Below, in pieces: positions 1 to 33,971 of a stretch of 33,971 bases of DNA; within the stretch, counting starts at the first letter, position 1, and every line of letters begins with the position of its first letter. A model generated the notes under the pieces. It did not search any database, was not told the DNA's origin, and saw only the letters and a list, made by a program, of their open reading frames with translations. Both the position numbers and the translations under genes were made by a program. This DNA is from a virus: the IMG/VR virus record IMGVR_UViG_3300033153_006332, positions 1-33,971 of that record, one strand, 5' to 3'.

Positions 1-312
1 AATTTGATAAAAAATCTTCAATCGACACTAAACATAGGAAGAGTAGAAGGACACAAGTACTGGAACAAAACACGGTGTCCAGGGAAGTTTTTCCCTTTAG
101 AACAAATAAAAGATGCAACCAGAATAGATGTGAAAGACTTTCAGCGAAGATACTGTTTACAGGTAGATGGCATTGTAGGGGCTAAAACTACTGCTAAAAT
201 GAAAGAAGTGTACGAATTTATAAGTCCATACATGGAAAAATCGGTAGTAAATACTATAAGTATTTATTCCGATGGTACCCATATAATAACTAGTGGCTAC
301 TACTTAAAGTAG
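1..312 (+). CDS. Endolysin C-terminal part (N-acetylmuramoyl-L-alanine amidase plus peptidoglycan-binding domain), cut by the window edge
   Basis: The frame is open to the left edge, so this is the last 103 codons of a longer gene. The visible start holds [16 protein letters not shown], which matches the end of an Amidase_2 (PGRP-like) catalytic domain, where the His and the Cys-Pro-Gly turn lie by the zinc site. It is followed by [19 protein letters not shown], the signature of a PG_binding_1 repeat. Such enzymes cleave the bond between muramic acid and L-alanine to lyse the host. The holin two genes downstream supports a lysis role. The last ~30 residues match nothing I know. The N-terminal catalytic half is outside the window, so the amidase subtype is inferred. 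Confidence 0.8.
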
Positions 313-328
313 CAGAGAGGATGAGACT

Positions 329-691
329 ATGGAAAAAGTAACAGGTGGATTATTTACAACAAAGTACACAGAAGTTTATCATGAATTACCAGAAGAAATG
401 AAGTACAATGCACCGCATAATTTTAAGGTTGTTACTGCAAGGTGTCCAGTAGGAGTCTTAAGTGAAGTACATTTTCAAGAAGGACCCATAAAAGAATGTG
501 GTGTAAATGGAGTATGTAACGAAGATTTAATCGCTATGGTTATAACCCGGCTTGAATATTTCCAAAAAAGTGAATTTAAATGCAGAGAAAATGCAATAGC
601 CATAACAAAGCTTGAAGAATCCCTTTTGTGGCTTCGTAAAAGAACGATGGGAAGAGAACAACGAGGGATAGAAGGAACTCATATAGTATAA
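329..691 (+). CDS. tad1: Tad1/Acb2-family anti-defence protein (cyclic nucleotide sponge)
   Basis: A 120-residue protein with ribosome binding site GAGAGGATGAGAC before ATG. The N-terminal half looks like beta strands ([16 protein letters not shown]). The C-terminal half is a helical hairpin with [34 protein letters not shown] and RRT-like then RGIEGTH-like ends. This arrangement is the one I know from Tad1 and the shorter Acb2. Those proteins bind and sequester nucleotide signals (gcADPR made by Thoeris ThsB, and for several members CBASS cyclic oligonucleotides), stopping host abortive defence. The length fits Tad1 (about 120-150 residues) better than Acb2 (about 95). It sits between endolysin and holin, a common slot for small accessory genes. 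Family assignment is from remembered motifs; ligand choice is unknown. Confidence 0.75.
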
Positions 692-697
692 ATAGCA

Positions 698-715
698 GTC
701 ACCGCTTAAGGTGAC
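698..715 (+). promoter_or_regulatory. Short perfect hairpin before the holin ribosome binding site
   Basis: GTCACC and GGTGAC form a perfect 6-bp stem around a 6-base loop (GCTTAA). It lies between the Tad1 stop and the holin ribosome binding site (GAGAGAAGG). No U-run follows, so it is not an intrinsic terminator. It could affect holin translation or mRNA stability, but that is inference. Confidence 0.4.
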
Positions 716-730
716 AGAGAGAAGGTAGTT

Positions 731-988
731 ATGGAAATATTAGAACTAATTAAAGAAAATTATCTTATTGTAATAGCGGTATTGTACGTTTTAGGGATGG
801 CCTTTAAATACACCGCTCTTGTAAGGGATAAGTATATACCCCTTATACTCATTTGTATTGGTGTAGTGTTCTGTATACTGTTAGCTTTAAATAGCGGAGA
901 TACGGCATTAAATGGGGCATTAAACGGCATCTTGTGTGCAGGAGTGGCGGTACTGAGTAACCAAATGATTAAGCAATTAAAAGAATAA
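731..988 (+). CDS. Phage holin, Hol44/holin_5_2-like
   Basis: An 85-residue hydrophobic protein with three probable membrane segments at about residues 10-27, 36-54 and 63-80, short charged connections, and a Lys-rich C-terminus (NQMIKQLKE). The final segment LNGILCAGVAVLSNQMIKQ matches the pattern I know from Hol44-type holins of Firmicutes phages (holin superfamily V, Phage_holin_5_2). Holins assemble holes in the cytoplasmic membrane at a set time and release the endolysin. The endolysin end lies about 420 bases upstream on the same strand, giving a lysis cassette with the order endolysin, Tad1, holin. A terminator follows, so this is the last gene of its transcript. Confidence 0.8.
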   Translation: MEILELIKENYLIVIAVLYVLGMAFKYTALVRDKYIPLILICIGVVFCILLALNSGDTALNGALNGILCAGVAVLSNQMIKQLKE

Positions 989-1073
989 GGGTTACAACAT
1001 CTACAAACTGTGATACACTATAAATACATCCTTAAGTTTAATCCTCCGATTAGTTTGGTTTTTTAAAGTATAG

Positions 1074-1107
1074 TCCCTCCGGCATTAGCCTGGGGGATTA
1101 TATTTTT
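1074..1107 (+). terminator. Probable intrinsic terminator of the lysis operon
   Basis: TCCCTCCGGC pairs with GCCTGGGGGA around an ATTA loop (nine of ten positions pair, counting one G-U), followed by TTATATTTTT. A weaker 5-bp hairpin (TAATC/GATTA, 1039-1052) with its own T-rich tail lies just upstream, so termination may be doubled. It separates the lysis genes from the early promoter at 1140. Confidence 0.65.
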
Positions 1108-1139
1108 ACCCTAAAGACAAACATATTTCAAGAAAAGTT

Positions 1140-1168
1140 TTGACATGTTAAATGATGTGTGATATGCT
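1140..1168 (+). promoter_or_regulatory. Sigma70-type promoter of the rightward early operon
   Basis: TTGACA (1140-1145), a 17-base spacer, then TATGCT (1163-1168) preceded by TG, an extended -10. The predicted start near 1175 is just ahead of the AAGGAGG at 1184-1190 that serves the ATG at 1198. It lies directly after the lysis terminator, the expected place for an early promoter. It matches consensus closely; activity is not shown. Confidence 0.75.
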
Positions 1169-1197
1169 TTATTCATAATAAATAAGGAGGATATGGT

Positions 1198-1626
1198 ATG
1201 AATGGTAAAAGAATTATTGAAATTAATGGTGTTAAACTGGAAGTAGACATGACTACAGCTAAAAGGATTGATGAATTCAAGGTCGGGGATAATGTAAAAG
1301 TTCTTAAAAGTTCCGGAAATGGACATGAAGTTCTTGCAGGCGTGATAGTGGAATTCGTGAACTTTAAGGAACTACCCACAATGATAATTGCTGTGTTCAA
1401 TCAGGACTATTGGGGTTGTAATTTAGAGTTCATCAACTTTAATTCAAGCACAGAAGGCATTGAAATTGTTTTATGCTGTGAACACGAATTGATATTAGAA
1501 AAATGCCGTGTGATGGATAAGTTCAATGTCGAGATAGAAAAGAAACGCAGTGAAATGGATGACTTAATAAACAGACGTGACTACTTTGAGAAACATTTCG
1601 CTAAGTATTTTAAAAACGAGGAGTGA
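1198..1626 (+). CDS. Phage protein of unknown function, first gene of the early operon
   Basis: A 142-residue acidic soluble protein with a strong ribosome binding site (AAGGAGG, eight bases before ATG). Residues 24-70 (DEFKVGDNVKVLKSSGNG, then GVIVEFVNF) look like a small beta-barrel similar in feel to KOW/SH3 nucleic-acid-binding folds. The C-terminal third (from about residue 105) is a charged coiled coil with EIEKKRSEMDDLINRRDYFE. I have seen similar architecture in unnamed phage proteins but know no function. Being first behind a strong early promoter suggests expression soon after infection. No membrane segment or catalytic motif is visible. Confidence 0.7.
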   Translation: MNGKRIIEINGVKLEVDMTTAKRIDEFKVGDNVKVLKSSGNGHEVLAGVIVEFVNFKELPTMIIAVFNQDYWGCNLEFINFNSSTEGIEIVLCCEHELILEKCRVMDKFNVEIEKKRSEMDDLINRRDYFEKHFAKYFKNEE

Positions 1627-1678
1627 TTGAAATTACTAAAACATATGAATTAATGAAGTTAGAGGAGGTATAGAATAT

Positions 1679-1753
1679 ATGAAGAAACAGCCAAATTTCA
1701 ATACCTGTAAATGGGTTTCTTGTAGAAATTACGGTAATAATAAACCAGCTTGA
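1679..1753 (+). CDS. Very small Cys-containing phage peptide (24 residues)
   Basis: ATG at 1679 follows GAGGAGGT with good spacing, and the frame ends after 24 codons. The peptide contains CKWVSCRNYG, which resembles the start of small phage proteins with a CKW-x-SC-x-NY pattern that normally continue to more cysteines. Here it stops early, so it may be a truncated copy. The leader AGGAGGTATAGAATATATG is almost the same as those before the genes at 1802 and 2676. Translation is plausible from the ribosome binding site; function is unknown. Confidence 0.45.
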   Translation: MKKQPNFNTCKWVSCRNYGNNKPA

Positions 1754-1801
1754 CGTAAGTATATATCTGATATAAGCGAATTTATAAGGGGGATAGAGTA
1801 T

Positions 1802-1999
1802 ATGAAGCAAATAGAAGTTGAATTTACTTTGAGTATTGGAGATGTTTGTTCAGAATATAAAGATACGTTTAGGTATGAATTTGAAGATGATGTAACTCAG
1901 AAAAAGATAGAAGAAAAATTAGAGGAAGACTGGGTAGTATGGAAGGATAACTATATTGATGGGGGATGGAAGATATTGAAGGGGGAAGATAATCCGTGA
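1802..1999 (+). CDS. Small acidic phage protein of unknown function
   Basis: A 65-residue protein, rich in Glu and Asp, starting at ATG behind AGGGGGATAGAGTAT. It reads as an alternating strand pattern (IEVEFTLSIGDVCSEYKDTFRYEFEDDV) followed by an amphipathic helix (QKKIEEKLEEDWVVWKDNYID). It has no cysteine pairs or membrane segment. Its stop overlaps the GTG start of the next frame by two bases (GTGA), so the two are likely translated together. I do not recognise the family. Low pI and small size are typical of early host-takeover proteins, but nothing here shows such a role. Confidence 0.6.
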   Translation: MKQIEVEFTLSIGDVCSEYKDTFRYEFEDDVTQKKIEEKLEEDWVVWKDNYIDGGWKILKGEDNP

Positions 2000-2306
2000 A
2001 ACAACACATATTACCAAAACAAGCCAAGGAAATCACAGAGGAACAATTTTATAGTTTATTCCCAGGGAAATTGCATGATAACGTAGTAGAAAGAAAAGAC
2101 TGGGCTAACTTTCACCATAAAAAAATAACTATAGGGAAAATGATAGAACTGCTGAAGCAAAAGACCAGTGTTTAACTATTACAAAAAGAAAAGGTGTTAA
2201 AGAATGGGGATATGAAATACAATTAAGACAAGTTGGTTATTACATATTCACAGAAAAAACAGAACTTTGTGACTGCCTATGGGCAGCAATTAAGACTATA
2301 TTATAA
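1996..2306 (+). pseudogene. Small phage gene split by a frameshift near 2157
   Basis: A GTG at 1996, coupled to the previous stop, opens a 59-codon frame with ITEEQFYSLFPG and WANFHHKKITIGKMIELL, ending at 2175. From about 2151 the -1 frame continues without a stop to TAA at 2306 and reads KEWGYEIQLRQVGYYIFTEK, then ELCDCLWAAIKTIL. That stretch has no start codon of its own. The two halves together look like one protein of about 100 residues, of a type I have seen in phages with a TIGKMIE motif and a C-terminal LCDALW-like helix. One small indel near AAGCAAAAGACC would join them. It could be a sequencing indel, a decayed gene, or two products. Function unknown. Confidence 0.5.
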
Positions 2307-2317
2307 GGAGGTATGTT

Positions 2318-2524
2318 GTGAAACAAAATTATAAAGGTATTGTATTGAAATTAATTAATAGAAACTACAAAGGATATAAAGCTAAAAGATATACACTTAA
2401 TAATACTAATCAAAACATCTGGATTCCAAATAAACATCTTGACGAAAACGGAAAAATAAAAACTGGAGAAAATATAGATTACATATTTAGAAAAGCAAAA
2501 AGACAACTTGAATTATCGATATGA
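2318..2524 (+). CDS. Small basic phage protein of unknown function
   Basis: A 68-residue Lys/Arg-rich protein starting at GTG behind AAGGAGGTATGTT, a strong ribosome binding site that fixes the unusual start. It contains KGIVLKLINRNYKGYKAKRY and NIWIPNKHLDENG, which suggests a small beta fold with a basic surface, perhaps nucleic-acid binding. It ends directly before the structured RNA element at 2530, and the two may be transcribed together. I recognise the NIWIPNKHL phrase as recurring in phage hypothetical proteins but know no function. No cysteine motif or membrane segment. Confidence 0.6.
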   Translation: MKQNYKGIVLKLINRNYKGYKAKRYTLNNTNQNIWIPNKHLDENGKIKTGENIDYIFRKAKRQLELSI

Positions 2525-2529
2525 GTACC

Positions 2530-2645
2530 GTGAGTAAATGGTAGGCATCGTGAGTATATGGGTATCTGTGTTATCGTACGGTAACAATACAGTCCATATG
2601 TGGTCATAATGCTGCGAGGGGTTTCGAGTCCCTCTCGACTCACCA
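2530..2645 (+). ncRNA. Structured tRNA-like element (candidate non-coding RNA or degenerate tRNA)
   Basis: No open gene lies here. The 3' end is tRNA-like: a GAGGG/CCCTC stem encloses TTCGAGT, and the element ends in ACTCACCA with a CCA end at 2643-2645. The rest folds as a three-way junction: GTGAGT (2550-2555) pairs perfectly with ACTCAC (2638-2643), and directly stacked on it ATATGG (2556-2561) pairs with CCATAT (2594-2599) around an inner CTGT/ACAG and GTTATCG/CGGTAAC hairpin. A second GTGAGT at 2530-2535 could compete for the same partner. No canonical cloverleaf can be drawn: the T-loop is two bases too long and no D-arm fits. It could be a decayed tRNA, a tRNA mimic, an att core or a cis-regulatory RNA. 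Confidence 0.4.
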
Positions 2646-2675
2646 AGTATATTATAAGAAGGAGGTATAGAGTAT

Positions 2676-2924
2676 ATGAAAAGATTAAAAAACGCTTATG
2701 TGGGAGTACAACTATGTTTGTCGGGGATTTCAATTCTTTCTTTTGAACAAATAATTGAGGGGAATTTTGATTTTGCAATACTCCTAATACTTAGTGTATG
2801 CGGCATGATTGCTATGAAGAAAGATTATGCCAAGTCGAAATGTTTGCATGATGCATTTAAAAAGATGAAAGAAAGCACGAAAAGTTTGGATGAATTTTTA
2901 AAATGCAAAGGAGAAATTGAATGA
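2676..2924 (+). CDS. Small membrane protein of unknown function
   Basis: An 82-residue protein with ribosome binding site GGAGGTATAGAGTAT before ATG. Residues 8-28 and 32-48 are two hydrophobic stretches separated by EQIIEGN, suggesting a membrane hairpin. The C-terminal 35 residues are a charged helix (AFKKMKESTKSLDEFLKC) likely on the cytoplasmic side. The last codons overlap the next start by four bases (ATGA), so the two genes are coupled. Function is unknown. Small early membrane proteins in phages sometimes act in superinfection exclusion, but nothing in this sequence shows that. Confidence 0.65.
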   Translation: MKRLKNAYVGVQLCLSGISILSFEQIIEGNFDFAILLILSVCGMIAMKKDYAKSKCLHDAFKKMKESTKSLDEFLKCKGEIE

Positions 2925-3103
2925 AAAAAAATAGAAAGAATGAAAAAACAGTAGCATTATCCCATGAAGCACTAGAAGTATACATGGGATGGCCTCACAT
3001 GGAAAGGTCTAAACTTACAAGTGAAGCTATAGTACAGCATAATAAGAACATTGAGCAGATAGAAGAACTGAAAAAAAGGGTTGAGAAGTTAGAAGGACAA
3101 TAA
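2921..3103 (+). CDS. Small coiled-coil protein of unknown function
   Basis: A 60-residue highly charged protein overlapping the previous gene by four bases. The N-terminus is Lys/Asn rich. The C-terminal half (from about residue 38) is a strong heptad coiled coil, NKNIEQIEELKKRVEKLEG, typical of a dimerisation helix. The middle phrase LSHEALEVYMGWPHMERSKL has no motif I know. Translational coupling to the membrane protein at 2676 suggests joint action, which is inference. It could be a small adaptor or nucleic-acid-binding protein. Confidence 0.6.
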   Translation: MKKNRKNEKTVALSHEALEVYMGWPHMERSKLTSEAIVQHNKNIEQIEELKKRVEKLEGQ

Positions 3104-3149
3104 ACCTTATTAAGCATTTATGGAATATAAAAGTGGAGGTGGAAGAGCT

Positions 3150-3305
3150 ATGACTACCATACAGATATTAGTCTGTGACATATTCGTGCTTGTCATTTTT
3201 GCAAGTATAACATATTTTATCGGGAGGCATTGCTACATCATAGGATATCGCAGGGCAACGGTAGAATATGCAATGGAGCATATAAGGGAGTTAATAAGGG
3301 GGTAG
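3150..3305 (+). CDS. Single-span small membrane protein
   Basis: The ATG at 3150 is preferred over an in-frame ATG at 3120 because GGAGGTGGAAGAGCT lies before it. This gives 51 residues: a hydrophobic span at about residues 5-24 (ILVCDIFVLVIFASITYFIG) followed by a basic tail with RHCYIIGYRRATVEYAMEHI. The positive tail predicts a cytoplasmic C-terminus. It lies within a run of small coupled genes, six bases before the next start. Function is unknown; no lipobox or holin-like second span is seen. Confidence 0.6.
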   Translation: MTTIQILVCDIFVLVIFASITYFIGRHCYIIGYRRATVEYAMEHIRELIRG

Positions 3306-3311
3306 AGAGCA

Positions 3312-3578
3312 ATGATTGAGGATTATAATTCATTTCTAACTATAATTGGCAAAATGATAGCGGCGGTATTGATAACGTTGATAATAGGTGTAGCTTATTT
3401 TTGCATACGAAAGGATTATGATGATGTTTCTGAAGAAAAGGAGACAAAGATTATGAATAAATACAAACCTTTCAGCTTTACATCAAATCACGACAACGTC
3501 AATATAGAAGTGCGGTACAACGCAAGAAGCACACATCGCAAGTGTAGGCAGAAATCCCGCAGGACGGGTAAATATTAG
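3312..3578 (+). CDS. Small membrane-anchored protein with basic tail
   Basis: An 88-residue protein behind AAGGGGGTAGAGAGCA. Residues 8-31 are one membrane span (TIIGKMIAAVLITLIIGVAY), followed by an acidic patch (DYDDVSEEKE) and a very basic C-terminus (RSTHRKCRQKSRRTGKY). An internal ATG at 3453 has its own AAGGAG, so a shorter soluble product of about 41 residues (MNKYKPFSF...) may also be made. The abrupt change in composition at that point supports two overlapping products or a fusion. I do not recognise the family. Confidence 0.5.
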   Translation: MIEDYNSFLTIIGKMIAAVLITLIIGVAYFCIRKDYDDVSEEKETKIMNKYKPFSFTSNHDNVNIEVRYNARSTHRKCRQKSRRTGKY

Positions 3579-3598
3579 TGTAGTCATTTAGGGGTATT

Positions 3599-3874
3599 AT
3601 GAGTAATAGACTTGAAGAAATTAAAAAAGATTTTCTTGAGTTTCACGAGGCAGTCAGAGAAATAAAAGCTAAAGAGATGAAAATGAGAAAGTGGGATGAT
3701 GAAATCTCTTTGTGTGGTGTTTTCACAGATACTGGGGTTCAAATTCACAGGGGTATCACCATTATAGTAATGATGCTTTCGGTTGATACTCGTGTTGTAT
3801 ACAACACTGATATTGAGTACCGTGATGAAATAACGCTGGAATACGATGGAATAACATATTTTCAATTAGTATAG
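3599..3874 (+). CDS. Hypothetical phage protein
   Basis: A 91-residue protein starting at ATG behind TTAGGGGTATT, a modest ribosome binding site. The first third is a charged helix (RLEEIKKDFLEFHEAVREIK). The rest alternates hydrophobic and polar residues (GVQIHRGITIIVMMLSVDTR), suggesting a small beta sheet, and ends EITLEYDGITYFQLV. It has no catalytic motif. It lies immediately before the Cas4/RecB-like nuclease (14-base gap) and may be in the same translational unit. Function unknown. Confidence 0.6.
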   Translation: MSNRLEEIKKDFLEFHEAVREIKAKEMKMRKWDDEISLCGVFTDTGVQIHRGITIIVMMLSVDTRVVYNTDIEYRDEITLEYDGITYFQLV

Positions 3875-3887
3875 AGGGAGGAAAACA

Positions 3888-4778
3888 ATGTATAAATATT
3901 TTCTCTGTCCTGATGGGCAGACAGTAACAATAGAACAATGTATCAATCAATGTAGAATGAGTAATAGATGCATGTCATTACCTACCCTGCGTTTTATGGC
4001 AGAACAAAGAATATGGTCCGGTAAGCCGAGTACAACACAGTTGTTGAAAGGTACCAGAGAAGCATATCTTCATATAATACACGAAGACCTAATACTTGAC
4101 CCACAGAAGGCAGCTTTCCGAATCTTGGGAACGAAAAGCCATGACGTTCTTGAACAATATTCCTCGAGTGAGTTGTCTGAGATACGTCTTGAAGATGATT
4201 TATCCACAGGCGAATTTGACTGTTATGATGCAGAGAACGAAACCCTGTACGATTACAAGACCTGGGGAAGCTACAAGGTCATGATGGCCACGGGGATAGA
4301 AATGGTTGATGTCGAAACAGGTGGAGTCTTTAAGACGGGAGCTAGGGCAGGACAGCCAAAAACACGCAAAGAACCGCAATTAACAGGTAGGGTTAACATG
4401 TACGAGTCTGTACTTCAAATGAACGACTATAGAATGAAAATTGAAGCCACAGGGTTCGGTGTTAAAAAAATGTATATTGAAGCAGTCGTTCGTGACGGCG
4501 GAACAATAGCAGCTACATCACGAGGCATAATGAAAAATATTTATCTCATACCCGTTCCTATTCTTGAAGACATGAAGGTTCATCAATATTTCAAACAAAA
4601 ATCCCTTGCATTACTGGGAGCATTGAGAAACAAAGTAGTTCCACAAAAATGTACTAGTGAGGAATGTTGGGATGGGCGTAAATGTGAGAAGTATTGTGAT
4701 GTATATAAACATTGCAATAGTCATTCTCCAACAACGGAAAGGGGTATTAGTATGAGTGATAAAAAATTGTGTCAATGA
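3888..4778 (+). CDS. PD-(D/E)XK nuclease, Cas4/RecB-like, with cysteine clusters
   Basis: A 296-residue protein behind GAGGGAGGAAAACA. It has a His at 85 (GTKSHDVLEQY), an Asp at 111 (STGEFDCYD) and D122-x-K124 (LYDYKTWG), the order of catalytic residues in RecB/Cas4-type PD-(D/E)XK nucleases. Four N-terminal cysteines (residues 7, 18, 22, 28) and a C-terminal cluster (CTSEECWDGRKC, EKYC, KHC) could bind an iron-sulphur cluster or zinc, as in Cas4 and AddB. These enzymes resect DNA ends. Its position before ERF and SSB suggests that it makes single strands for phage recombination. No helicase is fused to it. The domain is confident; the metal cluster and exact role are inferred. Confidence 0.75.
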   Translation: MYKYFLCPDGQTVTIEQCINQCRMSNRCMSLPTLRFMAEQRIWSGKPSTTQLLKGTREAYLHIIHEDLILDPQKAAFRILGTKSHDVLEQYSSSELSEIRLEDDLSTGEFDCYDAENETLYDYKTWGSYKVMMATGIEMVDVETGGVFKTGARAGQPKTRKEPQLTGRVNMYESVLQMNDYRMKIEATGFGVKKMYIEAVVRDGGTIAATSRGIMKNIYLIPVPILEDMKVHQYFKQKSLALLGALRNKVVPQKCTSEECWDGRKCEKYCDVYKHCNSHSPTTERGISMSDKKLCQ

Positions 4779-4933
4779 AAAAAGAAGTCGTTAAAACATT
4801 AGCTTATCAGCATGCTCCAGAAACTACAAAATCGCACTTTGGAGAATGTGATGGAGAAGAATGTGCTTGGCATTATGACGGTTCATGTGCAGTACAGTTT
4901 CTTGTTTGCTTATCAAAGGAGGTACAACCATAA
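4775..4933 (+). CDS. Small Cys/His-containing phage protein
   Basis: A 52-residue protein whose ATG overlaps the nuclease stop by four bases (ATGA), so it is probably co-translated. The centre reads HFGECDGEECAWHYDGSC, with Cys and His spaced in a way that could hold one zinc ion. The N-terminal KKEVVKTLAYQHAPETTKSH is polar and the end VQFLVCLSKEVQP is more hydrophobic. It has no known family to me. Coupling to the nuclease hints at a partner or regulatory role, which is inference only. Confidence 0.5.
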   Translation: MKKEVVKTLAYQHAPETTKSHFGECDGEECAWHYDGSCAVQFLVCLSKEVQP

Positions 4934-4976
4934 TAAATTAAAATATAAGTTAGCCAATAACGGTAGAAATGGGGTA

Positions 4977-5216
4977 GTGAGGTTGAGTAAAATTGATGAT
5001 TACAAAAAAGTAAAATTTATTTGCGATACAGTAGAGGAAAAACTTAATTGTGCAATGGTTTTTGACAAGGGCGGCAAAGCAGATACAAGAAACGATAAGC
5101 ATGTATTACGTATAAGCTATACTGGCAAGCGTACTAATGGTTATTGTCAAGATGCAATCATGCAATTACACGCATCTTATGGTATTATGGTTCTTCTTCG
5201 GGATATTCTGCTATGA
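4977..5216 (+). CDS. Hypothetical protein, start uncertain
   Basis: About 77-79 residues. The convincing part begins RLSKIDDYKKVKFICDTVEE and continues through MVFDKGGKAD, VLRISYTGKR and a C-terminal helix. There is no ATG near the front. GTG at 4977 or TTG at 4983 are the candidates, and GGGG at 4971-4974 is spaced better for the TTG. The frame stays open further upstream to 4812, but that part reads unlike a phage protein and overlaps the gene at 4775. The end overlaps the next start by four bases. Function unknown. Confidence 0.5.
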   Translation: MRLSKIDDYKKVKFICDTVEEKLNCAMVFDKGGKADTRNDKHVLRISYTGKRTNGYCQDAIMQLHASYGIMVLLRDILL

Positions 5217-5368
5217 ACGAAGATGTAGCAAAATACATGGAAAAGGCAATTAACAAATACATTCCTCATATCGCAAAAAAGGCTATTGAGCTTGCGAAAA
5301 TAGACATTGAAACCGCACGTAAGGCAGCCGAAAATGAGGCAAAAGAAGTATTAGAAATCACTGGATAA
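5213..5368 (+). CDS. Small helical hypothetical protein
   Basis: Starts at the ATG overlapping the previous stop (ATGA), giving 51 residues. The whole protein is a predicted amphipathic helix: KYMEKAINKYIPHIAKKAIE, then IDIETARKAAENEAKEVLEI. It has equal acidic and basic content and no cysteine or membrane span. It is the last gene before the structured RNA at 5374. Function is unknown. Such helical mini-proteins are often interaction partners of a neighbouring enzyme, here possibly the nuclease. Confidence 0.5.
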   Translation: MNEDVAKYMEKAINKYIPHIAKKAIELAKIDIETARKAAENEAKEVLEITG

Positions 5369-5373
5369 GTGAC

Positions 5374-5441
5374 AATAACGGGGCTTTCCTTCGCACGAAT
5401 AGCTGGGGAAACCCGAAGCCGGCAAGACCGTCCCCGTTATT
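5374..5441 (+). ncRNA. Compact GC-rich structured RNA in the leader of the ERF gene
   Basis: AATAACGGGG (5374-5383) and CCCCGTTATT (5432-5441) form a perfect 10-bp closing stem around about 48 bases. Inside are GGG-GAAA-CCC, CTTCG with a distant CGAAG partner, and the palindrome GCCGGC, so several alternative pairings exist (for example TTTCC with GGAAA). No U-run follows, so it is not a simple terminator. It lies about 30 bases before the ribosome binding site (AAGGAGG) of the ERF gene. Much more GC-rich than its surroundings. I could not match it to a riboswitch class I know. It may be a cis regulator or a stable small RNA. Confidence 0.5.
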
Positions 5442-5470
5442 AAAAATTTGAATAAGGAGGAATTGAAGTA

Positions 5471-6124
5471 ATGGGTCTATATGAGAAAATTTACAACGTA
5501 ATGAATGAGTCCACAAGTCTTGAAAAGAATAAACGAGTAGGTACCGGAGTTAACAGTTATAATGCCATAGGTGAAGCCGAAGTGCTTAATATGCTGAAGC
5601 CATTGTTTAAAAAGCATAAGTTAATTGTATTCCCCATTGATGGGGATATTTCAGAGAAGAGCACAGTTTATGATGCTACTTATAAAGATGAAACTACTAC
5701 CAAAACAAGGAACGTCACACAGATAAAAGTTAAATTTAAAATTGTTGATGTTGAAACAGGTGAATCAGAAATACTTATCGGTTTTGGTAATGGTGCTGAC
5801 TCACAAGATAAAGGGAGTGGTAAGGCTTTTACCTATGCTTATAAAACCATGTTAAGTAAGACATTTATGTTATTCAGTGGAGAAGACACGGATAATGAGC
5901 ATAGTGACGATATTGGTAAAAATAAAAACAAGCAACAGAACGTTTTCAAACTATCCGAAGCACAGATTAAAAGGGCATTTGCTATAGCTATAAGCAAAGA
6001 CATTGATGCAGAAATTTTAAAAAATCGCATAAAAGAAGTATACAAGAAGGATATTAAGGATTTGACTAAAGTTGAATACGACAGCATGTGCAGTAAGATG
6101 AAAGCAAAGAAGGTGAGTACATGA
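5471..6124 (+). CDS. erf: ERF-family single-strand annealing recombinase
   Basis: A 217-residue protein behind AAGGAGGAATTGAAGTA. The N-terminal domain has NSYNAIGEAEVLNMLKPLFK and a central GSGKAFTYAYKTMLSKTFML followed by SGEDTDN, both hallmarks of ERF proteins (P22 Erf relatives). These annealers pair complementary single strands during phage recombination and genome circularisation. The C-terminal third (KLSEAQIKRAFAIAISKDID onwards) is a helical tail often seen in this family. The stop overlaps the SSB start by four bases. With the nuclease at 3888 and SSB it forms a recombination module. Confidence 0.85.
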   Translation: MGLYEKIYNVMNESTSLEKNKRVGTGVNSYNAIGEAEVLNMLKPLFKKHKLIVFPIDGDISEKSTVYDATYKDETTTKTRNVTQIKVKFKIVDVETGESEILIGFGNGADSQDKGSGKAFTYAYKTMLSKTFMLFSGEDTDNEHSDDIGKNKNKQQNVFKLSEAQIKRAFAIAISKDIDAEILKNRIKEVYKKDIKDLTKVEYDSMCSKMKAKKVST

Positions 6125-6495
6125 ACAAGGTGATTTTAATGGGAAGGTTAACTAAAGACACTGAATTACGGCACACAACAACAAACAAAGCCGTATGTAG
6201 TTTTACATTAGCTGTAGACAGGCGGTTCCAGAAGGATAAGACCGACTTCATCCCGGTAGTGGCGTGGAACAAAGCAGCCGAATTTGCTAGCAAGTATTTT
6301 TGTAAAGGCATGAAAATAGTTGTAGTCGGCAGCATCCAGACACAGACATATGAGAGTGATAACGGCAAGAAGTATATTACAGAGGTTGTTATTGATGAAT
6401 TGTATTTTGCGGAAAGCAAGAGACATACGGAACAAGTGGATAAGCAAGAAGGAAGTTATCAGATGCCGCCTGATGATGATTGTTTTCCTTTCTAA
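6121..6495 (+). CDS. ssb: Single-stranded DNA-binding protein
   Basis: A 124-residue SSB coupled to the ERF gene by an ATGA overlap. The OB fold begins MNKVILMGRLTKDTELR and continues with FTLAVDRRF, FIPVVAWNKAAEFASKYF, GMKIVVVGSIQTQTYE and YITEVVIDELYF, all in the usual order. A short linker leads to the acidic tip DDDCFPF, the peptide that binds partner proteins; most SSBs end in DDDIPF, so the Cys is a small variation. It coats single strands made in replication and recombination. Length is short for a cellular SSB (about 170) and normal for a phage. Confidence 0.95.
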   Translation: MNKVILMGRLTKDTELRHTTTNKAVCSFTLAVDRRFQKDKTDFIPVVAWNKAAEFASKYFCKGMKIVVVGSIQTQTYESDNGKKYITEVVIDELYFAESKRHTEQVDKQEGSYQMPPDDDCFPF

Positions 6496-6512
6496 ATTAC
6501 GAGGAGGATGCT

Positions 6513-6685
6513 ATGGATGAATATCAAAAGCTACTTAAAGAATTTCAACATGCACAACACTATTTTGAAAATGCAGATGAAGCTCATATTGAGGCGCAGT
6601 ATACCGCATAAGAGAGCTTGAAGAATTAATAGGTAACTACCACAAAGGGGGAAGGAACCGTGAAAGATGGCACAGGAATACGTAA
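6513..6685 (+). pseudogene. Small phage gene split by a one-base loss near 6593
   Basis: ATG at 6513 behind GAGGAGGATGCT opens a 32-codon frame (MDEYQKLLKEFQHAQHYFEN, then ADEAHIE) that stops at 6611. The -1 frame carries on with AVYRIRELEELIGNYHKGG to a stop at 6685, and has no start of its own. Restoring one G in GAGGCGCAG (to GAGGCGGCAG) joins the two into a single helical protein of about 56 residues, a kind common in phages. It is therefore either a sequencing indel or a real recent break. Function unknown. Confidence 0.55.
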
Positions 6686-6806
6686 ACAGTATGATGTAAT
6701 AATACGAGCAATAATCCTCAACAGAATGTATGCCATATTGGATAATCCTGAGTTAAAAAAAGATATAAAACAGGATGCTAATAGGATATTTGGGAGGTTG
6801 GATTAA
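6660..6806 (+). CDS. Small helical hypothetical protein
   Basis: GTG at 6660 behind AAAGGGGGAAGGAACC gives 48 residues ending one base into the next ATG (TAATG). The sequence is mostly helical: YDVIIRAIILNRMYAILDNP then KDIKQDANRIFGRLD. It overlaps the tail of the frameshifted gene at 6513 and is coupled to the methyltransferase-like gene at 6806. I do not recognise it. The good ribosome binding site and tight packing support a real gene. Confidence 0.55.
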   Translation: MKDGTGIRKQYDVIIRAIILNRMYAILDNPELKKDIKQDANRIFGRLD

Positions 6807-7369
6807 TGAAGGTATCTGTAATATGTGAATTTAGCGGAATAGTACGAGATGCGTTTATAAAAAGTGGAAATGATGCTGTCTCAATAGATTTATTACCGAC
6901 AGAAAAACCAGGACCACATGAGCAAAAAGATGTTTATGAATTTCCAATGACATATTGGAAACAGTTTGATTTGGCTATATGTCACCCGCCTTGTACACAC
7001 TTGGCAGTATCTGGTGCAAGATGGTTTAAATATAAAAAATTCGAGCAGTACGAGTCTTTAAAATTTGTAGAATACCTATTGGAATTACCAATTAATAAAA
7101 TAGCTCTTGAAAACCCTATATCAATAATATCAACAAAGATACGCAAGCCAGACCAGATAATTCAGCCTTGGCAGTTCGGACATGGGGAAACAAAAGCAAC
7201 ATGTTTATGGATGAAAAATTTACCCTTACTTGAACCAACAAATATAGTAGAGGGTAGAACTAACAGAATACACCGCATGGCTCCCGGACCTGAAAGATGG
7301 AAAGAAAGAAGTCGTACATATCAAGGGATAGCTGATGCAATGGCTAAACAGTGGTGCCTTTATGAGTAA
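6806..7369 (+). CDS. Phage DNA cytosine methyltransferase-like protein
   Basis: A 187-residue protein starting in the TAATG overlap behind GGGAGG. It has a nucleotide-binding start (KVSVICEFSGIVRDAFIKSG), an acidic strand end (SIDLLP), the motif CHPPCTHLAVSGARWF with the Pro-Pro-Cys catalytic loop of C5 methyltransferases, and ALENPISI in place of the usual ENV motif. The end carries RIHRMAPGPERWKERSRTYQ, a phrase I know from phage proteins labelled DNA cytosine methyltransferase. It would use S-adenosylmethionine to methylate DNA, perhaps to evade host restriction. It is much shorter than cellular C5 enzymes (over 300 residues), so activity is uncertain. Confidence 0.65.
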   Translation: MKVSVICEFSGIVRDAFIKSGNDAVSIDLLPTEKPGPHEQKDVYEFPMTYWKQFDLAICHPPCTHLAVSGARWFKYKKFEQYESLKFVEYLLELPINKIALENPISIISTKIRKPDQIIQPWQFGHGETKATCLWMKNLPLLEPTNIVEGRTNRIHRMAPGPERWKERSRTYQGIADAMAKQWCLYE

Positions 7370-7416
7370 TAAAAAGCCGCTTATAGAGTGGCTAATAGGA
7401 TATTGGGGAGGTTGGC

Positions 7417-7512
7417 ATGTTAGAGAAAAATCGAATTTACAATATGGACTGTTTGGAAGGTTTAAAACAATTAGATGACAATTCAATAAATTGTTGTGTA
7501 ACTTCTCCTCCG
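7417..7512 (+). pseudogene. N-terminal stub of a beta-class DNA methyltransferase
   Basis: ATG at 7417 behind GGGGAGGTTGGC starts LEKNRIYNMDCLEGLKQL and reaches CCVTSPP, the catalytic motif IV of N4-cytosine/N6-adenine methyltransferases. The homology stops there: the next base is the last base of an antisense LAGLIDADG gene. The rest of the methyltransferase is missing from this copy. A second, diverged version of the same 32 residues starts at 8098 and leads into the remaining domain. So the endonuclease sits precisely at the conserved SPP codons. Either it was inserted here or recombination between two paralogous genes removed the 3' part. Confidence 0.7.
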
Positions 7513-8013
7513 TTATTTAATACCAACATGATTAAGTTGTTTGCAAGCATTATAGTATTCGTCACAAATAGCTATATATTCATCAGAATAAGAAAGGTTT
7601 GGTACTTTACGAATAGTACCATGAGAATTAGGAAAATTTCTATACCCTGTAATTTTAGTACGGTGTTTAACGGAATCGGATTGTATTATACGAAAATTAA
7701 GAACAGTTTCAGCAGAAGTTTTTTTAACTTTAAGATACGGAAGTATTGTTTTGAGTATGATTTCAGCCGAGTTATTCGCTGCTTGAAACCAGTACAGTGG
7801 GCGCCCTTTTGGGGAAGAAGGTTTTTCTTTATAATAGTTGCCACCGAGTGTTTCGGTAATAAACTTAATGGCTTGTTCATCAACCATGCGGATTTGAATT
7901 CTGGCATGATAAGAAGGATTGACACAATCTTTTCTAATTGTAGTTTTTTTAATACCAATATATCCTTCTCCATCAATAAGACCTGCAATATAAGCAATAT
8001 CAGTTCTTTTCAT
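7513..8013 (-). CDS. LAGLIDADG homing endonuclease, antisense within the methyltransferase locus
   Basis: A 166-residue protein on the opposite strand to all its neighbours, with its own ribosome binding site (GGAGATATGTTATT before ATG). Residues 9-17 read IAGLIDGEG, the LAGLIDADG helix with its acidic catalytic residue, followed by YIGIKK and a second block (YHARIQIRMVDEQAIKFITE). With one LAGLIDADG motif it would act as a homodimer. Such enzymes cut an allele lacking the gene so that repair copies it in. Its 3' end abuts the SPP codons of the methyltransferase stub at 7512. No intron or intein splice signals are clear, so it appears free-standing. Confidence 0.85.
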   Translation of the reverse strand: MKRTDIAYIAGLIDGEGYIGIKKTTIRKDCVNPSYHARIQIRMVDEQAIKFITETLGGNYYKEKPSSPKGRPLYWFQAANNSAEIILKTILPYLKVKKTSAETVLNFRIIQSDSVKHRTKITGYRNFPNSHGTIRKVPNLSYSDEYIAICDEYYNACKQLNHVGIK

Positions 8014-8082
8014 AATAACATATCTCCAATTATGTGGTGTGTGTAATTAATATAATTATATCAACGAAAGGTGGTGATGTCA

Positions 8083-9062
8083 ATGGGTACAGGAGAAATG
8101 ATTAATAAAATAATCTGTGGCGATGCATTAGAATTATTAAAGCAATTAGATAATAGTTCGGTAAATTGTTGTGTCACATCTCCACCCTATTGAATTGGGG
8201 GCTCAGAGATTATGGTGTTGATGGACAATTAGGACTCGAAAGAACACCAGGCGAATATGTCGCAAAATTAATTGAAATATTTCGCGAAGTTAAAAGAGTT
8301 TTACGTGATGATGGCACTTTATGGCTTAATTTAGGTGATAGTTATTCAAGTGTGCATACAGGAGGGCATAAATCAAAAAAAGCTACTGTGGGAAATAATA
8401 AAGAAGGCATCCAAGAGATAAAACAATCAAAAGCAAAACCTGAATCCTATGGATTAAAAACTAAAGACTTGGTTGGCATACCATGGTCAGTAGCATTTGC
8501 TTTACGTGCTGATGGATGGTACTTAAGACAAGATATTATATGGCACAAACCAAACCCTATGCCCGAGAGCGTGACTGACAGGTGTACAAAAGCACATGAA
8601 TACATATTTTTATTGAGTAAATCTGCTAAATATTATTATGACAATGAAGCCATAAAGGAACCAAGTAAATGGGGAGGTGACCCAAGGGAAGGTTATGGTA
8701 GATTGCATTATAGAGAAAAGAGAGAAGGACAGAAAGGAACCGGACAAGAAAACTTCGTACAAATAACAGATAAAAGAAATAAACGTTCAGTTTGGACAGT
8801 AAACACTAAGCCGTTTAAGGAATCTCACTTCGCCACATTTCCCCCTGACTTAATTTATCCCTGCATAAAAGCTGGATGCCCTAAAAGTGGAATAGTGCTT
8901 GACCCATTTATGGGAGCTGGTACAACGGCTATTGTAGTATATGACAATGTCTGTAATTATATAGGCTTTGAACTGAATCCGGAATACTGCAAGATAGCTG
9001 AACAGCGTATAGCCACATATACATCACAAATGCGTATTGAAGAAATAGGCGTGCCTTTATGA
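8083..9062 (+). pseudogene. Beta-class DNA methyltransferase broken by a 5-base insertion at its catalytic motif
   Basis: ATG at 8083 (AGGTGGTG before it) or 8098 opens INKIICGDALELLKQLDNSS to CVTSPPY, then stops at TGA 8191. Five bases later the other frame continues WGLRDYGVDGQLGLE through LWLNLGDSY, DIIWHKPNP and the C-terminal AdoMet motif DPFMGAGTT to 9062. Without the five bases the product would be about 325 residues, normal for this class (motif IV first, motif I last; N4-cytosine or N6-adenine). The insertion makes ATTG-A-ATTG, like a 4-base duplication around one base. It lies at the same codon where the LAGLIDADG gene interrupts the stub at 7417. As written, active enzyme cannot be made without a frame change. 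Confidence 0.75.
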
Positions 9063-9095
9063 ATAATAAAAATGAAGTTGAAAGTGATATAACCC

Positions 9096-9127
9096 TTGAC
9101 ATTCAAAGGTAATTAAAGTATAATTAC
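9096..9127 (+). promoter_or_regulatory. Consensus promoter with overlapping palindromic operator
   Basis: TTGACA (9096-9101), exactly 17 bases, then TATAAT (9119-9124): a perfect sigma70 promoter. GTAATTA-AAGTA-TAATTAC (9109-9127) is a perfect inverted repeat that covers the -10. The next gene is a Cro/CI-type HTH protein, so autoregulation at this operator is likely. The predicted transcript start is next to the GGAGG at 9131, so the leader would be very short. Confidence 0.8.
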
Positions 9128-9146
9128 TAAGGAGGTAATAATAAAA

Positions 9147-9356
9147 ATGGTTAAAATTAAACTTTTTAACAATCAATTAGCGAATTTAATTGTCAAACAT
9201 GGGCATACTCAGGTAAGTTTTTCACAGAAAATAGGATTATCAAAGCAAGGGTTGAATTATATTTTAAAAGGTAAATCCAATCCAAGTCCTGTTACAGCAA
9301 AAAAAATATGTGATGAACTTGGTATTGAATTTGATGAAATATTCACGACAGAGTGA
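9147..9356 (+). CDS. Cro/CI-type helix-turn-helix repressor
   Basis: A 69-residue protein starting at ATG behind AAGGAGGTAATAATAAAA. It is one HTH_3 domain: LANLIVKHGHTQVSFSQKIG is the first helices, with GLSKQGLNYILKGKSNPS as turn and recognition helix, and VTAKKICDELGIEFDEIF closing the five-helix bundle. Proteins of this size (Cro, YdaS or short XRE regulators) bind palindromic operators as dimers. Its own promoter carries a perfect 7-bp inverted repeat on the -10, the likely target. It separates the recombination genes from replication genes and may start a second early transcript. No peptidase or oligomerisation domain is attached. Confidence 0.9.
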   Translation: MVKIKLFNNQLANLIVKHGHTQVSFSQKIGLSKQGLNYILKGKSNPSPVTAKKICDELGIEFDEIFTTE

Positions 9357-9367
9357 GGTGTCTTATA

Positions 9368-10174
9368 TTGGAAGGATATATATTATTATACAGAGAATTA
9401 CTAAAAAAACCAATATGGGTTAAATCAACACCTGAACAAAAAACTATATTAGTAACTCTATTGTTGATGGCGTCATACACAGATAATGAATGGGAATGGG
9501 GAGGTAAAAAATTTATAGTAAAACCCGGTCAATTTATCACAAGTATAAATAGTATAATTAGCAAATGTGGAAAAGGTATCACTTTTCAAAATGTTAGAAG
9601 TGCGTTAGAAAGATTTAAAAAACTTGAATTTCTAACATACGAATCAACAAAGACTGGAAGACTTGTAACTATATTAAATTGGCATGTTTATCAGACATGT
9701 ATGTCAGAAGGTAATAAAGAAACTAACAAAGAGGCAACAAAGACCCAACAAAGAGGTAACAAAGAGGTAACAACTATCAATAAGGTTAATAAGGTTAATA
9801 AGGTTAATAAAAAGATATATACAGAAAAATTTGAAACTGCTTATAAAATTTATCCAAGGTCTCAGGCAAAAGCAGATACATTCAAGAACTGGAATAAGCT
9901 GCTTGAAGAATATACAGAAGATGAACTTCTTCTATTTGTGCAAAACTATAAAGATTATTATGATAGTATGCTTGATGAACAGAAAGAATTTGCTTTCTCA
10001 AGTAATAATTTCTTTGGGAAAAGAGGGTATTGGGAAGACTTTAAACACCCACAAAAATACAAAGTGTTTACGAAGAAAACAGCATCTGAAATAAAAGAAG
10101 ATAAATTTAAAGAAGCAATGAGAAAGGCAAATGAACAGTTAGATGAGGAGGGTATTTTAAATGTCGAGGAATGA
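9368..10174 (+). CDS. Phage replication initiator (O-like / DnaD-type replisome organiser)
   Basis: TTG at 9368 is the best start: GAGGTG lies seven bases before it and the product then begins LEGYILLYRELLKKPIW, the usual opening of phage replisome organisers. That gives 268 residues. Residues 1-110 form a winged-helix domain (GQFITSINSIISKCGKG, VRSALERFKKLEFL, LVTILNWHVYQ). A low-complexity linker (Asn/Lys/Thr rich, with NKV repeated three times) follows, then a C-terminal helical domain (KIYPRSQAKADTFKNWNKLL). The linker DNA carries 11-bp direct repeats, so the origin may lie inside the gene as in lambda O. A possible helicase loader follows directly. Confidence 0.7.
   Translation: MEGYILLYRELLKKPIWVKSTPEQKTILVTLLLMASYTDNEWEWGGKKFIVKPGQFITSINSIISKCGKGITFQNVRSALERFKKLEFLTYESTKTGRLVTILNWHVYQTCMSEGNKETNKEATKTQQRGNKEVTTINKVNKVNKVNKKIYTEKFETAYKIYPRSQAKADTFKNWNKLLEEYTEDELLLFVQNYKDYYDSMLDEQKEFAFSSNNFFGKRGYWEDFKHPQKYKVFTKKTASEIKEDKFKEAMRKANEQLDEEGILNVEE
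9725..9768 (+). repeat. Four 11-bp direct repeats (iteron-like) inside the initiator gene
   Basis: AACAAAGAGGC, AACAAAGACCC, AACAAAGAGGT and AACAAAGAGGT start at 9725, 9736, 9747 and 9758, head to tail every 11 bases. The period is not a multiple of three, so the protein here (NKEATKTQQRGNKEVTT) is not itself repeated in step, and the repeat must be selected at DNA level or be a recent slip. One repeat per helical turn suits protein binding on one DNA face. This is a good candidate for initiator iterons. Confidence 0.65.
9779..9805 (+). repeat. Three 9-bp AT-rich repeats next to the iterons
   Basis: AATAAGGTT is repeated three times exactly, followed by AATAA. It is in frame and encodes NKV three times. 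It lies 11 bases after the 11-bp repeats, as an AT-rich unwinding region would. It could equally be a simple coding microsatellite. Confidence 0.55.
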
Positions 10175-10703
10175 AGCTGAAAAAATAATTGAAAGATTAA
10201 AAAATGCGTGTTCTTTCAATAAATTTGATGAGCCTGGTGTGTGCAATGAATATATTAAATACCTTCAAAGGAAAAAATACGAAACAATGAATTCTGTAAT
10301 AAATACTGTTGTGGAAGAAGAAAGCAGGAACGTACCTGAAATATCCCGGTTGAATAAAGCCTATTATACAGTGAAGGATGAGGAAAAAGCAGTCACAATA
10401 AACAATAAAAATTATTGTTCTGTCTGTGATGATAAGGGATATGTAATCGTCACTATAATAAAAGACATCGGCGGTAAATATGGAAAGATACCTTGCGAAC
10501 ATGTTGCTTTTTGTCCTTTTTGTGATGTAGGTGGGGCATATGTATATGACGGAAGAAAACTTAAAGGGAAAGACCAAAGTATATACTATGTGGAGTCATT
10601 GGCTGAATATTTGAGTGAGGAAGAAATACAAGAGTTAAGGGATAAAAATATAGAAATAAAACACAGAAAATTGGAACGTGAAGCGATAGAGGGGGAGGAT
10701 TGA
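10161..10703 (+). CDS. Zinc-binding protein in helicase-loader position (possible G39P-like loader)
   Basis: A 180-residue protein overlapping the end of the initiator by 14 bases, with GAGGAGGGT before ATG. The first 75 residues are helical (NEAEKIIERLKNACSFNKFD, then CNEYIKYLQRKKYETMN and NVPEISRLNKAYY), which recalls the layout of G39P-type helicase loader/inhibitors. A four-cysteine zinc knuckle follows at about residues 86-123 (CSVCDDKGY ... CPFC). The C-terminus is a charged helix. Such loaders deliver the replicative helicase to the initiator complex at the origin. The order initiator then loader is usual in phages. The zinc site is visible; the loader function is inferred. Confidence 0.5.
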   Translation: MSRNEAEKIIERLKNACSFNKFDEPGVCNEYIKYLQRKKYETMNSVINTVVEEESRNVPEISRLNKAYYTVKDEEKAVTINNKNYCSVCDDKGYVIVTIIKDIGGKYGKIPCEHVAFCPFCDVGGAYVYDGRKLKGKDQSIYYVESLAEYLSEEEIQELRDKNIEIKHRKLEREAIEGED

Positions 10704-10707
10704 ATAA

Positions 10708-10851
10708 GTGATATTATCAGAATCACAAAAAGCAAATTTAGAGAAAAAGGCGATACCTGTAGAAAGTATGCTGGGTAACGATACCATGCTTTGTATACAA
10801 AAAGAATTTAAAGGTATGTGGATATTACAAAAAGGGAAACAATACAGATAG
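10708..10851 (+). CDS. Small hypothetical protein
   Basis: GTG at 10708 behind GGGGGAGGATTGAATAA gives 47 residues. It reads SESQKANLEKKAIPVESMLG then MLCIQKEFKGMWILQKGKQY, a short helix followed by two possible strands. No family is known to me. The ribosome binding site and position four bases after the previous stop support a gene; its shortness lowers confidence. Confidence 0.45.
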   Translation: MILSESQKANLEKKAIPVESMLGNDTMLCIQKEFKGMWILQKGKQYR

Positions 10852-10926
10852 CAGCAGAAAATGTAATACCGTTTGCGGAGGAATAATAAGTGTATGGAAA
10901 CACATTACGAAGGGGGTTGACAGAAA

Positions 10927-11217
10927 ATGAGGTTGACAGCAAATAAAAACCTATTAGAACAAATGACGGTAGAAGCTTTAAGGCAAAACTTAGTGTTACT
11001 CAAAGCAGAAAGCATCGAAATTGCAAGGATGCACTTGTTAGAATTAATTGTTACCATACAAGGATTGGAAAAAGAAATTGAGTGGTTCAAACAGGAGGCG
11101 AAGAAGATACCTGAAATATGCTTATATGAAGAATGTTGTAATAAAAATGACCAATGTGATAACGAAGAACATCCACAGATATGTCCTAAATACCAGAAGG
11201 AGGGAATAAAATCATGA
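10927..11217 (+). CDS. Coiled-coil protein with a C-terminal cysteine cluster
   Basis: A 96-residue protein; GAAGGGGG precedes the ATG by ten bases. Residues 8-60 form a long amphipathic helix (EALRQNLVLLKAESIEIARM, then GLEKEIEWFKQEAKK). The end holds five cysteines: CLYEECCNKNDQC then CPKY, which could bind zinc. The stop overlaps the next start by four bases. Similar two-part proteins occur in clostridial phages without assigned function. There is no membrane span. Confidence 0.6.
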   Translation: MRLTANKNLLEQMTVEALRQNLVLLKAESIEIARMHLLELIVTIQGLEKEIEWFKQEAKKIPEICLYEECCNKNDQCDNEEHPQICPKYQKEGIKS

Positions 11218-11612
11218 AAAACTTAACTAAAATAACAATAATATTTTTCCTGATAGTATGTCTTGTAGTAACTGCCACAAGTATAAGTCAAGCACTGCAA
11301 GCAAAAAACAGTATAACCGACATGAAACAGGATATCGAGGATATAAAGGTGGTATACAATATTGAGTACATATATTCACTTGAACAGGACATACGAGACT
11401 TGCAGGAACTGACAAAAACTATACAAGAGGAATATCAAAATGCGTTAAGCAAAAGCCTTGATGCAATGAGCGACTACATTAGCATAGGCACACACAACAA
11501 AGATTCTGTCGATGGGCTGACAGACTTACTTGACGATACAAGAACACGTCTGAAACAGCTCGAGGATAACACAAAGGGCGGAGCAGTATATCAAATTTAT
11601 GAGGGGAATTGA
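11214..11612 (+). CDS. Membrane-anchored coiled-coil protein
   Basis: A 132-residue protein coupled to the previous gene (ATGA). Residues 6-24 are a hydrophobic anchor (KITIIFFLIVCLVVTATSIS) with Lys before it, so the long remainder is likely outside the membrane. The remainder is a coiled coil (MKQDIEDIKVVYNIEYIYSL, LEQDIRDLQELTKTIQEEYQ, LDDTRTRLKQLEDN). It could be an uncleaved signal anchor or a signal peptide. The architecture resembles small spanin-like or superinfection-exclusion proteins, but it lies among replication genes and I make no functional claim. Confidence 0.6.
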   Translation: MKNLTKITIIFFLIVCLVVTATSISQALQAKNSITDMKQDIEDIKVVYNIEYIYSLEQDIRDLQELTKTIQEEYQNALSKSLDAMSDYISIGTHNKDSVDGLTDLLDDTRTRLKQLEDNTKGGAVYQIYEGN

Positions 11613-11614
11613 AC

Positions 11615-12022
11615 ATGTGGGAGCATATAGGTAAAAAAATCATTAAAAAAACAAGAAAAGATCACAAGTGTATATTTTGTGGGAGTGTTATACCTAAGAA
11701 TTCACCTAATATATATTATTACTGTGGAAAAAGTGATGGAAATTTTCAAGGATCACATGTTTGCAATTGGTGCGAAAAGCATATGTATGAACTATGTGGT
11801 GATGATGGTTATATTTTAGATTTTTGGGAGGCTCTTAAATGTAATATATTCGGTGAATTGTTTGAAAAATACGATGAAAAGGAATGTGAATGTGATAGTT
11901 GTGAAGGTGTTATTGAATCAGTGACAACACGCGACTATCTAATATTTGAATGTGACGAATGTGGAGAAGTCTATCACAGAGAATACATGCCAGTTGTGGA
12001 AGGGGAAAAGAAAAATGATTAA
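11615..12022 (+). CDS. Zinc-finger protein of unknown function
   Basis: ATG at 11615 is chosen over an upstream in-frame TTG because GAGGGG is eight bases before it. The 135-residue protein has two cysteine-rich parts: HKCIFCGSVIPKNSP with HVCNWCEKHM (a treble-clef-like zinc site, about residues 18-55), and CECDSCEGV with FECDECGEVYH (a second zinc ribbon near the end). Two zinc modules in a small phage protein suggest nucleic-acid binding. It overlaps the ASCH gene start by eight bases. No nuclease residues are evident. Confidence 0.6.
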   Translation: MWEHIGKKIIKKTRKDHKCIFCGSVIPKNSPNIYYYCGKSDGNFQGSHVCNWCEKHMYELCGDDGYILDFWEALKCNIFGELFEKYDEKECECDSCEGVIESVTTRDYLIFECDECGEVYHREYMPVVEGEKKND

Positions 12023-12716
12023 AAATGAATTCCCAATATTGTTCAATACTGAAATGGTAAGGGCAATACAGGCTGAAAGAAAATCACAGACAAGACGTAT
12101 TATTAAGCCACAACCACACGCAAAATGTGACAAGGCAATTTTTGACCCTGCCGTTGGTTGGTTATTCCGTGAGGGAGGTATCCATAAATGTCCATACGGC
12201 AACAAAGGTGCGAAACTATGGGTGAGGGAAACGTGGTCAGTGGCACATCCTAGCAGAGTAACCTCAGGTAGAGTACCATATGACCCTTTGTATATTTATA
12301 GAGCGGACACATCAGACGAATCAAATATTATACAAGAGAATTTTAAGAAATATGGAAGTTTTGTAAAATGGAAACCTTCAATATACATGCCACGCAAAGC
12401 AGCTAGGATATTCCTCACAAACGAAGGGAAACGGATTGAGCGTTTGCAGGATATATCAGAGGAAGATGCAAGGGCAGAGGGTACATTACTGAAAGAAAAA
12501 TATGGGGTTACGGGTACATACAGGGATAGTTTTATAGATTTGTGGGATAGCATAAATGCAAGTCCCAAACCCATAAAGAAAAAAGGAGTCATAACCCACT
12601 ATGAAAGTTATCCTTGGGATAATATCCGTGCGACTATGGAATATAGGGGAAAACCTTGGTTTGTATGTGGAAACCCATGGGTAATAGTTATTAATTTCAA
12701 GAAGAAAGGGGATTAA
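12015..12716 (+). CDS. Phage ASCH/PUA-like domain protein
   Basis: A 233-residue protein starting at ATG 12015 with GGAAGGGGAAAAGAAAA before it. It opens FPILFNTEMVRAIQAERKSQ then TRRIIKP, and carries KLWVRETW, YRAD, WKPSIYMPRKAARIFL, RLQDISEEDARAEG, FIDLWDSIN and NPWVIVINF. This is the exact order of the common phage ASCH-type protein. ASCH domains are beta barrels related to PUA and thought to bind RNA or modified nucleotides. They are frequent in early regions. The precise function is not known. The domain is recognised with confidence by its phrases. Confidence 0.8.
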   Translation: MIKNEFPILFNTEMVRAIQAERKSQTRRIIKPQPHAKCDKAIFDPAVGWLFREGGIHKCPYGNKGAKLWVRETWSVAHPSRVTSGRVPYDPLYIYRADTSDESNIIQENFKKYGSFVKWKPSIYMPRKAARIFLTNEGKRIERLQDISEEDARAEGTLLKEKYGVTGTYRDSFIDLWDSINASPKPIKKKGVITHYESYPWDNIRATMEYRGKPWFVCGNPWVIVINFKKKGD

Positions 12717-12720
12717 GAAT

Positions 12721-12933
12721 ATGAAAAGATGTGCAATAGATTACAAAATAATAGACAACCACATAAAAAGTGAATTTGACAAAGGATTAAGCAAAAAACA
12801 AATAGTAACAGGGTTACACGGCACTATCCATGCCTTTGATAGCGACTACACAATAATAGAAGCGACACGAAGGGTTGAGGAAGTACTACTTGATTATGCT
12901 AATGAGAGGAGTGGAGTAAGTGAAACGAGATGA
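12721..12933 (+). CDS. Small hypothetical protein
   Basis: A 70-residue protein behind GAAAGGGGATTAAGAAT. It is mainly helical: IIDNHIKSEFDKGLSKKQIV, then YTIIEATRRVEEVLLDYANE. The phrase DKGLSKKQIVTGL has the shape of a short helix-turn-helix (LSKKQI), so DNA binding is possible but weakly supported. It overlaps the next GTG start by 14 bases. Function unknown. Confidence 0.55.
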   Translation: MKRCAIDYKIIDNHIKSEFDKGLSKKQIVTGLHGTIHAFDSDYTIIEATRRVEEVLLDYANERSGVSETR

Positions 12934-13078
12934 TAGCGTTAAACTTTATGGAAAGATAACAAGAATGGTAGATAAAAAGGGTATGGTTGATGTAAGGATA
13001 GATGGCAGTGAAAGGACATCAAGTGTGAGGATGAAGGTGGAGGGTGTCAAAAAAAAGTTTAGATGGGGGAGGAAATGA
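12920..13078 (+). CDS. Small basic beta-strand protein
   Basis: GTG at 12920 behind GGAGTGGAGTAA gives 52 residues that end in an ATGA overlap with the methyltransferase stub. The sequence alternates (VKLYGKITRMVDKKGMVDVR, then RTSSVRMKVEGVKKKFRWGR), suggesting a small OB- or SH3-like barrel with a strongly basic end, perhaps nucleic-acid binding. I do not recognise the family. The overlapping start and stop at both ends support it. Confidence 0.5.
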   Translation: MKRDDSVKLYGKITRMVDKKGMVDVRIDGSERTSSVRMKVEGVKKKFRWGRK

Positions 13079-13140
13079 AATTTGTTGATATATTTGCTGG
13101 TATAGGTGGTTTTAGATTGGGAATGGAGCGAGCTGGACAA
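13075..13140 (+). pseudogene. N-terminal stub of a C5 cytosine DNA methyltransferase
   Basis: ATG at 13075, directly behind GGGGGAGGAA, begins KFVDIFAGIGGFRLGMERAG, the unmistakable motif I (DIFAGIGG) of Dcm-type C5 methyltransferases that binds S-adenosylmethionine. After Gly-Gln at about 13140 homology ends. None of the later motifs (PCQ, ENV, QRR) follow within the window. The frame stays open into the HNH nuclease gene at 13195 without a stop, so a fused 94-residue product is possible. It is the second methyltransferase stub in this window followed by an endonuclease gene. Confidence 0.75.
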
Positions 13141-13194
13141 TTTTTGAAGAAGTATCTGTTTTATGTATACAAGAGGATTAGAGGGAGGAAAACT

Positions 13195-13625
13195 ATGTTT
13201 CCAAAACCGAAAAAGAAAACTAAATACAGATACAAACCTGTCCCCCCTCACGCAATAGAGAAGGTCAGGGAACGAAGTAAAGGTATTTGTGAGTATTGTA
13301 GACAGCATAAGGCAGAACATCCCCACCATATACATCCAAGGGGCGTGGGGGTTTGAATATCCCTGTAAACATACTTCATGTGTGCCAACAGTGTCATGAC
13401 CACAACAATATACAATTTCTTGACGATGCAAGAATGATACTTAAAGAAAGGGTTGATGCACTGTTTGAAGATAAAAATTATGGTGCGATTGGCATAAGCA
13501 TAAAACTTGAAATGACTCTGGATGAAGTTGACCATCAGATGCAAAAGGGATTTCTTCAACATGAAAAAGATAGATGGATAAGTTCTAAAGAACAAATAAT
13601 GAGATGGTTGGGGGTGAAGATGTGA
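13195..13625 (+). pseudogene. HNH endonuclease split by a one-base loss in a G run
   Basis: ATG at 13195 with GAGGGAGG before it starts FPKPKKKTKYRYKPVPPHAI, then RSKGICEYCRQHKAEHPHHI, HPRG and stops at 13356. Another frame then reads LNIPVNILHVCQQCHDH, the second zinc knuckle and final His of the same HNH domain, and runs to 13625. Changing five Gs (13347-13351) to six joins both halves into a 143-residue HNH protein with CxxC...HH...CxxCH. HNH proteins nick or cut DNA and can be homing enzymes or packaging cofactors. The C-terminal part (MTLDEVDHQMQKGFLQHEKD) has no known role. Confidence 0.7.
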
Positions 13626-13981
13626 TAGCTATAACAATAAATAATATACCCCCCAGTCTTAACAAATTAAATACCTATCATTGGGCTAAAAAGGCACGTA
13701 TTAAGAAAGATTGGGGACATGATATATATTATTCAGTTTATAACAAAAGACCTGTAGAACCATACAAAAAGGCGAAGATACGTATAACGTATTACTTCAA
13801 GACACTACACAGACATGATGCAGATAATTATAATACAAAAATGCTAATGGATCCGCTTGTTAAAGTTGGGATATTGGAAGATGATAGTTTTGATGTAATA
13901 GGACAGCCTGAGTTGGTAGCTAAATACGACAAAAATAACCCTCGAACGGTAATAGAGATATGGGAGGTCAAAGATGTTTGA
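13622..13981 (+). CDS. rusA: RusA-family Holliday junction resolvase
   Basis: GTG at 13622, overlapping the HNH stop (GTGA) with GGGGGTGAAGAT before it, gives 119 residues; an in-frame ATG at 13604 lacks a ribosome binding site. It begins IAITINNIPPSLNKLNTYHW, and contains LHRHDADNYNTKMLMDPLVK and GILEDDSFDVIGQPELVAKY, the conserved Asp residues of RusA that hold catalytic magnesium. RusA dimers cut four-way junctions, here clearing branched DNA before packaging. Length fits the family (about 120). It belongs with ERF, SSB and the Cas4-like nuclease. Confidence 0.9.
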   Translation: MIAITINNIPPSLNKLNTYHWAKKARIKKDWGHDIYYSVYNKRPVEPYKKAKIRITYYFKTLHRHDADNYNTKMLMDPLVKVGILEDDSFDVIGQPELVAKYDKNNPRTVIEIWEVKDV

Positions 13982-14324
13982 AAGTGGGCAAGACCTGATA
14001 AATGCCTTGAAAGATGAAGAAACATTACTGGATGAAAGTATTAAGGAGATGAATGAAACAGGACACAGAAAAGCTATCGCAGAGAGGGATTATAAAATAG
14101 CCTTAAGACAGGAGATTTTTAGGTTGAATAGAGATGAAAGAATATTTATATGGGTAACATGTGAAGAATTGGCGAAGGGAGAGGAAGAAGTGTCAAAACT
14201 GGGATATGAAAGGGATTTTCTGACCTCAGAATACGAAGTCATAAAAGAGAAAATTATGGCTTGTAAAGTAAGGATAAACATACTGAGGGATGCTATAAAA
14301 CAAGACTTGGGGGGACAGGGATGA
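13974..14324 (+). CDS. Helical hypothetical phage protein
   Basis: A 116-residue charged, fully helical protein; GGGAGGTCAAAG precedes the ATG, which overlaps RusA by eight bases. Phrases include GHRKAIAERDYKIALRQEIF, TCEELAKGEEEVSKLGYERD and CKVRINILRDAIKQDLG. I know this pattern from unnamed proteins encoded between RusA and the late regulator in many Firmicutes phages. The predicted fold is a coiled-coil hairpin. Function is not established. Its stop overlaps the next start by four bases. Confidence 0.65.
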   Translation: MFESGQDLINALKDEETLLDESIKEMNETGHRKAIAERDYKIALRQEIFRLNRDERIFIWVTCEELAKGEEEVSKLGYERDFLTSEYEVIKEKIMACKVRINILRDAIKQDLGGQG

Positions 14325-14803
14325 ATGTAAAAATATTATTGAGTTCATACAAAAATTATACAAGCGGGTTAAAAATGCTTGAAAATGAACAAAGGAATAT
14401 ATTACACGAATTAGGATGCCTGGATGAACTTTGTTATCTTCCAGGCAGGGGATTCACAGTTGAATTATCAAATCGGAAAGTTGAAAGCATAGTAGAGAAG
14501 CTTATTTTAGAAAGGGAATCGAAGGAAGGAAATAAAGTAGAGCTTCTCAAAAAACTTGCTGGTATAAAAGATGATATGGAGTACCATATCTATAGAATCA
14601 GTCTTGTGGATGCACTGATGGAGGGACTCGGTGAAGTGGATAGATTCATTATCCACGCTCATTATATAGAAAAGCGGACATGGCCGGAAGTGCAGGAGTC
14701 TTATGCAAAAGAATTTGAAACCATCCCCCCCACCCTAAGGACGTTGAACAGGAAAGCCAAAAAGATAACAGAAAATATGCAAAAAAAAATACCCTCGATG
14801 TGA
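14321..14803 (+). CDS. ArpU/sigma-like late transcription regulator
   Basis: A 160-residue protein coupled to the previous gene. The front is coiled coil. The end carries a sigma region 4-like helix-turn-helix: LGEVDRFIIHAHYIEKRTWP, EVQESYAKEFETIPPTLRTL, NRKAKKI. This is the layout of ArpU/RinA-type activators, which turn on the late packaging and head genes. It is the last rightward gene before the leftward block, and the terminase promoter region lies 2.6 kb ahead, so it is a good candidate activator of that promoter. A minus-strand terminator overlaps its last codons. Regulatory targets are inferred. Confidence 0.65.
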   Translation: MNVKILLSSYKNYTSGLKMLENEQRNILHELGCLDELCYLPGRGFTVELSNRKVESIVEKLILERESKEGNKVELLKKLAGIKDDMEYHIYRISLVDALMEGLGEVDRFIIHAHYIEKRTWPEVQESYAKEFETIPPTLRTLNRKAKKITENMQKKIPSM

Positions 14804-14806
14804 GGG
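14780..14806 (-). terminator. Intrinsic terminator of the leftward block
   Basis: On the minus strand, CCCTC-ACATC-GAGGG is followed by TATTTTTTTTT. It lies just after the ribbon-helix-helix gene and inside the 3' end of the rightward ArpU-like gene, so the two convergent transcripts overlap there. On the plus strand the run is A, so it should act on leftward transcription only. Confidence 0.75.
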
Positions 14807-14813
14807 CATGGGA

Positions 14814-14963
14814 CTAAGATTTGTCTCTGATATATTTCAAAATGAGTTCCCGGAGTACTACCGAAACAGTGGTATACTCCCTTTTACATATTGACTCAAA
14901 TTGTTGTTTGAGCTCTGGCGGTATCTTTACTGAGATACGCTGTGTGAACCGTTCGTTATCCAT
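14814..14963 (-). CDS. Ribbon-helix-helix DNA-binding protein
   Basis: A 49-residue protein on the minus strand with AGGAAGGAGTAAAT before ATG. It reads RFTQRISVKIPPELKQQFES as the ribbon strand and first helix, and TTVSVVLRELILKYIRDK as the second helix, the CopG/Arc/MetJ fold. Such proteins bind DNA as dimers through the beta ribbon (here QRISVKI). It is the last gene of the leftward block. A likely role is control of the divergent promoters at 17.3-17.4 kb, which is inference. Length is normal for the family. Confidence 0.75.
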   Translation of the reverse strand: MDNERFTQRISVKIPPELKQQFESICKREYTTVSVVLRELILKYIRDKS

Positions 14964-15011
14964 ATTTACTCCTTCCTGGAGGTAGGTCGCCACCCTTAAA
15001 TTATTTTTCTA

Positions 15012-15191
15012 CTACTCTACTCCTATAATTTTAAGAATAGTGCTGGTGAAAATTATCAATGTTGCAATACAAAGAAATACAAAAAAAACTGCTTCATCCC
15101 ATGGGAACAAATAATCCTTCCTTATGAGAAATAATATTGCCCATGCCACAATATCAATTATCCATACAATTGCTACAACCTTCCATTCCAT
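15012..15191 (-). CDS. Small two-span membrane protein
   Basis: ATG at 15191 on the minus strand has GGAGGTATATT before it, so this start is chosen over an upstream in-frame one. The 59-residue protein has two membrane spans, VVAIVWIIDIVAWAILFLI and AVFFVFLCIATLIIFTSTIL, joined by RKDYLFPWDE. Both ends would lie on the same side of the membrane. It overlaps the end of the next gene upstream by 38 bases. Function unknown; the size is also compatible with a holin-like or exclusion protein. Confidence 0.65.
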   Translation of the reverse strand: MEWKVVAIVWIIDIVAWAILFLIRKDYLFPWDEAVFFVFLCIATLIIFTSTILKIIGVE

Positions 15192-15384
15192 AATATACCT
15201 CCTTTTTAAATTTTTCATACAATTTTTTCATTCCGTCATTTTCAAATATTTGCCAGACATCCAATTCGCGATGTCCTTTTATTTTGCCACTGCATCTTTC
15301 ACATACTGAAAGATGGGCAAGTCTTTTATACCTATCATTATCATTAGTTTTTAAGTGACAATTGATGACTTCACTATTGTCCAT
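15154..15384 (-). CDS. Small Cys-rich hypothetical protein
   Basis: ATG at 15384 on the minus strand behind GGAGGGGGTAAAAATA gives 76 residues; the frame is open further upstream through the hairpin cluster but without a good start. It contains LAHLSVCERCSGKIKGHREL and ends GMEGCSNCMDN, two CxxC pairs that may hold zinc between them. The middle is a helix (GMKKLYEKFKKEVYY). Not a family I know. It precedes the membrane protein with overlapping codons, so the pair is probably co-translated. Confidence 0.6.
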   Translation of the reverse strand: MDNSEVINCHLKTNDNDRYKRLAHLSVCERCSGKIKGHRELDVWQIFENDGMKKLYEKFKKEVYYGMEGCSNCMDN

Positions 15385-15405
15385 TATTTTTACCCCCTCC
15401 ATGCT

Positions 15406-15460
15406 ACCAGACTTTGGACTGGTTCCGGGTATCCCGGAGCGCATTAGCGGGTTACCCCGC
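15406..15460. other. Three tandem hairpins in the gap between leftward genes
   Basis: Read on the plus strand: ACCAG/CTGGT (15406-15423, 8-base loop), TCCGGG/CCCGGA (15424-15438, 3-base loop) and GCGGG/CCCGC (15447-15460, 4-base loop). There is no U-run in either direction. It is much more GC-rich than the flanking genes. Similar hairpin pairs fill the gaps at 15872 and 16645, so this seems a feature of the block. Confidence 0.5.
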
Positions 15461-15469
15461 CCATCTGCT

Positions 15470-15826
15470 TTATTGGAACATTTTTTTGTTAAAATCAATC
15501 CTGCTTTTTTCATACATTTTCTTTTCGTCCTCTGTGAATGGCACTATTTCTGTGAATGATTCTCTATCTGTTGTAATGCATTCCTTACCAAAGATGTTAT
15601 GAGTTTTCTTAAACATATAGAAAGGGTTTTTGACCCTTCTGCAATGCATTCTTCCTGTACTGTAGCCGCTTAATAGTCTCTGTATTGTGTCTGAAATTAC
15701 CCAGTTAGCAGAATGTCCGAACGCTATCCAAACAATTTCATGTTTTGATAGTTCAATTGCTTTCCAGTGCGTAAGGGGATACCACGACTGTCCCCCTTCT
15801 GGTCTGACGTTATCATTTATTAGCAT
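15470..15826 (-). CDS. Hypothetical phage protein
   Basis: A 118-residue protein on the minus strand; GGGGAGGTATTTATATT precedes ATG. It starts LINDNVRPEGGQSWYPLTHW, has a middle basic phrase (RMHCRRVKNPFYMFKKTHNI) and an acidic helical end (TEDEKKMYEKSRIDFNKK). It has mixed strands and helices, no cysteine pairs and no membrane span. I do not recognise it. Flanked on both sides by hairpin-filled gaps rather than overlapping its neighbours, unlike most genes in this phage. Confidence 0.6.
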   Translation of the reverse strand: MLINDNVRPEGGQSWYPLTHWKAIELSKHEIVWIAFGHSANWVISDTIQRLLSGYSTGRMHCRRVKNPFYMFKKTHNIFGKECITTDRESFTEIVPFTEDEKKMYEKSRIDFNKKMFQ

Positions 15827-15871
15827 AATATAAATACCTCCCCAATATAATATTTAGCCTGCCATCCTCAG

Positions 15872-15911
15872 CACCGGGCGGCTATGTCCGGTGGACGGGG
15901 AAGCCCCCCGT
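15872..15911. other. Two GC-rich hairpins between leftward genes
   Basis: CACCGG/CCGGTG (15872-15893, 10-base loop) and ACGGGG/CCCCGT (15895-15911, 5-base loop) lie side by side in the 90-base gap. Neither has a following U-run on the minus strand. They may protect or punctuate the polycistronic leftward mRNA. Function is not shown. Confidence 0.5.
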
Positions 15912-15916
15912 TTCGG

Positions 15917-16129
15917 CTATACTTTCTTTTTATAGCTGATGTAAAACAATTCACCATCCTTCGATACCATGTCAGGTCTAGGAGGATGATCATCATACCC
16001 CACATCTTTTATACTTGACTTATAGTTTTTTATGCAATTTTCTATTTCCCCGAAGTGGTATTCTTCAATGCCGTGTTCAGCATTAAAATTATTACCTTCC
16101 AAGTCTGTAAGCCAAAATCTCCATTTCAT
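15917..16129 (-). CDS. Small hypothetical protein
   Basis: A 70-residue protein on the minus strand whose ATG overlaps the stop of the gene at 16126-16428 by four bases (coupled). It starts KWRFWLTDLEGNNFNAEHG and ends DGELFYISYKKKV, probably a small mixed fold. No motif is recognised. Its coupling to the preceding gene suggests that they work together. Confidence 0.55.
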   Translation of the reverse strand: MKWRFWLTDLEGNNFNAEHGIEEYHFGEIENCIKNYKSSIKDVGYDDHPPRPDMVSKDGELFYISYKKKV

Positions 16130-16428
16130 GCCAATTCCCTTCTTTCTATTATTTTTATAGGATGTGCAATGATTCCATCACCACAATCCCATTCATCCGC
16201 GTACTCACCCTCAAAAACAACAATTTCGCCGCCTTGGGCTTTCCACTCGCTTAAAGGCATTACGCCTTCAAGATATTCAATAAGGGATTCAAAACTTTCA
16301 CAACAACAGATACCACCTGTACTGTTTTCTCCAACACCGGCTTCGCAGTGCCCACCGTTGAAGCTTTTATGTTGTTGCATTTTTTCTAATGTTATTCCCT
16401 TGTCTGCATGGTATCTGTAGAATGTCAT
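16126..16428 (-). CDS. Hypothetical phage protein with conserved Cys/Gly core
   Basis: A 100-residue minus-strand protein with GAGGGAGGAACTTAA before ATG. It begins TFYRYHADKGITLEKMQQHK, then GHCEAGVGENSTGGICCCES, and ends with an IVVFEGEYADEW strand pair. I have seen proteins starting FYRY and holding GHCE...GGICC and EVVVFEGEY in phages and clostridia, without assigned function. The four closely spaced cysteines and His might bind metal or form an active site. Acidic, soluble, no signal peptide. Confidence 0.6.
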   Translation of the reverse strand: MTFYRYHADKGITLEKMQQHKSFNGGHCEAGVGENSTGGICCCESFESLIEYLEGVMPLSEWKAQGGEIVVFEGEYADEWDCGDGIIAHPIKIIERRELA

Positions 16429-16455
16429 TTAAGTTCCTCCCTCTCTTTTATATGC

Positions 16456-16600
16456 TTAAATTTGTCTTACTGGGTGCGGCTTGATAAGCTCAAAACCGCC
16501 AGAAAGCTTGTATTCTAGTCCCAATTTCCACAAAGCCTTCATCTAGCAAGGCTTCATGTCCCGCATAATAACTCTTTGCATTGTCTGTTATTACTTTCAT
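16456..16600 (-). pseudogene. Small leftward gene split by a frameshift near 16512
   Basis: ATG at 16600 (minus strand) behind GGGGGTAGGATT opens KVITDNAKSYYAGHEALLDE then GFVEIGT, and the frame stops at 16490 after 36 codons. A different frame continues EYKLSGGFELIKPHPVRQI to a stop at 16456. The joined product of about 50 residues reads as one smooth protein. The break lies near ACTAGAATAC. Either a sequencing indel or real decay. Function unknown. Confidence 0.5.
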
Positions 16601-16644
16601 AATCCTACCCCCATAACATATATTACCTTTTCAGGTTGAGCGGA

Positions 16645-16679
16645 GGGGACTTTCATCCCCCGTCCGGCTTTCACGGACG
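16645..16679. other. Two GC-rich hairpins with matching loops
   Basis: GGGGA/TCCCC (16645-16660, loop CTTTCA) and CGTCCG/CGGACG (16661-16679, loop GCTTTCA) are directly adjacent and share the loop CTTTCA. They lie in the gap between two leftward genes. No U-run follows on the minus strand. Third example of such paired hairpins in this block. Confidence 0.5.
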
Positions 16680-16696
16680 CGTCCCTTGCCCTGCTA

Positions 16697-16884
16697 TTAC
16701 GTTCTCGAAAGTGTATATTCAAGTGGAAACCCGTCTGGTAGGTCTAATTCCCTTATGCAATCACTATCAAGAACCCATCCAGGTCTTATATAGTCTTCCG
16801 GAGTGCAGCAAAATCCTCTGTAAATGTAACCTCTTCCTTGCCGCAATTTGGTGTGCTTGTAATAATTATTCTTATATCTGCCAT
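16697..16884 (-). pseudogene. Small leftward gene split by a probable one-base loss right after its start
   Basis: The minus-strand ATG at 16884 follows GGGGAGGGG, but its frame stops after 32 codons. The neighbouring frame is open from 16903 to 16697 and reads RYKNNYYKHTKLRQGRGYIY, RGFCCTPEDYIRPGWVL, LDLPDGFPLEYTL, which looks like a real protein but has no start with a ribosome binding site. Restoring one G after ATG (ATGGGC for ATGGC) gives MGRYKNNYYKH and a single product of about 62 residues. This supports a G-run deletion, real or a sequencing error. Confidence 0.5.
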
Positions 16885-16907
16885 CGTGTGTATACCCCTC
16901 CCCCTAA

Positions 16908-17144
16908 TCAATAATTTAAAATAGTCTTGTACTTACCCCCAAAGGTCTCCTTAATATGTCTGGGGGTTAGCCCGTACTTGTTTATATAGCACTCATTTAT
17001 TTCCCCATTGTTAATCTCTGCTATTGCTTCTAACTCAGAGATTATTGTTTGGTCTTTAATTGTATATTTTTCTTTAATATCATCATTATTACAAGTCAGT
17101 TTCAATGTTGCTTTTATTTCCTGCATTTTATCAGTGTTAGTCAT
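16908..17144 (-). CDS. Hypothetical protein, first gene of the leftward block
   Basis: A 78-residue minus-strand protein with GGGGGGGAAGCAAA before ATG. It is acidic in the front (MQEIKATLKLTCNNDDIKEK) and ends GLTPRHIKETFGGKYKTILN, which could be a short DNA-binding helix pair. It is the first gene after the leftward promoter candidate at 17309-17337 and so may be a regulator, but that is inference. No cysteine pairs or membrane span. Confidence 0.6.
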   Translation of the reverse strand: MTNTDKMQEIKATLKLTCNNDDIKEKYTIKDQTIISELEAIAEINNGEINECYINKYGLTPRHIKETFGGKYKTILNY

Positions 17145-17308
17145 TTTGCTTCCCCCCCATTAAATAATTTTTTAAAGAATTGGTAACGGTTTTTTATAGT
17201 GCGTATAGTCTGCTATGCAGATTCATCAGGTCCAGCATTTATTTAATTATCAAGGTACTATGTTACTTACAGTGCTCATACCGCCAGGCTGTTTGCGACT
17301 GTGGTAAC

Positions 17309-17337
17309 ATTATACACCCACCGTACCCCCACTACAA
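17309..17337 (-). promoter_or_regulatory. Leftward promoter candidate
   Basis: On the minus strand TTGTAG (17337-17332), a 17-base spacer and TATAAT (17314-17309). The -10 is perfect and the -35 matches at its first three bases. It points at the first leftward gene, whose start is about 165 bases away. Confidence 0.5.
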
Positions 17338-17415
17338 TTGACAATATAACCAAAAAGCAAATAAAAATATGTGCATATTCCACAAAGAACTACAAAAATG
17401 TCTGCATTTTGTCTG

Positions 17416-17444
17416 TGTACAGGTGTATATTTACATGTTATACT
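17416..17444 (+). promoter_or_regulatory. Rightward (late, packaging) promoter candidate
   Basis: TGTACA (17416-17421), a 17-base spacer and TATACT (17439-17444) with TG two bases ahead, an extended -10. A poor -35 with a good -10 fits a promoter needing an activator such as the ArpU-like protein. TACTTACAGT overlaps the -10. Confidence 0.45.
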
Positions 17445-17505
17445 TACAGTAACCAGAAGTGGTCAGAAGTAATTTTAATCTAACAAAACCCCCTTCTTAC
17501 TATAC

Positions 17506-17534
17506 ATACGCCAGGGATAATCCACTTGGCGTAT
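17506..17534 (+). repeat. Perfect 8-bp inverted repeat just ahead of TerS
   Basis: ATACGCCA (17506-17513) and TGGCGTAT (17527-17534) are separated by 13 bases and end 20 bases before the TerS ATG. In RNA it would be a leader hairpin; in DNA it could be an operator or part of a packaging site. No U-run follows. Confidence 0.5.
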
Positions 17535-17553
17535 TGCTTTGCAGGTGATAAGT

Positions 17554-18132
17554 ATGGATGTATCCTTAGCGGTAGAGATTAGACAACCTATAGATTGCGG
17601 TATGGTAGAGACAACCCAGGGCAGGCCGGAAAAGTATAGTACTCATGTGGAACCGTATCTAACGCAGATACAGCAATGGTTACAGGAGGGTATGACAGAA
17701 TATTCCATTGCAGAGCAATTAGGGATTGCAAGGCAAACTTATTATGAATATAAGAAAAAATACTCTGACTTGCAAGACGTCCATACACGGGCGCGCGAAG
17801 AAAAAAACTGCCTTGTGATGCATAGAATGTACTCAAAGGCAGTAGGAGAGCGGATTACACTCGACAAAAAGAAGGTAACAGGTAAGGGAGATGTTATAGA
17901 CTACACAGAAGACCAGTACCTGCCGCCTGATGTCAACGCTGCAGACCTCTATTTACGCAACAATAACCCAAACTACAAGGCAGCGAAGGACATGGGAAAT
18001 ATGACACTCAACCAGTATAATTTCCAATTACCTGATGTGCAAGCAAATATCACAAAATTACAGGAGCGCTTAAAATACCTTAAAAGCCTTGATATCACTG
18101 ATGTTGAGGTCATTGAAGATGAGCCAAAGTAG
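17554..18132 (+). CDS. terS: Terminase small subunit
   Basis: ATG at 17554 behind AGGTGATAAGT gives 192 residues; an in-frame TTG at 17539 is less likely. It contains a helix-turn-helix, GMTEYSIAEQLGIARQTYYE, preceded by a GRPEKY phrase typical of clostridial TerS proteins, then a central region for oligomerisation (PPDVNAADLYLRNNNPNYKA) and a C-terminal coiled helix (KLQERLKYLKSL). TerS binds the packaging start site as a ring and hands DNA to TerL. It is the first gene of the late operon; TerL follows after three small genes, which is more distant than usual. Confidence 0.8.
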   Translation: MDVSLAVEIRQPIDCGMVETTQGRPEKYSTHVEPYLTQIQQWLQEGMTEYSIAEQLGIARQTYYEYKKKYSDLQDVHTRAREEKNCLVMHRMYSKAVGERITLDKKKVTGKGDVIDYTEDQYLPPDVNAADLYLRNNNPNYKAAKDMGNMTLNQYNFQLPDVQANITKLQERLKYLKSLDITDVEVIEDEPK

Positions 18133-18412
18133 CGAAATAGTTATTTCGTGTAATTAGAATGAAGAAGGGGTAGGTCGGGGTGGGGGTACCTACATATATA
18201 AAACACTACCTCGACAACGTATAAAAACTGGGGTCAAAAAAAAACGCTTTTGCAAGTATTGTAAGTAAAATGGAAAAATAGTTGTATTCCTGCGGTGGAG
18301 CAATGGCATTTCAGGTTGATATATCAACAAATACATATGGAAGTAAATCGGAAGATAGAGGATTATAGATGTGCAACAAATAAAATAGATATAAACTCGA
18401 GAGGATGATTAT
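18133..18412 (+). other. 280-base gap after TerS with hairpins and a G-rich tract
   Basis: No convincing gene. CGAAATA/TATTTCG (18133-18148) is a tight hairpin at the TerS stop. GTAGGT/ACCTAC (18170-18193) encloses a G-rich loop, and the whole tract GGGGTAGGTCGGGGTGGGGG could form a G-quadruplex. A short Cys-bearing frame (KKKRFCKYCK) ends near 18270 but has no start. It could hold packaging-site elements. Confidence 0.4.
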
Positions 18413-18625
18413 ATGTTAAGAGCAAAGTTTAGATGTGATAGTAGAACAGAGTATATGAATAATGCGAGCGTTCTACTTGTTCCGGTTGTTGATGGGAGCC
18501 TTGAAAATAAAGACTTCTTTGAAGCTACCCCGGGCGGAGAATTGAGGATGGATATAGTTAGTCTTGATGCAGCAAAACAGCTTAAGCCAGGAAAGGAATA
18601 CTATATTGACCTGACTGAAGCTTAA
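18413..18625 (+). CDS. Small phage protein between TerS and TerL
   Basis: A 70-residue protein behind GAGAGGATGATTAT. It starts LRAKFRCDSRTEYMNNASVL, has LVPVVDGSLENKDFFEATPG and ends PGKEYYIDLTEA. I know this pattern (a beta-rich protein with a VV-GS-ENK-F phrase and an ending like GKEYYLD) from many phages near the terminase genes, where it is unnamed. Likely a small beta barrel. Function unknown. Confidence 0.7.
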   Translation: MLRAKFRCDSRTEYMNNASVLLVPVVDGSLENKDFFEATPGGELRMDIVSLDAAKQLKPGKEYYIDLTEA

Positions 18626-18687
18626 GAATGTAACCTACCAGATTGTTGCACATCAAGGTAGGTACTATAAGGAATGGAGGATTATAA

Positions 18688-18921
18688 ATGAGTAGATTAA
18701 GTGGTACTGATGATTTTACAAAGGCGGTTTATGTCAATAATGATGTGCTTAATAAGAAATTGGATGATTTGACATTTACAATACAGAGGAAAATAAACAG
18801 ATTAGAAGATAAAATGGATGTACTGATGGAAGCACTAACCAAACTTGATGCTAGGACGATGCCAGTTACTACGTGGGCGGTGTACGGTGAAGACGGGAGT
18901 GGAACGTACTTATGTAGATGA
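18688..18921 (+). CDS. Small coiled-coil structural or accessory protein, possibly frameshifted at its end
   Basis: A 77-residue protein behind AATGGAGGATTATAA. The middle is a coiled coil (NNDVLNKKLDDLTFTIQRKI, NRLEDKMDVLMEALTKLD). The end (TTWAVYGEDGSGTYLCR) runs into an overlapping frame at 18887 whose protein reads like a natural continuation. One base change near 18890 would fuse both into about 132 residues. A 7-bp hairpin (ACCTACC/GGTAGGT, 18633-18663) precedes it. Function unknown. Confidence 0.5.
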   Translation: MSRLSGTDDFTKAVYVNNDVLNKKLDDLTFTIQRKINRLEDKMDVLMEALTKLDARTMPVTTWAVYGEDGSGTYLCR

Positions 18922-19087
18922 TGTACCGACTACGTATGGAAGTGCAGCATTACCAGAGGGAAGACCAGTAGAATTACCAGATAACGGTCCAACAGGGACA
19001 GGTGACTATCCACAGTATACATACACGGAGGATGGAATTGTAGCATTATCAGAGGTGGAAAAAACTGTGACGTATATTAAAGGATGA
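18887..19087 (+). CDS. Small protein overlapping the previous gene (separate gene or C-terminal part)
   Basis: From GTG at 18887 (GGGCGGTG shortly before it) the frame gives 66 residues: VERTYVDDVPTTYGSAALPE, GRPVELPDNGPTGTGDYPQY, IVALSEVEKTVTYIKG. It is Pro/Thr/Tyr rich and looks like a surface-exposed structural domain. It lacks a strong start, overlaps the coiled-coil gene by 35 bases, and TerL starts seven bases after it. It may be the real C-terminus of the coiled-coil protein after a frameshift. Confidence 0.4.
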   Translation: MKTGVERTYVDDVPTTYGSAALPEGRPVELPDNGPTGTGDYPQYTYTEDGIVALSEVEKTVTYIKG

Positions 19088-19093
19088 TAAACT

Positions 19094-22000
19094 ATGAATG
19101 AGAAGGATGTCTTAGAAGAGATTATACGGCTTGAGAAGGAACTGGCAGAGGAAAAGTATAAAGAGCTCTTTATTAAGGGCAAGGATAATTATGCTGATTA
19201 TGTAAGATTGACACATGCGTATGATCCTAAATTTAATATGGCACCTTTTCAGGTTTATATATGCGATTGTATAGATAAACTGCTTAAGAACGAATTACTG
19301 AATGATGCAGGTGACCCAGTGGAGGGCATAACAATATCATTACCTACACAACATGGAAAAGCTATAGAAGATAATGTTCCTGTTTTGACCAATAAAGGAT
19401 TTAAGTGTCATGGAGAATTGGAAATAGGAGATTGCGTATACAACCAAAAAGGTGAACAAGTCAGAATTATGGCAACACAAGAAAGTTATATGCATGAATG
19501 TATGAAAATTGTTTTAGATACAAGAGAAGAAATAATTTGTTCTAAAGAACATGAATGGATAATTGAAACTAATAGGGACAGGAAAATAAACGGCAAGCGG
19601 CTTAAAAGACAAACTGAAATAGTTGAGGCACAAAATATATTTAATGGGTATCATGCAAGAAGTCCTGCTATAAGGATATGTGAACATTTAAAAAATAACG
19701 ATATTGATTTGCCGATACCTCCATATTTACTTGGTTTGTGGCTTGGAGATTGTTGTAAAAAATCTACAGAAATTTCCTCTTCAAAAAATGATTGCAAGGA
19801 GATTGCGGAATACATTGAAGATTCCCCAGTAAAAATATTAGCTGACAACGGAGAGAACAAAAGAATTATAGTTGGTGTAACAGATGGCAGCGTGGGAAGT
19901 AATAAGTTTAGAAATGGGTTGAAAAAATTTAATTTAATAAACAATAAACACATACCTGAAATATATTTTGTTTCTAGTTATAACCAAAGGTTAGAATTAT
20001 TCAATGGTTTAATGGATTCAGACGGTACCGTAGATAAGCATAGGGGAATATGTGAGTTTTGTAATGCAAATAAAAATCTTGCTGAACAGTTTAATGTTTT
20101 GGCAAGAAGTTTAGGATATAAATCAAATATAACCGAGGGTCGTGCTACGCTGTATGGTAGATATATATCGCCTAAATATCGCGTAGTTTTTGTTGCTAAT
20201 AAAAATGATAGAGTATTTAAGCTAAAAAGAAAACAGGAAAGAGTAAACAATAAGAAACCAGTAGACAGAATAGATAAGAAAAGATATTTTATTAAAAGCG
20301 TTACTCAATGTGGAGAGTATCTTGTAAAATGCATAAGTGTAGAAGGTGGAGTGTATTTAGTCGGCACTGGGCTTATTCCAACACATAATTCAAGATGTAT
20401 TACTGAGACTTTACCCTCGTATTTTTTGGGGCATGAACCTTACGGACATGTGATAGAAGCTTCGTATAACGAGGACTTTGCGGAGAAGTTTGGACGTAGG
20501 AATAAAGAAAAGATAATGGAATTCGGAAAGGCTTTGTTCGGTATAGAGATATCTAAGGATAAAACATCTTCTGTTGAATTTGAGCTAGCACGGACAAAGG
20601 GGGGGATGTTAAGTAAGGGACTCACTGGTGGTATAAGTGGGGCACCTGCGGACTTATGTTTTCCAGCTGGTACAATAATAGCAACTGAAAACGGCGGAAT
20701 AGAGATTTCAGTCCTTCTAGCAATGGGAAATATGCCCCGTATCTTGACATATGACCATTCTTGCGATAAAATAGTATTAAAGAATATTATCGCAAAGAGA
20801 ACAAGATATGAAAAAGAATTCATTGTTGTCAAAACGGCAAACGGAAGGGAAATCAAATCAACAAGAGACCACAGATATTATACAGAAGCCAAGGGCTACA
20901 CGCAGGCACAATTACTTGGAAGGAATGACATTCTCTATTCCCTTGACAAAAAAGACATGTCCACAATGCGGAAAGTCGAAGTACAGAAAAAGCAAGATAT
21001 GTCGAGCGTGTTACAACCGGACACCGTTTGCGGAATTAAAAGCGTTAGGGGAGAAAGCGTCAAAGTCTATGACATTCAAGTTGAGGGAACGCACAACTTC
21101 TTTGCTAATGGAATACTCGTCCACAACTGTATAGTAGATGACCCATATAAGAATTTCGCCGATGCTGATAGTCCTTCATGGTCAGCCGAAGTTATAGAGA
21201 ACTGGAAAAGTGTTTTAAGGATGAGAGCCTCTTCCATATGTAAATTTGTAGTTATCCATACAAGATGGAATGAGGATACCGACCTAATAGGATATCTGTT
21301 GAAAGTTGAGCCTGAAAAATGGTTTGAAATAAAATTTCCTTTAGAATGTGAAGTTGATAATGAACCCGTAACCGGGAGAAACATAGGAGATGCTTTGTTA
21401 CCTGAGTCCGGTAAAAACAATGAATGGCTCAAGGAATTTAAAAAATCTTTCATGAATGACCCATTAGAAGGTGGACTAAGGTCATGGAATGCCCTGTGTC
21501 AGCAAAACCCAACGACAAAGGGAGGTAACATGATCAAAAAAGCTTACTGGCAGAAATACGATCTATCACTTGCAATGCAAAAAGGGAAAATGTTTAATGA
21601 AATGATTCAATCATGGGACTGCTCTTTTAAAGACACTGATGGCACAGACTTTGTGGCCGGAGGGGTGTGGGGAAGGATAGGGGCACAATTCTATCTTATG
21701 GACCTAGATTATGAGAGAAAAGACATAGTTAAAACTATGGCTGATATAAAGAAGATGACCAGAAAGTGGCCAAAGACATTGGCGAAGTATATAGAGGACA
21801 AAGCTAACGGACCTGCGGTAATTCAAATGATGAGAATGACTGTACCTGGACTTATTCCAGTTCCTGCAATCAAAAGCAAGGCTGAGAGAGTTAATGCTGT
21901 GTTACCTTTATGGGAAGCCATATGGGCCAATGAAGTTATAGAACAATGTGCCAAGTTTAGACCTGAAAAGAAAGTTCAAAAAGATGACATAGTAGACATT

Positions 22001-22153
22001 TGCAGTATGGCATTAGGACAGATGATGTATGCCTTTATTCCGGCAGAACAGACTAAACGTGATATAGGATATGCATCACCAGAGGAATTGAAAGATATGG
22101 GAGTAATAAGTATGGATGCAAGAAGACCGAGAAAAACAGTCGTGAATTGGTAG
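19094..22153 (+). CDS. terL: Terminase large subunit containing two inteins
   Basis: A 1019-codon frame; GGATGATAAACT precedes ATG. Host segments are residues 1-89, 433-521 and 679-1019; joined they make 519 residues, a normal TerL. Walker A is SLPTQHGK|SR, interrupted after Lys89. Walker B is APADL|CIVDDP, interrupted before the Cys. Downstream is the RNaseH-like nuclease: QSWDCSFKDTDGTDF, YIEDKANG, and DDIVDICSMAL with the metal-binding acids. TerL is the ATP-driven motor that threads DNA into the capsid and cuts it. Neither the ATPase sites nor the full protein exist until both inteins are removed, so packaging depends on splicing. The following genes are portal and head genes. Confidence 0.95.
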   Translation: MNEKDVLEEIIRLEKELAEEKYKELFIKGKDNYADYVRLTHAYDPKFNMAPFQVYICDCIDKLLKNELLNDAGDPVEGITISLPTQHGKAIEDNVPVLTNKGFKCHGELEIGDCVYNQKGEQVRIMATQESYMHECMKIVLDTREEIICSKEHEWIIETNRDRKINGKRLKRQTEIVEAQNIFNGYHARSPAIRICEHLKNNDIDLPIPPYLLGLWLGDCCKKSTEISSSKNDCKEIAEYIEDSPVKILADNGENKRIIVGVTDGSVGSNKFRNGLKKFNLINNKHIPEIYFVSSYNQRLELFNGLMDSDGTVDKHRGICEFCNANKNLAEQFNVLARSLGYKSNITEGRATLYGRYISPKYRVVFVANKNDRVFKLKRKQERVNNKKPVDRIDKKRYFIKSVTQCGEYLVKCISVEGGVYLVGTGLIPTHNSRCITETLPSYFLGHEPYGHVIEASYNEDFAEKFGRRNKEKIMEFGKALFGIEISKDKTSSVEFELARTKGGMLSKGLTGGISGAPADLCFPAGTIIATENGGIEISVLLAMGNMPRILTYDHSCDKIVLKNIIAKRTRYEKEFIVVKTANGREIKSTRDHRYYTEAKGYTQAQLLGRNDILYSLDKKDMSTMRKVEVQKKQDMSSVLQPDTVCGIKSVRGESVKVYDIQVEGTHNFFANGILVHNCIVDDPYKNFADADSPSWSAEVIENWKSVLRMRASSICKFVVIHTRWNEDTDLIGYLLKVEPEKWFEIKFPLECEVDNEPVTGRNIGDALLPESGKNNEWLKEFKKSFMNDPLEGGLRSWNALCQQNPTTKGGNMIKKAYWQKYDLSLAMQKGKMFNEMIQSWDCSFKDTDGTDFVAGGVWGRIGAQFYLMDLDYERKDIVKTMADIKKMTRKWPKTLAKYIEDKANGPAVIQMMRMTVPGLIPVPAIKSKAERVNAVLPLWEAIWANEVIEQCAKFRPEKKVQKDDIVDICSMALGQMMYAFIPAEQTKRDIGYASPEELKDMGVISMDARRPRKTVVNW
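19361..20389 (+). mobile_element. Intein 1 in TerL Walker A: class 3-type, with LAGLIDADG endonuclease
   Basis: 343 residues inserted between Lys89 and the Ser of Walker A. It starts with Ala (AIEDNVPVLTNKG), so it lacks the usual Cys/Ser1 nucleophile. Block B is CSKEHEW (His64, Trp66). Block F begins with Cys324 (KCISVEGGVYL) and the end is GLIPTHN with Thr341 and Asn343, followed by Ser+1. Trp in B, Cys in F and Thr in G is the signature of class 3 inteins, in which the block F Cys attacks the N-terminal junction. The middle holds a homing endonuclease with two LAGLIDADG-like helices, LLGLWLGDC and LFNGLMDSDG. Boundaries are exact to the codon because the host motif is well known. Splicing is inferred. 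Confidence 0.9.
20657..21127 (+). mobile_element. Intein 2 in TerL Walker B: class 1 mini-intein
   Basis: 157 residues starting Cys (CFPAGTIIATENGG) and ending FFANGILVHN before Cys+1. Block B is GREIKSTRDHRYY (Thr and His), block F is VKVYDIQVEGTHNFF, and block G is ILVHN. It interrupts the Walker B motif between ADL and CIVDDP. No endonuclease motif is present in its frame. The linker before block F (residues about 95-120) is Lys/Met/Gln rich and low in structure. The DNA of that linker encodes a four-cysteine zinc finger in another frame. The size is that of other mini-inteins. All splicing residues are present, so it should be active. Confidence 0.93.
20943..21020 (+). pseudogene. Out-of-frame zinc-finger sequence inside intein 2 (ghost of an endonuclease accessory domain)
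   Basis: In the +1 frame relative to TerL the DNA reads KKTCPQCGKSKYRKSKIC then RACYNRTPF. Cys codons at 20958, 20967, 21000 and 21009 give C-x2-C-x10-C-x2-C, the spacing of zinc knuckles that accompany HNH and other homing endonucleases. The shift into this frame falls at a run of six A (20948-20953). The frame stops at 21132 and could not splice, so I do not call it a working gene. It looks like leftover coding sequence now translated in the wrong frame as intein linker. Confidence 0.6.
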
Positions 22154-22160
22154 GTGGATT

Positions 22161-22256
22161 ATGGATATTATTTTATTATTTTTAGGAGCGTTTATATTCG
22201 CTAGTGGTTATTTTACATGTTATTTTACGAACAGACCTTCCGAAAGACAGATATAA
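22161..22256 (+). CDS. Very small single-span membrane protein
   Basis: ATG at 22161 behind AGGTGGATT gives 31 residues: one hydrophobic span (DIILLFLGAFIFASGYFTCY) and a short polar end (TNRPSERQI). It begins seven bases after the TerL stop. Weak evidence because of its length, though the ribosome binding site is reasonable. Function unknown. Confidence 0.4.
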   Translation: MDIILLFLGAFIFASGYFTCYFTNRPSERQI

Positions 22257-22340
22257 ATCAAAAGACAATGATTTATTAGAACCTGTAAATCCAAAGAAAA
22301 AAAACACCATTAGTGAGGTGTCTGACTAGGGGGTGAACCA

Positions 22341-22544
22341 ATGAAAATAAAAGATGCAGAAAAATTAAAAGTAGGGATGTGGATAAAAACAAAAACAGAC
22401 CATGTTTCTAGAATAGTATTTATAGACCTGCGATTCCCTCTGATGGATGAATGCAAGTTTCCTATTATATACACTGATGATGGTGCAGAATGTTGGTCTT
22501 GTGATTCTATAGAGCAATATGGGTTTGATTTAAAAATAAGTTAG
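22341..22544 (+). CDS. Small hypothetical protein
   Basis: A 67-residue protein; GGGGGTGAACCA precedes ATG. It reads AEKLKVGMWIKTKTDHVSRI, then LRFPLMDECKFPIIYTDDGA and ECWSCDSIEQYGFDL, a small beta barrel pattern (a VGMWI/V strand start is common in SH3-like domains). One CxxC pair-like WSCD. An ACACC/GGTGT hairpin lies just upstream (22304-22321). Located between TerL and portal, where small accessory genes are common. Function unknown. Confidence 0.6.
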   Translation: MKIKDAEKLKVGMWIKTKTDHVSRIVFIDLRFPLMDECKFPIIYTDDGAECWSCDSIEQYGFDLKIS

Positions 22545-22568
22545 TTGTAAAAAAAGAGGTGACTAACA

Positions 22569-24434
22569 ATGTATGAAGAAGAACAAGATATACGTACTTC
22601 TGTAATGGACGATGACCAAATGGAAAGAGCAGACAAATATGTTGACTGGTTTAGAAGTTCATGGACAGATAAGGAAAATAGAGGATTATTTGATAAGTGG
22701 GAATTGATGGAGTCATATTGGGAGGGTGAAGTTAATCTTCCCGAGAATGATGAAGATCCGGGAAGTAATACTAATATCATAAACGCCAATATCGAAGGTC
22801 AGACGGCATTGATGATTGAAAAAAACATTTCTATAACGGTGGATCCTATTGAACCATCGGATGTGCCGTTTTGTGAGTATGCCAGAGTAATAGGTCAGTT
22901 CATACTAGATAAAAACATTATGAAGCGCAAACTTGATATTGCTTCAAGAAGATACAAGAAATTCGGGGAAGCAATATTTTCAGTATTTTTTGATGTAGAC
23001 ATGTTGGAAGGTATGGGCTTGCCGTGGATTAAATCATGGAATCCTGCCTATATATTTTATGACCCAAATATAACAGATGTGTATGAGATAAATGACGGAC
23101 GGTTTTTGATAGCCGTATGCAATAAGTCTCTGCACTGGGCTGAAAATATGTTTGGGAAGGATAAAGCTAAAGCTATTATGCCGTCATATCATCCCATGGA
23201 AACAGAATGGATGTATGGAGAAGATGAAGGTGAACACGATGAACTTACTAGAGATAATTACTTACACATGTTTGTGTTTACGAAAGAAAAAAAGAAGATA
23301 CGACTTGAACAAATATCCGGAGATGGGGTTTTGTTATGGGATAGCAAAGATCATCCAGAATTAAAATTTCCTAAAGGGAGATACCCGTTCTTTGTAGCTC
23401 CTGATTTACCAAGAGAAGGAACTACATACGCTAAAGGTGGCGGTGAACTTCTCTTAAATACGCAAGATACAATAGATGACCTTGATGACCAGATTAGAAT
23501 AAACGCAAGACTTACAGGAAATATACAGAAAGTAATAGGAACAAAATCAGGTATTGATGTGGAAAAATGGACAAATGAACCCGGACTAAACATTCCGGCA
23601 ATGGATGTAGACGAATGGGCTGTGGTTAAACCTCCAGATATGCCTAATTATATTTTAGAGAGAAGGAAAGAAGCCTTATATAGTGAAAGATCTATTATAT
23701 CAAGATTCTCCGATCAAATGACTGGTATCCAGCAAAAAGGAGTAGATACAGCAACCGAGGCTTTAGCCTTACATCAATCAGGATTGGCAGGTATTGACCG
23801 TGATAAGATGGTTATTCAGGAGACCTTAAGCGAAGCTTTAATTTATGCTCTTGAACTGGCTTCAGAGAATTGGACTGAAGAACAAGCATTCAGGATAACG
23901 AACAAAGAAAGTGAGTTCTTGTGGTTTAAGGCAAGTAACTTAAAAAAGATTCCAAAACTTACACCTTCAGACTCAGTATTTAGGAGAAAATGGACAAAGA
24001 CAAATCCTGACAAACCAGTTCCTGAATACATGATTGCCACGGATACCAAAGGTAACCCATTGACAAAAAGTGCAGCGTTTGATTTTAAAGTATCTATAGG
24101 TGCCGGAATGCCTAATAATAAGGCGTTTAGGTACACTGTAACTAAAGAAGCTTTTGCAAGTGGTGCAATGGACATAAGAGAGTACCGACAGAGACTTAGA
24201 GATTATGACGTGCTTCCAGAAAATTCTTGGGAACAAGAGCAAGCTATGATAGCCAAACTCGAACAACAGAAAATGATGCAGTCAATGCCGAAGGGTGGAA
24301 GTCCAAATGGACTTGATGTAAATAGACCTAATGCAGATATAGAAGGGTTATCACCTTCTGGAAGTCCTGCTGCATTAAATAACTTAGGAGGGGATTTACA
24401 AAATGCCGGTATTGCTAACCAAAAATCAGCATGA
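22569..24434 (+). CDS. Portal protein
   Basis: A 621-residue protein behind AAAAAGAGGTGACTAACA. Portal features by order: acidic N-terminus, ADKYVDWFRSSWTDKENRGL, WELMESYWEGEVNLPEND, then the stem/wing region YDPNITDVYEIND, a crown-side helix (LERRKEALYSERSIISRFSD then MTGIQQKGVDTATEALALHQ, the conserved Q-G-x-T-A-T phrase of portals) and a Gly/Pro/Asn-rich C-terminus. Twelve copies form the vertex through which TerL packages DNA. Position right after TerL and before scaffold and capsid is standard. It resembles P22-like portals in size; I cannot assign a close relative. Confidence 0.85.
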   Translation: MYEEEQDIRTSVMDDDQMERADKYVDWFRSSWTDKENRGLFDKWELMESYWEGEVNLPENDEDPGSNTNIINANIEGQTALMIEKNISITVDPIEPSDVPFCEYARVIGQFILDKNIMKRKLDIASRRYKKFGEAIFSVFFDVDMLEGMGLPWIKSWNPAYIFYDPNITDVYEINDGRFLIAVCNKSLHWAENMFGKDKAKAIMPSYHPMETEWMYGEDEGEHDELTRDNYLHMFVFTKEKKKIRLEQISGDGVLLWDSKDHPELKFPKGRYPFFVAPDLPREGTTYAKGGGELLLNTQDTIDDLDDQIRINARLTGNIQKVIGTKSGIDVEKWTNEPGLNIPAMDVDEWAVVKPPDMPNYILERRKEALYSERSIISRFSDQMTGIQQKGVDTATEALALHQSGLAGIDRDKMVIQETLSEALIYALELASENWTEEQAFRITNKESEFLWFKASNLKKIPKLTPSDSVFRRKWTKTNPDKPVPEYMIATDTKGNPLTKSAAFDFKVSIGAGMPNNKAFRYTVTKEAFASGAMDIREYRQRLRDYDVLPENSWEQEQAMIAKLEQQKMMQSMPKGGSPNGLDVNRPNADIEGLSPSGSPAALNNLGGDLQNAGIANQKSA

Positions 24435-24696
24435 ACAAGAAAAAACATTCGTGAAGCATATGACTAAAGACCCATGGTGGAAACAAGATATTCAAATGTT
24501 AAGAAAAGATACGGGTAAAATTGTCATAGGTACACAAGACTTACTAAGACGGCACGGCAACAGATTGATATGCCCGAAATGTGAAAGAGGGGCATACAGG
24601 TACGGCAAGAAGGACATGGCAAGGTGTAATATGTGTGGTTGGCAGGGTAGGAGCTTGACCGTAGATGAATACATAGCGGTTAAAATGTACAAATAG
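24403..24696 (+). CDS. Small zinc-ribbon protein overlapping the portal end
   Basis: A 97-residue protein starting 32 bases inside the portal gene, with TTAGGAGGGGATTTACAAA before ATG. Residues 54-76 form a zinc ribbon: ICPKCERGAYRYGKKDMARC then NMCGW. The front is helical and basic (EQEKTFVKHMTKDPWWKQDI). The end EYIAVKMYK is a short helix. Small zinc-ribbon proteins next to portals are frequent in phages without assigned function; DNA binding is possible. Confidence 0.65.
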   Translation: MPVLLTKNQHEQEKTFVKHMTKDPWWKQDIQMLRKDTGKIVIGTQDLLRRHGNRLICPKCERGAYRYGKKDMARCNMCGWQGRSLTVDEYIAVKMYK

Positions 24697-24705
24697 GAGG
24701 GTAAA

Positions 24706-25293
24706 ATGGATTTAAATAACTTATTAAAAAGCACTAAGTGCGTATGTGGTATAGAAATGATGGGGAAATATCTAAAGCCGCCATTTATCCGTGATGGAAT
24801 ACCTAAAGGATATTACGGAGGTAGGGTAAAAAAGATGATGAAGGCTGTATGTGAATGTGGAAGAGAATATATTGCATTGCTAGATTCAGGGCATAACTCA
24901 TATTCAGTTATAGACTTAATACCACTGGAAATAGATGTAAAAGAAGTAAGGGTACCGGAGAGACCTTCTTATCTTACTTCTGAGGTAATAAAAGAAGAAT
25001 TAGCGGAATATCTTTCTATGAAAAAAGAAGAACCTACGGATAGCGAACCTGACTTAGGTGTTGAATTATCAGAAGATATTCCGTTTGGTCATAATGATAA
25101 GCCGGACTTAGGAGCTATGAAACGGAATGATTTATTGGCACTTGCAAAGAAAATGAAAATAGCAGGTAATGTTACTTTCATGAAAAACATTGCCTTGATT
25201 CCATTAATAAAGGAGAAGATGGAAAATGCCGAAAAAACTGGAAGAAAAATTGAAACGCCAAGCGACCAAGAAGGGATTAAAGGGGAAACGTAA
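24706..25293 (+). CDS. Cys-containing protein with a C-terminal HeH/SAP-like domain
   Basis: A 195-residue protein behind AGGAGGGTAAA. The front has KCVCGIEMMGKYLK and MKAVCECGREYIALLDSGHN, two CxC pairs that may bind zinc. The middle is acidic and flexible (EEPTDSEPDLGVELSEDIPF). The end, AMKRNDLLALAKKMKIAGNV then LIPLIKEKMENAEK, resembles the HeH/LEM or SAP helix-extended loop-helix domain found in phage head-operon proteins, often thought to bind DNA. Overall function unknown. It overlaps the next small gene. Confidence 0.6.
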   Translation: MDLNNLLKSTKCVCGIEMMGKYLKPPFIRDGIPKGYYGGRVKKMMKAVCECGREYIALLDSGHNSYSVIDLIPLEIDVKEVRVPERPSYLTSEVIKEELAEYLSMKKEEPTDSEPDLGVELSEDIPFGHNDKPDLGAMKRNDLLALAKKMKIAGNVTFMKNIALIPLIKEKMENAEKTGRKIETPSDQEGIKGET

Positions 25294-25345
25294 AAAAGCT
25301 TATATTTACGGTGTGCTTCAAAAAACCGGATGGAAACCAAAGTGA
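25226..25345 (+). CDS. Small basic phage protein (39 residues)
   Basis: ATG at 25226, inside the end of the previous gene, with AAAGGAGAAGATGGAAA before it. The product starts PKKLEEKLKRQATKKGLKGK and ends KKAYIYGVLQKTGWKPK. This is a recurring phage mini-protein of which I know the pattern (KLE...KKGL...AYVYGTLRKTGWKP), encoded close to the head genes. Very basic, probably helical then strand. Function unknown, but conservation supports a real gene. Confidence 0.7.
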   Translation: MPKKLEEKLKRQATKKGLKGKRKKAYIYGVLQKTGWKPK

Positions 25346-25358
25346 AAGAAGTGATAAT

Positions 25359-25501
25359 TTGGAAATAATAAAATGTACTAATTGTAAAAAACACTTCTTG
25401 AAGCGAGTGGTGAAGTACGGAAGATATGTCCAAAATGTAAGACTGTAAATCATTTAGTTATAACGAGCAAAGGTATCATAGATTTAAAGACACTAAAATA
25501 A
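25359..25501 (+). pseudogene. Com-like zinc-finger gene split by a one-base loss in an A run
   Basis: TTG at 25359 starts EIIKCTNCKK; the frame then stops at 25453 or so without the second cysteine pair. The adjacent frame gives TLLEASGEVRKICPKCKTVN and HLVITSKGIIDLKTLK to a stop at 25501. With seven rather than six A at 25386-25391 the whole reads KCTNCKKTLLEASGEVRKIC and on, a typical Com-family zinc finger (named after phage Mu Com, a translational activator). Such small genes are common in Firmicutes phages near the capsid genes. As written the gene is broken, by real decay or sequencing error. Confidence 0.65.
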
Positions 25502-25535
25502 ATGAGAATTAATATATAAAGAGTCTCTACAGCAG

Positions 25536-25572
25536 GACTGTTACTCTTTACTGAGTATACAGGTCTTTTTTT
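25536..25572 (+). terminator. Probable intrinsic terminator or attenuator before the scaffold gene
   Basis: GACTGT pairs with ACAGGTC (one bulged G) and is followed directly by seven T. A competing stem, AAAGAGT (25518-25524) with ACTCTTT (25543-25549), overlaps its loop. The two are mutually exclusive, which is the shape of an attenuator. It lies between the portal genes and the scaffold/capsid genes. Confidence 0.55.
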
Positions 25573-25693
25573 ATTATACAAAGCTTCGTTGAGCTGATCA
25601 ACGCTTGACCTCGTAAGTCGTTAAACTGCGTAGCGTATCGGTTAACGCTTAATAACCGTAATTCGTGGACACACGTTAAATGGAGGTAAGACT
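25573..25693 (+). promoter_or_regulatory. Structured leader of the scaffold gene
   Basis: No gene. CGTTGA/TCAACG, AGCGT/ACGCT and GGTTA/TAACC hairpins follow each other, and AACGCTT occurs twice (near 25610 and 25644). The ribosome binding site (GGAGG at 25682) follows. Probably a folded leader controlling scaffold and capsid amounts; no promoter is evident. Confidence 0.4.
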
Positions 25694-26518
25694 ATGTTAA
25701 AAAATATTAATCTTCAACTATTTGCAGATGATGATGAAATCGAAATTGACGATATCGAAATAGAAGATGACAGCGTAGAAATAGATTTAGAAGATGCAGA
25801 GGATGAAGAAATAGAGGTAGAAGAGCCGGAAGTAATCACTGAAAAAGTGGTTGAAAAAGAAAAGAAACAAGACGTTGTTTCAAAAAAAGCTTTTCTTGCC
25901 GAGCGCAAAAAATTCCAGAAACGAGAAAAAGCACTAAAACAATTAGTGGAAGAACTCAAAGGACAGACAAATAATACAAATGTTGACCCTGATGTATCTA
26001 CACTCGTTAACGAAACTGGCTTAGATGAAAACATTGCAAAGGCTATTGCTAAAATTGCAAATAAGGATAGTGGCAAGGCTGACAGTGTGGAAAAGCTTGT
26101 TAACAAAAAATTCGCTGATATGGAATTTGAGCGATTAAAGGATAATCCTGATTATGCAGATATTGAAGAATACAGAGATGAGGTAGAAGAACTGGCTTCT
26201 AAAACAGGGTTAAACTTGAAACAGTCATACAACGCCTTGTTTGGTGATGAAAAAAGGGAAAAGACAAAAAACAAATTACGCCATGAGATAGAACAGGAAA
26301 TATTGGATAAGGAAAAGAAACGGCAAGGCTACAATGGCATTGATACTACTAATAACGGTGATCAAGGAAGTGATGTAAAAACTTCAAAATACAAATTGTC
26401 GAAAGATGAGATTGACATTGCAAAAGCGGTAGGCATGACAGCAAAGGAATATTACATGAGTAAAAATACCACTTCTGCGGCGCAACTCGGAAAAATCTTC
26501 AAAAAAAAGAAAGGATGA
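25694..26518 (+). CDS. Head scaffolding protein
   Basis: A 274-residue very acidic then basic helical protein behind ATGGAGGTAAGACT. It starts LKNINLQLFADDDEIEIDD, where NLQLFA is a common start phrase of Firmicutes phage head proteins, followed by a run of Glu/Asp/Ile. The centre is coiled coil (AFLAERKKFQKREKALKQLV). The end has EIDIAKAVGMTAKEYYMSKN and a Lys-rich tail (GKIFKKKKG), which would bind the coat protein. Scaffold, decoration and major capsid follow in the standard order. No protease motif is seen, so it is probably released or degraded by another enzyme. Confidence 0.75.
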   Translation: MLKNINLQLFADDDEIEIDDIEIEDDSVEIDLEDAEDEEIEVEEPEVITEKVVEKEKKQDVVSKKAFLAERKKFQKREKALKQLVEELKGQTNNTNVDPDVSTLVNETGLDENIAKAIAKIANKDSGKADSVEKLVNKKFADMEFERLKDNPDYADIEEYRDEVEELASKTGLNLKQSYNALFGDEKREKTKNKLRHEIEQEILDKEKKRQGYNGIDTTNNGDQGSDVKTSKYKLSKDEIDIAKAVGMTAKEYYMSKNTTSAAQLGKIFKKKKG

Positions 26519-26524
26519 TTTTAA

Positions 26525-26956
26525 GTGGCTAAAAGACTTAGGTATAAAGGTTCATTGAATGGAACATCTCCAATATATAAGTATTACAAAGTAAATGATA
26601 ATCAGACATTGTATCAGGGTGATGTTGGAGTGTTTTCTTCAAACAAAATAACAGCAGGAGCAGATGCAGCTTCAGCAGGAACGGTAGCTGGTGTAATAAA
26701 TACTCCAATTGTTACAACTACTGCAACCGATACTGATATTGTTGCAGTTGATATCAATCCAGCATCAATCTATGAAATTGTTTACTCAGGTACTGCTACC
26801 CCTGCTATAGGTAGTAAATATGACTTTGATACAGCACCGTACACGCTTGATTCAGATGATACAACGGGAGGGTTTCTCCAGGTAGTCGGTTATCCCGACA
26901 CTACAAACTCTGTTGTTGATATTATTCTTGCTGGGCGTATGTTCGGAGTAGCGTAA
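26525..26956 (+). CDS. Probable head decoration or stabilising protein
   Basis: GTG at 26525 behind GAAAGGATGATTTTAA gives 143 residues. It is a beta-rich protein, with Ala/Thr/Gly-rich phrases (ITAGADAASAGTVAGVINTP, TTTATDTDIVAVDIN) and no charged helix. Such proteins between scaffold and major capsid are usually decoration proteins on the capsid surface or head-fibre-like proteins. Its end, VDIILAGRMFGVA, is a hydrophobic strand. Role assigned by position and composition only. Confidence 0.6.
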   Translation: MAKRLRYKGSLNGTSPIYKYYKVNDNQTLYQGDVGVFSSNKITAGADAASAGTVAGVINTPIVTTTATDTDIVAVDINPASIYEIVYSGTATPAIGSKYDFDTAPYTLDSDDTTGGFLQVVGYPDTTNSVVDIILAGRMFGVA

Positions 26957-26978
26957 TAAAGAGAGGAGAAAATAAATT

Positions 26979-27869
26979 ATGAAAATGTCGAGAGATAATT
27001 TTGGGGACTTATTGACCCCAATTCATAAAAAGATAATATGGCTTGCGTATACTGAGAAAGAACCACAGTATACTAAGATGTTCAAAACAGACACAATGAT
27101 GCAGAAAACGGAAACCTATCCACATCTTGGAGCATTCGGAATGTGGAGCGAAAATACAGAAGGTAACACAATCAATGAAGACCAGATGTCCCAAGGGGAT
27201 GAGGCAACCTTCACGGCTGTAAGATATGATAAGGGATATTCTCTTACATGGGAATTAGTCCGTGATGACCTTTACAATGTAATGAAGGGATTAGGTAAGG
27301 GCGGAACTGCAAAAGCACTAGGTAAGGGACTTCGTGTTCTGATAGAAACCCAATGCGCCGCTGTAATAAACGGCGGATTCTCCAATACCGGATATGATGG
27401 TGTTGCATTATTTTATAACAGTCATCCTCTAATTGACAGCGACAGTGTATTAGATAACCTCATAACCGGAGCTGTGACTGATGCTAATGTAAAGGCAGCT
27501 CTTACACTTATAAGGGGACATGTCGATGAAGCAGGTTTGCCGATTGGATGTAAAGCTGACCTTTTATGGGCTGCCGCTAATAAGGAATGGGATGTTTACA
27601 CTATACTTGGTTCAACTCTTGTTGCCGGAGAGTTATCGAATGATAAGAATGTAATACCTAAACTACGTCCTTTCATAAGCGATTATCTCACTGATGGATA
27701 TTGGGGTGTACAGGATACTTCATACGAAAACCTCATATTCAAATGGAGAGATAAACCCATCTTTGATTCTCAGAAGATACCTAAAACCGTGGATACTTTC
27801 ATGTTCGGGTATAGTCGGTTTGACGAGGGTTATGTTGATCCTAGGGGTTTGGTTGGATCGACTGGTTGA
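26979..27869 (+). CDS. Major capsid protein
   Basis: A 296-residue protein with AGAGGAGAAAATAAATT before ATG. It follows the scaffold and decoration genes. Features typical of HK97-fold coat proteins related to Mu gpT: an early helix (PIHKKIIWLAYTEKEPQYTK), an E-loop-like stretch (ENTEGNTINEDQMSQGDEAT), a long spine helix (KALGKGLRVLIETQCAAVIN) and a C-terminal P-domain with MFGYSRFDEGYVDPRG. 415-hexamer shells of such proteins hold the genome. Family subtype (Mu-like) is less sure than the role. No cleavage site is visible at the N-terminus. Confidence 0.8.
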   Translation: MKMSRDNFGDLLTPIHKKIIWLAYTEKEPQYTKMFKTDTMMQKTETYPHLGAFGMWSENTEGNTINEDQMSQGDEATFTAVRYDKGYSLTWELVRDDLYNVMKGLGKGGTAKALGKGLRVLIETQCAAVINGGFSNTGYDGVALFYNSHPLIDSDSVLDNLITGAVTDANVKAALTLIRGHVDEAGLPIGCKADLLWAAANKEWDVYTILGSTLVAGELSNDKNVIPKLRPFISDYLTDGYWGVQDTSYENLIFKWRDKPIFDSQKIPKTVDTFMFGYSRFDEGYVDPRGLVGSTG

Positions 27870-27939
27870 TAATAATAAGTAAAATTTAGTGGGAGTGGAA
27901 TATCTCTGCTCCTGACACTCCAGAAAGGAGAATGTAATT

Positions 27940-30045
27940 ATGGGAAATATTAAATTACCAGACAAAGACTTATATCTCGGTGACGCAAAAATTTACAACT
28001 CAGATGGTTCCGTTGTAACCCCTGCGGTTGTTGGAACTGATGCAGTCACTACGATAAAAATAAAGGACCTAAATGTAACCGATGCAAAATTAGCTACAGA
28101 TATAAAAGTAGGTTCGCTTGGCGATTTGAATACCAGCGAAGGTGATAGCGTTGTAGGAGCAATAAACGAAGTGGATACAAATGCTGACGCTGCGGCTGCG
28201 GCTGCGGTAATCAATTCAACTAATATAGGCACATTAACCAGTTTAACAACTACTGAAAAGACAAATCTTGTAGGTGCGATAAATGAGGTTAATGCTGAAA
28301 ATTCGGGACAAGTTACACTTACAGGGGCACAAACGCTAACCAATAAGAAACTAACTACACCTGTTATAAGTGATGGCGATGCAGGGCTTACGATAACCTC
28401 TACAAACCAGACAAATGCATCCGCTACGGCTACAGTACCTGACATTGTTGATGCAGCAGATGAATTTGTAATGAAAGACACTACTCAAACACTCACAGGG
28501 AAAACACTTACATCACCTAAAATAGTAACTACAGGGTGTATCGCTGATGGTGGCGGTGACGAATATGTAGTTTTTACCGAGTCAACAACACCTAAAACTT
28601 ATATCGGCATAACACAGGGAGATACAGGCGTAGCTCCACAGGTTAGAGGCGCAGGCGAAACTAATACTGACTTACTCTTAGCAGGAACTGGCACAGGTGA
28701 TGTATATATTGGAGATGGTGCAGATGTAACAAAAGATATAACATTTGAGCTTGTCGGTGCAACAACAGGAAAGACAATGACAATTGCAAGCTCACACGAT
28801 AATGATAGAACTTTGACCTTGCCAAATGCAACTGACACTTTAGTTGGTAAGGCTACAACGGATACATTGACAAACAAAACGTTGACTTCTCCTACAATAA
28901 CAACTATGTTGATTGATGATTCGGATGCAGGATTAACGGTAACGTCAGCAGACCAGACACACGCAACTCCTACGGCAACGATACCTGATATTGGAGATGC
29001 AGCAGATGAATTTGTAATGAAGGATACTGCACAGACATTAACAGTGAAAACACTTACATCACCAACTTTGACTACTCCTAAAATAGCAACAACAGGAGCT
29101 ATAGTTGATGCAGGTGGAGACGAGTATATTGTATTCACAGAGGCAACAACTCCAAAGACTTATATCGGAATAACCTCTGGCGATACAGGAGTAGCGCCGC
29201 AAGTTAGGGGTGCTGGTGAAACAAATACTGATCTGTTATTAGCAGGAACTGGCACGGGTAATGTGTATATTGGTGATGGAGCAGACGTAACTAAAGATAT
29301 AAACTTTGAATTAAACGGAGCAACCACGGGTAAGACAATGACTATAATTTGTTCACAGTCTGACGATAGAAGTTTGACACTACCTGATGCGAGCGACACT
29401 TTAATCGGAAAAGATACAACGGATACATTGACAAACAAAACTCTTACTTCTCCAAAAATCAATGAAGATGTAGTGTTAGCTGCAACTTCAACAACATTAG
29501 ATGTGGCAGCAACAAAGTCAACGTATGGTGCAAGACTTTACTATCTTGGGACACCTGAACTTGATGACGATGACCAGATTGTTACAATTACAAATATGAA
29601 GGTTGGGACTTATACTATAGCAGCAAATCCAGATGTTCCAAGAGTGGTAACATTAACTCATGCTGCTGTAGGAGCTGTAGATACTTTGGGTACAGTTACT
29701 ATAGTTGGTACTGATAGTGCTGATGAGGAACTTACAGAAGTTCTTACACCAGTAAATGGTACTAAGGTTACAGGTACTAAAGCGTTTAAAACAGTCACAA
29801 GTGCAACCGGAGCAGGATGGGTTATTTCAGAAGGGAATGATACTTTGATTATTGGCACAGGTCCTGCTTTGGGATTACCAGAGGCATCGGCATCTATTTC
29901 AACAACAAATACCTTAGCAACTTTTGGGACTGTTCCAGAAGTAGGATCTGCGGTTGGTACAGGAAGTGAAGTTTCTACCACTACAGTAACATTGTCTTCC
30001 GCACTTGATGGTTCTGCTGTAATGATATTTACAAGTGCAGCATAA
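27940..30045 (+). CDS. Large repetitive head or tail fibre-like protein
   Basis: A 701-residue protein behind CAGAAAGGAGAATGTAATT. It is Thr/Ala/Gly/Asp rich, with DTLTNKTLTSP-type phrases used many times and a near-duplicate block of about 185 residues (see repeat 28366-29457). The opening (IKLPDKDLYLGDAKIYNSDG, SVVGAINEVD) and SVVGAINE/LVGAINEV phrases are common in phage fibres and structural baseplate parts. The end has a beta-sandwich-like region (VTLTHAAVGAVDTLG). Its place right after the capsid protein suggests a head fibre or decoration; tail fibre is possible. No receptor-binding tip is identifiable. Confidence 0.6.
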   Translation: MGNIKLPDKDLYLGDAKIYNSDGSVVTPAVVGTDAVTTIKIKDLNVTDAKLATDIKVGSLGDLNTSEGDSVVGAINEVDTNADAAAAAAVINSTNIGTLTSLTTTEKTNLVGAINEVNAENSGQVTLTGAQTLTNKKLTTPVISDGDAGLTITSTNQTNASATATVPDIVDAADEFVMKDTTQTLTGKTLTSPKIVTTGCIADGGGDEYVVFTESTTPKTYIGITQGDTGVAPQVRGAGETNTDLLLAGTGTGDVYIGDGADVTKDITFELVGATTGKTMTIASSHDNDRTLTLPNATDTLVGKATTDTLTNKTLTSPTITTMLIDDSDAGLTVTSADQTHATPTATIPDIGDAADEFVMKDTAQTLTVKTLTSPTLTTPKIATTGAIVDAGGDEYIVFTEATTPKTYIGITSGDTGVAPQVRGAGETNTDLLLAGTGTGNVYIGDGADVTKDINFELNGATTGKTMTIICSQSDDRSLTLPDASDTLIGKDTTDTLTNKTLTSPKINEDVVLAATSTTLDVAATKSTYGARLYYLGTPELDDDDQIVTITNMKVGTYTIAANPDVPRVVTLTHAAVGAVDTLGTVTIVGTDSADEELTEVLTPVNGTKVTGTKAFKTVTSATGAGWVISEGNDTLIIGTGPALGLPEASASISTTNTLATFGTVPEVGSAVGTGSEVSTTTVTLSSALDGSAVMIFTSAA
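28366..29457 (+). repeat. Two diverged copies of a ~185-residue module in the fibre gene
   Basis: Copy 1 is about 28366-28911 and copy 2 about 28912-29457, with one five-residue difference in length. Protein is very similar (both carry GDTGVAPQVRGAGETNTDLL and GDGADVTKDI), but codons differ at many third positions, for example GGAGATACAGGC against GGCGATACAGGA. So the duplication is old and the protein is constrained. Boundaries are approximate. Confidence 0.75.
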
Positions 30046-30052
30046 ATAAAAT

Positions 30053-30080
30053 GGGGACTTAAAATGTCCCCTCTATTTTT
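30053..30080 (+). terminator. Intrinsic terminator after the fibre gene
   Basis: GGGGAC/GTCCCC, a perfect 6-bp stem with a 7-base AT loop, followed by TCTATTTTTAAT. It stands 8 bases after the fibre stop and before the ribosome binding site of the next gene. It may lower expression of the following genes relative to the capsid genes. Confidence 0.75.
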
Positions 30081-30101
30081 AATAGAAAAGGAAGTGTATT
30101 T

Positions 30102-30686
30102 ATGAACATAACAGAACTATATAAAACTCCTAAGGTTATAATACCAGCATTGACGGTAACAAATTGGAGCGGTTTTGCCAATCAACCATCAGGTGATGGG
30201 GTTGAGATAGTATCTAATAGTACAAATGATACAGGATATTGCACCATATGGGGAACTAACGACACAACAGGAGATTTAATAACTGAAACTATTACTTTAA
30301 CTGGAACTGATGTGGTGACTCTTGATGAAACTGACTGGGGAAACATCTATGCGGTTTTCTTGGGTGATAAATACGGTGATAATATCACAAGAGCGGTTGG
30401 TACAATAACGATTCGTGAAGCATCGGCAGACCAAGCTATAACAACAGTAACTGCCGGAAACTTTAATAAGGGAATGGCTATCTTTAATTGTCAAGGATTA
30501 AATGTTGAGGTAGATAATGCAACTGGAAAGATATACTGGAATACACTTACTGTTGCTACGGCAGCTAATGGGTATTATGATGCTGGTACCGCTTCAAATA
30601 GATTCCAAATAGGCGTAATTGATTATCTGCATATTATATCTGACAATTCAGGATGTACAACGTCTGTCATAGTCTATGAAGATTAG
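30102..30686 (+). CDS. Probable structural protein
   Basis: A 194-residue protein with AAAGGAAGTGTATTT before ATG. It is beta-rich and Thr/Asn/Gly rich (NITELYKTPKVIIPALTVTN, GTNDTTGDLITETITLTGTD), with few charged residues and no cysteine motif, as in phage surface proteins. It shares style with the fibre upstream. It stands two genes before the head-tail adaptor. Function inferred only from position and composition. Confidence 0.55.
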   Translation: MNITELYKTPKVIIPALTVTNWSGFANQPSGDGVEIVSNSTNDTGYCTIWGTNDTTGDLITETITLTGTDVVTLDETDWGNIYAVFLGDKYGDNITRAVGTITIREASADQAITTVTAGNFNKGMAIFNCQGLNVEVDNATGKIYWNTLTVATAANGYYDAGTASNRFQIGVIDYLHIISDNSGCTTSVIVYED

Positions 30687-30697
30687 AGGTGATATTC

Positions 30698-31354
30698 ATG
30701 TTAAGTGAATTTATGAAAAACCTTCCAACACAAACAACAGCAGATATTACTTATTATATTAATTCAACTGCTGGAGATGATGACAACGATGGGTTAACTT
30801 CTGGTGAACCATTTGAAACACTGGAGTATGCGATATCTCTACTGACTAATAAAACAATAAACCATAACATAACATTAACTTTGGTGAATTCGGCGGCAGC
30901 TTTTGATGTACTTACACTTGATAGCTTTAAAGGTAAAGGTTCAATAATACTTGTATCAACTACATCATTCGATATTGAAGGACTTTCATTCACTGATTGC
31001 ACCTGCAATATTGAAATGGAAACTTTTACAGTTACAGATGTTATTGAGATTACTCGTTGTAAAAGTGTTTCATTAAAAGGTCTGGTAAGTGATACCGTTA
31101 CAGGTACCGGGGTAAATGTTGTAGACAGCAATGTTGTTATGACTGGGTGTGATATTCAATCTGCTACTGTCAGAAATCTTCTTGTCGAAGGTGAAGCTGA
31201 TGTGAGTATAGAAGACTGCGATTTTGAGGTAGAAGTAGGCGAAATATTAATAAAAGATGGTGCCACATTGTATGAAATAGGCACAGGAAACACTCATAAC
31301 ACTTTCGACACAACATACAATGGACAGGTATTAGCCATAGATAGGACGGCGTAA
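30698..31354 (+). CDS. Beta-helix (pectate-lyase-like) structural protein
   Basis: ATG at 30698 is chosen over an in-frame GTG at 30689 because GAGGTGATATTC lies before it. The 218-residue product starts with the beta-helix entrance phrase TYYINSTAGDDDNDGLTSGE and PFETLEYAISLL, common to phage appendages with a right-handed parallel beta helix. Repeated short strands follow (FDIEGLSFTDCTCNIEME, VIEITRCKSVSLKGLVSD, VVMTGCDIQSATVRNLLVEG). Such domains often bind or cut polysaccharide, but at this length it is probably a binding or structural part. It sits just before the adaptor gene. Confidence 0.65.
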   Translation: MLSEFMKNLPTQTTADITYYINSTAGDDDNDGLTSGEPFETLEYAISLLTNKTINHNITLTLVNSAAAFDVLTLDSFKGKGSIILVSTTSFDIEGLSFTDCTCNIEMETFTVTDVIEITRCKSVSLKGLVSDTVTGTGVNVVDSNVVMTGCDIQSATVRNLLVEGEADVSIEDCDFEVEVGEILIKDGATLYEIGTGNTHNTFDTTYNGQVLAIDRTA

Positions 31355-31355
31355 T

Positions 31356-32027
31356 ATGACATTATTAGATATTATAAATGAAATTGATGTAAGGACTCCT
31401 AATACATTTGACTTATTGCAAAAAGTTAAATGGATAGACCTTGCACAAAAAAAGTTATATAAATTTATTGGTAAAAAGCAAACCCATACACTTCTTACAG
31501 TTGATGGACAGGAATTGTATACCTTACCCGACAATATAAAGGTTGTCAATATAACTGAATTATGGATTGCTTACACAACCTCATCAACTTCTGAATATTA
31601 CGAATACGAATATTCCGGTGAAAGACCAGTTTATGGGGCAGACAGTGTATATTATAGATCAGATTATGACGGATATAATCAGGTAGGAATTTATCCAGTC
31701 CCTACAACTGATGATCTTAAGATAAAAATCATATATTTGACGATACCTGAAACTTTGGACGGAAGTAATATGTTAAAAGTTCCTGATGTTAATGAGGAAT
31801 TTCACGAAATGCTGATTGCAGATGTCATTATGACTATCACAATGAGCGGTGACAATCCAGATACAGACCTGTACAACGTCCATGCTCAGGAATATAATTC
31901 CATGAATTCAGATATGTTGCTCAGTAAATTTGATGACGAGCCGCAATATCCGAGAACGAAAGACGTTATGAAGAAAGGCAAGTATTCTAAGCACGGCAGA
32001 CGCAAAACTTATTTTGAATTAAGTTAA
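31356..32027 (+). CDS. Head-tail adaptor (connector) protein
   Basis: A 223-residue protein starting two bases after the previous stop, with a weak ribosome binding site, so it is probably translated by coupling. It starts TLLDIINEIDVRTPNTFDLL, QKVKWIDLAQKKLYKFIG and continues with a beta wing: DGQELYTLPDNIKVVNITEL, YYRSDYDGYNQVGIYPVPTT, KIKIIYLTIPETLDG. This layout, with the last helices around LIADVIMTITMSGDN, fits P22 gp4-type or gp6-type adaptors that ring the portal. The stopper gene follows. The basic tail (KGKYSKHGRRKTYFELS) would contact DNA or portal. Confidence 0.65.
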   Translation: MTLLDIINEIDVRTPNTFDLLQKVKWIDLAQKKLYKFIGKKQTHTLLTVDGQELYTLPDNIKVVNITELWIAYTTSSTSEYYEYEYSGERPVYGADSVYYRSDYDGYNQVGIYPVPTTDDLKIKIIYLTIPETLDGSNMLKVPDVNEEFHEMLIADVIMTITMSGDNPDTDLYNVHAQEYNSMNSDMLLSKFDDEPQYPRTKDVMKKGKYSKHGRRKTYFELS

Positions 32028-32040
32028 AGGAGTCCAAACA

Positions 32041-33735
32041 ATGTTGAATTACAGGCCTTTTCTAAAAACTATAAAGGGTAAAAAAGAAGATACCAATGTA
32101 ACATTAGGGGATGGAGATAATACTTATGGTACTCCATTTTCTATATCTTCAACAGAATCAAGGGAAAGCCGGAATCTCTGTGGAGATGAGTACCCTGCAA
32201 TGGCTGTGCGTAAAGGTAGGGGCATATATGTTCCTGTTTCTGGTTCGTCTGTGTTTCATTCCATAGGACAAAGAAATAGTGAGGATATACACTACCAGCG
32301 AGGTACAACATGGAGTTATTGGGATAGCTCTACAAAACAGAAAGATACAATAACACTTTCTGGATCATCCGGAACTGCTAGTATAACCGTTGCAGGTGGA
32401 CTCACCAAAACTGTAACCTTCTCAGGCAATCTCACTACTACAGCTACTAATTTCAAAACCGCTAATGCTGCTGCATATTTAGCCCAAGGGATAACACTTA
32501 CATCAAGCACCAATACACTTATCTTTGAGTCAGTTACAGCCGGAGAATATTTCGACAATCCTATAATAACAAATGCTACAGGTGACCTTGCTGGTACCGT
32601 GGCAAATACAGTTACAAATGAAACTTCGGTTAAAACAAGTCTTACCGCAGCGAGTGGTAAAATAGAAGAATTTAATACAGGAACTACAAAATATACACTT
32701 TTATTCAATGGCACAGATAGATACTCTTGGGATGGTGCAACACCAGTAAGTCTTACAAATGCACCATTGACAAACAAATTTACAGTTCACAAAGGTAGAG
32801 TCTATGCTCTGCTTGGTTCACAATTGAAATTTTCCGCTTTAAATTTACTTAATGATTGGACAACGGCTGATGATGCAGGAAGCATATCTATAACCAGTGC
32901 AAAGGGTGATGCCGTTGCTATAGTTGAATATAACGATTATATTACGGTATTTACCAATTACTCAATGCATCAACTATACGGTACCGGACCTGATAATTAT
33001 GAATTAAAAGATGTTCCCGGAAATATAGGATGCATTTCTGACAAGTCGGTTGTGGTGTGTAAGGGAATCCTTTATTGGATGTGGTATGACGGACTGTATA
33101 CGTTTACGGGCGGAGTACCTAGAAAAGCAAGTTACAAAGGAGATGCTTATTTTAATGGCATGAAAGGCAATGAATCTTATTTTGAAAATATATCCTGTGG
33201 TACACAGGGTGATTTAATATATATATCAATACCTTACGGGACAGGGCAGACCACAAACAATCTTATTCTGAAATATGATACAGAAAGAGACAAATGGTAT
33301 CCTGATAGCTCTGTACAATATACCGGATTTACTTCAGTAGGAAATACTCTTTACGGCATAGAAGCTACAGCAAAAAATGTCTGTAAGGTTAACTTATCAA
33401 CAGCTACAGCGGATTCAACTGGTGCTATTACATGGTATTGGAATAGTGGCCCGAGATTGAGCGGCGCTGTATGGAAAAACAAAACATTATCTGAATTATG
33501 GATGATTTACGACCTTCCTTTAGCAAGCACTCTTAGTGTTTACACAAGTAAAACCGCCGATCAGGATGATTGGGTTCTTATTGAAACATCAACAGGTACG
33601 GAAACTAAGATAGTAAGGGGAAGGATAAAAATACCAATAGATACGGTTGCAGGAGTAGAATTTTATCGAATAAGAATAACTGGTACTGGTCCTTGTACAG
33701 TACATTATTTCACAGAAAGGTACAGGGTGAAATAA
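32041..33735 (+). CDS. Head completion/stopper protein, P22 gp10-like
   Basis: A 564-residue protein with AAAGGAGTCCAAACA before ATG. The front SSTESRESRNLCGDEYPAMA, VRKGRG is close in style to P22 gp10-type tail hub proteins (DNA stabilisation). The centre and end have beta-propeller-like blades, such as VHKGRVYALLGSQLKFSALN, IVEYNDYITVFTNYSMHQLY, KGILYWMWYDGLYTFTGGVP, DKWYPDSSVQYTGFTSVGNT. Residues about 105-200 are a Thr/Ser/Ala-rich insertion (TITLSGSSGTASITVAGGLT), perhaps an Ig-like domain. These proteins close the portal after packaging. Following adaptor in order supports this. Confidence 0.65.
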   Translation: MLNYRPFLKTIKGKKEDTNVTLGDGDNTYGTPFSISSTESRESRNLCGDEYPAMAVRKGRGIYVPVSGSSVFHSIGQRNSEDIHYQRGTTWSYWDSSTKQKDTITLSGSSGTASITVAGGLTKTVTFSGNLTTTATNFKTANAAAYLAQGITLTSSTNTLIFESVTAGEYFDNPIITNATGDLAGTVANTVTNETSVKTSLTAASGKIEEFNTGTTKYTLLFNGTDRYSWDGATPVSLTNAPLTNKFTVHKGRVYALLGSQLKFSALNLLNDWTTADDAGSISITSAKGDAVAIVEYNDYITVFTNYSMHQLYGTGPDNYELKDVPGNIGCISDKSVVVCKGILYWMWYDGLYTFTGGVPRKASYKGDAYFNGMKGNESYFENISCGTQGDLIYISIPYGTGQTTNNLILKYDTERDKWYPDSSVQYTGFTSVGNTLYGIEATAKNVCKVNLSTATADSTGAITWYWNSGPRLSGAVWKNKTLSELWMIYDLPLASTLSVYTSKTADQDDWVLIETSTGTETKIVRGRIKIPIDTVAGVEFYRIRITGTGPCTVHYFTERYRVK

Positions 33736-33736
33736 A

Positions 33737-33971
33737 ATGCCTTATTTAAATACGCCTGATATATTACCAGGAAAAGACGCTGACGAAACATTAGAGAATA
33801 TTCTGGATGCTCAATATGCATTACAGCGGGAACTTGCGTATATATTCTCACACCTTGATGAAGATAATGTAATAAGGGCACAGTCTGTTATAACAGACTG
33901 GTTGTATGCCGGAACGATAATAGCAGCTCAGATAACTTCTGGTACTTTGACTTTAACTGATAGCATGACAA
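33737..33971 (+). CDS. Structural protein, N-terminal part, cut by the window edge
   Basis: ATG at 33737, one base after the previous stop (GGGTGAAATAAA before it), opens a frame that continues past the right edge: PYLNTPDILPGKDADETLEN, ILDAQYALQRELAYIFSHLD, EDNVIRAQSVITDWLYAGT. The Asp/Glu-rich start and the phrase VITDWLYAGTIIAAQITSG are typical of the start of phage tail or structural proteins with a triple-stranded fibre. 78 residues are visible. It is probably a tail protein. Confidence 0.6.
   Translation, partial: MPYLNTPDILPGKDADETLENILDAQYALQRELAYIFSHLDEDNVIRAQSVITDWLYAGTIIAAQITSGTLTLTDSMT

Follow-up and report, generated by a model that had tools for sequence, protein, structure and literature searches.

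A phage terL gene with a class 3-type intein in Walker A and a class 1 intein in Walker B, the latter read as a deletion derivative of inteins carrying an out-of-frame HNH gene

The window (the whole stretch of DNA analyzed) was an entire IMG/VR virus record of 33,971 bases. Its terL gene (19094-22153, plus strand) was, by frame check, a single open frame of 1019 codons encoding a 1019-aa precursor that would yield a large terminase subunit of 519 aa, as identified from the ORF, intein excision, and a Terminase_6C match; it was flanked upstream by a small terminase subunit gene (phrog_309; 17539-18132) and downstream by a portal-like gene (22569-24434). Pfam searches of the frame gave Intein_splicing (57.4 bits, cut-off 35.8), LAGLIDADG_3, and Terminase_6C (38.7 bits), and the NCBIfam TerL nuclease model psiM2_ORF9 scored 38.7 bits, slightly below its cut-off of 41.65; Pfam, NCBIfam, and PHROGs were concordant as to TerL, the inteins, and the TerS and portal neighborhood. 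The gene displayed the Walker A/B ATPase and the RNase H-like nuclease of a large terminase subunit, with TerS and portal genes adjacent. Cutting in silico at GK|A...HN|S and L|C...HN|C removed inserts of 343 and 157 aa, respectively, and left a joined host protein of 519 aa, reproducing the length that the first-pass annotation had predicted from the sequence. Its claim that a single TerL has inteins in both of its conserved ATPase motifs was likewise borne out, with both sites empty in relatives: in the comparison with inteinless TerL proteins that it had proposed, human-gut TerL L006 (39% identity to the joined window TerL over 458 residues) read uninterrupted through both junctions (PPQHGK|STFITET and ANL|IIIDDP), the inserts being absent there. 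The C-terminal part of the window host protein gave no match when searched against viral_contigs.

Intein 1 (19361-20389, plus strand; 343 aa), recognized from its residues and from tblastn matches to TerL inteins, separated the Lys from the Ser of Walker A (LPTQHGK|S). It displayed, all on the plus strand, the non-nucleophile Ala1 (19361-19363), Trp66 in block B (HEW; 19556-19558), Cys324 in block F (VKCISV; 20330-20332) as the predicted first nucleophile, Thr341 in block G (PTHN; 20381-20383), and Asn343 (20387-20389), followed by Ser+1 (20390-20392); W66, C324, T341, H342, and N343 were invariant in six relatives, in which residue 1 was A or Q. Class 3 inteins are defined by the WCT triplet, as given in PMC5050341, and intein 1 contained this triplet together with a residue 1 that was not a nucleophile; its assignment to class 3, made from residues, is supported, and the signature of Ala1, block B Trp, block F Cys, block G Thr, and Ser+1 reported earlier was confirmed. 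The LAGLIDADG endonuclease core (LLGLWLGD ... LFNGLMDSDG; Pfam LAGLIDADG_3, 1.5e-7) lay in the TerL frame at 19727-20026 (plus strand). Endonuclease block C read GDC instead of GDG. The best sequence match among solved structures was the DnaB intein 6bs8, and the structure model of intein 1 (pLDDT 56) was too poor for use.

Intein 2 (20657-21127, plus strand; 157 aa) lay in Walker B (ADL|CIVDDP) and was recognized from its residues and from NCBIfam, with intein_Nterm (33.1 bits) and intein_Cterm (49.7 bits) both over their cut-offs. It had Cys1, a TxxH block B, and a terminal His-Asn (LVHN) followed by Cys+1, and these residues support its assignment to class 1; its site was that of a TerL Walker B family of class 1 inteins at x|C-hhDDP, and this site was empty in L006, L180, and Gordonia phage YungMoney. 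Of the Cys1/Cys+1 mini-intein in Walker B that the first-pass annotation had described, the class 1 residues and the site stood, but the insertion point followed the first residue of the Walker B hydrophobic strand and did not split the acidic pair, and the plain mini-intein label did not hold: it would hide the origin of intein 2, because intein 2 appears to descend from inteins with an out-of-frame HNH endonuclease. NatCom matches of intein 2 were Hint domains in toxin-like proteins rather than TerL and were set aside.

A +1-frame ORF of 108 codons (20808-21134, plus strand), with its stop just beyond the intein end, overlapped intein 2 and was a putative relic of a nested HNH gene. It encoded one zinc knuckle of C-x2-C-x10-C-x2-C type (TCPQCGKSKYRKSKICRACYN; 20958-21011, plus strand), supported by relatives and by a Pfam DZR_2 match (0.0014) with an HMM score of only 7 bits, and it contained no HNH core. 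The same knuckle type was the N-terminal one, at a similar offset, in L007, L022, L026, L033, L035, L039, and L047. The relic reading rests on position, open frame, and kinship.

In textbook inteins, the endonuclease is encoded in frame. In 35 relatives with an intein at this Walker B position, the linker encoded a zinc-finger/HNH endonuclease in the +1 frame. Gordonia phage Clown, the closest named relative, had a filler-like linker in the TerL frame and several zinc fingers plus an HNH nuclease in the +1 frame; its +1 protein, used as the query, matched within the TerL gene of Synechococcus phage S-EIVl, likewise out of frame, and a profile scan of IMG/VR yielded dozens more nested-HNH loci. 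No complete TerL Walker B intein carrying an HNH had it in frame; it was always in +1, and three bacterial contigs (Streptomyces, Bacteroidetes, and Armatimonadetes) agreed. In a further contig, L097, the two intein halves stood in different frames, with the frame shift in the HNH region. L014 and L015 were set aside as other inteins or Hint proteins. Existing annotation at these loci in Clown, S-EIVl, and TJE1 (see below) gave a terminase only.

The TerL frame through these linkers contained 0 stops versus 354-400 expected, and the third frame contained 344 (36 distinct loci, two of them near-identical), with the expectation computed from the HNH proteins and observed codon use and the loci selected for having both intein halves in one open frame. 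This selection rule excluded few complete loci; L097 was the one complete TerL Walker B locus noticed outside it. Mean codon-aligned identity was 35% for the HNH frame, compared with 19% for the TerL frame and 20% for the third frame, which served as control, in an alignment that was built on the +1 proteins and so biased towards the HNH frame. Frame identities and stop counts together indicate that the linker was therefore conserved as an HNH gene and merely kept stop-free as TerL. The modeled +1 protein adopted an HNH fold (pLDDT 83) and matched HNH nucleases with probability 1.00, at E-values >0.01. The first Cys of the +1 protein was offset by 268-331 nt of intein in 34 of the 35 loci and by 388 nt in the remaining one. 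Intein and HNH distances were correlated (Mantel r 0.52), consistent with a single origin and joint inheritance. Shine-Dalgarno sites before candidate HNH starts were better than in the control (p 2e-4), a modest signal that hints at internal initiation of the nested gene. No obvious strong start was seen for the nested HNH. The +1 stop fell between -83 and +88 nt relative to the intein end, and the last 45 codons contained 19 stops versus 36 expected, a difference too weak for a functional HNH tail across blocks F and G to be claimed.

The loss of the nested gene was displayed most directly by L021 and L066, near-identical phages (96-100% over aligned parts): L021 was without exactly 510 bp (170 codons) that made up the nested HNH core of L066, and its TerL frame was preserved. 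L050, L029, L019, L020, L021, and L017 formed a decay series: (i) L050 retained the +1 HNH core; (ii) L029 had an HNH with a +1 stop and an intact TerL frame; and (iii) L019, L020, L021, and L017 had shorter pieces of the +1 gene. The mini versions retained the complete Hint domain and were scattered on the Hint tree (10 changes), the support of which was weak in places. The window belongs among these minis or partial forms retaining scraps of the +1 gene, and its intein 2 is read as a deletion derivative of the +1-HNH inteins. Alternatively, intein 2 would be an ordinary mini-intein, its in-frame endonuclease lost or never present and the +1 knuckle a chance product of codon choice. Mini-inteins are numerous, the HNH core was absent from the window +1 frame, and the knuckle pattern arose in 4% of synonymous recodings given the frame-0 protein; against this, the +1 stretch stayed open over 107 codons in 0 of 20,000 such recodings of intein 2, the same knuckle type recurred at a similar offset in the seven near carriers, none of the TerL Walker B inteins turned out to have an HNH in frame, and the sister pair L021/L066 showed minis arising through loss of the +1 gene. 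An ordinary mini-intein is accordingly regarded as unlikely, if the best surviving of the alternatives.

With descent from the +1-HNH inteins preferred for intein 2, a second alternative concerns intein 1, which could be a degenerate, class 3-like but non-splicing element in a phage that uses another TerL or is defective. Relatives of intein 1 were found by tblastn in the TerL of many phages. In the nearest of them, L180, which was without intein 2, the intein was 60% identical to intein 1, the two TerLs were only 23% identical, and DNA similarity to the window was essentially restricted to intein 1. Intein 1 looks mobile on this contrast, which fits the pattern of a mobile element, and the earlier reading of the inserts as selfish elements fits as well, because intein identity was so much higher than TerL identity. 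The degenerate alternative draws on Ala as residue 1, on the GDC of block C, and on the source being a metagenome contig of unknown viability; it is countered by the invariance of W66, C324, T341, H342, and N343 in relatives that themselves have A or Q at position 1 and by the contrast of 60% intein versus 23% host identity, which therefore argues for activity of intein 1 in the recent past, leaving degeneration improbable. The weakest alternative, that RNA introns or frameshift-coupled fusions, rather than inteins with a separate overlapping gene, account for the inserts with an HNH, could appeal to the want of an obvious strong start for the nested HNH and to zinc-finger HNH genes being common in phage group I introns, but it is very improbable, and the intron form of it was rejected, given a TerL frame open through complete inserts, intact intein halves with C1/HN/C+1 present, minis keeping the full Hint domain, and Rfam searches of the window and of ten nested-HNH relatives with no intron match, group I or otherwise.

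The same design, an out-of-frame nuclease gene in an intein, was found in a second family, whose class 1 inteins lay close to the TerL C-terminal nuclease site and had an HNH_3 nuclease in the +2 frame. The TerLs of this +2 family were mostly of Terminase_3 type, and Tetrasphaera phage TJE1 was a named case; L088 was an exception, with its intein within the ATPase domain. The TerL frame contained 0 stops versus 15.4 expected (eight loci). In Vibrio phage 1.238.A (L179), stops around the HNH broke the TerL frame, and annotation made a separate Hint protein of the C-terminal part of the intein; this locus may be a split intein of the +2 family.

The pairing of class 3 (Walker A) with class 1 (Walker B) in one terminase had earlier been put forward as not known to have been described. 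No paper on such a pair in one TerL was found in a literature search that covered few subscription journals, but the pair is not singular, because L008 (grouped with L009 and L010), L011 (grouped with L060), L018, and L035, at least four other TerLs, had the same combination, with the WCT intein at GK|S/T and the class 1 intein at Walker B. YungMoney harbored the Walker A intein only, and Clown the Walker B intein only.

The evidence read from sequence, namely the insertions with their empty sites, the residue signatures and frames, the lack of stops, the +1 conservation, and the 510-bp deletion, leads to the main reading, given a probability of roughly 0.83: terL appears to host two independent selfish elements, a mobile class 3 intein 1 and a class 1 intein 2 from the +1-HNH family. 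Splicing, cleavage or nuclease activity, and internal initiation enter this reading as predictions. Splicing of intein 1 would start at the block F Cys324, pass through a branched intermediate to Ser+1, and end with cyclization of Asn343, and its LAGLIDADG domain would cut intein-free P-loop alleles; splicing of intein 2 would proceed by Cys1, then Cys+1, then Asn157. Translation of the TerL precursor would most likely run on through the filler linker, with each intein splicing out by its own chemistry. In the ancestor family of intein 2, the zinc-finger HNH homing endonuclease would be a separate gene in the +1 frame of the linker, and since the host frame was kept stop-free, one mRNA could give both the TerL precursor and a free HNH. 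Full carriers would produce this free endonuclease from the same mRNA, probably by internal initiation, and the HNH would spread the intein. The window would have lost the HNH core internally with the TerL frame kept, so that one zinc knuckle in the +1 frame and a mini-intein for splicing only would remain.

A broader proposition is held with somewhat better than even confidence: overprinting of HNH genes on class 1 inteins (+1 at Walker B and +2 at the nuclease site) would be a general and long-lived arrangement in phage terminases, with the HNH translated separately; it would have arisen at least two times with different HNH families, decay by frame-preserving losses to minis, and possibly be an intermediate to or from split inteins. 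A nested HNH gene translated separately would thus uncouple mobility from splicing, with both locked into an essential gene. A large phage family keeping its HNH out of frame would mean two unrelated proteins from the same DNA over hundreds of codons of an essential gene, making nested-HNH inteins a natural system for the study of overlapping genes. Loss of the nested HNH would explain where some mini-inteins come from, with a possible link to split inteins; nested HNH nucleases were missed by annotation, as in Clown, S-EIVl, and TJE1; and the class 3/class 1 combination, which recurs in five or more TerLs, makes a case for asking whether the two splicing chemistries act in order.

The literature search turned up no description of the broad +1 family, of the frame statistics, of the deletion pair, or of the +2 family. 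A Gosselin preprint on actinobacteriophage inteins, with 'Non-Canonical Architecture' in its title (doi 10.1101/2025.01.02.630785), may overlap the nested-gene result. Dassa and colleagues are said to have described, in 2009, fractured genes in which endonuclease genes lie between the halves of split inteins; these are like the nested-HNH TerL inteins in having the endonuclease as its own ORF between intein halves, but unlike them in that the nested-HNH TerL inteins are unsplit.

The TerL1 inteins of mycobacteriophages (Kelley et al. 2016, PMC5050341) belong to classes 1 and 3, and several were shown to splice and cut. They resemble the window inteins in their ATPase-domain sites, at P-loop Lys/Thr (TerL1-a) and Walker B (TerL1-e), but TerL1-e was grouped with class 3, whereas intein 2 of the window, also at Walker B, is of class 1; the available part of that paper describes neither two inteins in one TerL nor an out-of-frame endonuclease. 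TerL of cyanophage Mic1 (PMC7156551) likewise has two inteins, a large one with an endonuclease and a small one; unlike in the window, its sites are in the ATPase and nuclease domains rather than in Walker A and B, and both inteins are drawn as Cys/Asn-bounded, not as a class 3 plus class 1 pair. Precedents for an out-of-frame HNH within a phage gene are inteinless methylases (PMC11855218) and, in one passage of PMC4422536, a brucellaphage TerL with a putative intein-encoded HNH out of frame; that passage is without intein domains, frames, relatives, or selection tests, and the TerL-overlapping HNH is likened here by description. The ShiLan domain (Arsenault et al. 2025, PMC11855218) is alike in being an out-of-frame zinc-finger HNH in a host gene with a stop-free host frame, but it differs in its methylase host, its use of the third frame, and its insert, which is unspliced and, according to its authors, neither intein nor intron.

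The +1 Cys of intein 2, the class 1 mini-intein at the Walker B site of the large terminase subunit (TerL), lay at 21128-21130, and inteinless TerLs had other residues at this position, e.g., I in the human-gut TerL L006, which suggests that intein 2 brought in its own splicing-competent flank.

Elsewhere in the window, an N6/N4 DNA methylase gene (7417-9062) was broken at its own TSPP motif by an insert of ~0.5 kb, which carried a LAGLIDADG_1 endonuclease ORF (7513-8013, minus strand) on the strand opposite to the methylase. A second copy of the N-terminal methylase part, ending in CCVTSPP, was present at ~8081-8190, and the reading frame is broken after it. Rfam detected no intron at this locus.

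Three different self-cleaving ribozymes were located within 1.3 kb on the minus strand, each exceeding its Rfam gathering score: Twister-P5 (15407-15469), Hammerhead type II (15853-15918), and Twister-sister (16627-16696). Short ORFs on the same strand (15154-15513, 15470-15826, and 16126-16428) are interspersed among them, and the Pfam search gave no match for these ORFs.

In a second family of TerL inteins, the +2 frame encoded an HNH_3 endonuclease, while the TerL frame was free of stops. These inteins were inserted near the C-terminal nuclease site in L071, L081, L084, L096, L116, L152, L163, and L178, with a further member within the ATPase domain in L088. Two loci showed variants of the nested arrangement, in which the HNH gene is written out of the TerL frame inside the intein: (i) in Vibrio phage 1.238.A (L179, 263-3991), the N-terminal half of the TerL intein was followed by an HNH outside the TerL frame and, beyond several TerL-frame stops, by the C-terminal half, so that this locus resembles a split or fractured form; and (ii) Clostridia bacterium UC5.1-1D2 (L097, 4069-6490) had the halves of its TerL Walker B intein in different frames with HNH between them, and it is apparently a decayed or misassembled relative.
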